Position numbers and translations under genes: made by a program. A stretch of 64,000 nt of DNA from Barnesiella intestinihominis YIT 11860 (GTDB taxonomy: Bacteria > Bacteroidota > Bacteroidia > Bacteroidales > Barnesiellaceae), in assembly GCF_000296465.1 (NCBI RefSeq), contig NZ_JH815203.1, positions 434,001 through 498,000 of the forward strand, given 5' to 3'. The notes under the pieces were generated by a model that saw only the letters and a program-made list of their open reading frames with translations, did no database searches and had not been told where the DNA came from. Shown here in pieces: positions 1 through 64,000 of this stretch (position 1 is the first letter of the stretch; each line of letters opens with the position of its first letter).

Positions 1-362
1 TCTTGCTCATACTGCTGACGGCGAACAATTTCATCGATAAAAGGCGCAAACCGGTCCAAATGTCCGTAAACCGTAGTCAAACCCGACGAGTGATTGATAT
101 ACACAGCTCTGCCAAATCCCCACGGAGAAACAACGACCCGAGAAACATAACCGTCGTCCATAGCATATACTGGCAATCCGATACGTCCTTGTGTCTTCAA
201 ATCAATCCCCGAATGGAAATGATTCGGTCGTAATTCTCCGAAATTAGCACTCATCAATAACGGAATTTTCAAAGGCGATATCATCTCACCTCTACTCACC
301 GTTAAAATTAAAAAAGAAAATATCCCTAAAAATATAGGACGTAAATACATAATATTCCTCAT
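1..362 (-). CDS. M23 family metallopeptidase, N-terminal part (runs off the window)
   Basis: The 120 visible codons read as a secreted LytM/M23 zinc peptidase, a family that cuts cell-wall cross-bridges. After a hydrophobic signal segment (about residues 8-24) comes GELRPNHFHSGIDLKTQGR, which holds the H-x3-D zinc motif (H50, D54). It is followed by GLPVYA, SPWGFGRAVYINH and VYGHLD (H101), all typical of the Bacteroidales form of the family. The start is either M1 at 362 or M5 at 350; both leave a usable signal peptide. The C-terminal part lies outside the window, so the presence of other domains cannot be judged. A plausible promoter lies about 90 bases upstream. Confidence 0.88.
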   Translation of the reverse strand, partial: MRNIMYLRPIFLGIFSFLILTVSRGEMISPLKIPLLMSANFGELRPNHFHSGIDLKTQGRIGLPVYAMDDGYVSRVVVSPWGFGRAVYINHSSGLTTVYGHLDRFAPFIDEIVRRQQYEQ

Positions 363-449
363 TCTTTTCTATAACATGCAAATAATATAAAAGATCAGGC
401 TTGAAATTGCCGGAACGCAACTTATCTGTATCCCCATCTTCACATAATG

Positions 450-480
450 CAAAGATAACGCAAGCAGGGGCAATATGAAA
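450..480 (-). promoter_or_regulatory. Putative promoter for the M23 peptidase gene
   Basis: On the minus strand TATCTTTG (450-457) matches the Bacteroidales -7 consensus TAnnTTTG. TTTC lies 19 bases upstream of it, where TTTG is expected. The leader to the peptidase start would be about 80 bases. Confidence 0.5.
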
Positions 481-607
481 ATTTAAACAAGTTCTTATCC
501 ATACAATTTTCTATTTTTTATAGTTCGAAAAAATTTGAATGTAACTATAAGGGTTATACATTCTTTTTGTGTCATAATAATAAACAAAATTCAAAAAGCT
601 CAAAACC

Positions 608-2017
608 ATGAAAAAAGTCTCACTTTTATCTATTTTCATCTTTCTTGTTCTAGATCCTATATTTGCCGTTACTTATGATAATTTATATGTAGTAGGCAAT
701 GCTTGTTCGGCCGGTTGGAATCCAGACGGAGCACTCGTCATGGTTCAAGAAAGTGAAAATACTTTTACGTGGAGCGGCCCATTAAAAAAAGACAACGGGA
801 ATCAAGAACGATTTAAATTACTCACAGCACGGTCTTGGACAACCTCACTGACTTGTAACTTGGAAAAAGCAGGCCATCAAATAATTACTTCGGGCGGAGA
901 GTATGATTTATACATAAAATTAGAAACCGACGGTAAACCGGATAACGCTTTCCAAGTAGCGGAAACCGGAATATATACGATAGAAGTGAATACATCGTCC
1001 ATGAAGATGAAATGCACCAAAATCGCCGATTATGAAGATCCCAATCTTGTATTTACCAAAGAAACATTCCATTCAACCTCGGAAGGATTGCTAAATTACA
1101 GGAAATTGGAACCACCAACCATAGAAAAGGGTAAACAGTATCCCTTAGTTATTTTCCTGCATGGTGCGGGAGAGAGAGGCTCAGACAATGAAAGTCAACT
1201 GAGATACGGTTCCGAAATGTTCACAAATCCCCAAAACCGAAAGGATTATCCTGCATTCGTACTATTCCCACAATGTCCTCCGTCCAATTTTTGGCCATTC
1301 GAGTCACAACCGGCCTCCTATGATGCTACAACTTTCCCAATCGATTATCCAACCTCCACACCGACCAAACTGGTAAAAGAACTTATCGATTCTTACCTTC
1401 AAATGGAAGAAATCGATAAAGACCGTATATATATCCTCGGCATTTCGATGGGTGGCATGGGTACATTCGATATAGCCTGCCGGTATCCCGAGACTTTCGC
1501 CGCAGCTATACCCATTTGCGGCGGAGTGAATGTAGAAAGACTAGACAACAAGGTAAAAAACATATATTGGCGACTTTTCCACGGCGACGCAGACGGAGTC
1601 GTTCCCGTAAACAATTCCCGCCAAGCCTACCAGAAACTTACAAATATCAAAGCTGACGCAGAATATATAGAAGTTCCCGGTGCAAGCCATTTCGTATGGG
1701 ACGAGGTTTTTAAAAGAGAAGACTTTTTATCTTGGATATTCGCCAAAAAACGTCAATCGACAGGAGGAAGCGATATTGAAACGAGTAAAACCGATACATC
1801 TTTACGATGTTATTGTTATAAACAAATGTTGTATATCGACACGAACGATCAAACGCCACTAAAAGCCAATGTATATACGACATCAGGTGCGCTAGTTCAT
1901 TCATCTTGCTACAACAGTTCTTCTATCGTTTCACCTCTCACCTCATTGAAACCGGGGATTTATATTATAGAGATTCTTCAAGGAGAGAAGCGATACCATT
2001 CGAAAATTTCGTTATAA
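608..2017 (+). CDS. Secreted esterase with N-terminal SusE/F-like domain and T9SS sorting tail
   Basis: The protein has 469 residues in three parts after a signal peptide (about 1-20). Residues 21-140 (LYVVGNACSAGWNPDGA, then FTWSGPL) resemble the starch-binding beta-sandwich repeats of SusE/SusF outer-membrane proteins. Residues 145-390 form an alpha/beta hydrolase of the carboxylesterase/PHB-depolymerase-like type: oxyanion segment FLHGAGERG (183-191), nucleophile S280 in GISMGG, acid D327 or D329 in HGDAD, and H361 in GASHFVW. Residues 398-469 look like a type A T9SS sorting domain (VYTTSGALV, LKPGIYIIEI). A plausible role is deacylation of plant or host glycans at the cell surface, but the substrate is unknown. 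The gene stands alone and converges with the efflux operon. Confidence 0.83.
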   Translation: MKKVSLLSIFIFLVLDPIFAVTYDNLYVVGNACSAGWNPDGALVMVQESENTFTWSGPLKKDNGNQERFKLLTARSWTTSLTCNLEKAGHQIITSGGEYDLYIKLETDGKPDNAFQVAETGIYTIEVNTSSMKMKCTKIADYEDPNLVFTKETFHSTSEGLLNYRKLEPPTIEKGKQYPLVIFLHGAGERGSDNESQLRYGSEMFTNPQNRKDYPAFVLFPQCPPSNFWPFESQPASYDATTFPIDYPTSTPTKLVKELIDSYLQMEEIDKDRIYILGISMGGMGTFDIACRYPETFAAAIPICGGVNVERLDNKVKNIYWRLFHGDADGVVPVNNSRQAYQKLTNIKADAEYIEVPGASHFVWDEVFKREDFLSWIFAKKRQSTGGSDIETSKTDTSLRCYCYKQMLYIDTNDQTPLKANVYTTSGALVHSSCYNSSSIVSPLTSLKPGIYIIEILQGEKRYHSKISL

Positions 2018-2059
2018 ACTTCCCTGCCAAAAAACTTCTTCTTACATACAATAAACGAA

Positions 2060-2092
2060 GTCCGACCGATATAGATTCATTATCGGCCGGAC
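2060..2092. terminator. Hairpin between convergent genes
   Basis: A 12-bp stem, GTCCGACCGATA against TATCGGCCGGAC, has one mismatch that becomes a G-U pair on the minus strand. It sits between the stops of the esterase and the TolC-like gene. There is no clean U-tract on either side, so it may act in both directions. Confidence 0.6.
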
Positions 2093-2119
2093 TGTTTTAC
2101 ACGAATCCAATGCAACTAA

Positions 2120-3430
2120 TTATCGCCCGGTAGCCTGCAAATAGGCTGTAAGTTTCTGTTGGTAAGCCGTACATGCCTCGGCGTACTGATCATGGCTTTG
2201 CTGCATAAGCGACTGAGCATCGAGCAAATCGGACAGAGAGACAGTCCCCGCCTTATAATAATCGTTATTGAGACGAAGATTTTCGGTAGAAGATTCTATG
2301 GATTTCTCGGAAAGAAGCACTTGCTGATAGGCTTCCTGTAAATCGTTCCATTTGACTTCTATCTCAACCAACATCATTTCCCGGGAATCCTGCCGGGTAT
2401 TTTCGGCTTGCTGTTTTTTTATTTTTTCCCGTTTAATGGCGTGCGAACCTCCCCACCATGAAGAAATAGGAACCGACACACTGGCAAAAATCATTCCGAA
2501 ATCGGTATCTTTTTCCATCAAATCATGATAAATATACCCGGCTCCTACCCCCACAGAAGGAAGATTTTCTCCTCGCTTCATGCGCAGTTGCAATTTAGCA
2601 GCCTCTACACTCTTATCGAGCAGTTTACTTTCGGCACGATTTTCAAGTCCCGTCTCGGGGGCAACATAATAGTCCAACGGAGATACAGCCGAAGGAAAAT
2701 CATCGAAAGCAATATCGAATTCACTCTTATCGACACCTATAAGTTGGCACAATAGCATCTTTGTCACTGACAAACCATTCTCTACTTTTAATCGATTCGC
2801 CATAATGTCTTGCTGTTGCAACTCCACTCTTAACAAATCGTTTCGTATAGTAAGCCCCGCATCAACCGCTGCTTTTACATCTTTATATATTCCTTTGAGT
2901 TGAGTTTCCAACGTCTCCAACGTACGCAACTTCTCTTTTAGTGCGACAATCTGCCAATAATATTGATTAACAGAGGCTTCTACCTGATCTTCTGTAAGAG
3001 AAAGCTGATATTTACTCACTTGTTTTCCTATATTTGCCAACTTATTCCCATTGACAATGCGACCACCCATAAATACAGGTTGAACCAAAGTCACCCCTGC
3101 CGTCTTCCCTTTCTTCAACATCTCCATAGATAAAGGCGGTATTCCCGGAACCGGCAGTGCCATATCCATCTGAGCCATTCCTTCACTGGCCTTGAAAATC
3201 GCACCTACCGCCGACACATTCGGAAAGTAATTGGTAAAAGCCTCTTTGGAAGTTTGTTTGGCAGCCTCGACTTCAAACCGGCTGTTTTTCATTTTTGCAC
3301 TATTTTCCAATGCCAATGTTCTACATTCTTCGAGTGTATAAAGTTTCTGCGCATTTGAAGATACCACGCTTAACATCAAACATAACGCAGGATATATAAT
3401 TCGATTTCTCATAATTGTTCTTTCTTTCAA
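2120..3430 (-). CDS. TolC-family outer-membrane efflux protein
   Basis: This 436-residue protein has a signal peptide (hydrophobic stretch after MRNRIIYPAL, ending near SSNAQ) followed by the alpha-helical, Q/A/E-rich repeats of TolC-like channels (LYTLEECRTLALENSAKMKNSR; later SLSDLLDAQSLMQQSHDQY). It should form the trimeric outer-membrane duct of the tripartite pump encoded just upstream. Its start overlaps the stop of the RND gene by four bases, which implies translational coupling. An internal Met at 3412 (MRNRII) gives a more typical signal peptide and is an alternative start. It is the last gene of the operon. Confidence 0.93.
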   Translation of the reverse strand: MKERTIMRNRIIYPALCLMLSVVSSNAQKLYTLEECRTLALENSAKMKNSRFEVEAAKQTSKEAFTNYFPNVSAVGAIFKASEGMAQMDMALPVPGIPPLSMEMLKKGKTAGVTLVQPVFMGGRIVNGNKLANIGKQVSKYQLSLTEDQVEASVNQYYWQIVALKEKLRTLETLETQLKGIYKDVKAAVDAGLTIRNDLLRVELQQQDIMANRLKVENGLSVTKMLLCQLIGVDKSEFDIAFDDFPSAVSPLDYYVAPETGLENRAESKLLDKSVEAAKLQLRMKRGENLPSVGVGAGYIYHDLMEKDTDFGMIFASVSVPISSWWGGSHAIKREKIKKQQAENTRQDSREMMLVEIEVKWNDLQEAYQQVLLSEKSIESSTENLRLNNDYYKAGTVSLSDLLDAQSLMQQSHDQYAEACTAYQQKLTAYLQATGR

Positions 3431-6400
3431 TGATTTATACTTTTGCGATCGGCTCTGCTAAATATTAACCAATAGGCTACGGGTAATATCGTTACAGTCA
3501 GTACCATAGAAACAATAGTCCCGAAAAACACCACCGAACCCATAGGGGACCACAGCGGACTACCGCCAAGAATCATAGGAATAACTCCCATCGATGCAGC
3601 AGCAGAAGTAAGAAAAATAGGGCGCATTCTACGCTTCGCTGAGTGCAAAGCGGCTTCCCTAACCGTCAAACCTTCTTTTTCCCTTAGCTCATCGGCATAG
3701 TCGAGCATAATAATGCCGTTACGTACAAGGATACCCATCAAGCTCACAATACCCAATACGGCTGTCACACTCACATCGAGTCCCATTACCCAAATGCCGA
3801 GAGCCGCACCCAATAGGCACAATGAAATGGATCCCAAAACAAGCAACGCCATATTGATTCGGCGGAAATGGAACAGCAAAATAAAGAATATAACAACAAT
3901 AGAAATAAACAGACCGCTCAATATCATATCCAACATCTCATTGTCTGCCTCCTCACTACCACCGACTTCAAAATCAACCCCATCGGGCAAATCGATTTTT
4001 TCAATCGCCTTTACGATCTCCTTAGTCAACGCAGCCGCATTGAACCCCTCCTTTACATCGGATTGTATCGAAATAGACGGTATACCGTTACGATGCGCGA
4101 TTTGGGCATCGTGCCAGTCAGGCTCAATGTCGGCAATCTGCCTTACCGGGACAGAAACCGTACCACCCCATGCCGATACATATTGATTGCCCACATCTTC
4201 ATATGAAGGTTCTATATTGCCACCATCTTTCAGGACCACATCGATAGGATAATCGCCGTCCCATACGGTAGTTACCGGCAACCCATTCCCCAAATGCATG
4301 GACAAACCGGTCGATAACAATGCCTTGTTAATACCCAATCGGCTCATTTCGTCGTCTTTCAATCGCAACGATACTCCGGGAAGTTGCCCTTCCCAATTAT
4401 CATGAACCAGCGAAAGTCCATCAAATTCGGACATTACCGACTTTACCTTATCGGCCGCCAATCGCAAACTATCCCGATTATTCCCTTTCACTCTCATTTC
4501 AATCGGATAGGCTGCTTCGGAATATTCGAGTTGTTTAAACCGGACTCTGACATTCGGGAAGTAATTGAGATATTTGTCCTTGTATTCGGCAATCATCTCT
4601 TCCGTGGCTTTATTACCAATGGTATTGACAATAAACTGGGCATAATTGGAACCCGGCATTTGAGGAGCATAACTGGTATGGAAACGAGGAGAACCGTCAC
4701 CTTTAAATGACGCTACCGAAACGACTCGATTATCTTGCCGAAGTATGGACTCCAAACTATCCGCCACAGCGGCTGTCTGTTCGAGTGCCGTACCAAAAGG
4801 CATATATATTTCCACCGCAAATTGATTACGCTCGGCAAACGGCATTAACTTCATCGGTAATGATAAAAATATAACAACACCAGCGACAATAGAAAGAAGT
4901 CCCACCCCCATTGTCCGAATCGGATGAGCAAAGCACTTAACAATCAATTTGTCGTAAGAAGATTGAAGAATCGTCAAGAACGAACAACGTTGCTTTTTCT
5001 CCTCTTTGGGCTGTTTTCTAAACCCTGTATGAATAAAATGATATTGCATGTAAGGAACTAGCAAAACAGCTACCAGCAAGGATAAAAACAAAATAATAGT
5101 TATCGCCCACGGGAACGATTGTAAAAAATCGTTGATCATTCCCTGCGAGGTTATCAAAAACGGGAAAAACGTGATACTAATCGCCAATGTAGCCGAGAGG
5201 ATCGATTTAAAGAATTCTTTTGCACTTTCTATCGCAGCAGTCCAACGGTCTATTCCGCTATCCAATTTTTCCATATAACAATCGATAATCACTATGGAGT
5301 TATCGACAATCATACCCAATGTAGCAATCAACGCCGCCAAAGTCACCGTATTCAATTCCAATCCACAAGCATAAAATACCAACAGGGACAGAAAAATAGT
5401 AATAGGAATCGTCGATGCAGCTACCGAAGCGACCCTCAAAGGCATTAACAGCATAACTACGATAATAACCGCAATAATAGCGATCAACAACTCTCTGAGG
5501 AAAGTCGTCACTGAATCTCCCACCACCTGTGACTGGTCGGTAATACGAAATATAGAAACATCATCGGGTAATTCCTTCTCATATTCTTCCAATACCTTAT
5601 TGACGTCCTCTCCCATTTGAACGATGTTGTTCCCCTCGCGCATCTCCATAGAGAGGACCAAACATTTCGTTCCGTTGTTCGTAATGTAAGAATCCGGCTC
5701 GGAATATTCCCGCACGACACGCGCCACATCTTTTAGACGTATAGCATGCCCCTGCGGATCGCTAAAAATTATTTGATCAGCCACATCATTCACACAATCA
5801 TATGCCTCGGATATGTGAATGGGAGCCACAAACTTGCTATTATCAACCGCCCCGCTCATCGTCGTAAAACCTTGCGCTAACAACTTTGTCGCCAATGTCG
5901 TGTTACCGATAGCATATCGGGCAAGTTTCGCAGGGTCGAGATAAACGCTTATCTGTTCTTTCTGCACACCGAATGTTCGTAAATTACTTACCGCATCGAT
6001 GTTTCTTAATCGATCTTTAAGTTCGTCGAGATAATTTTCCAGTTCCCGATAGGTCTTATCTTTTGATTCGATCGTTATTAACATGGCTGACGTATCGCCG
6101 AAGTCATCGTTAGTAACCAATGCCAATACCCCGGTCGGCAACTCGGATTTAAAAACCGCAGCCCGATGTTTGAATTTAGCCCAAAATTCATCTTTATCGG
6201 TTATATCGTCGTTCAACTCGACAAAAACGATCGCCATGCCATCTCGACTGAGTGAATGGGTCTTAGACTTTTTTACTTCTTTAAACTCAAAAATAAAATC
6301 TTCAAGCGGTTTAGTCACCTGCTCTTCCACCTCATCGGAAGTGGCTCCCGGATAAACGGCTATCACTACTCCCTGACGCACCGTAAAAACAGGGAATTCC

Positions 6401-6516
6401 TGTTTGGGCATCTTTATCAAAGCATATATACCCAAGAAAAACATCAATGAAACAATCAGAATGACAATCTGACGATATTTCATCGCAGTTTCTATAATAC
6501 CACCTTTTGTTTTCAT
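3427..6516 (-). CDS. RND efflux transporter permease (AcrB/HAE1-like)
   Basis: At 1029 residues this is a full-length RND pump with the usual duplicated layout: one N-terminal helix (about 14-33), a large periplasmic loop, a helix bundle (about 335-510), a second loop, and a C-terminal bundle (about 850-1020). D405 in GMIVDNSIVIID matches the proton-relay aspartate of helix 4. Hallmarks include PGATSDEVEEQVTKPLE and, near the C-terminus, NGIIMLDYADELREKEGL. It uses the proton gradient to expel hydrophobic compounds from the inner membrane or periplasm. The N-terminus (MKTKGGIIETAMKYRQIV) is typical of Bacteroidota members. It lies between adaptor and TolC genes, with 4-base overlaps on both sides. 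The substrate cannot be inferred. Confidence 0.95.
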   Translation of the reverse strand: MKTKGGIIETAMKYRQIVILIVSLMFFLGIYALIKMPKQEFPVFTVRQGVVIAVYPGATSDEVEEQVTKPLEDFIFEFKEVKKSKTHSLSRDGMAIVFVELNDDITDKDEFWAKFKHRAAVFKSELPTGVLALVTNDDFGDTSAMLITIESKDKTYRELENYLDELKDRLRNIDAVSNLRTFGVQKEQISVYLDPAKLARYAIGNTTLATKLLAQGFTTMSGAVDNSKFVAPIHISEAYDCVNDVADQIIFSDPQGHAIRLKDVARVVREYSEPDSYITNNGTKCLVLSMEMREGNNIVQMGEDVNKVLEEYEKELPDDVSIFRITDQSQVVGDSVTTFLRELLIAIIAVIIVVMLLMPLRVASVAASTIPITIFLSLLVFYACGLELNTVTLAALIATLGMIVDNSIVIIDCYMEKLDSGIDRWTAAIESAKEFFKSILSATLAISITFFPFLITSQGMINDFLQSFPWAITIILFLSLLVAVLLVPYMQYHFIHTGFRKQPKEEKKQRCSFLTILQSSYDKLIVKCFAHPIRTMGVGLLSIVAGVVIFLSLPMKLMPFAERNQFAVEIYMPFGTALEQTAAVADSLESILRQDNRVVSVASFKGDGSPRFHTSYAPQMPGSNYAQFIVNTIGNKATEEMIAEYKDKYLNYFPNVRVRFKQLEYSEAAYPIEMRVKGNNRDSLRLAADKVKSVMSEFDGLSLVHDNWEGQLPGVSLRLKDDEMSRLGINKALLSTGLSMHLGNGLPVTTVWDGDYPIDVVLKDGGNIEPSYEDVGNQYVSAWGGTVSVPVRQIADIEPDWHDAQIAHRNGIPSISIQSDVKEGFNAAALTKEIVKAIEKIDLPDGVDFEVGGSEEADNEMLDMILSGLFISIVVIFFILLFHFRRINMALLVLGSISLCLLGAALGIWVMGLDVSVTAVLGIVSLMGILVRNGIIMLDYADELREKEGLTVREAALHSAKRRMRPIFLTSAAASMGVIPMILGGSPLWSPMGSVVFFGTIVSMVLTVTILPVAYWLIFSRADRKSINH

Positions 6517-7547
6517 TGTTCCGATACTTTCATATTTTCACTCACTTTCGATGCACCCTCGACAATCACCTTATCACCGACAGCTAAACCAGAAGAAATA
6601 ATGACACCATTCCCCGACAAAGCGCCAACCGATACAGTCTGTTTCACCGCTACCCCGTCGTTGCAAAGCCAAACGAAGTGATCGCCATTATAATCTACCT
6701 GTACAACAGAATTGGGAATCACTATCTGCGAATTGTTCCGACTTCCCATGTTAACCACGCACACCATACCCGGCAACAACTCTCCCTGCCGGTTTTCTAT
6801 CCTTGCAAGCGCCTTATAAGTGTGTGCCAGAGGATCGGCCGCAATTCCTTTTTCCGTAATCTTTCCAGAGAAAGATTTACCACCCAAAGCAGCTACTGTA
6901 ACTGTTACATCGGCTCCCATCTTCACATCGGCAACTTCATTCTCAGGAACAGAAATATTCACATTCACCCAATCGATCTTCATCAGTTTAAATGCCGGTA
7001 CTCCCGGAAGCACAGTACTCCCCGTATCTATACTTTTCTGAGCTATTATCCCCGAATATGGAGCTCGCAACTCGACATCTTTCAAATTTTTCTTGGCTAT
7101 TTGCTCCATACTACGAGCCTGTTGCAAAGAACTTTGAACCTCTACCCACTTAATTTCGGGTAAACTTCCGCTCTTATGCAGTTGCTCCATACGAGCATAA
7201 GCATCCTCGGCTTGTTTCAAAGTAGACAATGCCGCATCATAAGTGCTTTGTAACGTAGTCTCGTCCAATCGAGCCAACAGCTCGCCTCGCTCTACCCGTT
7301 GACCTTCTTTTACATATATACACTCTACATACCCCGGGACTTGAAAACTCAACGAGGAAGAAGATTCGCCCTCAATTTCTCCTATATAACTGCGAGTATA
7401 GACTCCTTCTCGAAAAGACACCGTCCATGTCTTCACCGGAATCTCCCTGACAGCTCGTTCTTCCTTACTCGAAGACGTACATCCTATACTCGTCATTGAC
7501 CATACCGCCAAAAACAAATAAGCAAATGCTTTACCATTCCTTTTCAT
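6513..7547 (-). CDS. RND periplasmic adaptor (membrane-fusion lipoprotein)
   Basis: A 344-residue HlyD/AcrA-like adaptor that links the RND pump to the TolC duct. The start at 7547 is preferred over an upstream in-frame Met at 7616 for three reasons: it is preceded by GGAGAAAAGT, it gives a clean lipoprotein signal (MKRNGKAF start, lipobox SIGC with C23), and the likely promoter lies between the two candidates. After the lipobox come a lipoyl half-motif (VPGYVECIYVKEGQRVERGE), a helical hairpin, a second lipoyl half (ELRAPYSGIIAQKSIDTGS) and a beta-barrel/membrane-proximal region (LLPGMVCVV). First gene of the adaptor-pump-TolC operon. Confidence 0.93.
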   Translation of the reverse strand: MKRNGKAFAYLFLAVWSMTSIGCTSSSKEERAVREIPVKTWTVSFREGVYTRSYIGEIEGESSSSLSFQVPGYVECIYVKEGQRVERGELLARLDETTLQSTYDAALSTLKQAEDAYARMEQLHKSGSLPEIKWVEVQSSLQQARSMEQIAKKNLKDVELRAPYSGIIAQKSIDTGSTVLPGVPAFKLMKIDWVNVNISVPENEVADVKMGADVTVTVAALGGKSFSGKITEKGIAADPLAHTYKALARIENRQGELLPGMVCVVNMGSRNNSQIVIPNSVVQVDYNGDHFVWLCNDGVAVKQTVSVGALSGNGVIISSGLAVGDKVIVEGASKVSENMKVSEQ

Positions 7548-7571
7548 ACTTTTCTCCATTAAATTTTGATA

Positions 7572-7602
7572 CAAAGATGACGCAAAGCCCTCCATCGACA
7601 AA
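7572..7602 (-). promoter_or_regulatory. Promoter of the efflux operon
   Basis: On the minus strand TTTG (7599-7602) is followed after 19 bases by CATCTTTG (7572-7579), one base off TAnnTTTG. The predicted transcript starts about 20 bases before the adaptor ATG at 7547, which supports that start. Confidence 0.6.
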
Positions 7603-7678
7603 GTCCTCTTTTTCACAGTTGATGTTCTAAAAGTCGTATTTAAATAATATTCACAGCTAAAATTCTAAGTTATTTAGT

Positions 7679-7686
7679 TACATTTG
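7679..7686 (+). promoter_or_regulatory. Putative -7 element of the AraC-type regulator gene
   Basis: TACATTTG fits TAnnTTTG exactly and sits 17 bases before the regulator ATG. No clear TTTG -33 box is visible at the right distance. The short space between the two divergent promoters would let one regulator control both. Confidence 0.45.
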
Positions 7687-7703
7687 GGCAAAATATCGTA
7701 TTT

Positions 7704-8600
7704 ATGGATAAAAAAGGCATCGAAAGTTTCACTCTTGCCCAACTTTCGAAATTGATAAAAAGAAATAATCCCACGGGATTAGATGATGACTTCATCATTA
7801 TCGGAGAAAATTTACCGAACACCGAATTGTTCAAATATCCTTGTCGAGTTGATGCTCTGGTAGCTGTAATATGTTTAGAAGGAGAACTAATATGCAATAT
7901 TAATTTAAAGGAATATCGCATCACTACCAACATGATGATTATAAACACTCCTGAAAATATTATACAGGTAAAAGATATAGGTAATCGTAAATTTTATGGA
8001 ATAGCCGTTTCAAGTGCTTTCTTCGAACAATCTTTCCTCGACGCACGAGACATGATTCCTCTATACATGCAAATACAAAAAGAACCTTGCTTTCATTTAT
8101 CTAACGAAGATACTGATATTTTTTGTCAGTTTATCTCTCTCATGCAGCTCATTTGCCACACACAAGATACACCCAAGAAGACTGCAACGCTCCTAAGACT
8201 CGGTTCTGCTCTTATGTATAAAATTCATGACACGATACTTGCCCATGATTCACCCTCCAAAAATGAAATTAAAATGAGTCGGCAGGAAATCTTTTTCGGA
8301 AAATTCATCGCCCTACTCACCCAATATCACACACAAGAACGAAGCGTTACTTTTTATGCAGAAAAATTGTGTATCACACCCAAATATTTTTCGACTCTGA
8401 TAAAGAAACAAACAGGAAAATCAGCGGCTCAATGGATCGATGATTATGTAATACTCGAAGCCAAAAATCTTCTGAAATTTTCGGGTATGAGTATACAGGA
8501 AATCGCCTATCATTTGAATTTTTCGACTCAATCGTTTTTTGGGAAATATTTTAAGCACCAAACCGGACTCTCCCCTAGCGAATATAGATCAAGCGAATAA
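7704..8600 (+). CDS. AraC family transcriptional regulator
   Basis: This 298-residue protein has an N-terminal cupin-like sensor region (about 20-130; CLEGELICNINLKEYRITT is the typical strand pattern) and a C-terminal double helix-turn-helix (about 205-298). The second HTH carries the AraC signature around MSIQEIAYHLNFSTQSFFGK and ends in FKHQTGLSPSEYR. It is transcribed away from the efflux operon from a shared intergenic region of about 155 bases, so it probably controls that operon, itself, or both. The inducer is unknown. There is no membrane segment or receiver domain. Confidence 0.9.
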   Translation: MDKKGIESFTLAQLSKLIKRNNPTGLDDDFIIIGENLPNTELFKYPCRVDALVAVICLEGELICNINLKEYRITTNMMIINTPENIIQVKDIGNRKFYGIAVSSAFFEQSFLDARDMIPLYMQIQKEPCFHLSNEDTDIFCQFISLMQLICHTQDTPKKTATLLRLGSALMYKIHDTILAHDSPSKNEIKMSRQEIFFGKFIALLTQYHTQERSVTFYAEKLCITPKYFSTLIKKQTGKSAAQWIDDYVILEAKNLLKFSGMSIQEIAYHLNFSTQSFFGKYFKHQTGLSPSEYRSSE

Positions 8601-8647
8601 ATTTTTTCATACACCCACCGAGAAATTACTTTGCTTTTTGGAAAGAA

Positions 8648-9373
8648 TTACCTATCGATTTTATAATTTATCCCCGCACGTCGCGCCTGTGAATGCTGGA
8701 ATTCCCGACGAATACGATATACCTTCCCTCCTTTACGCAATCGGGCTCCGGTTTGGTGAAAGCTAAACGGGATATCGGCTGCTATACATTGTCGGCGTAT
8801 ATCCAATACCCAATCATAATCGCAAACCCTCGCATCCATACCCGACTCTCCTCCGACCGATACTTCCTCTATATCGTCATCGAGATAGCCAGACAAATCC
8901 AACGCTCCTAACAAGGGAGCACAAAACAATAGTTTATGCCGTATAGGCAACGAACGAAAAAGAGGTAACCGATAATTCGCCCTGTCTTGATTTTCTACGG
9001 TACAAGCAATAGCGACATGGTCATAACCATCGCCCCAATCACTGGGCAAAGATACTCTGAAACGGTCTATACGTTTCGTCGGAATTAGAAACGATAGATC
9101 ACAGCGTTCCCTAATTATAGCCCATGCTTCGGCTCTCCATTCATCGGCTTCTTCAAGAAAAAAATCGGAAGTAAAACACGTATATACCATTTCACCCGAG
9201 GGTACACGAAAATCACCGTTACGTTTACGACGCAAAGGTAAATCGAAAGCTGCCGTACGTGTCACGACGCTACTATCCTTATCATATCGACTATCTTGCC
9301 TATATACATAACAATGCCTACACCCTTCACTTATTTTATGACAACCATGCCACAAATTCCACGAAACCGACAT
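8648..9373 (-). CDS. DUF5131 (phage Gp37/Gp68-like) protein
   Basis: A 241-residue soluble protein of the DUF5131 family, first named from phage Gp37/Gp68. It has the family N-terminus WNLWHGCHKISEGCRHCYVY, whose C11-x6-C18-x2-C21 cluster suggests metal or Fe-S binding related to radical-SAM folds, and the later motifs FTSDFFLEEAD, IPTKRIDRF, GGESG and FSFHQTG. The start at 9373 is chosen because GGGAG lies 7 bases upstream; a longer reading frame to 9430 has no such site. The biochemical role of the family is not established. The gene is single and lies downstream of a repeat element carrying a consensus promoter pointed at it. Confidence 0.82.
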   Translation of the reverse strand: MSVSWNLWHGCHKISEGCRHCYVYRQDSRYDKDSSVVTRTAAFDLPLRRKRNGDFRVPSGEMVYTCFTSDFFLEEADEWRAEAWAIIRERCDLSFLIPTKRIDRFRVSLPSDWGDGYDHVAIACTVENQDRANYRLPLFRSLPIRHKLLFCAPLLGALDLSGYLDDDIEEVSVGGESGMDARVCDYDWVLDIRRQCIAADIPFSFHQTGARLRKGGKVYRIRREFQHSQARRAGINYKIDR

Positions 9374-9462
9374 ACTCACACTCCCTATTTTTTTTGCAAA
9401 GGCAGTCTCTGTCATACAGAAAATTACCACAAATATACCAAGACACAGCCCTGCATTTTATG

Positions 9463-9557
9463 CAAAGATAGCGAAAGGTGAGCGCAGAGACAAACGGAAT
9501 TCCTGTTTCCAATTCGACCATGCCGAACCACATCCTATTTTCGTAGTTACAAAGACA
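9463..9557 (-). repeat. Copy A of a dispersed 95-bp promoter-bearing repeat
   Basis: The segment aligns without gaps to 57829-57923, about 80 of 95 positions being identical by hand alignment. Its ends are direct repeats of CAAAGATA/CAAAGACA 87 bases apart. Read on the minus strand it carries TTTG (9491-9494), 20 bases, then TATCTTTG (9463-9470), a consensus Bacteroidales promoter firing toward the DUF5131 gene with a leader of about 80 bases. The distal repeat end (9550-9557) has a decayed -7 box. Confidence 0.75.
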
Positions 9558-9559
9558 TA

Positions 9560-9609
9560 AAAAATGGAGGAGGTATGTCATGATAACAGACATACCTCCT
9601 CCATTTTTT
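9560..9609 (-). terminator. Rho-independent terminator of the decarboxylase operon
   Basis: A perfect 15-bp stem (TGGAGGAGGTATGTC, 9565-9579, with its complement 9589-9603) and a 9-base loop are flanked by A and T tracts that lengthen the stem and give the U-run on the minus strand. It lies 14 bases past the stop of the OadB-like gene. Confidence 0.92.
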
Positions 9610-9623
9610 ATTCAATCGTGTAA

Positions 9624-10781
9624 TTACGATAAGAATCCAAGTAGAACACCGGCAGCCACGGCCGAGCCTATAACACCGGCTACATTGGGTCCCATAGCGT
9701 GCATCAACAGATAGTTTGTCGAATCGTATTCAAGACCAATATTGTTGGAAATACGCGCCGACATAGGTACAGCCGATACACCTGCATTACCGATAAGCGG
9801 ATTAATCTTCTTGCTCTTGGGCAATACAAGGTTAAATATCTTGACAAACAATACACCCGAAGCAGAAGCTATGATAAATGCCATGAAACCTAAGGCGAAA
9901 ATACCGAGTGTACTGGGTGTTAAAAACTCGGATGCTTGCGTAGATGCTCCCACGGTCATACCTAACAGAATAGTCACAATGTCGCACAAAGGACCACTCG
10001 CCGTCTTAGCCAAACGAGAGGTAACACCGCTTTCACGAAGTAAATTACCAAAGAACAACATACCCAACAACGGTAGACCCGAAGGCACTAAGAAGCAGGT
10101 AAGTAGTAACCCAATAATGGGAAACATAATTTTCTCATTCTGAGAAACCGCACGCGCCGGTTTCATACGAATAACCCGTTCTTTCTTCGTTGTAAGCAAC
10201 CTCATGATAGGAGGCTGTATAACCGGAACTAAGGCCATATAAGAATATGCCGAAACCGCAATGGCCCCCATAAGATTCGGCGCCAGTTTCGATGAAAGGA
10301 ATATAGCCGTAGGACCATCGGCTCCACCGATAATGGCGATTGCACCAGCTTGATCGGGAGCAAAACCAATAGCCAAAGCAACCATATAAGCCCCGAAAAT
10401 ACCAAACTGGGCAGCCGCACCTACTAACATCAATTTAGGATTAGCGATAAGCGACGAGAAATCGGTCATTGCTCCAATACCTAAAAAGACCAACGGCGGA
10501 TACCAACCGGCACTCACTCCCTGATAAAGGATATTAAGTACCGAGCCTTCTTCATAAATACCAACTTCGAGACCAGCATCGATTTTGAAAGGAATGTTCC
10601 CGATGAGAATACCGAAACCGATGGGCACAAGCAACATTGGCTCGAAATTTTTCTTTATTGCCAAATAGATAAAGAACAATCCGACCAATATCATGGCCAA
10701 ATGAGGGAGTGTACAATTGGCAAAACCTGTATATTCCCAAAATTGAACCAAATTATCTCCTAAGAAATCTATAAATCTCAT
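9624..10781 (-). CDS. mmdB: Sodium-translocating decarboxylase beta subunit (OadB/MmdB-like)
   Basis: This 385-residue polytopic membrane protein is the sodium-channel subunit of biotin-dependent decarboxylases. It decarboxylates carboxybiotin and couples this to export of sodium ions. Family signatures are FLGIGAMTDFSSLIANP, GGADGPTAIFLSSKLAP (the conserved aspartate region in the membrane) and NAGVSAVPMSARISN. Length and hydrophobic pattern are normal. It is the last gene of the operon, 4 bases after the biotin-carrier gene, and ends at a strong terminator. The neighbouring carboxyltransferase and epimerase suggest methylmalonyl-CoA rather than oxaloacetate as the substrate of the complex. 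Confidence 0.94.
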   Translation of the reverse strand: MRFIDFLGDNLVQFWEYTGFANCTLPHLAMILVGLFFIYLAIKKNFEPMLLVPIGFGILIGNIPFKIDAGLEVGIYEEGSVLNILYQGVSAGWYPPLVFLGIGAMTDFSSLIANPKLMLVGAAAQFGIFGAYMVALAIGFAPDQAGAIAIIGGADGPTAIFLSSKLAPNLMGAIAVSAYSYMALVPVIQPPIMRLLTTKKERVIRMKPARAVSQNEKIMFPIIGLLLTCFLVPSGLPLLGMLFFGNLLRESGVTSRLAKTASGPLCDIVTILLGMTVGASTQASEFLTPSTLGIFALGFMAFIIASASGVLFVKIFNLVLPKSKKINPLIGNAGVSAVPMSARISNNIGLEYDSTNYLLMHAMGPNVAGVIGSAVAAGVLLGFLS

Positions 10782-10785
10782 AGCC

Positions 10786-11217
10786 TTATTCTATTATAAT
10801 AAGTTCGGTTCCTTCGAGTACCGAATCACCTTTATTTACTTTGATGGCTGTAACTTTACCACTCTTGATAGCATTGATATTATTTTCCATCTTCATAGCT
10901 TCAAGAATAAGCACAGTCTGTCCCACATTCACCGTATCGCCAACGTTTACTAAAATATCATTGACAACACCGGGCAGCGGCGATTTTACAGCATCTGCAC
11001 CAGAACTTACAGACGTGGGTTTGGAAATAACAGGTTCTCCCGTAGCCGTACGAGGAGCCGAAGAGGGTTTAGGTGCACTCACTTTTACAGGTGCAGCTTC
11101 TTCCATCTCGACATTATAAACAGTACCGTTAACCTCGACATGGGCTATGTTTTTTTCTATCTCTCCAACGGAAACTTTGTAAAGATTTCCATTGATTTTA
11201 TACTTATATTCTTTCAT
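10786..11217 (-). CDS. mmdC: Biotin carboxyl carrier subunit (MmdC-like)
   Basis: This 143-residue protein ends in a biotinyl domain (about 75-143) with the motif EAMKMEN. K109 is the expected biotin attachment site, and the surrounding LPGVVNDILVNVGDTV and KVNKGDSV are standard biotinyl-fold segments. An Ala/Pro/Ser-rich flexible linker (41-74) joins it to a small N-terminal region (1-40). It would carry CO2 as carboxybiotin from the carboxyltransferase subunit to the membrane beta subunit. It lies between the OadG-like and OadB-like genes with tight spacing. Confidence 0.94.
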   Translation of the reverse strand: MKEYKYKINGNLYKVSVGEIEKNIAHVEVNGTVYNVEMEEAAPVKVSAPKPSSAPRTATGEPVISKPTSVSSGADAVKSPLPGVVNDILVNVGDTVNVGQTVLILEAMKMENNINAIKSGKVTAIKVNKGDSVLEGTELIIIE

Positions 11218-11242
11218 AAGATTTTAATCGTTATTTTGAGAA

Positions 11243-12157
11243 TTACTTTTTATTGGGAACTTCCCTCAAAGAATAAATTTTAGAGTTCCACGGCGAATAC
11301 GCTTTCTTCACTTTGTTTATGGTTAGTATAGTATCTTCCACATCGTGTACTTCGAGATGTTGATATAAAGCCATAGCAATAGCGGCATACACTTCGCCCG
11401 ATTCACGACCAAGACCTTTTTCCTTAGCCTCTTCCTTATCGGATATTCCGTGAACCCGCATAGCATTACGCTTTTTAACAAACACCGTTATTTGACCAAT
11501 TAAGCGGAACATCAAATAAAGCAGTAACAATCCGGAAAATACAATAGCCATCGCCATAATAGCCATGCCTACACCAAAAGGATCATGTTCCGAAAACATT
11601 TCGATCTTTTCATTCGAGTCGAGCGTAACGTTATTCGTACTTGGAGTCACATACCCCGATGTCTCATCACCGCCTTTGATGATCCACTGCCCTACACCAT
11701 CTTCGATACGAGCATAGGAGTGATCGGCAGGAATACCGGCAGGAACTGTCACCGAGTCTATCAGATCTTTTCCATTAGCATCATAAAGCCCAATCCAATT
11801 ATCCTTATCGGGATCCAATTTAAAATTCACATGAAAAGTCCCTCTATTGGGCATATCATCTGCCCAAAACAGCAAATGCTGACGAGGAGGCATTTCTGTA
11901 AGTACATCGCCTTTGGGAATAGGATACTTTTTGGGATTATTCCTATCGTTTGTCAAATAGCAACTACGTATATCGACAGTACCGAAGGTCGTATTAAATA
12001 TCTCTATCCAAGCCGATTGACAACCGTAATCGTCCTGATAATTCGTCTCGTTCGTAACCAAGACTTCATTAATACGCAATCCTTTGCGGCCCTGCGCCCA
12101 CACCGAAGACATCGTAAAAACGGCGAACAGGAATACCCCTAAGATTTTTTTATTCAT
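11243..12157 (-). CDS. OadG-family gamma subunit fused to a lamin-tail domain
   Basis: The 304-residue protein has a signal peptide (1-21, ending VWAQG), a lamin-tail (LTD) domain (about 27-175; LRINEVLVTNE, SAWIEIFN, LTNDRNNP, DSVTVP), a transmembrane helix (about 196-222) and a cytoplasmic tail whose EVYAAIAMALYQHLE matches the OadG end. Gamma subunits normally have little outside the membrane; here about 150 residues of LTD face the periplasm. OadG anchors and assembles the decarboxylase complex. What the LTD does is unknown; it may bind envelope components. Position in the operon, between the carboxyltransferase and the biotin carrier, supports the gamma-subunit call. Confidence 0.86.
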   Translation of the reverse strand: MNKKILGVFLFAVFTMSSVWAQGRKGLRINEVLVTNETNYQDDYGCQSAWIEIFNTTFGTVDIRSCYLTNDRNNPKKYPIPKGDVLTEMPPRQHLLFWADDMPNRGTFHVNFKLDPDKDNWIGLYDANGKDLIDSVTVPAGIPADHSYARIEDGVGQWIIKGGDETSGYVTPSTNNVTLDSNEKIEMFSEHDPFGVGMAIMAMAIVFSGLLLLYLMFRLIGQITVFVKKRNAMRVHGISDKEEAKEKGLGRESGEVYAAIAMALYQHLEVHDVEDTILTINKVKKAYSPWNSKIYSLREVPNKK

Positions 12158-12178
12158 CGCTTATATACTTTAAATGTA

Positions 12179-13732
12179 TTACAAAGGAATATTTCCGTGC
12201 TTTTTAGCCGGATTAGTTAACTTCTTAGTCTGTAATTGCTGCAATGCGCGTATAATACGGAAGCGAGTATTACGAGGCTCGATAACGTCGTCGATATATC
12301 CATACTTGGCCGCATTATAAGGATTAGCGAACAACTTGGTATACTCGGCTTCTTTCTCGGCCATAAATTTAGCAGGATCCTCGGCTGCTTTGGCTTCTTT
12401 GGCATAAAGGACTTCCACAGCGCCGGCCCCACCCATAACGGCGATTTCGGCAGTAGGCCATGCGTAGTTCATATCTCCCCGTAATTGCTTACAGCTCATC
12501 ACGATGTGCGAACCGCCATACGATTTACGCAACGTGATAGTCACCTTAGGCACAGTTGCTTCACCATAAGCATAAAGCAATTTGGCACCATGCAGGATCA
12601 CACCATTGTATTCTTGTCCGGTTCCCGGCAAGAAGCCCGGCACATCGACCAAACTTACAATAGGAATATTGAATGCATCGCAGAAACGCACGAAACGAGC
12701 AGCCTTGCGGGAAGCATTGCTGTCGAGAACTCCTGCCAAATATTTAGGCTGGTTAGCGACAATACCGACTGACTGTCCGTTGAAGCGAGCGAAGCCGACG
12801 ATGATATTCTTGGCATAATCACGTTGTATTTCCAAAAATTCACCATTATCGATAATAGCGCCGATTACCTCGTACATGTCGTACGGACGATTAGGGCTAT
12901 CGGGAATAATTTCGTTGAGAGAATCCTCTAAACGATCGATAGGATCATTGCAAGGAACCAAAGGAGCCTCCTCCAAATTGTTCTGCGGTATATAGCTGAT
13001 GAGTTTACGAATAATAGACAGAGCTTCTTCTCCATTCTCGGCAGCGAAATGGGCTACACCCGATTTGGCAGAATGAACTTCGGCTCCACCCAAAGCCTCT
13101 TGTGTAACATCTTCGCCCGTAACGGTCTTTACCACTTTCGGCCCAGTCAAAAACATATATGAAATACCCTTCGCCATGATCGTGAAATCGGTCAAAGCAG
13201 GAGAATATACCGCACCACCTGCGCACGGGCCCAATATAGCTGAAATCTGAGGTATAACCCCAGAAGCCATGATATTACGCTGGAAAATCTCGGCATAACC
13301 AGCCAAAGCATTGATACCTTCTTGAATACGAGCTCCACCCGAGTCGTTCAAACCGATACAAGGCGCACCCATTTTCATAGCCATATCCATGACTTTGCAA
13401 ATTTTCAAAGCCATTGTCTCGGACAAAGAACCACCGAACACTGTAAAATCCTGAGCGAAAACATAAACAAGGCGACCCTCTATCGTACCATAACCCGTAA
13501 CGACACCGTCGCCTAAAAATGATTTTTTCTCTTGGCCGAAATTGGTACATCTGTGTTTCACGAACATATCCAATTCTTCAAAACTACCTTCATCAAGGAG
13601 TTGTGCAATACGTTCACGAGCCGTATACTTTCCTTTCTCGTGTTGCTTATCGATAGCTTTCTGTCCACCGCCCAAGCGAGCCTGAGCGCGTAGTTCTATC
13701 AGCTCTTGTACCTTTTCAAGTTGATTGCTCAT
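12179..13732 (-). CDS. mmdA: Methylmalonyl-CoA decarboxylase alpha subunit / acyl-CoA carboxyltransferase
   Basis: A 517-residue carboxyltransferase with the duplicated crotonase fold. It moves CO2 from methylmalonyl-CoA to the biotin carrier, or the reverse in propionyl-CoA carboxylation. Recognisable are [56 protein letters not shown] and, in the second half, [14 protein letters not shown] and [13 protein letters not shown]. The start at 13732 (MSNQLEK) is chosen because an alternative at 13756 overlaps the epimerase gene by 20 bases. The gene context (epimerase before; OadG, biotin carrier and OadB after) favours the sodium-pumping decarboxylase that makes propionate from succinate. Confidence 0.95.
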
Positions 13733-13736
13733 ATTC

Positions 13737-14150
13737 TTATTTATTAGGATTTTCACAAAGTTCGGTTAATACGCTACAAGTGGATTTGGGGTGAAGGAAT
13801 GCGATGTTCAACCCTTCGGCTCCTTTGCGGGGAGCTTTATCGATAAGGCGTACCCCTTTGGCTTCCACTTCGGCCAAAGCATTGGCAACACCGTCTTCGA
13901 TAGCGAACGCCATATGATGAATTCCCTCGCCACGTTTTTCTATAAATTTGGCAATAGTGCTATCCTCGCTTGTCGGCTCCAATAATTCGATTTTGGTCTG
14001 CCCCACTTTGAAAAAGGCCGTCTTCACTTTCTGGTCGGCAACCTCTTCAATAGAATAGCATTTAAGACCTAAAATGTTTTCATAATAAGGAATGGCTTCT
14101 TCGAGACTCTTCACAGCGATTCCCAAATGTTCAATGTGAGAAATGTTCAT
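13737..14150 (-). CDS. mce: Methylmalonyl-CoA epimerase
   Basis: This 137-residue vicinal-oxygen-chelate protein has two beta-alpha-beta-beta-beta modules. Likely metal ligands are H8 (in IEHLGIAV), a histidine of the GIHHMAF motif (H78 or H79) and E130 in LTELCE, matching known epimerases. It interconverts the (R) product of methylmalonyl-CoA mutase and the (S) form used by the decarboxylase. It is the first gene of the operon, with a -7 promoter element about 60 bases upstream. Confidence 0.94.
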
Positions 14151-14207
14151 AATAATTAGTATTTAGTTAACTATACTTTCGATAAAAATTCCTGTTTATA
14201 AGATTGG

Positions 14208-14215
14208 CAAATTTA
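14208..14215 (-). promoter_or_regulatory. -7 element of the mce-mmd operon
   Basis: TAAATTTG on the minus strand is an exact TAnnTTTG match. A TTTCG sequence lies near the expected -33 position. The leader before the mce ATG at 14150 would be about 50 bases. Confidence 0.5.
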
Positions 14216-14497
14216 CATCATTTCGGTTTAATAACGAAATAAATCGGGGAAATAAGTACAAACAGAACCGCCCCATACTCGCTCGTTTGCGTTTTTTAGA
14301 TAAACAGAAAGAGCAAAGTCAATATGACAAATCGACAGCATTACTGACACAGGACAACAAAGCGCTTTGGAAAAGTCTGACAAAAAAAACATTTTCCTTG
14401 CTTTCGTTTTTTGGCATAACATTTGAACAAGATGCAGTGTCTATAAAAAAACAGACAGTAAACAAAATAACGAATTAACAATAAAAGATATAAAATT
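14216..14497. other. Intergenic region upstream of dnaK
   Basis: No coding gene is credible here. A CIRCE-type inverted repeat was looked for and not seen. The only promoter-like sequence for dnaK is TAACATTTG near 14420, which has one base too many between TA and TTTG. How dnaK is heat-regulated is therefore not evident. Confidence 0.4.
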
Positions 14498-16408
14498 ATG
14501 GGAAAGATTATTGGTATTGACTTAGGAACAACCAACTCGTGTGTCGCCGTTATGGAAGGAACCGAGCCGGTAGTAATTGCCAACAGTGAAGGCCGTCGTA
14601 CGACTCCTTCGATCGTGGCTTTCGTAGATGGTGGTGAACGCAAGGTGGGAGAACCTGCCAAACGTCAGGCCATCACCAACCCTACGAGGACTATTTTCTC
14701 GATTAAACGTTTCATGGGTGAAACATTCGATCAAGTAGCTAACGAAATTTCTCGCGTACCTTACAAAGTAGTAAGAAGCGATAATAATACACCGCGTGTA
14801 GACATCGACGGTCGTCTCTATTCTCCACAAGAAATTTCGGCAATGATTCTTCAAAAAATGAAAAAAACAGCCGAAGATTTCTTAGGGCAAGAAGTAACCG
14901 ATGCCGTTATTACCGTACCGGCCTATTTTAACGATTCTCAACGTCAAGCCACGAAAGAAGCCGGTGAAATCGCAGGCTTGAATGTACGTCGTATTGTCAA
15001 TGAGCCTACTGCTGCCGCATTGGCCTACGGCCTTGACAAGTCAAATAAAGACATGAAAATCGCCGTATTTGACTTGGGTGGCGGTACGTTCGATATTTCT
15101 ATTCTTGAATTGGGTGACGGTGTATTCGAAGTGAAATCGACCAACGGTGATACACACCTCGGCGGTGATGACTTCGACCACGTTATCATCGACTGGCTTG
15201 CCGATGAATTCAAAAAAGACGAAGGTGTCGATTTGAGAGAAGACCCGATGGCTTTGCAACGTTTGAAAGAAGCAGCCGAAAAAGCTAAAATAGAATTGTC
15301 GAGCTCGACATCGACCGAGATTAATTTACCTTACATTATGCCGGTGAACGGTGTACCCAAACACTTGGTTAAAACATTGACTCGTGCCAAATTCGAGCAA
15401 TTGAGCGACCGATTGATTCAGGCTACTATCGAACCGTGTCGCAAGGCTTTGCAAGATGCGGGTTTAAGTGCCTCTGACATAGACGAAGTAATTCTCGTGG
15501 GTGGTTCTACTCGTATCCCTGCTATACAAGCGATTGTAGAAAAATTCTTCGGAAAAACTCCTTCAAAGGGTGTTAACCCCGATGAGGTAGTTGCGGTAGG
15601 TGCTGCCATTCAAGGTGCGGTATTGACTGGTGATGTGAAAGATGTATTATTACTCGATGTAACTCCCCTTTCATTGGGTATCGAAACACTGGGTGGCGTA
15701 ATGACCAAATTGATTGACGCCAACACGACTATTCCTACCCGTAAATCGGAAGTCTTCTCGACGGCTGTCGACAACCAGCCCTCAGTTGAAATCCATGTAT
15801 TACAGGGTGAGCGCCCTATGGCAAAAGACAACAAAACTATCGGTAAATTCCACTTGGACGGAATTCCGGCAGCCATGCGGGGTGTGCCTCAAATCGAAGT
15901 CACGTTCGATATAGATGCCAACGGAATCTTGAATGTATCGGCCAAAGACAAAGGTACAGGTAAAGAACAAAGCATACGTATCGAAGCATCGAGCGGGTTG
16001 ACCGACGCCGAAATCAAACGAATGAAGGACGAGGCTGCTGCCAATGCTGAAAACGATGCAAAGGAAAAAGAACGTATCGACAAACTGAATCATGCCGATG
16101 CTCTCATCTTCCAAACCGAAAAACAGCTTAATGAAATGGGAGACAAGATTCCGGCAGACAAAAAAAGCGCTATCGAGTCGGCTCTGGCTAAATTAAAAGA
16201 AGCTCACAAAGCTCAGGATATTGCCGGTATCGATGCCGCTTCGACCGAATTGAACAATGTATTGCAAGCTGCCGCCCAAGACTTGTACAATGCTCAGGCT
16301 CAACAACAAGCTGCCGGAGCACAACAAGCTCAACCGGGTGCAGATGCTTCACAAAGCGGAAATAATGGTAAAGATGTTACCGATGTCGATTTCGAGGAAG
16401 TGAAGTAA
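14498..16408 (+). CDS. dnaK: Molecular chaperone DnaK (Hsp70)
   Basis: This 636-residue Hsp70 folds and protects cytoplasmic proteins in ATP cycles with DnaJ and GrpE. The nucleotide-binding domain (about 1-380) has [33 protein letters not shown] and [11 protein letters not shown]. The linker is [19 protein letters not shown]. The substrate-binding domain (about 395-500) and helical lid follow, with a Q/A-rich tail ending [11 protein letters not shown], the conserved C-terminal motif of bacterial DnaK. The length is normal. No dnaJ or grpE lies next to it, as in many Bacteroidales. A strong terminator follows directly. Confidence 0.98.
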
Positions 16409-16430
16409 GTTGCAACAAACAACGATAATG

Positions 16431-16471
16431 AAAAAATAATCTGTGTAGTAGTTACACAGATTATTTTTTTT
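16431..16471 (+). terminator. Rho-independent terminator of dnaK
   Basis: A 12-bp stem, ATAATCTGTGTA with its perfect complement, a 5-base loop (GTAGT) and a run of eight T's lie 23 bases past the dnaK stop. Confidence 0.93.
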
Positions 16472-16701
16472 AACGTCCTCTTCCTTCATTCCATTATCCC
16501 CAATAATCCAAAATTCAGACTCTAAATTCTACTCACACACGAAAGCTAAGGATAATAAAGGGTGATTAATTCTCGAACCTTTAAGACATAGGTTCAGCCT
16601 CCCTATCCATTGTTATATTCCTCGTTTTCTTATCAATATTTTTCAATTCGAAAAAATACAGGGAAAGCGTTCAAAATGAATTTACCCTCTCTCCTAAAAA
16701 A
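16472..16701. other. Intergenic region between two terminators
   Basis: No credible ORF, repeat or promoter is seen between the dnaK and prs terminators, and nothing resembling a tRNA. A short unrecognised RNA cannot be excluded. Confidence 0.4.
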
Positions 16702-16739
16702 TTACCGGGCCTATTTGCTTTTTGCAATAGACCCGGTAA
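16702..16739 (-). terminator. Terminator of prs
   Basis: A hairpin (TTACCGGG and CTATTTGC paired with GCAATAG and CCCGGTAA, one bulge, loop TTTTT) is followed on the minus strand by a U-run. It lies 28 bases past the prs stop. Confidence 0.85.
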
Positions 16740-16766
16740 CATTATATTAGATTCTATACTTCCCAA

Positions 16767-17705
16767 TTACAGGAGGTACTGCGAACTGATAGACTTATTC
16801 TCGTAGACCCGACGAATAGTATCGGCAAACAAGTCAGCGATACTGAGGATATGTACCTTATCGCATTTTTTGGTGTAAGGAATACTATCCGTGAAAATCA
16901 ATTCGGTCATAGAAGAGTTTTGAACCCGTTCGCTGGCAGGGTCGCTCATCACGGCATGAGAAGCTATGGCACGTACCGAAAGAGCTCCTCTGCTCATCAT
17001 TAAATCGGCTGCTTTGGTTATCGTCCCGGCCGTATCGACCATATCGTCTACCAAAATGACATTCTTTCCTTCTACATCTCCTATCACTGTCATGCTTTCT
17101 ACCACATTGGCCTTAGCCCGTTGTTTATGGCATAAAACCAAAGGTACACCCAAGTATTTGGCATAAGTACTGGCTCGTTTGGAACCACCCACATCGGGGG
17201 TAGCAACCACCATATCTTTCAATTTCAAAGACTGAATATAGGGAATAAATACAGACGAAGCATACAAGTGGTCTACCGGAACATCGAAGAAACCTTGTAT
17301 TTGATCGGCATGCAAATCCATCGTTATAAGGCGATTGATACCTGCAACGCTCAATATATCGGCCAACAATTTCGCAGCAATGGAAACACGTGGCTTATCC
17401 TTGCGATCTTGGCGAGCCCACCCGAAATAAGGAACAACAGCTACAATAGACTTGGCAGAAGCTCGTTTGGCAGCATCGATCATTAATAACAATTCCATCA
17501 GATTGTCGGAATTGGGAAATGTCGATTGCACTAAATAGACTTGACAACCACGGATCGACTCTTCGAAAGAAACGGCAAATTCTCCATCGGCAAAATGCTG
17601 AATGTTCATTTGACCTAACTCACAACCCAGACTATTACAAATTTTCTCAGCGAGATACCTTGAATTGGTTCCCGAAAATACCTTGAAAGGAGGTGTTTGA
17701 CTCAT
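16767..17705 (-). CDS. prs: Ribose-phosphate pyrophosphokinase
   Basis: A 312-residue class I PRPP synthase makes phosphoribosyl pyrophosphate from ribose 5-phosphate and ATP, for nucleotide, histidine and tryptophan synthesis. Signatures are YFGWARQDRKDKPRVSIAAK (flexible ATP-binding region), TMDLHADQIQGFF (metal and allosteric region), GGSKRA, and the PRPP loop VDDMVDTAGTITKAADLM. The start MSQTPPFKVFSGTNSRYLAE fits the usual N-terminus. It is transcribed alone, with a -7 element upstream and its own terminator. Confidence 0.97.
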   Translation of the reverse strand: MSQTPPFKVFSGTNSRYLAEKICNSLGCELGQMNIQHFADGEFAVSFEESIRGCQVYLVQSTFPNSDNLMELLLMIDAAKRASAKSIVAVVPYFGWARQDRKDKPRVSIAAKLLADILSVAGINRLITMDLHADQIQGFFDVPVDHLYASSVFIPYIQSLKLKDMVVATPDVGGSKRASTYAKYLGVPLVLCHKQRAKANVVESMTVIGDVEGKNVILVDDMVDTAGTITKAADLMMSRGALSVRAIASHAVMSDPASERVQNSSMTELIFTDSIPYTKKCDKVHILSIADLFADTIRRVYENKSISSQYLL

Positions 17706-17743
17706 GATTTTTGTGTGTAAAACAGAGATTATTAATTGTACGG

Positions 17744-17751
17744 CAAAGGTA
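17744..17751 (-). promoter_or_regulatory. Putative -7 element of prs
   Basis: TACCTTTG on the minus strand matches TAnnTTTG and lies about 39 bases before the prs ATG. No properly spaced -33 TTTG was found. Confidence 0.42.
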
Positions 17752-17783
17752 CAATTTCTATTTCAAAATTTTCCTGTACTTTT

Positions 17784-19502
17784 TTATTTTTTCTGTATCT
17801 CTTTGGAAAAATTTTTTAACTCTATTTTCCAAACCGCAGCTCCATACCCCGAAAGGGCGCAAGCAAACGGTATTTCGGGACTCAACTCCTTCATCTCTTT
17901 ATCTCCTCCAATCAGTTCTAATGCCTCGTATTTACCCGGAACTATTTTCATCGTTTCGAATGCATGATCGGGGATATTGATCTTCACATTCGCCTGCCGG
18001 TCATCGAAATTAACAACAATAACTAATAACTCATTTCCATATTTACGAAGGAATGCATATTGCCGATGCGGATTAAAACATGGATTTTCCCCATTGACAT
18101 ACATCAAATCAAAGAAATCGCCATGAACAACAGCTGATTCCAAACGACTAATATTAAGAACCGTTTTATACAAATTTCGTAGTTTTTTCTGCTTTGCTGA
18201 CAATTTAGATACCGAGCAACGCCCGCTATCGTACCACTGTCTAACCGTGGGCACACTCCAATAGTCGAATATCGTCGTACGACCATCTTTTCCACTGAAT
18301 CCCTCGGCATCCTCTGCACGCTCACCCAATTCCTGTCCGAAGTATATCATCATAGGTCCTGTATTCATCATCGACGAAACGACCAATGCAGGGAGGACTT
18401 TATCGGCATCACCGGCAAACTGGTCGGAAGCGAAGCGCTGTTCGTCATGATTTTCGAGAAAATTCAACATTTTTCCTCCTATTCCATCGACAGACTGCCA
18501 ACAATAAGTGAGCTGCGCAGCCGATACCTGATGACACAATACCCCTCTCAATTTATCGTACAATCCTACTTTATCATATAGGTAATCGAATTTACCTTTC
18601 TCGATATAAACCCGATACAACGCCTGATCATAAATCTCTGCAATGAATATAACCGAGGGATAATTTCCTTTCACTTTCGAAATAGCCCAATTCCAAAACT
18701 CGACAGGAACCATGTGGGCCATATCGCAACGAAAAGCATCAACACCTTTCCCACACCAGAATAGGAGAATATCGAGCATTTTGTACCATGTATCGGGTAT
18801 AGGGTCGAAGTGACAACGGCCACCTCCTGTATAATCCACTCCATAGTTCAGCTTCACCGTTTCATACCAGTCATATTCTCCCGGGAAAGCCCCGAAACAA
18901 TCATTTCCGGTTGCCTTCGCAGGATATTCGAAATAGCGATCCTCTCCTTCACCTATGTAAAATTGCGGCGTAAATGCCTGCCGAGGTATGTAATAAAAAT
19001 TATTGGAAGGAGAAAAATGCATCTCCTTGTTGTCATGAGCACCCAAATCATCGACACCTTCTGGCGTAGTATCAGAATGATATTGACGAGCCACATGATT
19101 CGGCACGAAATCAAGTACTACTTTCAATCCGACTTCATGTGTACGGGTTACCAACGCCTCGAATTCTTGCATACGTGCCGATGGATCTTCGGCCAAATCG
19201 GGATCTATATCATAATAGTCTTTGATAGCATAAGGCGACCCGGCTTCACCCTTAACCACATATTTATTATCCTTTCGAATCCCATATTTCGAATAGTCTG
19301 TCTTGGTAGCGTGTTCTATAATCCCCGTATACCAAATATAGTTCGCACCCAACTTTTTTATCTCTCGTAAGACTTTCGAGGTAAAATGGTTTAACTTACC
19401 GGCTCCATTCTGCACATAAGTACCATTAGGGACACATGTATCGCACATATTGGAGAACAATCGGGGGAGAACCTGATAGATAACTATTTTCTCATCGGAC
19501 AT
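17784..19502 (-). CDS. GH13 alpha-amylase family protein, cytoplasmic
   Basis: This 572-residue glycoside hydrolase has no signal peptide and so should act on intracellular alpha-glucans or maltodextrins. The (beta/alpha)8 barrel motifs are in order: DFVPNH (131-136), VDAFRCDMAH with nucleophile D260, VIFIAEIYD with acid E289, and NFLENHDEQ with the third acid D353. An insert between barrel strands 3 and 4 (about 140-240, with FEYPAKATGNDCFGAF) is characteristic of a Bacteroidetes subgroup. A C-terminal beta domain ends the protein. It starts 13 bases after the patatin-like gene, so the two are likely cotranscribed. The exact specificity is not predictable. Confidence 0.92.
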   Translation of the reverse strand: MSDEKIVIYQVLPRLFSNMCDTCVPNGTYVQNGAGKLNHFTSKVLREIKKLGANYIWYTGIIEHATKTDYSKYGIRKDNKYVVKGEAGSPYAIKDYYDIDPDLAEDPSARMQEFEALVTRTHEVGLKVVLDFVPNHVARQYHSDTTPEGVDDLGAHDNKEMHFSPSNNFYYIPRQAFTPQFYIGEGEDRYFEYPAKATGNDCFGAFPGEYDWYETVKLNYGVDYTGGGRCHFDPIPDTWYKMLDILLFWCGKGVDAFRCDMAHMVPVEFWNWAISKVKGNYPSVIFIAEIYDQALYRVYIEKGKFDYLYDKVGLYDKLRGVLCHQVSAAQLTYCWQSVDGIGGKMLNFLENHDEQRFASDQFAGDADKVLPALVVSSMMNTGPMMIYFGQELGERAEDAEGFSGKDGRTTIFDYWSVPTVRQWYDSGRCSVSKLSAKQKKLRNLYKTVLNISRLESAVVHGDFFDLMYVNGENPCFNPHRQYAFLRKYGNELLVIVVNFDDRQANVKINIPDHAFETMKIVPGKYEALELIGGDKEMKELSPEIPFACALSGYGAAVWKIELKNFSKEIQKK

Positions 19503-19514
19503 ATCGCGCGTTTT

Positions 19515-20336
19515 TTATTTATTCAATTCATTTATTTTGGAAGCATGTTTTCCTGTAAAAAGTTTCAATGTCTGCTGATAGCCGACATTAGCGATATCAC
19601 GCAAAGCATGAATATCAAATACGGCATATCGTGCAGCCTCTTTCATAGGAATAAAAAGATCGCACAATTTCATATCCTCGATCACATTGCTTTTAGACAT
19701 GAAGCTATATGAACGAACCGCTATATCCAATATCGATTGCTTATATTGCTTATTAACTAACGGGCTCACATTGATACCTATAACGACATCGCACTCGGGA
19801 CGAATGGGGTAAACCGGCAAATTACGCAAGACACCTCCATCGACATAATGCGTACCATCGATAAGAACCGGAGGAAATATAATAGGAATACTACACGAAG
19901 CCGTTACCCGCTCGGCAATCTCTCCCGATCGCCATGCTACATACTTTCCATGATCAAGGTCGGTAGCCGTAACGACAACCGGGATAGACAAATCCTCGAT
20001 ATTGACTGCTCGCAACGACTTTTGCAAGAAATGTTTAAACCGATCTATTTTAAAAAAGCAGGAACGGGGCAAAGTTATTTCGGCCAAATCATTGAAAGAC
20101 AAACCTGAAAAAAGGTCTAAGATTTCATCGGGTGAATAGCCGTCGGCATAAAGTACCGCAATAACAGCTCCTGCGCTCGTACCGGATATTATATCCGGCC
20201 GAACCCCCAATTCTTCCATTGCTTTCAATGCCCCTACATGGGCAAAACCTTTGGCTCCTCCCCCGCTCAACGTCAAGCCTACACGATAGGGGCGAACTTC
20301 TACCGGCAGATTCTCTCTTTCTCTTGCCATTTTCAT
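19515..20336 (-). CDS. Patatin-like phospholipase (RssA-like)
   Basis: This 273-residue protein has the patatin layout: glycine-rich oxyanion loop SGGGAKGFAHVGAL (24-37), nucleophile S54 in GTSAG, and D166 in DGGVLRNLPV completing the Ser-Asp dyad. No signal peptide is present, so it is probably a cytoplasmic lipid acyl hydrolase of the RssA/YlbK group. An in-frame Met at residue 3 is another possible start. Upstream, TATCTTCG on the minus strand (20351-20358) is one base off the -7 consensus. It is followed at once by the GH13 gene on the same strand; no functional link is apparent. Confidence 0.9.
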   Translation of the reverse strand: MKMARERENLPVEVRPYRVGLTLSGGGAKGFAHVGALKAMEELGVRPDIISGTSAGAVIAVLYADGYSPDEILDLFSGLSFNDLAEITLPRSCFFKIDRFKHFLQKSLRAVNIEDLSIPVVVTATDLDHGKYVAWRSGEIAERVTASCSIPIIFPPVLIDGTHYVDGGVLRNLPVYPIRPECDVVIGINVSPLVNKQYKQSILDIAVRSYSFMSKSNVIEDMKLCDLFIPMKEAARYAVFDIHALRDIANVGYQQTLKLFTGKHASKINELNK

Positions 20337-20609
20337 TTTCGTTTACTGTGCGAAGATAGCATTTTTCAATAAAGCCACAATATATTATGTAGCAAACCAT
20401 TTATAAATAATGCTTTAAAAATATGTCGGGGAACTTAAATCAAAGCGTACGACGAACTATCACCAATACACCGCCTATCGTCTCATTAATGAAAAGTTCC
20501 CCCAAAGCGCGCATACCGGCAAACAAAAAAAGAAATACTACCCGGGAGTTTTTTTCAAAACAGCTCCTAAAAAACGAAGATTTGTTCACCATTATGCTTT
20601 CGTTTGTAT
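20337..20609. other. Intergenic region between patatin and Sua5-family genes
   Basis: The segment holds a near-consensus -7 box for the patatin gene (20351-20358). The Sua5 frame stays open upstream to 20423 but lacks family similarity there. A 50-codon minus-strand ORF (20440-20592) with hydrophobic stretches has no ribosome binding site. Neither is called as a gene. Confidence 0.4.
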
Positions 20610-20617
20610 TATCTTTG
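20610..20617 (+). promoter_or_regulatory. -7 element of the Sua5-family gene
   Basis: TATCTTTG matches TAnnTTTG exactly and lies 25 bases before the preferred ATG at 20642. It falls inside the open frame that extends upstream, which argues against the longer start. Confidence 0.5.
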
Positions 20618-20641
20618 TTTCTTGAACAGAAACAAGAGGAT

Positions 20642-21217
20642 ATGTCCATGACAATCAACGACGATATAAAACAGGCTTGCGAGGTCATGCAGCGGGGGGG
20701 AATCATTTTATATCCCACCGACACAATATGGGGTATCGGTTGCGATGCTACCAATGCAGAAGCGGTACAACGAGTTTATAAAATCAAACAGAGAGCCGAC
20801 AGCAAAGCCCTTATTATACTTACAGACAGTGAAGCGAAAGTGGAATATTATGTTTCGGAAGTACCCGAAACGGCGTGGCAACTACTCGATGTGGCCGTAA
20901 AGCCTCTTACCCTCATCTATCCCGGAGCACGCAACCTTGCAACGAATTTGCTCGCCGATGACGGAAGCATAGCCATACGCATCACAAAAGAACCGTTCTC
21001 ACAACGATTGTGCCGACAGTTCAGAAAAGCTATCGTATCAACCTCGGCCAATATCAGCGGGAATGCGGCTCCCCATAACTTTTCCGAAATATCGGACGAA
21101 ATAAAAAATGCCGTCGATTATATCGTAACGGCACGCAGAGACGAAATAAAAGAGTCCCTCCCGTCGAGTATCATCAAACTCGAAGCCGACGGAACTATCA
21201 AGATTATACGAGAGTGA
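20642..21217 (+). CDS. Sua5/YciO/YrdC family threonylcarbamoyl-AMP synthase
   Basis: From the chosen start the protein has 191 residues. It carries the YrdC fold signatures GGIILYPTDTIWGIGCDATN and IKQRADSKALIIL, with SIAIRITKEPF and VSTSANISG near the centre. The family makes threonylcarbamoyl-AMP, the precursor of t6A37 in ANN-decoding tRNAs. An open frame extends to 20423, but AGAGG sits just before 20642 and 20648 and a promoter lies at 20610, so one of these two Mets is the start. The length matches the YciO/YrdC single-domain class. The sugar-transferase gene downstream overlaps by four bases (GTGA). Confidence 0.92.
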   Translation: MSMTINDDIKQACEVMQRGGIILYPTDTIWGIGCDATNAEAVQRVYKIKQRADSKALIILTDSEAKVEYYVSEVPETAWQLLDVAVKPLTLIYPGARNLATNLLADDGSIAIRITKEPFSQRLCRQFRKAIVSTSANISGNAAPHNFSEISDEIKNAVDYIVTARRDEIKESLPSSIIKLEADGTIKIIRE

Positions 21218-22626
21218 TCAACGGTAAACGACAAATACGGAGATACGTACTGGGGGATTACCTTACATCGAATGTATCGTGGTTCCTTTTCAATATTGTC
21301 CGTTTCCATTTTCCGGGAATTGCAGCGGGCGAATCATTGAAAATGTATTTGCTTTCGCCTCGTGTCATAGAAGGACAAATACTTTTCCCGCTGTTAATGA
21401 TGTGCGTTTATTATTTGTCGGGATATTACAACCAGCCTTTTTTCAAATCTCGCATTCAAGAATTAATACAGACATTGGGATCTGTATTGGTCAATACACT
21501 GTTTATATTTTTTATTGCCCTCATCAACGATGTTCTACGAATAAGAATAGACAATTACGAATTGCTACTTGCTTTATATGCTTTACAATTTGTCTGTGTA
21601 TATACAGGGCGGGCCATTGTCACAGGAAATGCCACATCTATGATTCACCGCCGAAAATGGCAATTCAACACGCTTATCATCGGTTGCGGTCCCAAAGCAA
21701 TCAAGCAAATGAAAGAACTCGAAGAACCCAGACAATCGCTCGGTTATCATATCGTCGGATTCATTCGGGTCAACCACGAAACGCCTGCCCCGGAAGCCGA
21801 AGGAAGGACATACCCGATAAAACAATTATCCTCGCTGTGTAAACAAAAGAACATTCAAGAGCTTGTCGTTGCCCCGGAAGAAAACGATTTAGCAGAGCTT
21901 CATAAACTTATCAATACACTATATCCACTCAACTTACCCATAAAATTGGGGACAGACGAGTTTAACATTATCTCTTCGAGAGTAAGACTAACCAACATCT
22001 ATGGGGCTCCGCTCATCGACATGAGTAATTGCGCCATCTCCGAGGGAGAAAAGAATATGAAACGAGTAATCGATATCTTTGTTTCTTTTATCGCATTGAT
22101 CTTACTTTCTCCTTTGTTTCTACTCTTAGCCATACTAATTAAAAAAGACTCGAACGGTCCTATATTTTACAAACAAGAGCGCATAGGTTACAGGCACAGA
22201 CCGTTCAAAATTTACAAATTCCGAACGATGAAAGCCCATGCAGAAACCGGAATCCCTTTGTTATCGGAAGAAAACGACAAGCGGGTTACTAAAATAGGGA
22301 AAGTATTACGGAAATACAGATTGGACGAATTACCACAGTTTTGGAATGTATTGAAAGGAGACATGTCTCTCGTAGGTCCGAGGCCCGAACGGGAATACTT
22401 TATCCGTCAAATCGTCGAACGAGCTCCTTATTACGTATTATTGCATCAGATACGCCCCGGAATCACATCGTGGGGAATGGTAAAATACGGATATGCTCGA
22501 AACGTCGATGAAATGATAGCCCGGTTGAAATACGATATTCTTTACTTGGAAAATATGTCTTTGCTGGTAGACCTCAAAATTATCATCTACACCATCAGAA
22601 CCGTTATTACAGGAAAAGGAGTATAA
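21214..22626 (+). CDS. Polyprenyl-phosphate sugar-1-phosphate transferase (first of two)
   Basis: This 470-residue protein is of the WbaP/WcaJ type that puts a sugar phosphate on undecaprenyl phosphate, the first step of exopolysaccharide or O-antigen units. N-terminal membrane helices (about 10-145) precede a CoA-binding-like domain (NTLIIGCGPKAIKQMKEL, about 150-270). A further helix (about 286-310) and the catalytic domain follow, with FYKQERIGYRHRPFKIYKFR, LDELPQFWNVLKGDMSLVGP and RPGITSWG. The start codon is GTG, overlapping the upstream stop, so translation is probably coupled. No other polysaccharide gene is adjacent. Confidence 0.9.
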   Translation: MINGKRQIRRYVLGDYLTSNVSWFLFNIVRFHFPGIAAGESLKMYLLSPRVIEGQILFPLLMMCVYYLSGYYNQPFFKSRIQELIQTLGSVLVNTLFIFFIALINDVLRIRIDNYELLLALYALQFVCVYTGRAIVTGNATSMIHRRKWQFNTLIIGCGPKAIKQMKELEEPRQSLGYHIVGFIRVNHETPAPEAEGRTYPIKQLSSLCKQKNIQELVVAPEENDLAELHKLINTLYPLNLPIKLGTDEFNIISSRVRLTNIYGAPLIDMSNCAISEGEKNMKRVIDIFVSFIALILLSPLFLLLAILIKKDSNGPIFYKQERIGYRHRPFKIYKFRTMKAHAETGIPLLSEENDKRVTKIGKVLRKYRLDELPQFWNVLKGDMSLVGPRPEREYFIRQIVERAPYYVLLHQIRPGITSWGMVKYGYARNVDEMIARLKYDILYLENMSLLVDLKIIIYTIRTVITGKGV

Positions 22627-22636
22627 ATAAACATAT

Positions 22637-24460
22637 ATGATTGAAGACGAAGATATAGAAATAGAAGATACCCAAAGGGAAGATAGGCACGATTTGATGA
22701 TGCGGCTGTTGATGTGGAGGGAAAAACACATCAATGAACACAATTTCGTTTTAATTCTCAGTTTTATTATCGGAATTTGTACTGCCGCCGCTGCTCTTAT
22801 TCTTAAATTTCTCATACATTTTATACAACAGTTGCTAACATCGCATTTCAATGCCGACAGCGCCAACTATCTTTATCTCATATACCCGATAATAGGTATT
22901 TTATTGGCCGGCTTGTACGTACGTTACATTGTAAAAGACGATATCAGTCATGGTGTCACCCGCATACTTTATGCCATATCGCAAAAGAAAAGCCGGCTTA
23001 AACCACATAATATGTACACATCGGTCATCGCGAGTTCTATCACAATCGGATTCGGAGGATCGGTCGGAGCGGAAGCTCCCATCGTTTATACTGGGGCTGC
23101 GATCGGTTCGAATATAGGAAGGTTGTTTCGCCTCGACCAACGATTACTAATGCTTTTGGTGGGTTGCGGAGCTGCCGCCGCCATTGCGGGAATATTCAAG
23201 GCCCCCATCGCCGGAATCTTGTTTACACTCGAAGTACTGATGATCGATATGACTGCAACTTCGGTTTTACCTTTACTCATCTCGTCGATTACCGCAGTCA
23301 CTGTTTCTTATATCTTTACCGGATACAATGCCGAATTTAGTTTCGTCCAAACCGAACCGTTCGTCGCCGCCCGCATACCATACGTTATTTTTCTCGGTTT
23401 CTTTTGCGGATTTGTTTCTCTTTATTTTACCCGCATTATGAACCGTATGGAAGATATATTCCGCCGGATAGGGACTCCATGGAAAAAATTCATTCTCGGT
23501 TCGCTCATTCTAAGTTGTTCTATTTTTCTATTACCGCCACTGTACGGCGAAGGTTATGGAGCCATTACCAGCTTGCTGAACGACAATCTCAAACAACTGG
23601 CCGAAGGGAGTTTATTTTATACTGAGAATGGAAATATGTGGGTCATGATGCTCTTCTTGGGACTCATCATACTCGTAAAGGTATTAGCGACCAGTGCGAC
23701 CAATGGCGGAGGTGGTGTGGGAGGAACCTTCGCACCCAGTTTGTACGTAGGGTGTTTCGCAGGCTTCTTCTTTGCCTATGTTCTTAATCATACAGGACTA
23801 TTACCCATGGAGCTTTCTGACAAAAATTTCGCATTGATGGGTATGGCAGGAGTCATGGCCGCTGTTATGCACGCCCCGCTCATGGCTATTTTCTTGACAA
23901 CAGAACTTACCGGTGGGTATGATTTATTCCTGCCGTTAATGATTACCTCGACCGTAGCTTATGCAACGATAAAAGTGTTCGAACCACATAGCATATATAC
24001 CATGCGTCTGGCAAAAAAAGGAGAACTACTCACCCATCACAAGGATAAAGCCGTACTTACTCTTTTGAAGATGGACAGTGTCATCGAAAAAGATTTTATC
24101 GAAGTACACCCGAATATGAGTCTCGGAGACATGGTAAAGGTTATCTCGCAATCCCATCGTAACATATTCCCGGTAACCGACAATGACAATACATTATTAG
24201 GCATCGTCATACTCGACGACATACGCAATATCATGTTTAGGCCAGAACTGTATAACCGTTTCTATGTCAGAAAATTCATGACCATGCCCCCAGCCAAAAT
24301 AGAAATAGGGAGCAACATGGATAATGTCATGAAATTATTTGACCAAACCAACGCATGGAATCTACCTGTCGTAGAAAACGGGAAATATATCGGGTTTGTT
24401 TCCAAATCAAAAATTTTCAATTCGTACCGGCGGGTACTCGTTCACTTTTCTCAAGATTAA
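22637..24460 (+). CDS. ClC-family chloride channel/transporter with CBS domains
   Basis: A 607-residue ClC protein. A short acidic N-terminus precedes the membrane region (about 36-440). The filter motif is GFGGSVGAEAPIV, with E146 at the position of the gating glutamate, and GGGVGGTFAPSLYVG matches the second filter motif (GxFxP). A pair of C-terminal CBS domains (about 455-600; HRNIFPVTDNDNTLLGIV, NAWNLPVVENGKYIGFV) may bind adenine nucleotides. It moves chloride or another anion, probably in exchange for protons given the retained glutamate. It follows the sugar-transferase gene by 10 bases and precedes fmt by 5. Confidence 0.95.
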   Translation: MIEDEDIEIEDTQREDRHDLMMRLLMWREKHINEHNFVLILSFIIGICTAAAALILKFLIHFIQQLLTSHFNADSANYLYLIYPIIGILLAGLYVRYIVKDDISHGVTRILYAISQKKSRLKPHNMYTSVIASSITIGFGGSVGAEAPIVYTGAAIGSNIGRLFRLDQRLLMLLVGCGAAAAIAGIFKAPIAGILFTLEVLMIDMTATSVLPLLISSITAVTVSYIFTGYNAEFSFVQTEPFVAARIPYVIFLGFFCGFVSLYFTRIMNRMEDIFRRIGTPWKKFILGSLILSCSIFLLPPLYGEGYGAITSLLNDNLKQLAEGSLFYTENGNMWVMMLFLGLIILVKVLATSATNGGGGVGGTFAPSLYVGCFAGFFFAYVLNHTGLLPMELSDKNFALMGMAGVMAAVMHAPLMAIFLTTELTGGYDLFLPLMITSTVAYATIKVFEPHSIYTMRLAKKGELLTHHKDKAVLTLLKMDSVIEKDFIEVHPNMSLGDMVKVISQSHRNIFPVTDNDNTLLGIVILDDIRNIMFRPELYNRFYVRKFMTMPPAKIEIGSNMDNVMKLFDQTNAWNLPVVENGKYIGFVSKSKIFNSYRRVLVHFSQD

Positions 24461-24465
24461 AAACA

Positions 24466-25434
24466 ATGGAAAAACAAGATTTACGCATCATCTATATGGG
24501 TACTCCCGACTTCGCTGTCGAGAGTCTGAAACGCCTTGTCGAAGGAGGATACAATGTCGTGGCTGTTATTACCATGCCTGACAAACCGGCCGGCAGAGGC
24601 CACAAAATACAATACTCTCCGGTCAAAGAATACGCTCTTAGCCGAGGTTTACCGATTCTACAACCGGAGAAACTGAAAGACGAGTGCTTTATCGAACAGT
24701 TGAGAGAGTTACACGCCGACCTGCAAATTGTAGTAGCTTTTCGCATGCTTCCCGAAATCGTATGGAACATGCCCCGTCTGGGTACTTTCAATTTACACGC
24801 TTCGCTTTTACCTCAATACAGAGGAGCCGCTCCTCTCAACTGGGCTATTATCAACGGCGACACAGAAACAGGAATCACGACATTCTTCCTCAAACACGAA
24901 ATCGATACGGGCGAAATCATACAGCAACGAAGAATCCCTATACTTCCCGAAGATAATGTAGGGACAATACACGACAAACTAATGACATTGGGCGCCGATA
25001 TGGTAGTCGAAACTGTCGATGCCATTATCTCCGGGAATATCACCCCTATCGATCAAGCCTCTATCCAAACTAACGAACCCTTACGGCCTGCGCCCAAAAT
25101 ATTTAAGGAAACATGCCATATCGACTGGAAAAAGACAAGCGAGCAAATCCATAACCTCGTGAGGGGACTGTCTCCCTATCCGGCCGCATGGTGCGAATGG
25201 ATATCGCCGGATAATAATCGTTTCGGAGTAAAAATATACCGTACAACCCCCCTACCCTCCAAACATAACTATGCACCGGGGTCTATACACACAGATGGAA
25301 AAAATCATATTGACATAGCTTGTACCGACGGATTTATACGGATAGAAGAGTTACAACTCGCTGGGAAAAAGAGAATGGCTGCACCCGATTTATTACGGGG
25401 TTTTCATCTTAACGACGAATTTCGTTGCGAATAA
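24466..25434 (+). CDS. fmt: Methionyl-tRNA formyltransferase
   Basis: A 322-residue enzyme that formylates initiator Met-tRNA with 10-formyl-tetrahydrofolate. The N-terminal domain has RIIYMGTPDFAVESLKRL, MPDKPAGRGHKIQYSPVKEY, the active-site segment NLHASLLPQYRGAAPLNWAI and EIDTGEII. The C-terminal OB-like domain contains RGLSPYPAAWCEW. The ATG at 24466 (MEKQDLRII) is chosen over a longer in-frame start at 24355 because the latter overlaps the ClC gene by more than 100 bases. The gene ends 8 bases from a convergent DMT transporter. Confidence 0.97.
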   Translation: MEKQDLRIIYMGTPDFAVESLKRLVEGGYNVVAVITMPDKPAGRGHKIQYSPVKEYALSRGLPILQPEKLKDECFIEQLRELHADLQIVVAFRMLPEIVWNMPRLGTFNLHASLLPQYRGAAPLNWAIINGDTETGITTFFLKHEIDTGEIIQQRRIPILPEDNVGTIHDKLMTLGADMVVETVDAIISGNITPIDQASIQTNEPLRPAPKIFKETCHIDWKKTSEQIHNLVRGLSPYPAAWCEWISPDNNRFGVKIYRTTPLPSKHNYAPGSIHTDGKNHIDIACTDGFIRIEELQLAGKKRMAAPDLLRGFHLNDEFRCE

Positions 25435-25442
25435 AAAGCCGA

Positions 25443-26381
25443 TTACTTCCTACGTACCGGAACAGTATGCACAACATGTCCGATAAAAGAAACAATTTTA
25501 CGGGGAGAAAATGATTTCGCCGCAACAATGAGAATTACGGCAACAAGGATCATAAATATACCGATTCCCAACCGCAACGTAAAAATCTCACCAAACACAG
25601 TCACACCGATAATCACGGCAGAGAGAGGCTCCAATGCACCCATAATAGCCGTAGGTGTAGAACCGATAGCATGAACGGCCATAGTCATCGTCACCAAAGA
25701 AATAACCGTAGGGACCAAAGCTAACATGATAGCAAACAGCCACATACGTGGAGTAGTAAGCGGTTGCAAATAATTACTTCCGTCGAAAAACGAATGAAAG
25801 ACTATGGCTACCATACAAAACAGCAAGACATAAAAAGTCAGCTTTATAGATGAAAGTTTTATCGACGACTGATTGATTACGACAATATAAAGGGCATAAG
25901 TTAACGATGCAATCATAACCAACGATACGCCCAAACCATTTAATCCGGCTCCTGTTCCTCCCCGGTAAAGCAAAGCTATCCCCGATAGAGCAAGAATAAT
26001 CGAAAACATAGTCACTGGCGATATACGCTCCTTAAAGAATAGAGACATAATGACAGCTACCATTATAGGATACACAAACAACAAAGTCGAAGCTATACCG
26101 GCATCCATGTGGTGAAAACTCGTATAAAAAGTCAGAGAAGACACAGCAAACAAGATTCCTAACAAACACAATGCTTTCACCTCTTTGCGAGACAATCTAA
26201 ATGACTGTTTCTGAATAAACAGAATACATGCCAAAACAACTGCTGCCAATGAAAAACGATAAAACAAAACCGAATTCGAATTCAATCCTTCTTGATATAA
26301 GAATAATGCCCCCAACGGGTTTGTTCCATAACTGACCGCAGAAACAATTCCTAATATTGTACCCTTGACTTTCAGATTCAT
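25443..26381 (-). CDS. EamA/DMT superfamily transporter
   Basis: This 312-residue integral membrane protein has about ten transmembrane helices in two five-helix EamA repeats (first about 5-145, second about 155-300). Typical elements are SYGTNPLGALFLY, YPIMVAVIMSLFFKERISPV and, in the second half, MGALEPLSAVIIGVTVFGE. The family exports metabolites and amino acids; the substrate here is unknown. It appears monocistronic, with a -7 element just upstream. Confidence 0.92.
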   Translation of the reverse strand: MNLKVKGTILGIVSAVSYGTNPLGALFLYQEGLNSNSVLFYRFSLAAVVLACILFIQKQSFRLSRKEVKALCLLGILFAVSSLTFYTSFHHMDAGIASTLLFVYPIMVAVIMSLFFKERISPVTMFSIILALSGIALLYRGGTGAGLNGLGVSLVMIASLTYALYIVVINQSSIKLSSIKLTFYVLLFCMVAIVFHSFFDGSNYLQPLTTPRMWLFAIMLALVPTVISLVTMTMAVHAIGSTPTAIMGALEPLSAVIIGVTVFGEIFTLRLGIGIFMILVAVILIVAAKSFSPRKIVSFIGHVVHTVPVRRK

Positions 26382-26402
26382 CTTACTTTATTTTTCGGGG
26401 TG

Positions 26403-26410
26403 CAAAGATA
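26403..26410 (-). promoter_or_regulatory. -7 element of the DMT transporter gene
   Basis: TATCTTTG on the minus strand lies 21 bases before the ATG at 26381. A well-spaced -33 TTTG is not evident. Confidence 0.45.
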
Positions 26411-26471
26411 GCAAATCTCCAAAAGAAAGAATTATTTTTATAGGACTTTTTCTGCTTGTTATAAAACCCTC

Positions 26472-27854
26472 TTAGAATGCATTTTTTTCTCCACGAAAAG
26501 CATTCACGACAGTGAGGAATATAATCTTGATGTCGAGCCAAAAATTCCAATGTTCGATATACCAAACGTCATATTCTACCCGACGTTCCATCTGCCACAA
26601 CTCCCGAGTCTCCCCTCTATACCCGTTTACTTGTGCCCAACCGGTAATGCCCGGTTTAATAAGATGACGAAGCATGTATTTATCTATAATCTTCGAATAA
26701 TCCTGCGTATGTTTCACCATGTGAGGACGCGGACCAACGACCGACATATCCCCCACAAAAACATTGATAAATTGAGGTAATTCGTCCAAACTCGTCTTCC
26801 GTAAAAATTCTCCGACTCTTGTTTTTCTAGGATCATGACGAGAAGCCTGCAACTGATCGCTATTAGCATTGACTTTCATCGTCCGAAACTTATAGCAATT
26901 AAATTCTTTCCCCTTAAATCCTGTCCGTTTCTGCTTAAAAAATACTGGACCCGGAGACGACAATTTAACGGCAATAGCAATAGGAGTGAAAATAATGGGA
27001 GAACAAACCAGTACAATTGATGAAAACAATAGATCGAACACCCTCTTCAAGAAACGCGAAAAGATATTTTGTAAAGGTTCTGGATGCAACGAAAGAACCG
27101 GAACATTACCCACTAACTGAAATTCGAGCTGACGATGAATATATCGACCGACATCGGGAACCATATAAAACGAAATATTACTGGCTTCGGAAAACTTCAA
27201 TAACCGAGTTATCTTTTCTTCTTGCCTCATCGGTAACGCACAATAAATCTCATCGACTTTATTTTCTATCACGAAATCCTCGACAGAAGAACAGTCCCCT
27301 TGAAAATTCGGCAAAGATTTCTTTAACGACAGATTATCATCGAAAAAGCCCATAAATTTATAGCCATATCCGGCATCGGAACGTAACTCGTCTAATAATT
27401 TTATACCCATAGCCCCGGCTCCTACAATAACTACTTTCTTGAAGTTATAGCCTTTCCGTCGAAAATATTTCAAAAGTTTTCTCGATCCGATCCACCACAC
27501 GGCCAACAAGACCGATAGAAGCAAATAGAACCTCAACAATACTCGCGCTCCAATATTATCGATTTGCAAAAAGAATATCAATAATAGAAAAACCGCTAAG
27601 TGGCACAACACGGCCTGTGTAACTTTTATCAAGACTCTATCGACATGTAAAATACGCAATTCATGTATTTTTGCAAAAAGTGAAAATACCGGGAAATAAG
27701 AAAGATTAAGTAACAGCCATATTATTTTCACACCAAATCCGCCGTCGAATCCGCCACCCCAATAACAAACTACGGCATAGGCAATATTCAAGCAAAAGAA
27801 GTCGCCGATAACAATCAGTGACTTTATCATATGTCCATACCGCCCACGTGCCAT
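26472..27854 (-). CDS. Undecaprenyl-phosphate sugar-1-phosphate transferase, WcaJ-like (second of two)
   Basis: The 460-residue protein has the same order of parts as the gene at 21214: four or five N-terminal helices (about 10-120), a nucleotide-binding-like domain (KKVVIVGAGAMGIKLLDEL), another membrane helix (about 270-300) and the catalytic domain with FFKQKRTGFKGKEFNCYKFR, LDELPQFINVFVGDMSVVGP, RPHMVKHTQ and IKPGITGWAQVNGYRGET. The final motif is the classic WcaJ form. It should load glucose-1-phosphate or a related sugar onto the lipid carrier. No glycosyltransferases or Wzx/Wzy genes are near. Confidence 0.93.
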   Translation of the reverse strand: MARGRYGHMIKSLIVIGDFFCLNIAYAVVCYWGGGFDGGFGVKIIWLLLNLSYFPVFSLFAKIHELRILHVDRVLIKVTQAVLCHLAVFLLLIFFLQIDNIGARVLLRFYLLLSVLLAVWWIGSRKLLKYFRRKGYNFKKVVIVGAGAMGIKLLDELRSDAGYGYKFMGFFDDNLSLKKSLPNFQGDCSSVEDFVIENKVDEIYCALPMRQEEKITRLLKFSEASNISFYMVPDVGRYIHRQLEFQLVGNVPVLSLHPEPLQNIFSRFLKRVFDLLFSSIVLVCSPIIFTPIAIAVKLSSPGPVFFKQKRTGFKGKEFNCYKFRTMKVNANSDQLQASRHDPRKTRVGEFLRKTSLDELPQFINVFVGDMSVVGPRPHMVKHTQDYSKIIDKYMLRHLIKPGITGWAQVNGYRGETRELWQMERRVEYDVWYIEHWNFWLDIKIIFLTVVNAFRGEKNAF

Positions 27855-27928
27855 TCTCTCTTTCTTACTTTTTTACACGACTAACTACATAAATATTTTT
27901 CAGAGAGCTTTACTTTTCTCCCGGAAAT

Positions 27929-27963
27929 AACAGGGCAACTCCAATTTATTGAGCCGCCCTGTT
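27929..27963 (-). terminator. Weak terminator downstream of the DUF349 gene
   Basis: An 8-bp stem, AACAGGGC with GCCCTGTT, surrounds a 19-base loop that can pair partly. It is 22 bases past the DUF349 stop. Only a short T-rich stretch follows. Confidence 0.5.
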
Positions 27964-27984
27964 TATAAAATACGTTGTTCTTAA

Positions 27985-29787
27985 TTACAAGTTCTTATCT
28001 ATAAGTTGCACTTTTTGTTCGATAAGCTGCATATCCTCTCGAATTTTTTGCATTTTCCGTTCCATCTCTTTTAACAAGCCACCGGATTTCTTCGAAGATA
28101 TATTCAAAAATCCTATATTATTCTCATAGGTTTTCAACTCGCCTTTTTTCTGTTCATACATGCGCAAAAGTCTTTCTCTCTCCCGATAGAGTTTATCGTG
28201 GTTCGTATCGGCCATTTGCTGTACCGTAGCCGAGAAGTTACTTAACCGATTGCGATTCTCATTCATATTCAAACGGGAGAAAAGAGTATCGAGTAAAGAC
28301 TGATATTCTTTATATATTTTATCTTTCTCTTTAAAAGGTACATGACCGATCGAATTCCACAGAGCCATCAAGTCACGAACTATTTTGACGGCTTCTGTAC
28401 TATCCATAGATTCATCTATCTCTTTCAATTTATCGATAATACCCCGCTTGTTTTCCAAGTTTTCTTGTTCTACTTGTCGAGTGGAAGCCAATTGTTCATT
28501 CTTTTGCGCAAAGAAATAATCACATGCCGTAACAAAACGTTTCCAAATAGCATCGGAATGTTTTTTAGCCACAGGGCCTATTGTTTTCCATTCTTTTTGC
28601 AAAGCGACAAGAATGTCGGCAGTAGCTTTCCAATCAGTACTGTCTTTTAATGCCTCTGCTTTTTCACACAACGCTTTTTTCTTTTCGAGATTCTCTGCCA
28701 TTCTTTCCTTGACAGCTTTGAAGTACTCGGCTTTTTTTGCAAAAAATTCATCGCAACTTTTACGGAATCTCTCGAATAACTGATTATTCATCTTCCGTGA
28801 GGCAAACCCCAACGTTTTCCATTTACCTTGTAAATCGAGAACTTGCTTCGTAGCATCGTCCCATTGAGCAAAAGAAGTCAATAAACTTAAATCCATCGAC
28901 TCGATTTCCTCACATAAAGCAATCTTGGCTTCTTCATTTTTACGTTCCACTTCTTTACGCGCCTCAAAAAAACTTTGATAGCGTTTATTTACTTCTGTTG
29001 AAGCATCTTTAAACCTATTCCACAAATCTTCTCTCAGCTCCTTGGCGACGGGACCTATTCCGCGCCATTCGTCATGCAATAATTGTAATTGCTTAAATGC
29101 TGCTACAACATCGTCATTTGCCAATAATGCTTCTGCTGCATCACAAAGAGCGGTCTTCTGTTCCAGATTTTTCTTGAAATCATAATCCCGTAACTCTTTA
29201 TTTATTTTCAACAAGTCATAAAAATTCTCGACGTAAGACTGGAACTTTTTCCAAAGACCAGACACCGCCGCCGAGGGTAATTCGCAAGGCTCTTTGAACG
29301 ATTGCTGCAACTCTTGAAAACGGGTATATTGTCTGTTTATATTATCCGAATCTTCGGTAATAGATTTCATCTCTTCCAAAATTTGTTGCTTACGCTCCAA
29401 ATTTTCTTCTCTTTGCTTTTCGAGCAAGGCCGTATATTCGGCTTTTTTCTCTCGAAAAACAGATAACAAAGACTTTAATGTTTCCTCCTGTTCATCGGGC
29501 ATTGGCACAAATTCAGCCCCTGGGTTACCCGCGGCTATAAAGGCGTTACGAGCCTCTTCTATTTCAATTTTTTTCTGTTTATAATAAGCCTGTTTCAGTT
29601 CGTCAACTTCATCTTTGACTTCTTCAACCGAACCTTCTACCAGTTTTCTCAACGAGTCTATAATTTCTTCTCTCGAAAGCCGTGAAGTCGATTGTACCGA
29701 ATTTTGTTCCTCCTCGGCGGGAGTAATAGTTTGACCTGCAAGAAGTTCTTCTGTATTCATGTCAGGTTTTTCAAGCGCTGTTGTCAT
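27985..29787 (-). CDS. DUF349-repeat protein
   Basis: This 600-residue charged cytoplasmic protein has a disordered acidic N-terminus (1-45), then successive DUF349 helical repeats. Each is built around a W-K-x-I/L-G-x-x pattern: DEWRGIGPVAKELREDLWNR, GKWKTLGFASRKMNNQLFER, KEWKTIGPVAKKHSDAIWKR and ALWNSIGHVPFKEKDKIYKE. The C-terminus (about 530-600) is a predicted coiled coil. DUF349 proteins are widespread in Bacteroidetes and no function is firmly assigned. MTTALEK is taken as the start; M10 is possible. Confidence 0.9.
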   Translation of the reverse strand: MTTALEKPDMNTEELLAGQTITPAEEEQNSVQSTSRLSREEIIDSLRKLVEGSVEEVKDEVDELKQAYYKQKKIEIEEARNAFIAAGNPGAEFVPMPDEQEETLKSLLSVFREKKAEYTALLEKQREENLERKQQILEEMKSITEDSDNINRQYTRFQELQQSFKEPCELPSAAVSGLWKKFQSYVENFYDLLKINKELRDYDFKKNLEQKTALCDAAEALLANDDVVAAFKQLQLLHDEWRGIGPVAKELREDLWNRFKDASTEVNKRYQSFFEARKEVERKNEEAKIALCEEIESMDLSLLTSFAQWDDATKQVLDLQGKWKTLGFASRKMNNQLFERFRKSCDEFFAKKAEYFKAVKERMAENLEKKKALCEKAEALKDSTDWKATADILVALQKEWKTIGPVAKKHSDAIWKRFVTACDYFFAQKNEQLASTRQVEQENLENKRGIIDKLKEIDESMDSTEAVKIVRDLMALWNSIGHVPFKEKDKIYKEYQSLLDTLFSRLNMNENRNRLSNFSATVQQMADTNHDKLYRERERLLRMYEQKKGELKTYENNIGFLNISSKKSGGLLKEMERKMQKIREDMQLIEQKVQLIDKNL

Positions 29788-29870
29788 AGTATAATCTATT
29801 TTTATGAGGAATAAACTCTCTATTATCTATACAAATTAAAAAAAATATTTTGTCATTTCATACAAAAAAA

Positions 29871-30713
29871 TCATATTATTTTCACAGAAGTATCGTCTTT
29901 TTCATCAGAAAGGAAATTTTGGTCATTAGGAGTCGTATCTTGACGAAGAATCTCTACACAACCAAAACCAAGATTTACTTTCTCCCCTATTCCCGTTTCA
30001 TACATTATCTGATGGAGAATAGGACTCATCGATAATTTGAATTTATACATATATCCTATAACTTTCGACTCTTCGGGAGTAAACCGCATCATAAAAATTC
30101 CTTTTCTTTTCGGTTCGGAAAGCAAACTCCATGAAAATCCTGTATCACCATCAAAAGGCCGACCGAAAATCTTTTCATATTTTCCCAGCACCGAGCGATA
30201 AAAACAATCGGCATACCCGGGATAATCGGGCCCGACATATTCCATGCTCCGATTGGGGCGAGCCACCATAAACACGATTGGAGATAAAGCCAAATACTCT
30301 GCTTCCTCTCCAAACTCAGGAGCCGGACATTCAACGATATCTTCGACCTCTAACTCCACCCGACTACGCCTATCCCCAAGTACAAAAGTTTCTCCCGAAA
30401 AAAGTTGCTTTACAAACTCGTGAGTTCCCCGAACAGGCAAAAAAGAAATCCACATTTGAACCCTCTTCACCAAAATATGTAATCTGTCATACTCTACCCG
30501 AATGCGGGGGATATATAAATTTGAAAACGAAAACAAGCGATTACGGCAATCATCGATCGGTGCGAAACCGTTGCTCGAAAGCCAGTGTAAATATAGCTCG
30601 AAATTTTCCCGAATACGACGATATACAGCTGCCGACAATTCGTATTGGTAGCTTACAGGCAAAACACTACCAAAACTTTCCGATTTAACCGACAACACTA
30701 ACTTAAAACGCAT
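29871..30713 (-). CDS. Cas6-like CRISPR RNA endonuclease, without CRISPR locus
   Basis: This 280-residue protein has the two-RAMP layout of Cas6, which cuts CRISPR repeat RNA. The N-terminus MRFKLVLSV..LPVSYQYELSAAVYRRI fits Cas6 closely. H43 in YLHWLSSNGF falls where the catalytic histidine of Cas6 is found, and LFSFSNLYIPRIRV follows as usual. The C-terminal glycine-rich RNA-binding loop is GIGEKVNLGFGCVEI (241-255). There is no repeat array, cas1/cas2 or effector gene in the window. The gene lies 21 bases after the M16 protease gene, apparently in one operon with it and a cyclophilin. It may process host RNA or serve a distant array. Confidence 0.8.
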   Translation of the reverse strand: MRFKLVLSVKSESFGSVLPVSYQYELSAAVYRRIRENFELYLHWLSSNGFAPIDDCRNRLFSFSNLYIPRIRVEYDRLHILVKRVQMWISFLPVRGTHEFVKQLFSGETFVLGDRRSRVELEVEDIVECPAPEFGEEAEYLALSPIVFMVARPNRSMEYVGPDYPGYADCFYRSVLGKYEKIFGRPFDGDTGFSWSLLSEPKRKGIFMMRFTPEESKVIGYMYKFKLSMSPILHQIMYETGIGEKVNLGFGCVEILRQDTTPNDQNFLSDEKDDTSVKII

Positions 30714-30734
30714 AGTACTATTCTATATCTTTTA

Positions 30735-32006
30735 TCAATCAGAGACATCTGTTATTATTTCTCGTTTTGCATGTACCGATTTGTACCATAATGTAGAACT
30801 ATTTTCCGGGACAAACAATTTTTCCGCAATACGCCGCAAATCGAAAGGGGTAAGTTTTTTATATTTTTCAACTTCTGTATCAATATTTTCCGCTCCACCC
30901 AACAATTCATAATAAGCTAAATTGGTGGCTTTATTCAGATAGTGCAAATTGGAAAACAAATCGTTTGATTCAAAACGATTTATCACCTTATCCAATTCCC
31001 TTTGCTCCAACAGTTCTTCCCTCATTCGTCGCAATTCCATTTCAATGGCTTCTTCTCCCTGCTCCAACGAAATTCCCGGTGATAGTTTCCCTTTCAGTAA
31101 AAACAAACCGGGCTCTATATCACCGGTAATAGAAGAATCTATTTCTGTAAATAGTTTCTTTTCCATCACCAACCGTCTATACAACCGAGAGGATCGACCG
31201 GAAGCCAATACATCGGAAAGAGCATCATACCCCTGATAATCGGGATGCTTACGGTCTACCATATGATAGGCCTTAAAAATCGCATCTAAGGGAACCTCTC
31301 TTTCCACTATCTTTTTATGAGGTTTTGTCTGAACCGGCTCCTGAGGTAAATCGCGGCAAGCGACTTCTCTTCGAGAAATAGGAGCAAACCATTTCTCACA
31401 AAGCAATATGGCTTCATCGAATGGTAGGCTTCCCGAAATACTCAATATCGCATTGTTGGGCGCATAATGGGCAAAAAAGAATTCTTTTACTTCTTCCAAT
31501 GATGCATTACCAATATGCGAAGTATTTTTCCCGATAACAGGCCACCGATATGGGTGTACCCGATAAGCCATCGGTCGCAATAGCAAGAACGAATCTCCAT
31601 AGGGTTGGTTCAAATTACGTTGCTTGAACTCTTCTATAACGACTTGTTTCTGTACAGACAAAGACTCGGAAGAAAAAGCAAGGCTTAACATTCTATCCGA
31701 CTCCAACCAAAATGCCGTCTCGGCATTATGCGTAGGTACTACCGTATAGTAATTGGTCACATCGTTACTTGTCCACGCATTATTCTCTCCTCCTGCTTTT
31801 TGTAGAGGGGTATCGAAATCGGGAATATTCACAGACCCACCAAACATGAGATGCTCGAACAAATGTGCAAATCCTGTCCGCTCCGGCGATTCGTCCTTCG
31901 AACCGACATCATAAAGCAGATTCAACGCAGTCATTTTCGTAGAGCCATCGTAATGATGAATGATGCGCAATCCATTAGGCAATATGTGACGACGAAACGA
32001 TATCAC
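30735..32006 (-). CDS. M16 family zinc peptidase (insulinase-like)
   Basis: This 423-residue single-unit M16 protease has the inverted zinc motif HLFEH (H48, E51, H52), followed by the expected downstream acidic region (VQKQVVIEEFKQRNLNQPYG). Two M16 domains are present, about 10-180 and 185-410. No signal peptide is seen, so it is probably cytoplasmic. The start is GTG at 32006, sharing a base with the TAG stop of the upstream cyclophilin gene (TAGTG), so translation is likely coupled. Substrates are unknown. Confidence 0.9.
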   Translation of the reverse strand: MISFRRHILPNGLRIIHHYDGSTKMTALNLLYDVGSKDESPERTGFAHLFEHLMFGGSVNIPDFDTPLQKAGGENNAWTSNDVTNYYTVVPTHNAETAFWLESDRMLSLAFSSESLSVQKQVVIEEFKQRNLNQPYGDSFLLLRPMAYRVHPYRWPVIGKNTSHIGNASLEEVKEFFFAHYAPNNAILSISGSLPFDEAILLCEKWFAPISRREVACRDLPQEPVQTKPHKKIVEREVPLDAIFKAYHMVDRKHPDYQGYDALSDVLASGRSSRLYRRLVMEKKLFTEIDSSITGDIEPGLFLLKGKLSPGISLEQGEEAIEMELRRMREELLEQRELDKVINRFESNDLFSNLHYLNKATNLAYYELLGGAENIDTEVEKYKKLTPFDLRRIAEKLFVPENSSTLWYKSVHAKREIITDVSD

Positions 32007-32827
32007 TATTTGACCACTTTCATTTTCAAGATTTTGACATCGGTTTTAGGCCTGTCGGCAGAGCCTGTTTCGACTTGTTGTATCTTGTCTACAACCTCCA
32101 TTCCGTCTATCACTTCACCGAAAACAGTATATTCACCGTCTAAATGAGGCGTTCCGCCAACAGTCGTATAAGCTTCACGTTGCGCCTGCGTGAGCGTCCG
32201 CTTTCCTTCCTTCTTAATTTGTTCATAAGTTTGAGCGATCAATGTATCTTGCAACGCTTGCAGTCCCTGCATATCACGATTTCTACGCATATTCATGATT
32301 TCCTCCCTATGATTTGCCGCCAACGACTGAAAAACCGATTGCTCTTGCTGCATCTGCATTTGACGTTCCAGCTGGTCAATCTGTCCCGGATTAAAAACTT
32401 TCCCCGTGACAATATAAAACTGGGAACCCGATGAGGCCTTATCTGGATTTACCTGGTCTCCCTGCCGAGCCGCGGCCAAAGCACCCCGTTTATGAAAATA
32501 TTTCGGATAAACGAACTCTGCGGGAATAGTATATCCCGGGTCACCCGTACCTAACATTTTTCCTGCCGGAGCATTTTTGGACGTGCCATCGCCTCCTTGA
32601 ATCATAAACTCATTAATCACTCGATGAAACAAAGTCCCGTCATAATATCCTTCCTCGACCAACTTTATAAAATTATCACGGTGAGCAGGTGTATCATCAT
32701 AAAGTTTTACTTTTATATTCCCCAAAGACGTTTCCATAAGGACAACCGTTTCCTTATGACTTCTCGACTCACAACTCATACTGATTATTATAGTTAATAA
32801 CAAAATAAAATAAATCTTCTTATCCAT
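32006..32827 (-). CDS. Cyclophilin-type peptidyl-prolyl isomerase lipoprotein
   Basis: A 273-residue lipoprotein: a hydrophobic signal with lipobox SMSC places C19 at the mature N-terminus. The cyclophilin domain is split. LMETSLGNIKVKLYDDTPAHRDNF, GTLFHRVINEFMIQGGD and SGSQFYIVTGKVF come first, then a charged helical insert (about 155-215, rich in Q, R and M), then GEYTVFGEVIDGMEVVDKI. This arrangement is common in Bacteroidales. It should speed proline isomerisation in periplasmic or outer-membrane proteins. First gene of the operon with M16 and the Cas6-like gene. Confidence 0.93.
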   Translation of the reverse strand: MDKKIYFILLLTIIISMSCESRSHKETVVLMETSLGNIKVKLYDDTPAHRDNFIKLVEEGYYDGTLFHRVINEFMIQGGDGTSKNAPAGKMLGTGDPGYTIPAEFVYPKYFHKRGALAAARQGDQVNPDKASSGSQFYIVTGKVFNPGQIDQLERQMQMQQEQSVFQSLAANHREEIMNMRRNRDMQGLQALQDTLIAQTYEQIKKEGKRTLTQAQREAYTTVGGTPHLDGEYTVFGEVIDGMEVVDKIQQVETGSADRPKTDVKILKMKVVK

Positions 32828-32927
32828 ACAATTGCAGTTTTAGCAATTCCCATTCATAAAAGCAATATCGGCTCAAAACCGAATCAAGCGAATAAATTTA
32901 CTTTCTAACGTTGATATATCATATATA

Positions 32928-32960
32928 CAAAGGTACAAAATTAAATAAATTATTAACAAA
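32928..32960 (-). promoter_or_regulatory. Promoter of the cyclophilin-M16-Cas6-like operon
   Basis: On the minus strand TTTG (32957-32960) is followed after 21 bases by TACCTTTG (32928-32935), a good match to the Bacteroidales consensus. The leader to the ATG at 32827 would be about 95 bases. Confidence 0.55.
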
Positions 32961-32986
32961 GGAAAAAAGAAATTTAAACTTGTAGA

Positions 32987-33026
32987 TAAAAAAACGTCAT
33001 GAGAATAATTCTCATGACGTTTTTTA
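32987..33026 (-). terminator. Terminator of the adhesin-like gene at 33041
   Basis: A perfect 12-bp stem, ACGTCATGAGAA with its complement, a 3-base loop, and flanking A and T tracts that supply the U-run on the minus strand. It lies 15 bases past the stop. Confidence 0.9.
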
Positions 33027-33040
33027 TGAATAGACAGTAA

Positions 33041-35605
33041 TTATTTCACCAATACCTTAACTGTACTTGTCCCTTGTGGTGTTGTCAACCGTACCAAGTA
33101 AAGCCCCTCAGAAACAGAAATCTGGGCACTGTTTTCAAATTCTACTAATTCCACTAGCTGTCCAGAAACGCCATAAACCTCCGCCAACACGTTTTCGCCT
33201 TCTATCGATTCCAGACAAATAGCATGGTCTCGGCTATATACCTTTACGGTCGAAACAACTACATTTTCAATCCCGCTATACTGAGTTGTAAACACATACT
33301 CTTCGACCTCAGACTCTCCGGATTCATATATTGCTTTTACACCAGCTGTATATGTACCATCATCTAATGCTTCGAATGTATAGGAATTATCAGTTATCGC
33401 AGATGCTTTTTTCTCTCCATTCAAATATATATCATAGGTAGCATTTCCAACTTCGGGAGCCGGAGCATCGTCCGAAGGACCGACATAAAAATTATCCACT
33501 TTAAGCATCCACCCGTCATTAGAAACATAATTAACAGCTAAATAAACCTCCTGATCCACATAATCTTTCAAATCGACTGTTACTTCATACCAACCGCTCT
33601 CGGTAAAAGTATAATTATATAGTTCGACAAACGAAGAAAGATCGGTCTGGGCTCCTGTGGAAGCCAACACCTTAATGGTTTCGGGATAAACCGTAGCCAT
33701 ACTCGGATAAACATGCACGTAAAAATGAGCCACATACCCCTTGTTGATTTTCTGTTTCGGAGAAACGAGCCAGTCGTCCGACAGGTTGCTTTGGACTCCA
33801 AAAAACATGATGTATTTTTTCCCGAAAACCGTATTTAAAAATGCATCGCTATCACACCGGGGGGTCGTTTTTTCAGGATTGAATACCATTACCGGAGATT
33901 CGCCCTGTTCAAGTCCGGGAATAGATATATACGTATTATTTATGGTTATACCGTAAGGACGCAGACGATCTTTATCGAAAGTGGCCCAGCCACCGAATTG
34001 GGTCGCAAAATCATCATACTCTTCGAAACTATCGCTCCAACCCAAATCTTGATTCCACCTAAACAAGACATCGGTCTTCTTATCCGTGTCACGATAAGAA
34101 AAATCAACAGATAGATTATATGGAGCAGTAATTTTTTCCACCAACGACAAATTTATCTCCATATCCTTGTCTATATCGATGAGCGTATCTACCGCCAAAA
34201 AGCGATCATCGTTAATACTAATCATATATTCCCCTTTTTTCAAAGAAGCAAAATGAGATATTCCCGATTTGATTGTATCGGTCACCTGATAAGAACCGGA
34301 AAGATAGTTCACAGCCACTCCCTCGGAAGAACCTCCGTTCGTAGAAACTTTTACTTTTACATCGGCATAATCCGAAGTCGCCGGAACTTCTAACGTCGTT
34401 GTCGCTATATCCGACTCGGAAACTTTATAAACCGACTTAACACCCAGCGTATGTATTCCAGCCGAAAGATTCTCAAAGATAAACGAGTTCGTTTTAACCG
34501 ACCCGATCTCTTGTTCATCTAAATAAACCGTATAACTTTGAGGGGCATCACTCTCCGCTGCTTTGCGAACACGACGTGTTTTCGGAAGACGAGCTTTTAT
34601 AGACGAAGGATTTAACTTTGCCGGCCCTACATAAAAATCATCAACCATCAACATCCAACCAGCTTGTGTAATATATTGAATGGCAATATAAACATCTTGT
34701 CCTTCGTACTTCGAAAGATCATACTCCATCGTAAGCCATTGTTCCCATTTAACTGACTCATAATTACCCTGTGTCAAAGGTTTGAAATCACTTTCCTCTG
34801 TTCCGGTGGTCGATATCCATACCTTGAATTTTTCAATAGGAGCATCCGCTGCTTTGGCTTTAAATCGAACGACGTTATTTACACCGACATGTACCTGAGG
34901 GGTTATCGCCCAGTCATTATTCGTAGTTCCGCTTGCCGTACGAATAAATCCCATATATTTCTTTCCACTATAAGCTCTCAATTGAGGGGCATAAAACCAC
35001 CATGAAACGTCACCTCCCGTAGTAGAGACATAAGCTTCGTCGGGAGCAATAATAGTCGCATATTGTTTCAAGCTACTATTCGGATAACCTCCTTGCATTA
35101 ACATAGCAGCTTCTGCCTGATCCTTATCGATTCCGGTCCACGGAGCGAAATCGAGCGTAAAAGAGGTATAATTCTCGAAATCATCGAAGAAATAATCGGT
35201 CTCCTCATTCCAAACCAACGAAGCATCATTAACTCCCGTTTTAGGATCATGGGCTAAAACCGATTGCAAATTATAAGGTGTACGTACCGGTTCTTCCAAC
35301 TTAATCTTTAACACGGTATCGCCTTTTATATCCAAAGCAGAATTATCATAAGTCTTTAATCCCTCTTTTTCAATCACCAAATGGTGTATACCGGAATATA
35401 TATTATTTATTGTATAAGTTCCATTCTCACCTAGTACTCGGTCATAAATCAATCCCGATTCTACCCGTTCCAAATGAAACGGAGTCCCAGCCATATCCTC
35501 TCCTGTAACAGCCGAAACCTCCAAAGTCAATGTACAAGGTTGCTGAGCCTCAACAATAAAAAAACTTAACAGAGCTGTTACAAAACACAAAATTTTTCTC
35601 TTCAT
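33041..35605 (-). CDS. T9SS-exported surface protein with two adhesin (choice-of-anchor J) domains
   Basis: This 854-residue secreted protein has a signal peptide (1-20, ending VEAQQ) and a carboxypeptidase-regulatory-like beta domain (about 22-105). Two copies of a beta-sandwich domain of the cleaved-adhesin type follow, ending in MLMVDDFYVGP (about 322) and MLKVDNFYVGP (about 702). Each is followed by a short Fn3-like module (YTVYLDEQEIGSV; YDIYLNGEKKASA). The C-terminus (about 786-854) is a type A sorting domain (VYGVSGQLVELV, GLYLVRL). Such domains also occur in gingipains and haemagglutinins; here no protease is attached. Function is probably adhesion or matrix binding. Confidence 0.87.
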   Translation of the reverse strand: MKRKILCFVTALLSFFIVEAQQPCTLTLEVSAVTGEDMAGTPFHLERVESGLIYDRVLGENGTYTINNIYSGIHHLVIEKEGLKTYDNSALDIKGDTVLKIKLEEPVRTPYNLQSVLAHDPKTGVNDASLVWNEETDYFFDDFENYTSFTLDFAPWTGIDKDQAEAAMLMQGGYPNSSLKQYATIIAPDEAYVSTTGGDVSWWFYAPQLRAYSGKKYMGFIRTASGTTNNDWAITPQVHVGVNNVVRFKAKAADAPIEKFKVWISTTGTEESDFKPLTQGNYESVKWEQWLTMEYDLSKYEGQDVYIAIQYITQAGWMLMVDDFYVGPAKLNPSSIKARLPKTRRVRKAAESDAPQSYTVYLDEQEIGSVKTNSFIFENLSAGIHTLGVKSVYKVSESDIATTTLEVPATSDYADVKVKVSTNGGSSEGVAVNYLSGSYQVTDTIKSGISHFASLKKGEYMISINDDRFLAVDTLIDIDKDMEINLSLVEKITAPYNLSVDFSYRDTDKKTDVLFRWNQDLGWSDSFEEYDDFATQFGGWATFDKDRLRPYGITINNTYISIPGLEQGESPVMVFNPEKTTPRCDSDAFLNTVFGKKYIMFFGVQSNLSDDWLVSPKQKINKGYVAHFYVHVYPSMATVYPETIKVLASTGAQTDLSSFVELYNYTFTESGWYEVTVDLKDYVDQEVYLAVNYVSNDGWMLKVDNFYVGPSDDAPAPEVGNATYDIYLNGEKKASAITDNSYTFEALDDGTYTAGVKAIYESGESEVEEYVFTTQYSGIENVVVSTVKVYSRDHAICLESIEGENVLAEVYGVSGQLVELVEFENSAQISVSEGLYLVRLTTPQGTSTVKVLVK

Positions 35606-35683
35606 TTTTTCTACAAAAAGTTTGGGTTTATAGTTTCAATACAATTTTGAAACAAATTCTTACAAATCTTTCTCGAAAGGCAC

Positions 35684-35714
35684 AAAGAGGACTCCTCAGT
35701 ACGGAGTCCTCTTT
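35684..35714 (-). terminator. Hairpin terminator after the adhesin gene pair
   Basis: A perfect 12-bp stem, AAAGAGGACTCC with its complement (35703-35714), and a 7-base loop sit 31 bases past the stop of the gene at 35745. The U-tract on the minus strand is poor. Confidence 0.7.
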
Positions 35715-35744
35715 GGTATACATTTCCCGATTAAACGGGCTCTT

Positions 35745-38336
35745 TTATCGTTTCATTACTCGTGCCGTAGAAACCGAATCGCCACACGATACGGATACGA
35801 TATACATACCAGAAGCCAAACCTTCCAAAGACACAGACTCGACTTCGGTCAAATCTTTTATACAATTTCCGGCTAAATCATATACCTTCACATCGGCTTT
35901 TCCTCCTGCCCAATAGACATAATCGGAAGTAGGATTAGGATATACAGTCAGATTTTCTTTCTTAATTTCCGAAACGGCTAAGGTAGGCATATCTTTTATA
36001 TCTCCAACAAATATCTCATCGAGAGAAGCCCCGCCCGAAGAAACTCCGGCATTTTCAGTAGCGACAAAACGCCAACGCATATTCACACTCTTACCAGCAT
36101 AATCGGCGAGTGAAACATATTTATGACGCCATTTCGTGCGGTCCTGAGTATAAGCCAAAGGAGTCCAATCGGCTGCATCGACAGCTCGAATCTCGAAATA
36201 GAGAGTTCCATCGGCATCATTAACTTCGGAAATAGGCCCTTCGGTGATCGCCTCATTTTCATACCCTTTTTCAAGGCGATTGCAAAGAGCACCACCCCAA
36301 GCAAAAGAAGCAACTATATCACCGGTTTCAGGGATTGCGAACACAGGAGAAGTCAGGACAGAAACCTCGCCCGCATTATTATGCCATACCGAAGCAGAAT
36401 ATTTTCCAGCAAACGGCTCTATCTCATTAGATTTCCACATCTGAATACCTTTGCCTTCATGATCGTTTTTCCAGCCCATAGGAGGAATTTCTCCGTTATT
36501 TCCTTCAAATCCCATAGTATAGGGGAAATCACGTACAGACTGATCTTCCATCGTAGTAAACGACCAAACCGAAGCATTTTCATTTTTACCTACTGCATTG
36601 TAAGGTACAACTTTCCAATAATAGGTAGTAGCAGGTTCAAGCTCGGGAATCGTATAAGACACCGATGTATTTCCTTCTAATTTCTCATTTTCCAACAAAG
36701 AAGTGGGGTTGGATTTATCCGTTCCTACCGACAATTCATATCCATCGGCAAACAAAGCGGGCTCCCAAGAAAGAGTCAACCTGCTATAATCAACGTTAGA
36801 AACGCCATTCACCGGATTGGGTGTCGTAATTGCCAACGGGAGCTCTCCTTCTCCATATAGCTTAGGCAACACTACATTATCGAAATAGATATCGGTCACC
36901 ACCATATTATCGAGACCACCGTCGCCCATTTCAAACTCATAGGTCCAACGTAGGTATACATTATCGTCCACTACGAAATTTCCATTTGCGTCTTTAATCT
37001 CGATTTCTTTTTGTACCCATTCATTATACTTACTATCATCAAGAGAACACCACAACTCCGTCCAATCGGTATCGGTATTTTTCTTATAATAAAGAATGAA
37101 ATATGTTGACGGTAAGAACGAATCATCGATGTATTCTTCACCGGTAGTTTCGATATAATCGAATTTCACTTTACCGTTTCCAGCCGATAAATCCAAACGG
37201 GGAGAAACGATATCACACGTCATCATACCGCCTACTGTAACCGACTTCACACCCGATGTAGCCATACCTTCCATCGTCTTCCAGCCTTCATTACGAGACC
37301 AACCGGCCGGTGGGAAAATATCACCTTCGAAACTTTCCAAAGTATATCCTTCTTCCAACATAACTTTGGTTCCCGACAAATCGACCGACAAAGTTCCGCC
37401 ATTCGTATTTATTTTCATGACCGTGCTTTTGGCTCCCGTAATCGTAGGAGTATAATTGACGCGGTATGAAAGCTCTTCTCCCCTCTTCAAAGAAACGGAA
37501 GCGGGATCGAGTGTCGTAGAAAAATCTGTACCTTCAATACCCTCAATGCTGGTTATCGTCAACGTGCCATAACCCACATTACGAATAGTCATCGGTTCGG
37601 ATTGAGCCAAATAATCAATATAAGAATTGGAAAACTCGTAAGAAGTCGAGCCCTCTATAACCGGCAAATTTTCAATCTCTTGATTTCCCACTTTTACATT
37701 GTCAACGGCCAATGTCGCTTGTGTATAATTATTTACAAGAATAGATCGAAAATAGAATGCAATCTTTACCGTCTTCCCGACATACGCTTCAAGGCTCACA
37801 TTAGGGGTTAACTTTTGCCAGTTATTTTCTATCCCCATAGCATCTTTATTCCACGGCCATGTCAGTCCAGAGTTTTCAATATCTTCCTGAGAAGCTGCAT
37901 TCCACAAATCGCTCCATGTATCTCCATCATCGGTAGAAACTTTCACCAAAAAACTTCCGTATTTATTGGTCATAAACGATGAAGCGTTACACCAAAAAGT
38001 AAAAGACAGCGACGCATTATCAGCAACCTGCACGGCAGGAGTAATAAGCCACTCCTCCTTCGAAATACCGGCCTGTCCTTCTTTAAAGTCACTCATCACT
38101 TCGGCACACCCCGAACCAGCGATACTGCAACCCGTCACTTCATTCCAATTAAGGCTCCAATGCGCATAACCCGATTCAAGATCTTCCGATAATTCAGTAC
38201 CTTTTACAACCCACCCCGAAGGAGGGAATGTTTGGCTCTCAAAATCTTCGCTGAGTACAAGATTTTCAGCGGAAAAGGTTTCTGCACTGCCTAACAACAA
38301 TGCACAGGCGAAAAACATACTTTTCATAGTTTCCAT
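35745..38336 (-). CDS. T9SS-exported multidomain surface protein (adhesin-J, Hydin-like, Fn3)
   Basis: This 863-residue protein has a signal peptide (1-23, ending TFSAEN) and an adhesin-J domain (about 27-215; EEWLITPAVQV). A Hydin/ASPM-like beta module comes next (about 225-330; FSTTLDPASVSLKRGEEL), then a second adhesin-like domain (about 335-505), an Fn3 domain (about 515-610; TTPNPVNGVSNV, ATTYYWKVVPYN), and a third adhesin domain. It ends in a type A T9SS sorting domain (about 790-863; TVYPNPTSDYV, GLASGMYIVSV). It begins 8 bases after its larger paralogue at 38345, so the two form an operon and likely arose by duplication. Confidence 0.87.
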   Translation of the reverse strand: METMKSMFFACALLLGSAETFSAENLVLSEDFESQTFPPSGWVVKGTELSEDLESGYAHWSLNWNEVTGCSIAGSGCAEVMSDFKEGQAGISKEEWLITPAVQVADNASLSFTFWCNASSFMTNKYGSFLVKVSTDDGDTWSDLWNAASQEDIENSGLTWPWNKDAMGIENNWQKLTPNVSLEAYVGKTVKIAFYFRSILVNNYTQATLAVDNVKVGNQEIENLPVIEGSTSYEFSNSYIDYLAQSEPMTIRNVGYGTLTITSIEGIEGTDFSTTLDPASVSLKRGEELSYRVNYTPTITGAKSTVMKINTNGGTLSVDLSGTKVMLEEGYTLESFEGDIFPPAGWSRNEGWKTMEGMATSGVKSVTVGGMMTCDIVSPRLDLSAGNGKVKFDYIETTGEEYIDDSFLPSTYFILYYKKNTDTDWTELWCSLDDSKYNEWVQKEIEIKDANGNFVVDDNVYLRWTYEFEMGDGGLDNMVVTDIYFDNVVLPKLYGEGELPLAITTPNPVNGVSNVDYSRLTLSWEPALFADGYELSVGTDKSNPTSLLENEKLEGNTSVSYTIPELEPATTYYWKVVPYNAVGKNENASVWSFTTMEDQSVRDFPYTMGFEGNNGEIPPMGWKNDHEGKGIQMWKSNEIEPFAGKYSASVWHNNAGEVSVLTSPVFAIPETGDIVASFAWGGALCNRLEKGYENEAITEGPISEVNDADGTLYFEIRAVDAADWTPLAYTQDRTKWRHKYVSLADYAGKSVNMRWRFVATENAGVSSGGASLDEIFVGDIKDMPTLAVSEIKKENLTVYPNPTSDYVYWAGGKADVKVYDLAGNCIKDLTEVESVSLEGLASGMYIVSVSCGDSVSTARVMKR

Positions 38337-38344
38337 AGAATTAA

Positions 38345-41300
38345 TTATCTTTTAATAACTTGGGTGGTATTGACTCGATCTCCCAATTGCATGGTTACAA
38401 AGTAAATACCCGACGATAACATCGAAACGTCTACACTTTCTACTTGCTCGGCAAAAAGCAGCTGTTTACCAGAAATATCGGTAACCACTACTTTGTCACA
38501 CAGTTCATTCAAATAGAGCGTGGAAACGACAGGATTAGGATAAACCGTCAATCGATCACCATTTACGCCTTCGATTCCCGAACCATCAGTCACAACAAGA
38601 ATAATTTCTTGTACAGTTGTCTTTGAACCATCTGAAACAGATAGTTTCATAATCACTTCTTGTTCTGCCCCCGGAATGCCGGTAATCGTACCGCCGTTAG
38701 TACCCGGAGTATGATTCAGCCAGAAGGGTTTGCCCTGCAAGGTCACCGTCAACGGATCTCCATCGGGATCGGCCACAGAATAGTTATAAGTCCATTTCTT
38801 CCCTACCGTTGCTGTTGTCTCAGGAACCGTAGTAAAGTAAGGAGCACTATTGTCACTATTGACATATTCAAAATTTTCGAAATAGAAATCATCGAAGAAA
38901 GTCACAAAACCATTCGACGGAGTATTATTACGAACAGCTATATAGATTTTCTGTCCAGCATATGCACTTAAATCCACATCAAACTCTGTCCACGATGTCT
39001 GACTATCGTTATTATTCTTGTGAGGAACTTGAACCGATGTAAATCCAGACAATGGAGTAAAGCTAGACACAGCGTTATCTGTCGTACTAACCAATACTGT
39101 CAAATAAGCCCACGGATGATAAGTGTTATCTCCATCATACGACTTAGCATAAAACCGGAACTTGGCATCATTTCGAGCCGTCATTTGGTCGCTGATAATC
39201 CAGTCTACGGCTTCTGTCCCATCGGCAGTCGCCATCGTCGCTAACAGTTGGTCTCCCGAACGAGGATAGATATTCCTCCAATCGGCTCCTTCTGGTTCCG
39301 GTTGTTGATTAATGACAATATAGGCATAAGCATTCCCAATATTCGGATAGTTTATCATAAGAGGTTGAACTGTCGCTTTATGATCGGCATCTACCGTTGT
39401 AAAGCCTTTGGGAGCCACAGAACCAAATTCATCATCTTCAAAACTAAAATAACGAGTGTACATGCCCAACGCATTACCCGAAACAGGCAACGTCACAGCA
39501 GGAGCATTGTCGAATGTAACAGTCATCTCGTCCTCTACAAGGGCATCTGTTTCACCGGCAGCGAACGTGATATTGAAATCTACGCTCTCACGACTGTCTA
39601 ACACTAAATCCTTGTGCAACGAAGTAGAGAAATTCTTATTCTTAAATGACACATCGGTGATTTTCATTGTTTGCTCGCCATCGTTCAAAAGATTCAATGT
39701 CTTTGAGGTAACGGCTTTATTATAATTCACATCACCCGCATTCCAAGAAGTCACATTAATAACAGCTTTTCCTCCAACGGGAGCTTCTTCAACCAAAATA
39801 TTATCCAAAGCACCTCCTGATCCGGTAAAATCTACTGCACTATAACGCCAACGGAAATTCACATTCTTACCTCTATAATCGGACAAAACGATTCGCTGAC
39901 GAACCCATTTTTGACCTTCGGCCTGAGCGGAAGAAATATGGGCGAGTTCCTGCCATGTTCCATCGGATTTTATTTCGAAGTAAAGCGTATCTTTGTTAAT
40001 CGTCATCGTCTCTTTTACCGATTTCGTCAATCCAGACGGAACGGCATTTCCCCAGTAGAAGCTAACCTGCATATCTTTATCAGCAGGCAGCACGAACATC
40101 GGTGTTTGAAGAATGCCTTGCTCGTTGGAGCCCCCAGCAGAAATATAAGCTGCATTTTTACCATCGTATGCATTATAATTAGATCTATCCCATGCTGTAT
40201 ATCCCTCTTTCTCGCTCTTCCAACCTAACGGAGGAAATATGTCACCTTCAAATCCCTCAGACCACGGGAATGTGTTCACGGTTTGGTCGGCAAGCGTCGT
40301 AAAACTCCACACCGAAGGATTTTGCGTCTCTCCCATATCGTTATAAGCAACTACTTTCCAATAGTAAGTAGTAGCATAGTCCAACACAGGAATCGTATAA
40401 GAGCAACCTTCTACCTCTGTACCCGGCACGACCGAAAAATCTGTGGTAGAAGTTCCAACATATACCTTATAGCCCTTAGCAAACTGTACTCCGTTCCATG
40501 ACAATACAATATCTTCGTTAAATACATCGGTTGCTCCATTTTCAGGAGAAGGGGTAGTTGCAGCTCCCGGAACAGAAGTTCTACCATAGAACGGAGGTAA
40601 AACTACATCGTCCAAGAAAGTAGATGCATACTCGGGCACATCGTCCCAACCACCCGACAAATCGACATCGAGTACATATTTAAACATGATATAGCAATTA
40701 TCGGATGCCGGGCTTCCCAAATCGAGCTTCATGTGCCACCATTGGTTGATAGAATCGCACGTAGCAACTTTCTCCCACGTTTCCTTGCCATTTTTTGAAA
40801 AATAGACTTCAAATTCGCTTTCAGGAGCAGGAGCATCATCTGCCGTCGGCTCCCAAACATTCGCATAGTCGAACTGCAACTCGTGAGTACCCGTCGAACA
40901 ATCGAGACGAGGAGAAACCAAAGTCGGGTTATTCTCTGCAAAACTACAAGAAGCCGAATAGTCTCCCGACGTAGCATAAGTTCTGCTTACGGTCCAACCT
41001 TTATCGGCAGTCCAACCTACGGGCGGGAACGTTCCACTCTCAAAACTTTCCAGATTGTATTCATCGGGTAAAATTATCTTTGTTCCTTCTAATACGATAG
41101 AGACGTCACCTCCGTTCGTATGGATAGTCATCGTAGCAGATTTACTACTCAACTCAGACGAGGGAGTATATTTCACATAAAACTCATACTCTACACTCGG
41201 TCTCAACGAAACTTCCGAGGGAATCATATTGGTTGAAAAGTCGGAACCTTCTAATCCAGAAATTCCACTTACCGTCAAATTGCCCACGCCCTTATTCCGC

Positions 41301-42004
41301 AATACAAATTTCTCCGACCATTTCCCTACTCCGATGTAGGTTCCATCGAATATATAAGAAGTGGGATTAACATCTGCAATAGGAGCATCGATCGCTTCGC
41401 CCGTTTCTACGACAACATTATCAACCCATATACTATTACCTTTACCAGCGCCGCTGACCAATAGACAATGTACAAAAGCTATTTTTACTGTCTTACCGGA
41501 ATAAGCGCCTAAACTTATCTTGGAAGTGTTTGTAACCCATCCAGTCCAGGGAAAGGCAACCCCGCTATTTTCTACCATGCTTTGATCAAGGAAAGAGAAA
41601 ACAGTTTTCCAACTTTTACCATCGTCTTCCGTGATACGCACTTGAAAATCATATTCGTTTTTAAATGCAGATGCCGAAGCTCCTTTCCACAGAAAACTCA
41701 AATTATAATTCGTCTCACTCAAAGTCAGAGATGGAGATACTATCCACTCTTCTTTCACAGGCTCAATAGGATCCCACTCACCACCGTTACAATAAAGACT
41801 CACTGAACCGGCACATGCCGATTTGCTATTATCGACAGTCCAATGATTAATAGCCCCTTCTTGGGTGTCGTTAATTACAGTCCAACCTCCGGTCGGAAAG
41901 TTCGTCGTCGACCAACCTTCAAATCCCTCATTCAACAGAGATTCGGCACGCAATCCAAACACAAATAAGAAGAGTACAAAAACAAGCGTAATTTTCTTTG
42001 TCAT
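38345..42004 (-). CDS. T9SS-exported large surface protein, paralogue of the next gene
   Basis: This 1219-residue protein repeats the layout of its downstream neighbour: signal peptide (1-20), adhesin-J domain, Hydin-like module (FSTNMIPSEVSLRPSVEYEF), second adhesin domain, Fn3 (TTPSPENGATDVF, ATTYYWKVVAYND) and third adhesin domain. It then adds another beta module, a fourth adhesin domain and a cadherin-like putative Ig domain (about 1065-1140; PYFTTVPETTATVGKKW, SVADPDGDPLTVTL). It ends in a type A sorting domain (TVYPNPVVSTLYL, LSSGIYFVTM). Transport should be by the SprA-containing T9SS. A peptidase or ligand is not evident. Confidence 0.87.
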   Translation of the reverse strand: MTKKITLVFVLFLFVFGLRAESLLNEGFEGWSTTNFPTGGWTVINDTQEGAINHWTVDNSKSACAGSVSLYCNGGEWDPIEPVKEEWIVSPSLTLSETNYNLSFLWKGASASAFKNEYDFQVRITEDDGKSWKTVFSFLDQSMVENSGVAFPWTGWVTNTSKISLGAYSGKTVKIAFVHCLLVSGAGKGNSIWVDNVVVETGEAIDAPIADVNPTSYIFDGTYIGVGKWSEKFVLRNKGVGNLTVSGISGLEGSDFSTNMIPSEVSLRPSVEYEFYVKYTPSSELSSKSATMTIHTNGGDVSIVLEGTKIILPDEYNLESFESGTFPPVGWTADKGWTVSRTYATSGDYSASCSFAENNPTLVSPRLDCSTGTHELQFDYANVWEPTADDAPAPESEFEVYFSKNGKETWEKVATCDSINQWWHMKLDLGSPASDNCYIMFKYVLDVDLSGGWDDVPEYASTFLDDVVLPPFYGRTSVPGAATTPSPENGATDVFNEDIVLSWNGVQFAKGYKVYVGTSTTDFSVVPGTEVEGCSYTIPVLDYATTYYWKVVAYNDMGETQNPSVWSFTTLADQTVNTFPWSEGFEGDIFPPLGWKSEKEGYTAWDRSNYNAYDGKNAAYISAGGSNEQGILQTPMFVLPADKDMQVSFYWGNAVPSGLTKSVKETMTINKDTLYFEIKSDGTWQELAHISSAQAEGQKWVRQRIVLSDYRGKNVNFRWRYSAVDFTGSGGALDNILVEEAPVGGKAVINVTSWNAGDVNYNKAVTSKTLNLLNDGEQTMKITDVSFKNKNFSTSLHKDLVLDSRESVDFNITFAAGETDALVEDEMTVTFDNAPAVTLPVSGNALGMYTRYFSFEDDEFGSVAPKGFTTVDADHKATVQPLMINYPNIGNAYAYIVINQQPEPEGADWRNIYPRSGDQLLATMATADGTEAVDWIISDQMTARNDAKFRFYAKSYDGDNTYHPWAYLTVLVSTTDNAVSSFTPLSGFTSVQVPHKNNNDSQTSWTEFDVDLSAYAGQKIYIAVRNNTPSNGFVTFFDDFYFENFEYVNSDNSAPYFTTVPETTATVGKKWTYNYSVADPDGDPLTVTLQGKPFWLNHTPGTNGGTITGIPGAEQEVIMKLSVSDGSKTTVQEIILVVTDGSGIEGVNGDRLTVYPNPVVSTLYLNELCDKVVVTDISGKQLLFAEQVESVDVSMLSSGIYFVTMQLGDRVNTTQVIKR

Positions 42005-42086
42005 TGTAAATAATTTATTAGGTTCATTATAAAATTTACATTACATGCAACAGACAGAAATGTTATAACTATTAATTTATTTGCAG

Positions 42087-42094
42087 CAAATATA
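42087..42094 (-). promoter_or_regulatory. Putative -7 element of the adhesin gene pair
   Basis: TATATTTG on the minus strand fits TAnnTTTG and lies 83 bases before the ATG at 42004, in a very A/T-rich stretch where chance matches are likely. Apart from this and the terminator at 42252, nothing else was seen in the gap 42005-42310. Confidence 0.35.
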
Positions 42095-42251
42095 AGAATT
42101 TGTTATTAATATCTATATATTTCAACAAAAATATTATCGTAACACTCTTATTTTTTTATAAAAAACGAATGTTTATACAAATAATAACAATTTTTGCAAA
42201 AAAACAGACAATATCTATTCTAAATAACAACAACGATACTTCAAGTTCCAT

Positions 42252-42297
42252 AACAAAGCGGAGGCTTTCCCTCATTAGAGAAAGCCTCCGCTTTGTT
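42252..42297 (-). terminator. Terminator of the small gene at 42311
   Basis: A perfect 18-bp stem (AACAAAGCGGAGGCTTTC, 42252-42269, with 42280-42297) and a 10-base loop lie 14 bases past the stop. It is one of the strongest hairpins in the window. Confidence 0.88.
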
Positions 42298-42310
42298 ATT
42301 TCTCAAAAAA

Positions 42311-42688
42311 CTAAATTATATCGTTCACATAAACACGCTTATAAATACGCCTGAAATTATCACTTTCTTGCTTCAACTCCTCTGCATGCAACTTATAGTC
42401 TTCACCCCAAATCCCCGACAACAAATCGACAATATATTTGTGTTCTCTATCTTTCGACAAAGAAGCCGCGATGAGCTTGTCAATAATTTCCCTATATTTC
42501 TCAGCTCCCGTAGCGTGCAAATATAATGCGGCACTCACCGTAATCTGCCCCGTCATATCTACCCGTATTATATTATCGGCTAGGACGGGCATATCTTCAT
42601 CACAAGAGCCCATATGATTGGCAATATATTCGTAGGTGAGCAATCCATCAGTATCACTATTCAATATTTTTTTCAAATCATTATTCAT
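42311..42688 (-). CDS. Conserved-looking small protein of unknown function
   Basis: A 125-residue soluble, mostly helical protein that I do not recognise. The start at 42688 (MNNDLKKIL) is supported by AGAGG 6 bases upstream; a longer frame to 42763 lacks such support and has an unusual Cys/Phe-rich extension. Residues 45-60 (VDMTGQITVSAALYLH) and 95-125 (GEDYKLHAEELKQ) are the most ordered-looking parts. There are no membrane segments, cysteine clusters or known motifs. It is monocistronic, divergent from the cytidylate-kinase-like gene, and ends at a strong terminator. Confidence 0.75.
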   Translation of the reverse strand: MNNDLKKILNSDTDGLLTYEYIANHMGSCDEDMPVLADNIIRVDMTGQITVSAALYLHATGAEKYREIIDKLIAASLSKDREHKYIVDLLSGIWGEDYKLHAEELKQESDNFRRIYKRVYVNDII

Positions 42689-42832
42689 AGCTGACCTCTT
42701 TTGAATGACACAAATTAAATAAAAACTTTCTTCGCAACAAAATATTTCACAAAAACAGTTCAAGAAACCCTAAAAAACAACTTCTGTAAACAAAAAAAGA
42801 TATTTGATATAGGAATTAATATTTTTTTGATG

Positions 42833-42840
42833 TATGTTTG
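42833..42840 (+). promoter_or_regulatory. Putative -7 element of the cytidylate-kinase-like gene
   Basis: TATGTTTG matches TAnnTTTG and lies 28 bases before the ATG at 42869. TTTG occurs at 42803, 26 bases upstream, which is wider than usual. Confidence 0.42.
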
Positions 42841-42868
42841 CTTATGAATAATCGAATCTACAACCATC

Positions 42869-43516
42869 ATGAATGACAATCTCATCATTACCATAGGCCG
42901 TCAATTCGGAAGCGGAGGACGAGAAATAGGAAAACGTTTGGCCGATTTATTCGGAATAGCTTATTACGATAAAGAATTAATCAACGAGGCTTCGAAATCG
43001 AGCGGACTCAGCACCGAGTATTTCGAGAAAGCCGACGAGCGGGCTCCAAGCGCTTTATTAAATTCTTTTTCAATAAACTGGCTCACAGGAGCAGGAGGAA
43101 TATGGGGCGACGGAGGCCTATCGAACGAATACATTTTCAAATTTCAATCCGACGTCATTCGTCATTTAGCTGAAACTCAATCGTGTGTCATCGTCGGACG
43201 TTGCGCCGATTATATTCTCAGACAATACCCACGATGCTACAATGTATTTATACATGCTCCCCTTGAAGACAGAATCGAGAGAATCATCAGCCGCTCACAT
43301 GGAATGACTCGAAAAGAGGCTATCGAACTCGCCGAAAAGAAAAATAAACTAAGAGCTTCTTATTACAATTTTTATACCGATAAGGGTTGGGGAGTAGCCT
43401 CTTCATACGACCTTTCTATCGATTCCTCTATATTGGGCAGTGAAGAGACAGCCATATTTATTCGCGATTTTATCCAAAAGAAAGACGGGATGCCTAAATG
43501 GGAGAAAAAGAAATAG
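42869..43516 (+). CDS. Cytidylate kinase-like family protein
   Basis: This 215-residue P-loop kinase has the Walker A-like segment GRQFGSGGREIGKRLADL (10-27), the following FGIAYYDKELI, a central CVIVGRCADYIL and a lid-like region around RSHGMTRKEAIELAEKKN. It belongs to the cytidylate-kinase-like group common in Firmicutes and Bacteroidetes, distinct from the usual Cmk. The phosphate acceptor is not established. The stop is 4 bases from that of the convergent Ppx/GppA gene. Confidence 0.9.
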   Translation: MNDNLIITIGRQFGSGGREIGKRLADLFGIAYYDKELINEASKSSGLSTEYFEKADERAPSALLNSFSINWLTGAGGIWGDGGLSNEYIFKFQSDVIRHLAETQSCVIVGRCADYILRQYPRCYNVFIHAPLEDRIERIISRSHGMTRKEAIELAEKKNKLRASYYNFYTDKGWGVASSYDLSIDSSILGSEETAIFIRDFIQKKDGMPKWEKKK

Positions 43517-43519
43517 GTA

Positions 43520-44413
43520 TCAATTCTCTTTCAAGTAATCGGAACAAAGAGAATAAATAATACCATCAACGATTCCTATGGTAGGAACCCATATTTCTCG
43601 TGCGCCGATATGCGTCGCTATTTGTAAATAAATATCGGCGGCAGGTACAATCACGTCGGCTCGGTCGGGTTTCAATGCAAAACGGTCGATACGTTCCACG
43701 ATCGAATAGCTATTCAATTCATTTCTCAGGGTCAAAAGCCGCTCCACAGTCAATGGCTCCCGAGCAGACACTCCTGCCAAATGATGCAATTTATTGATAT
43801 TACCACCCGACCCGATAATAGAGATATGCCGATACGTTTCCTTCAAACGCTTTAAATCCCTATACATACGGAACAATTCACTACGACTCAGTTTTTTATT
43901 CAAAATACGTACAGTTCCTATATTATAAGATTGAGATTGGAGTAACGAACGGTCACTAATTATACTTATCTCGGTACTTCCGCCACCAACATCGACATAG
44001 ATAAAATCACCCTCTTGTTCCAGCTCGTCCACGATATGACTGTCATATACGATACGTGCTTCTTCAAGACCATTAATAATTTCGATATTTATTCCACTTC
44101 TCTCCGAGATATACCGGACAATATCGGCTCCATTCGAAGAATCCCGCATAGCCGACGTAGCACAAGCCCGATAAGACAAGACATTATAAACCTGCATCAG
44201 CTGAGAAAAAGCATGCATGAGACGTAATAATTTTTCTGTCTTCTCCGTAGAAATACGACCTTTTGTAAAGGTATCTTGTCCCAATCGCAGCGGTACACGC
44301 ACAATAAAAACTTTCGATAAATCCGATACACTCTCTCCCGGATAAATACCTTTGATAAGCAATCTCACTGCATTCGAGCCAATATCTATGGCCGCAAAAT
44401 TAAGTCTGTCCAT
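43520..44413 (-). CDS. Ppx/GppA phosphatase family protein (exopolyphosphatase)
   Basis: About 297 residues with the actin-like ATPase fold: phosphate-1 motif FAAIDIGSNAVRLLI at the N-terminus, the central motif YVDVGGGSTEISI, and the adenosine-like motif IIGSGGNINKLHHLAG. It hydrolyses polyphosphate and/or pppGpp. It lacks the C-terminal HD domain of long Ppx forms and thus matches the short Bacteroidota type. Start: MDRLNFAA at 44413; further in-frame Mets at 44425 and 44446 are possible, but their extra residues do not match the family start. Confidence 0.92.
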   Translation of the reverse strand: MDRLNFAAIDIGSNAVRLLIKGIYPGESVSDLSKVFIVRVPLRLGQDTFTKGRISTEKTEKLLRLMHAFSQLMQVYNVLSYRACATSAMRDSSNGADIVRYISERSGINIEIINGLEEARIVYDSHIVDELEQEGDFIYVDVGGGSTEISIISDRSLLQSQSYNIGTVRILNKKLSRSELFRMYRDLKRLKETYRHISIIGSGGNINKLHHLAGVSAREPLTVERLLTLRNELNSYSIVERIDRFALKPDRADVIVPAADIYLQIATHIGAREIWVPTIGIVDGIIYSLCSDYLKEN

Positions 44414-44577
44414 AAAGTTTCTCATTCTATAAGCGAAGATAATCATTTCCCCAATAAAACATCTCGATTAAAAATAAAGTCTCATTCAAAAACATATAAT
44501 TTATAATCGCTCCAAAAATGAACTTTCATTCAATATCACTTGTTTTTACCTTGAAAACCATAGTAGAAGAACAAATT

Positions 44578-44706
44578 TGCGCAATAAATGAAGTGATTGG
44601 TTATACTTGGGCAATTGCGCAGTTTCCCCAAAGCGGGAAACAGGAGACTCCTTCCTATTTTTATTTACAAAAATTCAATCAATAGCTTCGGAAGGAGTCT
44701 CTTTTT
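44578..44706 (+). ncRNA. Candidate structured RNA or leader with terminator
   Basis: Three hairpins follow one another: TGCGCAAT/ATTGCGCA (44578-44621), GTTTCCC/GGGAAAC with a 6-base loop (44622-44641), and a 12-bp perfect stem GAGACTCCTTCC/GGAAGGAGTCTC with a 34-base loop (44644-44701). A run of five T's follows on the plus strand. This is the form of a small RNA or attenuator ending in a rho-independent terminator, 68 bases before the next gene. No exact promoter was found; TACCTTG near 44547 is only a partial match. The rest of 44414-44774 holds no credible ORF. Confidence 0.45.
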
Positions 44707-44774
44707 CAAAGAATATCATCATGCCAAAATAGAGCCGCATACCGGGTGTACCTTTACGAAAAATTACCAGCTCT

Positions 44775-47348
44775 ATGAAATCGAGAATTACATTTAACGG
44801 CATGAACCGTTATTCCCCACCGAACTCGGCACAGCCGGGAGATTGCACAGCTATTGTCAATTTACGAAATCAATCAAACTGCCTCAAACCTGTCGGGACA
44901 CCGGAATATCTATACACTCCGGAAAAGAAAAACCATTGGCTCGTCTATGTTCATATCTGCTACGACGGAGAGCATCATATAACGGAAAATGAAAATACCT
45001 TGTATTATGAGGCTCTGATAAAAAAAGAAAACGGAAATATCCAAAAAGAATCAAGCCTGTTGTTCGAGCTAAACGACCTACAAGTTCTGTCTATTCAATC
45101 CATAGGAAACACACTCATAATCATCTGTACCGAAAGTATATACTATTTACTTTATAAAGAGGGAAAATATATCTTTTTGGGTGAAAAGCCCGACATACCT
45201 GAAATTTCATTTTTCCCTTATGTAGAATATACCGATGCCTACTTCGTAAGCGAATATACCTTTCAACATGGATACAGCAATCCGACCCGACTCGACACCG
45301 AAGACATCAATTATTACAACGATGCTTACTACAATGCATTCTTTCAGCTACAAGAAAAAGCATGGAAACGGCACTATTTCATACAACCCATACTCATACG
45401 TTATGCCCTCACTTTATATGATGGGAGCCGAATTTTTTCATCGGCTCCGGTCATGGTCTCTTTGCCACACCCCATACAACCCTATCAAATGAGCATACGA
45501 TTGAAAAATTCAAACAATCTTTGCTTAGGTTCTCATGAAGGACAAATCATCGCCGGGAATTATAGCCTGAAATATTATATTCATCAATTCAATCTCAACA
45601 ACTGGAAAGATATCGTAAGAAGTATAGACTTTTTTGTCTCTCCCGAAGCCACGATCTTCGAACCCGATCAAAAACAACAAGGCCTTAAATTTACGATCGA
45701 ACGTACAGAAGAAAACGAAATGATCTCTTTTCTACTGAAAGGAGACATCTCTTTTCTCGACCTGAAAGAGATAAAGAAACGCTACTTACAAGATTCTCTA
45801 TTTTATAAAATAGCGACCATAGAGGATTGGAGCGACTGGAAGGAAGGTGAATCGTACACCATAGAAAATAAAATACGGCCAGATTTACTCATACACGAGG
45901 AGGTTCTTTCGCCAGATAATACGACACTGCTTTCTACGGGAGCACATGTCAGCTATATACACAACAAAAGACTACACATAGCCAACTTAAAGAAAAAACT
46001 TTTTCCCGGATTTCCCCTCAGTCTGTTCAACGTGGGAAACAAAAATGCCGAGACTGTCAGTGCTTATATCTGCACTTATCTCAAAACCGAAAGAGGAGAA
46101 TGCAAAGTCGTTTGGCACGGGAAATCGAACTATTTCTTCAATCAACTTTCACCTTTGATTTCTTACCCCGACAGTAACGCCTATAAAATGGAAATCGTCG
46201 TAAAAAGCGAGAAAACCCGATACAAAGGGAGCTTTCTACTGACAGCCTCCGAATATGAAAATAGGGCCGATTATCTTGACGAGACACTCTCTGCAATCAC
46301 ATTGGAAAACGATTCTCTGCCGGCCTCTACCCCACTCGATATACCCTTGTCCGAAAATGACACTTACACACAGCCTAATATACTGCGGGTTTCGGAACTC
46401 GAAAACCCGTTTGTATTCCCGTCCGAACAAACTTATACCATCTCGAACGGAGAGATTACAGGCATAGCGACCATTACAGCAGCTTTATCGGAAGGACAGT
46501 TCGGTGAATTTCCCTTATATGTATTTACAGAAGAAGGAATATGGGCTTTGCAAAACGGAAACGGAATCGTATGTTACGGAGCACAACATCAACTGAATCG
46601 AGAACCCATACTGCCGGAAAACCCTATCGTCCCTCTCGAAGACATGATTATGTTTACTACGGCAAAAGGATTATTTATCATACGAGGCTCCGAAATACAA
46701 CAACTCTTATCGTTCGACGAAACCGCCTGCGAAAACAATAGCCCAATCGATCACCACGACATAAACTCTACATTAATTCCTGCGACCACCGATCAAACGA
46801 CTTTATCTCAGTTTATTCAAGGAAGTATCATCGCCTACAATACAATCGAAAAAGAATTGATATGTTGCAGGCCCGATCTCAAATATAGTCTCATTATTCA
46901 TATTTCTTCTCTCTACATGTATCGCATAAGCCGACAGTACTCTTCCCTATTCTATGATGCCAGTCATCTACTCGCCCAAGACGCAGAGGGAAAAGTTTAC
47001 GATTTACAAAAAGAATCAGCAGAGATAACCCCAATCGCACTCGTATCCCGACCAATTACTCTCCAAAGTGAAGATTACCAAAAATGGAGAGAAGTTTTCT
47101 GGCGGCTCTCGATGTCAGAAGGAAAGCTCCTGCTTTCTCTTTGGGGAGGCAATGATGCCGAAGGCAACTTTTCCAAAATCTGTGAAATATCGAGCGCATC
47201 AAAAATAGCTGGGCAATTACCCATGCGTTTTACAGGTCCGGCATATAAATATTTCAGGCTTATTCTTTGCGGAAACGTCTCCTCTGATTTCCATCTTTCG
47301 TCTGTCGATATCTACTCCGAAAACATCATCAGCAATCGGTTACGCTAA
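44775..47348 (+). CDS. Large unrecognised protein, possibly phage-structure-derived
   Basis: This 857-residue protein has no signal peptide and no membrane segment. Its N-terminus (FNGMNRYSPPNSAQPGDCTAIVNLRN, split here only for reading, then KPVGTPEYLY) and the later segments FGEFPLYVFTEEGIWALQ and EDMIMFTTAKGLFIIRGSE are like tail/neck-type or DNA-stabilisation proteins of phages and prophages that I recall from Bacteroidales. The pattern suggests beta-propeller-like repeats. This is a resemblance from memory, not a search result. No other phage gene is near: neighbours are a Ppx/GppA gene and GH97. Codon use looks like the neighbours, so an old, domesticated gene is possible. Confidence 0.6.
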   Translation: MKSRITFNGMNRYSPPNSAQPGDCTAIVNLRNQSNCLKPVGTPEYLYTPEKKNHWLVYVHICYDGEHHITENENTLYYEALIKKENGNIQKESSLLFELNDLQVLSIQSIGNTLIIICTESIYYLLYKEGKYIFLGEKPDIPEISFFPYVEYTDAYFVSEYTFQHGYSNPTRLDTEDINYYNDAYYNAFFQLQEKAWKRHYFIQPILIRYALTLYDGSRIFSSAPVMVSLPHPIQPYQMSIRLKNSNNLCLGSHEGQIIAGNYSLKYYIHQFNLNNWKDIVRSIDFFVSPEATIFEPDQKQQGLKFTIERTEENEMISFLLKGDISFLDLKEIKKRYLQDSLFYKIATIEDWSDWKEGESYTIENKIRPDLLIHEEVLSPDNTTLLSTGAHVSYIHNKRLHIANLKKKLFPGFPLSLFNVGNKNAETVSAYICTYLKTERGECKVVWHGKSNYFFNQLSPLISYPDSNAYKMEIVVKSEKTRYKGSFLLTASEYENRADYLDETLSAITLENDSLPASTPLDIPLSENDTYTQPNILRVSELENPFVFPSEQTYTISNGEITGIATITAALSEGQFGEFPLYVFTEEGIWALQNGNGIVCYGAQHQLNREPILPENPIVPLEDMIMFTTAKGLFIIRGSEIQQLLSFDETACENNSPIDHHDINSTLIPATTDQTTLSQFIQGSIIAYNTIEKELICCRPDLKYSLIIHISSLYMYRISRQYSSLFYDASHLLAQDAEGKVYDLQKESAEITPIALVSRPITLQSEDYQKWREVFWRLSMSEGKLLLSLWGGNDAEGNFSKICEISSASKIAGQLPMRFTGPAYKYFRLILCGNVSSDFHLSSVDIYSENIISNRLR

Positions 47349-47355
47349 TATAAAA

Positions 47356-47386
47356 AGGGTAGGACTTATTGTATAAGTCCTACCCT
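47356..47386. terminator. Terminator between convergent genes
   Basis: A perfect 14-bp stem, AGGGTAGGACTTAT with its complement, encloses a 3-base loop. The A-run before it gives a U-run on the minus strand, so it serves the GH97 gene at least and probably the large gene on the plus strand too. Confidence 0.88.
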
Positions 47387-47408
47387 CCTATTCACATCTT
47401 ACCGCAAT

Positions 47409-49550
<2,142 letters not shown>

Positions 49551-49604
49551 TTATTCAATACATTTATTTGGGTTTTATAAAACTACGGAGAAGCATCTCA
49601 ACTG

Positions 49605-49634
49605 CAAAGATAGGAGTTTAAGCTCCGACTCAAA
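49605..49634 (-). promoter_or_regulatory. Promoter of the GH97 gene
   Basis: On the minus strand TTTG (49631-49634), 18 bases, then TATCTTTG (49605-49612). The spacer contains an imperfect palindrome, GGAGCTTAAACTCC, that could be an operator. The leader is about 50 bases. Confidence 0.62.
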
Positions 49635-49726
49635 AATTTCTCTATCCCTCCTTTAATTAAGAAAAACGAATAATTGAAGAAACAGTTTAAACAAACGACC
49701 TGTTTAACTTAAAATATAAATTCCTT

Positions 49727-52700
49727 TTATTTCAATAACGATAATCTCACCGAGATTCCATAATTGCTGTTCGTAATAGGATATGATGAAGAGGATACTA
49801 ACGGAGTATTAATCTGATGGTCGAAATAAGCCCCTACCGTAATACGTTTACTCAATACATAATTGGCCGTTACTTTCAACATCGTAGTACGAGTGCCACT
49901 GGTTGCCTGAGTAAAATTCTGTTCAATACGGCGAATAAGAGCCTGATTCTTGCGGAATGAAAAATCGGCATTGATCGTCAAATCGTTGCTAACACCTGTT
50001 TGAGACCCTTTCAGTTTCAAAATCGTATTAAAATTAGCGATCTTATACCCGGCCCCGATTGTAAAATCGGTTGTCGACGCCTCTACGATTTGTCCGGCTG
50101 CCGAATTCAATGTCAACGTGCGAGAATCTTTATACTCTATATTGCCCGTAACATTATTTTTCAGTGTCACCTTTAACCCGATAAGGGGAGCAAACCTCTC
50201 GGTTATCATTACCGATGATATATCGAATGGAGAAGAGGGTATGGGATTGCCCGTAAGTTCATCGCGAACAAAACCGAAATCCCCGTCCGATTCCACCCAA
50301 TTAAGGAACGAAGTAAATGATCCCACAGCATAGGTACACTGGTAAGCATGCGATAGAGTAAACGCTTTAAAGTGTTTCTTTATAAATGGTATTTGCATGA
50401 AACCATCGTAAGTAATTCGCCAGTTCGGCAATATAGCCGACAATCCCGGGAACGGAGACAAATCGATTTTACGGGCGTCACGGCCAGAATATGCAGCAAT
50501 AAATGCAGGTATCATTACATCGGCAGAACTACGATTCACACCGCCGTTAGCCGAATCATAGGGCTTATCTCCAAAGCCGGTAGAGGCAATAAAACCTTTA
50601 TTCGGATAATTGCCCAACGATCCGTAATGCGCTTCTAACCGGGCCGCTATTATTTCCCGATTTTTCAAAAAATCATCGAATGCTTGCGACGAATATCCGT
50701 CTTTTGCAGAACTACTCCTAAATGCAGTCTTCAATGCAATATGTGTCTTGGTATAGCTTCCGCCTCGTACAGTCGGCATATCATCAAACATAAATTGCAT
50801 TTGAGAACTACGCGTGTCTGTTCTATTTCCTGTCAAGTTTATTTTCAAACCCCGGATAGGTTCAAGCGCTATTTCAAAATTAAACTCCTCGGTACGACCG
50901 ATGACCGCCGGACTTATCTGCGTGGAATCACATAAAAGCCAACCACGTTCTTTTGCCCGGTATACATAGTTCTCATCAGTAAAACCAAAAGCGAAATCGA
51001 GGCCGGGAGCCATAGGACCATACGAAGTCGATTGCCCGAATATATCGCCTACATTCGGGGAAAACAGAGGCAACGAAGTAGTATTGGTCTTACGATAACG
51101 CACGCTCGCATTTCTTACCATCATCAATCCCCGTAAAGAATACTCGGCTGCTTCTTTCCAGAAATTACGTTCATTCTTATTCGAAGGAGTAATTATCACA
51201 TTCAGGCGTTGGGTCCCTTTATCGAGAATCACGACATTATTGGCATCGAGCACTTTCGTCCTCAGGGCCACTTTCTTTCCGGCATCGTCCCTCGCCACAA
51301 CTTTTACCTTCTTATTGTTGAGATTATGCCTTAAAGTAACCGTAGTATCTTCCCGAAGCAAAATGGTACGTTCGAATTTTCTATTTTTCTTCGCCGTCGC
51401 CGCAGCCCTATTATTGGAAGAAAAACGTTTGTTTATCTTCTGCAAATATTTCGACTTATTGTACAATTGTTCAAAATTGAAACGCCCGTCAAAGCTCAAC
51501 TGCCCCTGATTATTCACCGAGTTACCTAAATCTATTTCCTCTGAAATCTGGGCTCCCCTATCCCAAGTGTATGTAGCGTTATACTTGGCATTAAACGACA
51601 AATAATCAAGAACAGGTATCTTGCTGAACGGAGCCGTATACGATGCATTGAAAGTTTGATTATAATTCCACGGTGTTCCCAAATTCTTGATGCTGGTCAA
51701 CACGGTATCTTTCCATGCTTCGTATTCATCTGGGAAAAGCTGTTTATTCACCACACCGACCGGCTCCTCGATATGAGCGTTCGTCATCGTTTGCAACGAA
51801 AGGTTTATCGACTTGGTGAGATTCCATGTCAACGAGAACTGCCGATCCCATAAAAAACTTTTACTTACACTCGTCGGCAATGCCATTCCTCCCGATCCAC
51901 TCACATCGCGAATCTGCTGTTCATAATAATATCGCGACATATTGGTATTAAACGCAATATTATTAGGCAAATAATTAAATTCCCATTCCTTCAAAAATTT
52001 CAAATGCTTAGATTTACTCTTTAATCCCTTCAACGGGACAAAAGGTTTAACAAAAGGAGTATAGGAATAAGTGAAACTACCCCGATAATCGTATGTATTC
52101 TCAAATTCGGTAGTAGGGTCTTGTTTCGATTGTCGATTATAAGAATAGCTGATAGAAAAATTAGCCGGGTCATAGGGCATAGGATTCTTACTCCTAATAT
52201 CGAAAGAAACTCCCGACAAACTGAAACTTTCGACAGTCGATTTCTCTATCGAAGCATCACTTATAGAGTCACGCTCGGCTTTACTACCCGCATTGTCCAA
52301 AGCATCTTTCAACAAGATATCTTGATCGAGCGGATTGTATTTAGGAGAAGTACGTTGTTCGGTAATCGAATAAAATAACGGGGCTTTCAATTTGACTTTT
52401 TCTGGCAAAAAACGCCCTAACTCGACCATCGTAGCTATATTATACTGATAGTAATCGTCTAATCGACGTTCCGTAAGGCTTTGGTCTATCCCCCCAAAAC
52501 CGACAGTTTCTACATGCCCCGCGATATTCAGCGTAGCAATATCCGACAAACCGAGATTTACATTTGCTTTGGCAGCCCAACCACCAGATTGGTCAAAATC
52601 GGTCAAACGCATTTCATTCACCCAAACGACTATATCCTTAGCTGCATTCGAATTATTTCTCACACCGATCATCATCGTACGAACATCGCTCAAAGAAGGG

Positions 52701-55700
52701 TTCCCCACGATAGTCACCTTATTTTGATTTTTATCGGGATCATAACTAGAATAACGAGTTTGAAACGTCACCGTCGAATTATCCATACGCTTCTTTGCAT
52801 TCCGTTCCAGCTTCAAATCGGTAAACAAAGAAAGAGGGAAATCAAACATATTGGATTGTGGCCAAACCGCTTCCTGATCTTGTGCATTATATGTGCTATA
52901 ATTACCCGGCTCCGTCAATGACAACGGAACCTCATACTCATAATAATTCGATTTGCTATCGGATCCTAATCGTAAAAATACAGACACATCGCCATCTCGT
53001 AAATTAGTTTTATCGTCAATCAGCTTCTCTGCATGTACAAACATCTGTAACCGCTTGTACGTACGCATATCCATACCACTGTTCTTATAAACCGCACGAG
53101 CATCTCCCGACTGCAAATCGGTTACTTTCAAAGACATGGCTTGTTCATTAAGCTGAGTTATTTGCGATTGCCCCGGGTCTATGATACGGGTTACCCCCGG
53201 AGGTAAAACATAATTAACAGGAACCTGTCCTGCATTCTCCTCAATATTTACCACCGATATATCCATCTTACCCTGAGCCGGAGCATCTCCTTTCAAATTC
53301 AAAGCATAGTTATACGTCCGCCATTCACCCCGAACCAATTCCAACGTGGCAAAACGCAAATGTGTCTCACACTCAAAACCCGTCATAAACATGCGGATAA
53401 AACGTATCGTCTTAAAATCCTGAATAGATCCCACTTTCTTTTGAGGACGAGACAAAGGGATTTTGAATTGATACCACACAGCTTTTCCTTCTTCACCATT
53501 GCGGAGCCGGACGGTTGTCTCCCGTTTATCGGTAATACAGTTTTTTCCCACCTCCAAGCTATCGGGGCATAACGATATGCGGTACTGATAATATCTTTCA
53601 TATTCGTTCAACGTATTATCCTGATTGATATCCTCCACGTCAGGAACACTTTTGGAAGACTGATAATACGAATCATTCATTTCCTCGGGAGACCGGGAAT
53701 TGTTTTCTGTTCCGTTATATCGTTTGTATCGGTCCAATATAGAAGTTTGTGCATCGTCATAATCGTGTCCACGATAAAAATGGTAATTATCCCCGGCCGG
53801 ATCGTTAAACGGAGAAAACTGATCTTGTCGCATAGCCTCTACTACCGCCGGAGATAGTTTAGTTTCGAGCTTGTTCAAATAATCTCTATAAGATGAGAAC
53901 CCATATTCCTCGTCATTCGACAGACCGTCTAAACCTACGTCTTGCAAAGCCCGTGCACCACTGGTATTATCGAATGCATAAGTCAACGACTGACGTTTGG
54001 ATACCTTTCCCCACACCGTAGTCGCTATCTGTGTTGTATCACCGTCGACAGGCAAACCGTTCTCGAAAGACTTCATACCGTCTTTAAGAATATCTTCCGA
54101 CACTTCTCCCAAATTAAAATACAATTCTCCCCCGTTATGATTAGTCTGATTCTCATCTAAAAACGGATCCATGAGCCAGAACTGTATATATTCGATATTC
54201 GATGATTCGAAATCGGTATAATCCATTTTTCGCATAATCCCGCCCCAACGGTTCTCCGGATTCAACAAAAGCCCTTGTGAGTCGATATTATCGGCATCGA
54301 GATTGTACGGTCCCCGTTCCTGTGGATAAAATGAAAGGTTCAATGTCTGTAAGGTCGTCGATTCTCCATAATTGATTTCCTTATTGGGAAATATCTCCCG
54401 TACACTCACCTCACGCACATAAGGATTAGACAATTGGTCCAAATCATTTTTCAGGTGAGCCGGTATCAATGTCGAGTTTTTCTGAGTAAACATTCTATCG
54501 ATATAATACCACGATAGCAATGCTCTATTTTGCCCATAACGAATATCATTGGAATAACGAGCTTCGGGAAACAAAGCATCAGATGAAGGGTCGTACGGAG
54601 TGGAAGCCAACGTCCACGAATAAGGAGACTTCAAGTCCAACCCTGTTTGTGTCGATTCGAAATCATCGATATACGATGTTCCCTGCGAGCTGCCGTTTTT
54701 GGATTTATGCGGTATCAATTGGGCAAATTCAGCCGTGAGAGCCAACGTAGAAGGAGCTGTTGCGTTTACAGTCGGAATTTTATTCAACAAATTGGTCAAC
54801 CATAAAAAATTCGTATTATAAGACAAGTTCACTCCCCACAAAGTATTATTCAGTACCTCATCGCCCATATTTACTTTTTCCGTCAGGGACTTTTCAGACA
54901 AATGCATAATCGTCGCTCCTACATTAAAATCTTTGGAGAACGCATAATTCAAATCGAGTCCCAGCATTGTCTTACGTTGCATATTGAACATCGATTGATT
55001 TTCAAGCGATACACTAATCGGAGTTCCCGCCTCGATTATACTTTGGTTCAATATCGTCACGACACCCATCGCATAATCCACAATATAATCGGAATTTTCG
55101 ACCAAAGTCATACCTCCGGCGGTAACAACCACCGATCCCCGAGGTACATTCATCGCATTTAATCTTATCTCTGCGCCCGAAGATGCTTTATATTCTCCGG
55201 TCATAATAAATTTATTCTTCTCCGATACTTGCTGGGCGATAGTCAATGTCGAATCATACAGCTCTTGATAAACATACTTTTCCGCTATCGCCGCATTTCC
55301 TATTTTTTCTGCCAAGTGACTACCGAACGGCTCTATGACCGGAAATATAATCCTCCCGTTCGAAGATTGAATCGTATACCCCTCTATGTAGTCAAAAATA
55401 CCATCGGAATATTCCGACTCATTCGCATCCAAACGGTCGAGGTTCATTACTTGCAACAAAGTCTGATTGGATATATTCCCCTCCGGTATATTATTTACAG
55501 CTACCCCCGTAGAATCATTCTGATATTTAATGTACAGCCTGAATTTATCCTTCTGAACCTGATAGGCCCCCAGCGAATAAACATTTTTCATCATTAAATC
55601 CCAAATGGGTAATGAGGTCGATATGGTAGAACCCTTCAACATTTTCAGAAAAAGACATTGATCCGTATCGGTAACATCTCCCGAAAATTCCCCAACCTGA

Positions 55701-57160
55701 TAAACCTGTCCGTTATAAGTATATTCATAAGCGACAGCAATCATCTCATCGGCATTCAGCTTACTTTTCAGAGAGATATAACCCAATTGGGAATTCAAGG
55801 TATATTCAGAAGAAGCAAGTTTCCGGGCACTCTCTATTTTCACATAATCCTGCCCCCCCTCGATACCATAAACAGAAAGAGGTTCCAAAGCCTGTGTCAC
55901 CAAATTGATATTACGAGCATCGGGATAACCGTTTTTAATCTCGGCATACAACGAGTTGGAGTTATTCATCGGATTCTGCTGCGCGGTAGCCGATATCCAA
56001 TGGTCGTTACCGATATGAACATTTTCGGCCAAATCCATAAAACCGACAATATTCCTCGATTCTTCATAATTACCTTGTTTATTCGTAATCCAAACTTCTA
56101 TTCGATTGATACTCACACCCGATGAGACATAAGGTAATTTGGAAGCAAATTTATCGTAATTGTCCCTAAAAAAATGAGCTAAGAAAAAGTGCCTGTTTTC
56201 GTCATAAGCGTCTGCCCGGATTTCGAACGGCGTGGTCTGTGCCCCACCACTCGCATTGACCGTTTTCGATTCGGACTGTTGTTGAGAAATAAGAGCGGTA
56301 GCCGTCAGTTTACCGAACTGCATAGTCGTCTTTACACCGAATAAAGCCGTACTACCACGTATCAACGACGACCCTGTGGTCATACTCACATTACCGGCTT
56401 CGATATTCTTAATAATCTCGTCTTCTTTTCCCTGATATTGTAATTTGAGATTTTTCGAGTCGAAATCGAATGTCGCATCGGTGTTATAGTTCATATTGAA
56501 CGACATCTTGTCACCGACTTTCGCCGTTACCGAAGCCTGTATCTTCTCGTCGAAGTCGAAATAAGTCTTCTTTCTGGAACTCATCGGTAGTGCGGGATTA
56601 TCGAGTTTGTTATGTTTCAATCCCATATTCAACTCGATAGAACCTTGTGTCTTCAATTGTACGCCACCCGGTCCAAAAACTTTTTCCAATGGCCCGAGAG
56701 AGAACTGCATATCCAAAAAATTAAACTCCGATTTGCTGTTCTCTGCAAAATTCTGTGCATTTCGTTCCCGATAATACTGCTGCATGGATTTACGCAACGT
56801 ATAATCGTTATACTCGGCCGCCGACAACATGAAAGGAGTGCAAACATCAACCCCGGCGACTCGGGTATGGATTACATAACAATTCGTTTCAGCATCATAC
56901 TCTACTTCTGTTTTCAGATTAGAAGGATTTTTCAAATCCATCGGAGCTAACTGCCCGATTTCATCGTACGATTCGGGTGATGTTTTAGTGACAGGATAAC
57001 GGACTTGTATGGAATCGGATTCTTTATTGCTTTGCGTTGCCGATATACTGCTCGATGAACTTTGCGGATCGGCCGACTGCAAAGCAGCAAAAGCGGAATA
57101 GGCTCCTAATCCGCTCACTGCTAGCACAACTATTGTTCCAATCCTTATCCGTCTTCTCAT
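49727..57160 (-). CDS. sprA: SprA, giant outer-membrane translocon of the type IX secretion system
   Basis: This 2477-residue protein is among the largest beta-barrel pores known; SprA forms the outer-membrane channel through which T9SS cargo leaves. It has a signal segment (about 8-25), SprA-type features near the N-terminus (FNFLDMQFSLGPLEKVFGPGG, then GSIELNMGLKHN and KTYFDFDEKIQ), and long amphipathic strands throughout. Repeated patterns include GNVSMTTGSSLIRGS, QGLLLNPENRWGGIMR and, late, LEPIRGLKINLTGNRTD. It ends in an aromatic-rich strand (YPITNSNYGISVRLSLLK). It follows ruvA by 53 bases on the same strand, probably as one operon. The sorting-domain proteins in this window are its likely cargo. 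Confidence 0.96.
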   Translation of the reverse strand: MRRRIRIGTIVVLAVSGLGAYSAFAALQSADPQSSSSSISATQSNKESDSIQVRYPVTKTSPESYDEIGQLAPMDLKNPSNLKTEVEYDAETNCYVIHTRVAGVDVCTPFMLSAAEYNDYTLRKSMQQYYRERNAQNFAENSKSEFNFLDMQFSLGPLEKVFGPGGVQLKTQGSIELNMGLKHNKLDNPALPMSSRKKTYFDFDEKIQASVTAKVGDKMSFNMNYNTDATFDFDSKNLKLQYQGKEDEIIKNIEAGNVSMTTGSSLIRGSTALFGVKTTMQFGKLTATALISQQQSESKTVNASGGAQTTPFEIRADAYDENRHFFLAHFFRDNYDKFASKLPYVSSGVSINRIEVWITNKQGNYEESRNIVGFMDLAENVHIGNDHWISATAQQNPMNNSNSLYAEIKNGYPDARNINLVTQALEPLSVYGIEGGQDYVKIESARKLASSEYTLNSQLGYISLKSKLNADEMIAVAYEYTYNGQVYQVGEFSGDVTDTDQCLFLKMLKGSTISTSLPIWDLMMKNVYSLGAYQVQKDKFRLYIKYQNDSTGVAVNNIPEGNISNQTLLQVMNLDRLDANESEYSDGIFDYIEGYTIQSSNGRIIFPVIEPFGSHLAEKIGNAAIAEKYVYQELYDSTLTIAQQVSEKNKFIMTGEYKASSGAEIRLNAMNVPRGSVVVTAGGMTLVENSDYIVDYAMGVVTILNQSIIEAGTPISVSLENQSMFNMQRKTMLGLDLNYAFSKDFNVGATIMHLSEKSLTEKVNMGDEVLNNTLWGVNLSYNTNFLWLTNLLNKIPTVNATAPSTLALTAEFAQLIPHKSKNGSSQGTSYIDDFESTQTGLDLKSPYSWTLASTPYDPSSDALFPEARYSNDIRYGQNRALLSWYYIDRMFTQKNSTLIPAHLKNDLDQLSNPYVREVSVREIFPNKEINYGESTTLQTLNLSFYPQERGPYNLDADNIDSQGLLLNPENRWGGIMRKMDYTDFESSNIEYIQFWLMDPFLDENQTNHNGGELYFNLGEVSEDILKDGMKSFENGLPVDGDTTQIATTVWGKVSKRQSLTYAFDNTSGARALQDVGLDGLSNDEEYGFSSYRDYLNKLETKLSPAVVEAMRQDQFSPFNDPAGDNYHFYRGHDYDDAQTSILDRYKRYNGTENNSRSPEEMNDSYYQSSKSVPDVEDINQDNTLNEYERYYQYRISLCPDSLEVGKNCITDKRETTVRLRNGEEGKAVWYQFKIPLSRPQKKVGSIQDFKTIRFIRMFMTGFECETHLRFATLELVRGEWRTYNYALNLKGDAPAQGKMDISVVNIEENAGQVPVNYVLPPGVTRIIDPGQSQITQLNEQAMSLKVTDLQSGDARAVYKNSGMDMRTYKRLQMFVHAEKLIDDKTNLRDGDVSVFLRLGSDSKSNYYEYEVPLSLTEPGNYSTYNAQDQEAVWPQSNMFDFPLSLFTDLKLERNAKKRMDNSTVTFQTRYSSYDPDKNQNKVTIVGNPSLSDVRTMMIGVRNNSNAAKDIVVWVNEMRLTDFDQSGGWAAKANVNLGLSDIATLNIAGHVETVGFGGIDQSLTERRLDDYYQYNIATMVELGRFLPEKVKLKAPLFYSITEQRTSPKYNPLDQDILLKDALDNAGSKAERDSISDASIEKSTVESFSLSGVSFDIRSKNPMPYDPANFSISYSYNRQSKQDPTTEFENTYDYRGSFTYSYTPFVKPFVPLKGLKSKSKHLKFLKEWEFNYLPNNIAFNTNMSRYYYEQQIRDVSGSGGMALPTSVSKSFLWDRQFSLTWNLTKSINLSLQTMTNAHIEEPVGVVNKQLFPDEYEAWKDTVLTSIKNLGTPWNYNQTFNASYTAPFSKIPVLDYLSFNAKYNATYTWDRGAQISEEIDLGNSVNNQGQLSFDGRFNFEQLYNKSKYLQKINKRFSSNNRAAATAKKNRKFERTILLREDTTVTLRHNLNNKKVKVVARDDAGKKVALRTKVLDANNVVILDKGTQRLNVIITPSNKNERNFWKEAAEYSLRGLMMVRNASVRYRKTNTTSLPLFSPNVGDIFGQSTSYGPMAPGLDFAFGFTDENYVYRAKERGWLLCDSTQISPAVIGRTEEFNFEIALEPIRGLKINLTGNRTDTRSSQMQFMFDDMPTVRGGSYTKTHIALKTAFRSSSAKDGYSSQAFDDFLKNREIIAARLEAHYGSLGNYPNKGFIASTGFGDKPYDSANGGVNRSSADVMIPAFIAAYSGRDARKIDLSPFPGLSAILPNWRITYDGFMQIPFIKKHFKAFTLSHAYQCTYAVGSFTSFLNWVESDGDFGFVRDELTGNPIPSSPFDISSVMITERFAPLIGLKVTLKNNVTGNIEYKDSRTLTLNSAAGQIVEASTTDFTIGAGYKIANFNTILKLKGSQTGVSNDLTINADFSFRKNQALIRRIEQNFTQATSGTRTTMLKVTANYVLSKRITVGAYFDHQINTPLVSSSSYPITNSNYGISVRLSLLK

Positions 57161-57213
57161 TCGATACTCCTACACAAATTCCCGCCTTTACTCAAAAGGC
57201 GACGACGCCGGTA

Positions 57214-57795
57214 TCAGAGCATTTTCAGAGCCTGCTTAATTACCTCTTCAACTCTCATCGAAGGAGTATCACGCAATAACTTTTGAACTGTTTTTTGCGA
57301 TTGGGGCTGTGAAAATCCAAGCATCACCAACGCAGCCACAGCTTCCTCGTAAATTTCCGAGGCTGCGGGCGTACTTATTACTAACGGATTGTCGGTAGGT
57401 TTTATTTTATCTTTCAAGTCAACAATTACACGCTGTGCAGTTTTAGCGCCTATTCCTTTTACCGACTTCAATAAATTTAGATTCTCCGACACAATCGCCT
57501 GCTCCAACTCAGAAGGATTCAATGAAGACAATATCATGCGGGCTGTATTGGGCCCTACTCCCGAAACAGAAATCAACAATATGAATAGTTCACGTTCGTG
57601 ACGGTCATAAAAGCCATAAAGCTGATAGGCATCTTCCCGAATCGCTTCATAAACATACAGACGTGTAGCTTGCCCTTTCGAAAGGCAAGAATAAGTATTC
57701 AACGAAATATTAAGCAAATAACCTATTCCCATGCACTCCACTACCGCCGTGGCGGGAGTTAAATCGGTAACCTCTCCCGTAATATATTCTATCAT
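57214..57795 (-). CDS. ruvA: Holliday junction branch migration protein RuvA
   Basis: A 193-residue RuvA: OB-fold domain I ([20 protein letters not shown]), domain II with two helix-hairpin-helix motifs ([14 protein letters not shown] and [20 protein letters not shown]), a flexible linker and domain III ([20 protein letters not shown]). It binds four-way DNA junctions and loads the RuvB motor. Length is normal. Its promoter is supplied by the adjoining repeat element (57829-57860). Confidence 0.97.
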
Positions 57796-57828
57796 ATCGT
57801 TCTCTTTTTATTCATTTTGTTCAAACTG

Positions 57829-57950
57829 CAAAGATAGCGAAAGGCGAGTGCAGAGACAAACGGAAATCACATTTCCGTTTTGACTATGCCGAGCCGCATC
57901 CTATCTTCGTATTTACAAAGATAGTGAAAGGCGAGCGCAGAGGCAAACGG
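57829..57950 (-). repeat. Copy B of the promoter-bearing repeat, with a second partial unit
   Basis: Two tandem units start at CAAAGATA 57829 and 57916, 87 bases apart; the second is partial. On the minus strand each unit has TTTG, 20 bases, then TATCTTTG: 57857-57860 with 57829-57836, and 57944-57947 with 57916-57923. Both fire toward ruvA. Unit one aligns ungapped with 9463-9557. A palindrome, CGGAAATCACATTTCCG, lies just upstream of the first -33 box. Between this and the plus-strand promoter at 58064 the sequence is A/T-rich and nothing else was seen. Confidence 0.75.
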
Positions 57951-58063
57951 AATTTTCGGCTCGATATAGTTAATATATTATATATATAATTTTTTATCCA
58001 TATTTTTTCCTACTTTTGATTCCTAATAAAATATACGTCTCGACATTAAAACCGAGCAACTTA

Positions 58064-58095
58064 TTTGTAACCGCTATCAACCTTTATTACATTTG
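58064..58095 (+). promoter_or_regulatory. Promoter of the DPP-IV-like gene
   Basis: TTTG (58064-58067) is followed after 20 bases by TACATTTG (58088-58095), a consensus Bacteroidales promoter. The leader before the ATG at 58168 is about 65 bases. Confidence 0.62.
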
Positions 58096-58167
58096 TATCT
58101 AATGAATAAAATTTAGTGTCGAAACTGTTCATCACTTATGTAACAATAGATTTATCACTATACAACA

Positions 58168-60345
58168 ATGAAAAAAGTATTTCTCATTTTCCTTTCTTTG
58201 ATTTTTATTTTCACGTTTCAAGTAAAAGCTATTACATTGGAAGATATTACTTCCGGGAAATTTCAGTCCAAAGATATAGCAGAGGTTTATCCATCAGCCG
58301 ATGGCGTTCATTATTTCACAGCGACAAACGGGAATACACGTATCGTAAAATGTGAATACCGGACGGGACACGAAGTCGATACCCTCTTTGACGTAAAAAC
58401 TGCCAGAGAATGCAATTTGGAACAATTCGACGGTTTTTCTCTCAGCCCCGATGAAAAACATCTATTAATTTATGCCGACTCGGAACCTATTTACCGACGC
58501 TCATTCAAAGCCACTTATTACACGTTCGAGATACGCAGGAACTTATTGAAACCGCTTTCCGACGGAGGGAAACAACAAGCTGCCGTATACTCTCCTAACG
58601 GCCGAATGGTCGCTTTTGTAAGAAATAACAACATCTTTATCAAAAAACTCGATTACGGTACAGAAGTAGCCGTCACCCGCGACGGAGAGCGAAACAAAAT
58701 CATCAATGGGATTCCCGATTGGGTTTACGAAGAAGAATTCGCTCTTACTTCTACCCTGCAATGGTCGCCGGACGATGCTACATTAGCTTTTGTGAGATTT
58801 GATGAAAGCCATGTTCCCGAATATTCTTTCTCTCTCTACGAAGGTTACTGTCCCACATACCCGGAATACACCCTATATCCGGGAAGATTCACTTACAAAT
58901 ATCCGGTAGCAGGCGAGACCAATTCACAAGTATCGGTACTCTCTTATACCGTCGAAACACGAGCCTTAAAAACGATGAAACTGCCTATATCATCAGACAG
59001 TTACATACCTCGAATCAAATTTACGACCGATCCGAACAGACTCGCGGTTGTCACGCTAAACCGCACACAAAACGAAATGGATATATACTCTGTCAATCCT
59101 AAATCGGGAATCAGCAAACTGCTATTGAGAGAAACAGACAAAGCTTGGATCGAAGAATCTATATTAGACAATATCTCGTTCTATCCCGATTTCTTCGTGA
59201 TTGCCAGCAGTCGTAGCGGTTATCAACACCTTTTCCGATACAATTATAATGGAACATTAGCTAAACAAATCACCAAAGGCGAATGGAATGTTTCAGCATT
59301 TTTGGGTTATGATGAAAAAAGTCGCTCTTATTTTTACGAATCGAATCAAGAAGGTCCTCTTTACAAAGCCATTTACAAAATAAATGAAAAAGGGATAGAA
59401 ACCAAATTATCGGAACGAATCGGGACAAATCAGGCTTCGTTCAATCCCTCGTGTACTTATTTTATCAACAAATACAGCAACAGCAATGAACCTTTGCTCG
59501 TAACCGTATGCGATGCCAAAGGGAAAGTAATACGCACACTGGAAGACAATGCTACGCTAAAAGCACGAATCGCCCAAACCGATTTGCCACGCAAAGAATT
59601 TTTTACCTGCCCCAATCACGCAGGCGATCAAATGAACGGTTATATTTTGAAACCCACGAATTTCGACCCCTCGAAACGCTATCCGGTAGTCATGTCGCAA
59701 TACAGTGGCCCGGGTTCCCAATCGGTTCTGGATAAATGGACAATAGACTGGGAATACTACTTAGTCAGCAAAGGGTTTATCGTCGCCTGCGTCGATGGGA
59801 GAGGAACCGGCGGACGCAGTCGGGCATACGAAACCTCTGTATATATGCAATTAGGGAAACTCGAAACCGAAGACCAAGTAGCGGGAGCGGAATACATGCG
59901 GACCCTACCCTATGTAGACGACAAACACATAGGTATATATGGTTGGAGTTACGGTGGGTACGAAACTCTTATGGCCATGTCCACAAGCAACGGTACTTAT
60001 CAAGCCGGAGTGGCTATCGCTCCGGTAACCGACTGGCGTTATTACGATACGATTTACGCCGAGCGCTTTATGCGTACGCCGAATGAAAACAACGAGGGAT
60101 ACGAACAATCCGCCCCCATTACTCATGCCGAAAAATTAAAAGGAGATTTGTTGATTATATCGGGGACAGCAGACGATAATGTTCATTATCTTAACACATT
60201 ACAATATTCCGCTGCTTTAATCGAAGCAGGAATACAATTCGATACTCAAATATATACCAATAAAGACCACCATATACGAGGTTGCAACACCCGTCATCAT
60301 CTGTATATCAAAGTATGTAACTTTTTCCTCGATAAACTGAAATAA
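58168..60345 (+). CDS. Secreted S9 family dipeptidyl peptidase (DPP-IV-like)
   Basis: A 725-residue protein with signal peptide (1-20), a beta-propeller domain (about 40-470; PDWVYEEEFALTSTLQWSPD is a DPP-IV-type segment) and a C-terminal alpha/beta hydrolase. Triad: S594 in GWSYGGYETL, D669 or D670 in SGTADDNVH, H701 in KDHHIRG. The family removes X-Pro dipeptides from peptides in the periplasm. The propeller motif YEEEF is similar to the Glu pair that binds the substrate amino group in DPP-IV. It starts a likely operon with the next gene and miaA. Confidence 0.94.
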   Translation: MKKVFLIFLSLIFIFTFQVKAITLEDITSGKFQSKDIAEVYPSADGVHYFTATNGNTRIVKCEYRTGHEVDTLFDVKTARECNLEQFDGFSLSPDEKHLLIYADSEPIYRRSFKATYYTFEIRRNLLKPLSDGGKQQAAVYSPNGRMVAFVRNNNIFIKKLDYGTEVAVTRDGERNKIINGIPDWVYEEEFALTSTLQWSPDDATLAFVRFDESHVPEYSFSLYEGYCPTYPEYTLYPGRFTYKYPVAGETNSQVSVLSYTVETRALKTMKLPISSDSYIPRIKFTTDPNRLAVVTLNRTQNEMDIYSVNPKSGISKLLLRETDKAWIEESILDNISFYPDFFVIASSRSGYQHLFRYNYNGTLAKQITKGEWNVSAFLGYDEKSRSYFYESNQEGPLYKAIYKINEKGIETKLSERIGTNQASFNPSCTYFINKYSNSNEPLLVTVCDAKGKVIRTLEDNATLKARIAQTDLPRKEFFTCPNHAGDQMNGYILKPTNFDPSKRYPVVMSQYSGPGSQSVLDKWTIDWEYYLVSKGFIVACVDGRGTGGRSRAYETSVYMQLGKLETEDQVAGAEYMRTLPYVDDKHIGIYGWSYGGYETLMAMSTSNGTYQAGVAIAPVTDWRYYDTIYAERFMRTPNENNEGYEQSAPITHAEKLKGDLLIISGTADDNVHYLNTLQYSAALIEAGIQFDTQIYTNKDHHIRGCNTRHHLYIKVCNFFLDKLK

Positions 60346-60366
60346 AAGGAATAGCATCCCAACCCT

Positions 60367-61683
60367 ATGGAAAAGAAAAAAAGTAACAAAATAAGTTGGT
60401 CTACCATCTATTCTTTGGGATTGGTGCCTGCTATTCTCGTATGGGGATTAGCCCCATCGCTTAAAGAAAATGTCATTGTCCTGACATCGATTATCGCCGG
60501 TATTATATGGACTATATTCTCCCGGCTTTACATACATTTTTTTAAAGGATGTGGAATAATAGGGTGGATAACAGGGTGGTCTATGATATTTGGAGGAATA
60601 ACAAAAGCATTCTTGCTCCTTTTCGGGTATTATAATATCCCTATCGTACTTTTTTGGGCTCCCTGCATGGTTGTCATATTATATCTGTTCGAACATCGGA
60701 ATATACACCCCCCATTCTGTTATCAGTGTATCTTGAAACGAGGAGGGATTCGAGAACGGCATTTACTGGGAGATTTCAGCCGCTATGAAACTCATTATAT
60801 CGTACGCTTAATTCTAATAGGCTCTATATTAGTAACTATGTTATCATGGATACTCTTTGCTTTTGGCGTGGAAAGGCAAAGCCGTGCCGGGAATTATTTT
60901 TACTTCTATTTTCCTCTGGGGTTAAGTATAGCTATCATTATCTTCGAAATTATTCGCCGTCTGCTGATCCAACAACTTATCGAAAGTCACGAGAAAAAAT
61001 GTAAACGTTATATCAACGACAAAACGAATAATCCCGATATGGATTACTTTTTCACGGTAATTCGTATTATGGTCATAGGTCAAGAAAAAATCTACTTAAT
61101 CGAAAACAAAGGAGATGAAATAGAATTCAATAGCGGCAAAGGGTTCGATATTCCTATACATCGTTATACAGACTATTGTACGACGCAAGAAGAAGAGGAA
61201 CAAAAAGCCCGGCAAATCATACGCGAAGAACTTCAAATAGAAAAACCCGATTTACGCCACATATCATCGGCTATCGCCGAAGATTCTTGGCGAAGGGTCG
61301 GACATTACGTATTATTTATCTCGGACAAGGATCAAAATAAACTAAACAGATATAACGGCCGCTGGTACACCTTAGAAGAAATAACAAGATTATTCCATAG
61401 CAATAGGCTTTATCCTCTATTTAAAGAAATCTATGCCCGTTTCTATACGATTGTCAATACGGCCCGTACCTATTACAGCAATGGAAAAAGGAGATATCCG
61501 ATAAGAGGATATAAGCCGTCCTTTACATTACACAGAATCGATTTGCTGGATATCGAATTAGATGACCCGGTTTGGCTTTACGTAAGCCGGCACAACGACG
61601 ACCGCCTTTTATACCGTATAGACAAATGGATTCGAAAAATTTTAGGTAAAAAATGTTCCTCATCAAATTGCTGCGATGCTTGA
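60367..61683 (+). CDS. Membrane protein with a degenerate Nudix-like C-terminal domain
   Basis: This 438-residue protein has about six hydrophobic helices (about 14-30, 36-58, 63-88, 91-108, 144-168 and 177-200) and a soluble C-terminal half. Residues about 230-345 resemble a Nudix fold: strand FFTVIRIMVIGQEKIYLIEN, then ARQIIREELQI at the Nudix-box position, then HYVLFISD and GRWYTLEEI. The conserved glutamate and arginine of the REUxEE core are replaced, so hydrolysis is doubtful. A short Cys-rich tail (CSSSNCCDA) follows. It overlaps miaA by 8 bases and may be cotranscribed with it. The role is unknown. Confidence 0.68.
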   Translation: MEKKKSNKISWSTIYSLGLVPAILVWGLAPSLKENVIVLTSIIAGIIWTIFSRLYIHFFKGCGIIGWITGWSMIFGGITKAFLLLFGYYNIPIVLFWAPCMVVILYLFEHRNIHPPFCYQCILKRGGIRERHLLGDFSRYETHYIVRLILIGSILVTMLSWILFAFGVERQSRAGNYFYFYFPLGLSIAIIIFEIIRRLLIQQLIESHEKKCKRYINDKTNNPDMDYFFTVIRIMVIGQEKIYLIENKGDEIEFNSGKGFDIPIHRYTDYCTTQEEEEQKARQIIREELQIEKPDLRHISSAIAEDSWRRVGHYVLFISDKDQNKLNRYNGRWYTLEEITRLFHSNRLYPLFKEIYARFYTIVNTARTYYSNGKRRYPIRGYKPSFTLHRIDLLDIELDDPVWLYVSRHNDDRLLYRIDKWIRKILGKKCSSSNCCDA

Positions 61684-62596
61684 TTTAATCACCATATTGG
61701 GTCCCACCGCTTCCGGTAAAACATCTTTGGCGGTGGCGCTGGCCGCCCACCTCGACACCGAAATTATCAGTGCGGATTCCCGTCAGATATATCGTTCAAT
61801 GGATATCGGTACAGGTAAAGACTTATCCGAATACACCTATGAAGGACACGCTATTCCCTATCATCTAATCGATATTTGCCCACCCGGATATAAATATAAT
61901 CTATTTGAATATATTCGGGATTACAACACCGCTTACGCAGATATTATCAAGCGGGGTAAAACGCCCATTCTTTGCGGGGGTACAGGTCTGTACATAGAAG
62001 CCGTACTCAAAGGGTACTCGTTACCTCCCGTACCCGAAAACAAGGCCCTGCGTGAAAATCTTGCTGAAAAATCACTATCCGAATTGGAAGAAATACTCAA
62101 AAACTACAAGACTCTACACAACCAAACAGATACCGATACTTGTAAGCGAGCGATCCGCGCCATTGAAATAGCCGAATATTATTCTCGGCAAGAGCCCGAA
62201 AAACTTATTCCTAATCCGGTAAAAAACGCTTTGATTATCGGAGTGAACATAGATAGGGAAAACCGACGCGCCAAAATTTCGCAACGTCTGCGCAATCGTC
62301 TCGAACAAGGCATGGTGGCCGAAGTTCAAGGTTTGCTCGACAGCGGCATCGATCCAGAATCTCTCATTTACTACGGGCTCGAATACAAATATATTACCGA
62401 GTACCTCATCGGGCGCACCTCATACGATCAAATGGTTTCATTGCTCGAAATAGCGATTCACCAATTCGCCAAACGGCAAATGACATGGTTCCGGGGTATG
62501 GAGCGTCGGGGATTCTCCATTTTTTGGCTCGACGCAGCCCTCTCTCTCGATGAAAAAATAGCTAAGATAGATGAGAAGATAGCCCAGTCGGTATAA
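61676..62596 (+). CDS. miaA: tRNA dimethylallyltransferase
   Basis: A 306-residue enzyme that transfers the dimethylallyl group to A37 of tRNAs reading codons that begin with U. Motifs: P-loop GPTASGKTS (9-17), SADSRQIYRSMDIGTGK, CGGTGLYIEAVLKGY, and a C-terminal tRNA-binding part with HQFAKRQMTWFRGMERRG. The start ATG lies within the last codons of the upstream gene, giving an 8-base overlap. Length is normal for MiaA. Confidence 0.96.
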   Translation: MLDLITILGPTASGKTSLAVALAAHLDTEIISADSRQIYRSMDIGTGKDLSEYTYEGHAIPYHLIDICPPGYKYNLFEYIRDYNTAYADIIKRGKTPILCGGTGLYIEAVLKGYSLPPVPENKALRENLAEKSLSELEEILKNYKTLHNQTDTDTCKRAIRAIEIAEYYSRQEPEKLIPNPVKNALIIGVNIDRENRRAKISQRLRNRLEQGMVAEVQGLLDSGIDPESLIYYGLEYKYITEYLIGRTSYDQMVSLLEIAIHQFAKRQMTWFRGMERRGFSIFWLDAALSLDEKIAKIDEKIAQSV

Positions 62597-62650
62597 TACG
62601 ATACCATATGTTCCATAAATATTAAGAGCTCTTTTCGAGAATACAAAATA

Positions 62651-62844
62651 AGAAGCTGTTTTAAATTTATTCCGAGACAGATTGAGACCTATGTTGAAGC
62701 AGATTGGAGTCCGAGATAGGCAGTCAATAGCGGGCTATTGACAAAAATCAAGGGATTCTAGATGAGAGACTGGGGCTCAATATGGCCGGAACATACCTGC
62801 TTGAAATGATAATATTATTTCTCTATAAATTTAAAACAGCTTCT
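62651..62844. repeat. 194-bp element bounded by a perfect 20-bp inverted repeat
   Basis: AGAAGCTGTTTTAAATTTAT (62651-62670) is repeated exactly in reverse complement at 62825-62844. A second palindrome, GTCAATAGCGGGCTATTGAC (62723-62742), lies close to the centre. There is no ORF and no clear flanking target duplication. It may be a MITE-like element or a structured RNA. The rest of the gap 62597-62975 shows no gene or terminator. Confidence 0.65.
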
Positions 62845-62975
62845 AAATTTCTACTTGCATATATCAAAAAATTTTACGAATATTGTAAGCAAGAAATTTC
62901 ACGAAAGGGAGGCTGTGTAGGGATTAACCTTACTTCATTTTATTTAAATTGAATGTTCATCACACAGTTTGCCTC

Positions 62976-63548
62976 ATGAGCAGTATGGAAGCAAAAATCG
63001 AAATTCTTTGGAATAGCCTATTGTTAACATGGTCGTATGATTACAGAATTGCCAGAATCCATACGTTCGATAAAGACGGTTTGGCTATCGGAGTGAATTT
63101 GATCGAACGTCTGAATCTCGAAACATCGTGGGGAACCTTAACAATTCTGGAAACGACCGATACTTCCATAACTTTTATACACAATGGCACGAGGATAATA
63201 TTGTCCGATGGAGCAAAATATCATTTCGAAGTTCCACAAGTGCTCCCCGGCAGTCAAGGAGATTTTTACATCGAATTGATTTGCTCCCAAGTACGACTCA
63301 CTCACTGGGACGAATTTTTCGAATGCTCTCGGCAATTCACGGTTGATAAAATCGACTGGGATCTCATGCAAGACGGTGATGTAGACTCTGCTTTACTCAT
63401 TGCCGAATCTATTGCCGAACAATCACCGGAGTCGCTCGAAATTATCGCAGAATATATGGCCGTTGCTGATAATCTGGGTAGTAAAGAGGCTCATGAATGG
63501 TTACGAGACTATTACAGCCCCGGCGATATTGCAGAACCTTACAGTTAA
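62976..63548 (+). CDS. Unrecognised soluble protein
   Basis: About 190 residues, not recognised. The start is taken as the ATG at 62976 (MSSMEAKIE); 62985 is possible, and a TTG-started extension to 62949 looks unlikely. The N-terminal half is beta-rich (TWGTLTILETTDTSITFIHN-like strands, residues about 40-90). The C-terminal part (about 125-190; DVDSALLIAESIAEQSPESL, SKEAHEWLRDYY) is helical and resembles TPR/Sel1-type repeats. No signal peptide or membrane helix. It is followed by another unrecognised gene 17 bases downstream, so the two likely form an operon. Confidence 0.68.
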   Translation: MSSMEAKIEILWNSLLLTWSYDYRIARIHTFDKDGLAIGVNLIERLNLETSWGTLTILETTDTSITFIHNGTRIILSDGAKYHFEVPQVLPGSQGDFYIELICSQVRLTHWDEFFECSRQFTVDKIDWDLMQDGDVDSALLIAESIAEQSPESLEIIAEYMAVADNLGSKEAHEWLRDYYSPGDIAEPYS

Positions 63549-63564
63549 CCAAAAATGAAACATT

Positions 63565-64000
63565 ATGATAGATTTCTCCAAAGAACACAAGACCTTACTT
63601 AGCCGATTGGCGAAAAACCCGAACGACATGGAAGCCCGTGCCGACCTACTGCGTTGTAACTGCCTTTGGGCCGAAGAAAATATAAAGGGAAACAAAAACA
63701 CATGGCAAAATGCGAATCTGATACGTGAAGTATTACAATATGGGCCTCTTTTACTCGAAACGGGAGAAATGAGCATGTATGACCTCGTTTACAAAACATG
63801 CGACAGAATAAAAAGGACTATATTTTCACATCCTCGCCTATCTGTAAAAATTCTCGAATTGGAAAGGGAAGCCCTTTATCGTATCGAAGCAGAAACCGGT
63901 CACGAACTGGGTATCACCGAAGACGTTCAACATGAAATTAGCCTATTAGGAACAAATATATGGTATGCCGACCGTGGTGAATATGATAAAATTAAAGACG
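63565..64000 (+). CDS. Unrecognised protein, N-terminal part (runs off the window)
   Basis: An open frame of 145 codons starts MIDFSKEHKTLLSRLAKNPN and continues past the window end. It is charged and helical, with no signal peptide, and contains a Trp/Leu pattern (CLWAEENIKG, LIREVLQYGPLLLE, FSHPRLSVKILELERE) that may be TPR-like. It does not match a family I know. The ATG at 63565 is preferred; an ATG at 63554 in another frame hits a stop after 15 codons. It follows the preceding gene by 17 bases and probably shares its transcript. Confidence 0.62.
   Translation, partial: MIDFSKEHKTLLSRLAKNPNDMEARADLLRCNCLWAEENIKGNKNTWQNANLIREVLQYGPLLLETGEMSMYDLVYKTCDRIKRTIFSHPRLSVKILELEREALYRIEAETGHELGITEDVQHEISLLGTNIWYADRGEYDKIKD

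Follow-up and report, generated by a model that had tools for sequence, protein, structure and literature searches.

A dispersed hairpin repeat of Barnesiella intestinihominis that seems to target the -7 box of existing promoters

The genome of Barnesiella intestinihominis carries a short hairpin repeat, dispersed in many copies, that ends in a putative promoter and mostly lies upstream of genes. We put the probability at about 0.7 that this repeat is a non-autonomous mobile element that inserts at the -7 boxes of sigma-ABfr-type promoters and supplies a new putative promoter. A non-coding element of this kind would insert in one orientation at the TATxTTTG sequence of an existing sigma-ABfr-type promoter. 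Its insertion would duplicate the -7 box and push the native -33/-7 promoter to the far side, and the new proximal promoter would combine a -33 TTTG supplied by the element with the second copy of the -7 box. Units would stack head to tail by sharing boxes, and they may be moved by single-strand or site-specific recombination, as suggested by the single orientation, the asymmetric fixed target and the head-to-tail stacking.

The window, that is, the whole 64-kb stretch of DNA analysed, contains two copies. An earlier note had described them as related stretches, and those at 57829 and 9463 do align without gaps over 95 bases, with 80 identities. A pattern search located in both the TTTG-N20 promoter that the note had seen facing ruvA and the DUF5131 gene, the promoter end lying 33 nt and 46 nt from the respective start codons (57795 and 9415). 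The features are as follows.

57829..57915, minus strand: full unit of the hairpin promoter cassette, preceding ruvA
57829-57836, minus strand: near -7 box TATCTTTG of the ruvA unit
57829..57860, minus strand: proximal putative promoter TTTG-N20-TATCTTTG, facing ruvA, with the ATG 33 nt away
57916..57962, minus strand: second, truncated unit (model positions 1-48) at the ruvA locus
57916-57947, minus strand: TTTG-N20-TATCTTTG of the truncated unit
57214..57795, minus strand: ruvA, facing the element (Pfam RuvA_N, HHH_5, RuvA_C)
9463..9549, minus strand: full unit upstream of the DUF5131 gene, the second window copy
9463-9494, minus strand: TTTG-N20-TATCTTTG of the DUF5131 unit
9550-9557, minus strand: far-end box of the 9463 copy, decayed to CAAAGACA
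8648..9415, minus strand: DUF5131 gene (Pfam), facing the second copy

The partial unit reported next to the 57829 copy, with an intact promoter of its own, is real, and its -7 box doubles as the far-end box of the full unit. The proposal that both copies share their unit ends is correct at 57829 and fails at 9463, whose far end reads CAAAGACA and not CAAAGATA. Five matches to TTTG-N19..21-TAnnTTTG occur in the window, three of which are these units (57860, 57947 and 9494, all on the minus strand), and no Rfam family matched within the 64 kb.

Copy number, placement and anatomy of the unit

In a DNA search with a 99-base unit, for which 40 of 78 candidates were scored, the 3.44-Mb genome, in five contigs, yielded at least 55 matches. 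A 27-base IUPAC pattern describing the unit end, with up to three mismatches, occurred at 86 places and its reversed control at none, which shows that the repeat is not due to chance. Using a profile built from 38 full units, we identified at least 98 units (E<1e-3) at no fewer than 66 sites; both counts are lower bounds, since the profile was run on 50 stretches around earlier matches. The repeat is thus dispersed and amplified far beyond the two copies in the window. Two or three units stand head to tail at 26 of the 66 sites, mostly spaced 80-90 bp apart.

Placement follows gene starts and strand, as the note had supposed, so that neither result named in the note as refuting its idea, a mere pair of copies or a placement blind to gene starts and strand, was obtained. 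Among the 50 sites free of overlapping open reading frames (ORFs), the promoter end points toward a gene start in 45 and toward a gene end in 5, and the far end is indifferent (28 starts versus 22 ends). Our ORF caller was simple, taking the longest ORFs and preferring ATG, and a called ORF overlaps 16 of the 66 sites; a rule applied automatically to all 66 gives 55 starts and 11 ends. Six of these 11 were flagged through an overlapping ORF on the opposite strand, the uvrA and ligA sites among them, and the other five have neither a gene start at the promoter end nor an overlapping ORF to explain this. The stretches around the five sites that point toward a gene end contained no tRNA gene, and tRNA genes were dropped as an explanation for them. 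A terminator role was rejected in view of the 45 of 50 sites located at gene starts. The 55 start-facing sites lie a median of 32 nt from the start, 36 of them at 17-50 nt and 40 within 60 nt. Much of this bias is inherited from the target motif, since intergenic TAT[AC]TTTG motifs outside the element show a similar proximity to starts: 41 of 72 have a same-strand start no more than 130 nt downstream, compared with 69 of 123 element-associated ones, far and inner boxes included.

A Pfam scan of 39 of the 56 listed promoter-side proteins identified seven with roles in DNA replication or repair, namely RuvA, LigA, RecR, a MutY-like protein, DnaX, UvrA and SSB. Other genes served include those for ArgS, phosphofructokinase, NAD synthase, DapB, IspD, QueC, Lgt and MTHFR. 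This set may reflect a preference for constitutive promoters, and 7 of 39 is a raw count with no enrichment claimed.

Each unit comprises about 70-80 bp plus an 8-bp box and forms an imperfect hairpin ending in TTTG-N20-TATMTTTG, which matches the sigma-ABfr consensus (TTTG, 19-21 nt, TAnnTTTG). In gene sense, the type of this genome begins with [TATxTTTG] TA(NNTA)CGAAxATAGGATGCGGYTCGGCATAG and, after the hairpin loop, continues with GTTTGYCTCTGC-N-CTCACCTTTCRC [TATxTTTG]. Two unit types occur, CAAAGATA and CAAATATA. In an alignment of 44 full units (46 selected, two containing N dropped), both CAAAxATA boxes and the -33 CAA are nearly invariant; the CAA (TTG) is present in all 44 and CAAA (TTTG) in 33. 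Conservation drops sharply on the near side and more gently on the far side, which often adjoins a further unit. The variable letter is identical in both boxes of 34 of 39 units, these 39 being those of 84 tried that fit a strict pattern. By inspection, no separate terminal inverted repeats lie inside the boxes, and the imperfect hairpin spans the whole unit.

The hairpin is kept by compensatory changes and is conserved across the genus. Its consensus has 18 pairs, eight of which show two-sided changes among 95 of 176 distinct units from this genome and sister species: columns 6-83, for example, are G-C in 55 and U-A in 22, columns 18-71 are U-A in 47 and C-G in 29, and columns 37-50 are A-U in 50 and G-C in 36. 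Paired cells amount to 96.7%, versus 91.9% in shuffles and 30-48% in slid versions, and 96 cells are altered on both sides, versus 36.5 in shuffles and 5-15 in slid versions; none of 500 shuffles reached any of the hairpin measures. As single-stranded DNA, four copies gave fold z-scores of -3.7, +0.6, -3.1 and -4.1, the second being the 9463 window copy, which folds no better than shuffles (z +0.61).

Two further features were observed in this genome (G000). Runs of ten N, either assembly gaps or masked bases, lie inside tandem arrays at G000 C1:852909-853150, C1:975341-975562 and C3:636663-636863. A second repeat family of like design, CTCGAAGATACTTCCGCTCGGC ... hairpin ... GTTTTGCTCTGCTCTCGCTTAT ... 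TATCTTTG, has five copies adjoining or stacked with the first in the stretches examined (L032 C3:479987; L060 C3:394490; L062 C1:679544 and C1:686331; L063 C1:701008).

Filled and empty sites and their junctions

Orthologous loci were compared in close relatives, beginning with ruvA, for which the note had suggested setting loci with and without the unit side by side. Of 281 confirmed ruvA relatives, 80 were retained, led by seven at 90-94% identity (six Barnesiella and one 'Bacteroidales bacterium'). Among the eight close Barnesiella loci, a unit is present in two, our genome and L091. The other six lack it and share a different promoter-like sequence ending in TTAAGTTTG or CTAAGTTTG, and in the remaining 73 of the 80 loci no unit was found at E<0.1. 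This set overlaps with the sister-species set G001-G008, as G002, G003 and G005 are in both. Only one of the eight genomes with the DUF5131 gene, our own, has the unit there; no unit was detected at E<0.1 in the seven sister orthologues, and the gene itself is missing from G008. As a separate observation, the DUF5131 locus is identical at 3657 of 3717 positions between G001 (L302) and G004 (L303), although their uvrA is only 85% identical, so that either a recent transfer or an assembly mix-up may be involved.

Three more loci show mixed occupancy. The uvrA site is filled in four of nine genomes (our own, G002, G003 and G004), and no unit in that orientation occurs in G001, G005, G006, G007 or G008; G001 and G008 have a degenerate copy further up in the opposite orientation. 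At recR, units, some of them partial, occupy six of nine genomes (our own, G001, G003, G004, G005 and G008), with none in G002, G006 and G007. Full units precede ssb in three of nine (our own, G004 and G006), partial ones in G001, G003 and G005, and none in G002, G007 and G008.

The junctions point to the -7 box as the insertion site. Species with an empty uvrA site have a native upstream region such as TATAAAGGATAAA ... GTATCGTTAAAGT ... TATCTTTG. In our genome, G003 and G004, this native DNA, with differences, lies beyond the far end of the element, together with its TATCTTTG. The near end of the element, beside the leader, carries another TATCTTTG; in G003 and G004 this leader resembles the native one. 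G002 has different upstream DNA. At recR in our genome the far flank ends in TATTTCCTATATTTG; at the corresponding place the promoter of G002 and G007 reads TATTTCCTATTTTTG. TATxTTTG is therefore found once at the empty sites and twice at the filled ones, for uvrA in three species and for recR in our own, with the near box intact. Two more genes, filled in G004 and empty in our genome, also have the native flank and box on the far side; here the far box reads TATCTTTG against TATATTTG, one letter off, in our genome, and the near box has decayed (TATATTGT, TATTTTTT). These two were the only genes with a readable junction among the 12 further filled/empty rows listed (11 genes); in the other 10 rows (9 genes) the upstream DNA does not align, the start is uncertain or the element has the other orientation.

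Flanks in our genome and in the other species are consistent with these junctions. Among far-most units complete at that end, a far-end TAnnTTTG is present in 50 of 58 of our genome and in 81 of 118 in all, being less frequent outside our genome (31 of 60), while it occurs in 2.5% of 5000 random 44-base control segments. After 16 of 79 flanks were dropped as unit-like, 63 were kept, some still holding related repeats, and in 19 of these a TTG lies 22 or 23 nt before the far box, versus 6 at 25 nt and between 0 and 3 at every offset of 27-35 nt, indicating that many far boxes belong to a promoter. On the sequences compared, the element appears to insert at the -7 box, duplicating it and giving the gene a new putative promoter. 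The earlier note's mobile or amplified promoter cassette describes this behaviour well, except for the idea that it lands anywhere and rewires expression: at the four genes with readable junctions it sits at the -7 box of an existing promoter, so that insertion preserves a promoter and does not put one down at a random place. The new promoter is probably active.

The direction of these events probably was gain rather than precise deletion at the empty sites. In a tree of uvrA, recR and ssb, the empty G001 and G008 group as sister to G003 (87) and close to G004 and G005 (54, 100), so that uvrA requires either several gains or several exact losses. The hairpin could also promote a deletion from one 8-bp box to the other that would leave exactly the empty sequence, and the polarity of a single site can therefore be read either way. 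Amplification is supported by sequence relationships among units: in a comparison with 133 units from other species, 72 of 78 units of our genome are nearest to another unit elsewhere in it. Of 21 units at loci that species have in common, 20 are closer to an own-genome unit elsewhere than to the same locus in another species, in comparison sets of unequal size (9-77 versus 1-8) and with a few of these units lying away from the gene. Gene conversion within the genome would also yield this pattern.

Alternative explanations and the mobilising enzyme

Conversion is central to an ancestral reading, in which the unit is an ancient regulon promoter or operator at housekeeping and DNA-repair genes, its copies spread mainly by gene conversion and the empty sites are losses. 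The seven replication or repair proteins among the 39 scanned, the genus-wide conservation of the hairpin and the species-typical sequence types, which would also fit concerted evolution, favour it. We nevertheless regard it as quite improbable, because the remaining genes are mixed, occupancy varies among the sister species at all five loci above, and a native flank with a doubled box is the footprint of insertion or deletion, not of conversion.

An ordinary MITE moved by a DDE transposase, with an 8-bp target duplication, would account for the size, the copy number and the direct repeats at the ends, and promoter-bearing MITEs are known. The absence, by inspection, of terminal inverted repeats of its own inside the boxes, together with a target that is fixed, asymmetric and used in one orientation, makes this origin improbable. 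A palindromic, intergenic unit in fixed orientation beside a fixed short sequence also resembles REP/RAYT-type or IS200/IS605-type elements moved by a Y1 (HUH) transposase. The AAxATAG stretch beside the target is complementary to it, like the guide sequences of IS608, and its variable letter follows the far box in 29 of 39 units; such guide pairing is not decisive, given the closer agreement between the boxes themselves (34 of 39). The Y1 transposase (PF01797) had no match in 10 of 11 element-bearing genomes and was present in 24 of 30 element-free ones, and the single Y1 gene of our genome has no unit beside it in its 3.3-kb locus (best E=0.29). A RAYT/IS200 origin would thus require a diverged HUH enzyme invisible to Pfam and is disfavoured as very unlikely.

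A further route is an integron-like cassette handled by a tyrosine recombinase, in which folding of the strand would restore the TATxTTTG core for recombination with promoter boxes. Such a cassette would be a possible mechanism for the insertion described here and does not compete with its anatomy. Head-to-tail arrays with a common core, a conserved asymmetric hairpin with the core at its base and the fixed orientation speak for it. All 27 genomes scanned also have sub-threshold matches to the integron integrase model, but these are presumably ordinary tyrosine recombinases and are equally present in element-free genomes; none of the 27 has an integron integrase above the cut-off, and the units carry no cargo genes. 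We consider this route rather unlikely. Y2 (IS91-like HUH) transposases were found in none of 19 element-bearing genomes and, among eight genomes with 0-1 element matches, in G297 only. Y1 and Y2 transposases and integron integrases therefore do not track the element. In two genomes a tyrosine-recombinase-like gene has element units close before its start (G003:C12:74309-75476 and G008:C34:19147-20237), and these genes are the best matches to the integron integrase model in their genomes, below the cut-off.

Insertion of a mobile element at -7 boxes, our preferred reading, can be carried further, and here we are more tentative: the repeat might represent a new class of mobile element that recognises the core promoter. 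Its folded single strand would carry a -7 box of its own, pair or recombine at -7 boxes and duplicate them, always leaving a working promoter, so that insertion into the promoters of essential genes would be tolerated. This extension is possible, though doubtful.

Distribution and relation to known elements

The element is patchily distributed in the order. With a 20-base promoter-end pattern and up to two mismatches, at least five matches were found in 15 of 295 genomes, from eight families; 43 more genomes have one or two, a number also seen with the reversed control (0-2 per genome). Counts vary even within families (41, 0 and 0 in f69; 35, 31 and 0 in f89; 22, 1 and 28 in f29). A single plasmid match, OY726013.1:16421-16515 at 81% identity on a 46-kb plasmid of Phocaeicola massiliensis, is a possible route between genera. 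The element also matches nine faecal records of 4-23 kb that are labelled 'Bacteriophage sp.' without annotation and are possibly bacterial DNA, and an exact search of viral contigs found no match to an 18-base core; a phage vehicle was set aside on these grounds.

By behaviour, the nearest kind is a promoter-bearing MITE, a likeness that makes no claim of membership in a MITE family. Like a MITE, the element is short and non-coding, with many intergenic copies and a target sequence that is doubled at filled sites. The difference is that here the apparent target is a core promoter box, fixed unlike that of typical MITEs, which is duplicated and used in one orientation. Correia elements duplicate TA on insertion, whereas here the target is the -7 box, the orientation is single and the native promoter is kept on the far side. 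The attC sites of integron cassettes form head-to-tail units with an asymmetric hairpin and a core at its base; the present units are likened to them in these three respects, and they differ in having no cargo and no integron integrase above the cut-off.

Correia elements (CREE) of Neisseria are described as short inverted repeats with outward promoters, mapped upstream of genes (PMC10969869). The BrickBuilt MITE of Porphyromonas gingivalis is an intergenic Bacteroidales element with promoter activity and a 'putative mobile promoter' (PMC4596501). Host order, intergenic position and the promoter idea are common to both, but BrickBuilt is given there IS5-like terminal repeats, an internal 23-nt minisatellite, a variable or absent duplication, distances of 49-591 nt from genes and 19 copies (PMC4596501), all of which differ here. 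REP/REPIN-RAYT systems are dispersed palindromic non-coding repeats that persist as populations (PMC8049555); in our case Y1 is absent from 10 of 11 bearing genomes and placement is tied to promoters. The TTTG / TAnnTTTG consensus of Bacteroides sigma-ABfr promoters, and a near-palindromic motif PM2 with -10/-30 boxes, are reported in PMC7366714; there the consensus is a plain promoter motif, and here it is part of a repeated insertion. The openly accessible literature that we searched, seen in part, held no description of this hairpin element.

Mobile promoters have usually been inferred from elements whose position upstream of a gene may be fortuitous. In the present case the element apparently inserts at the promoter box itself, which would make dispersal and promoter turnover one event. 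The element thus provides a natural experiment in how promoters are replaced at core genes such as uvrA, recR, ssb, ruvA, ligA and dnaX, and its patchy presence among related species makes the search for its mobiliser tractable.
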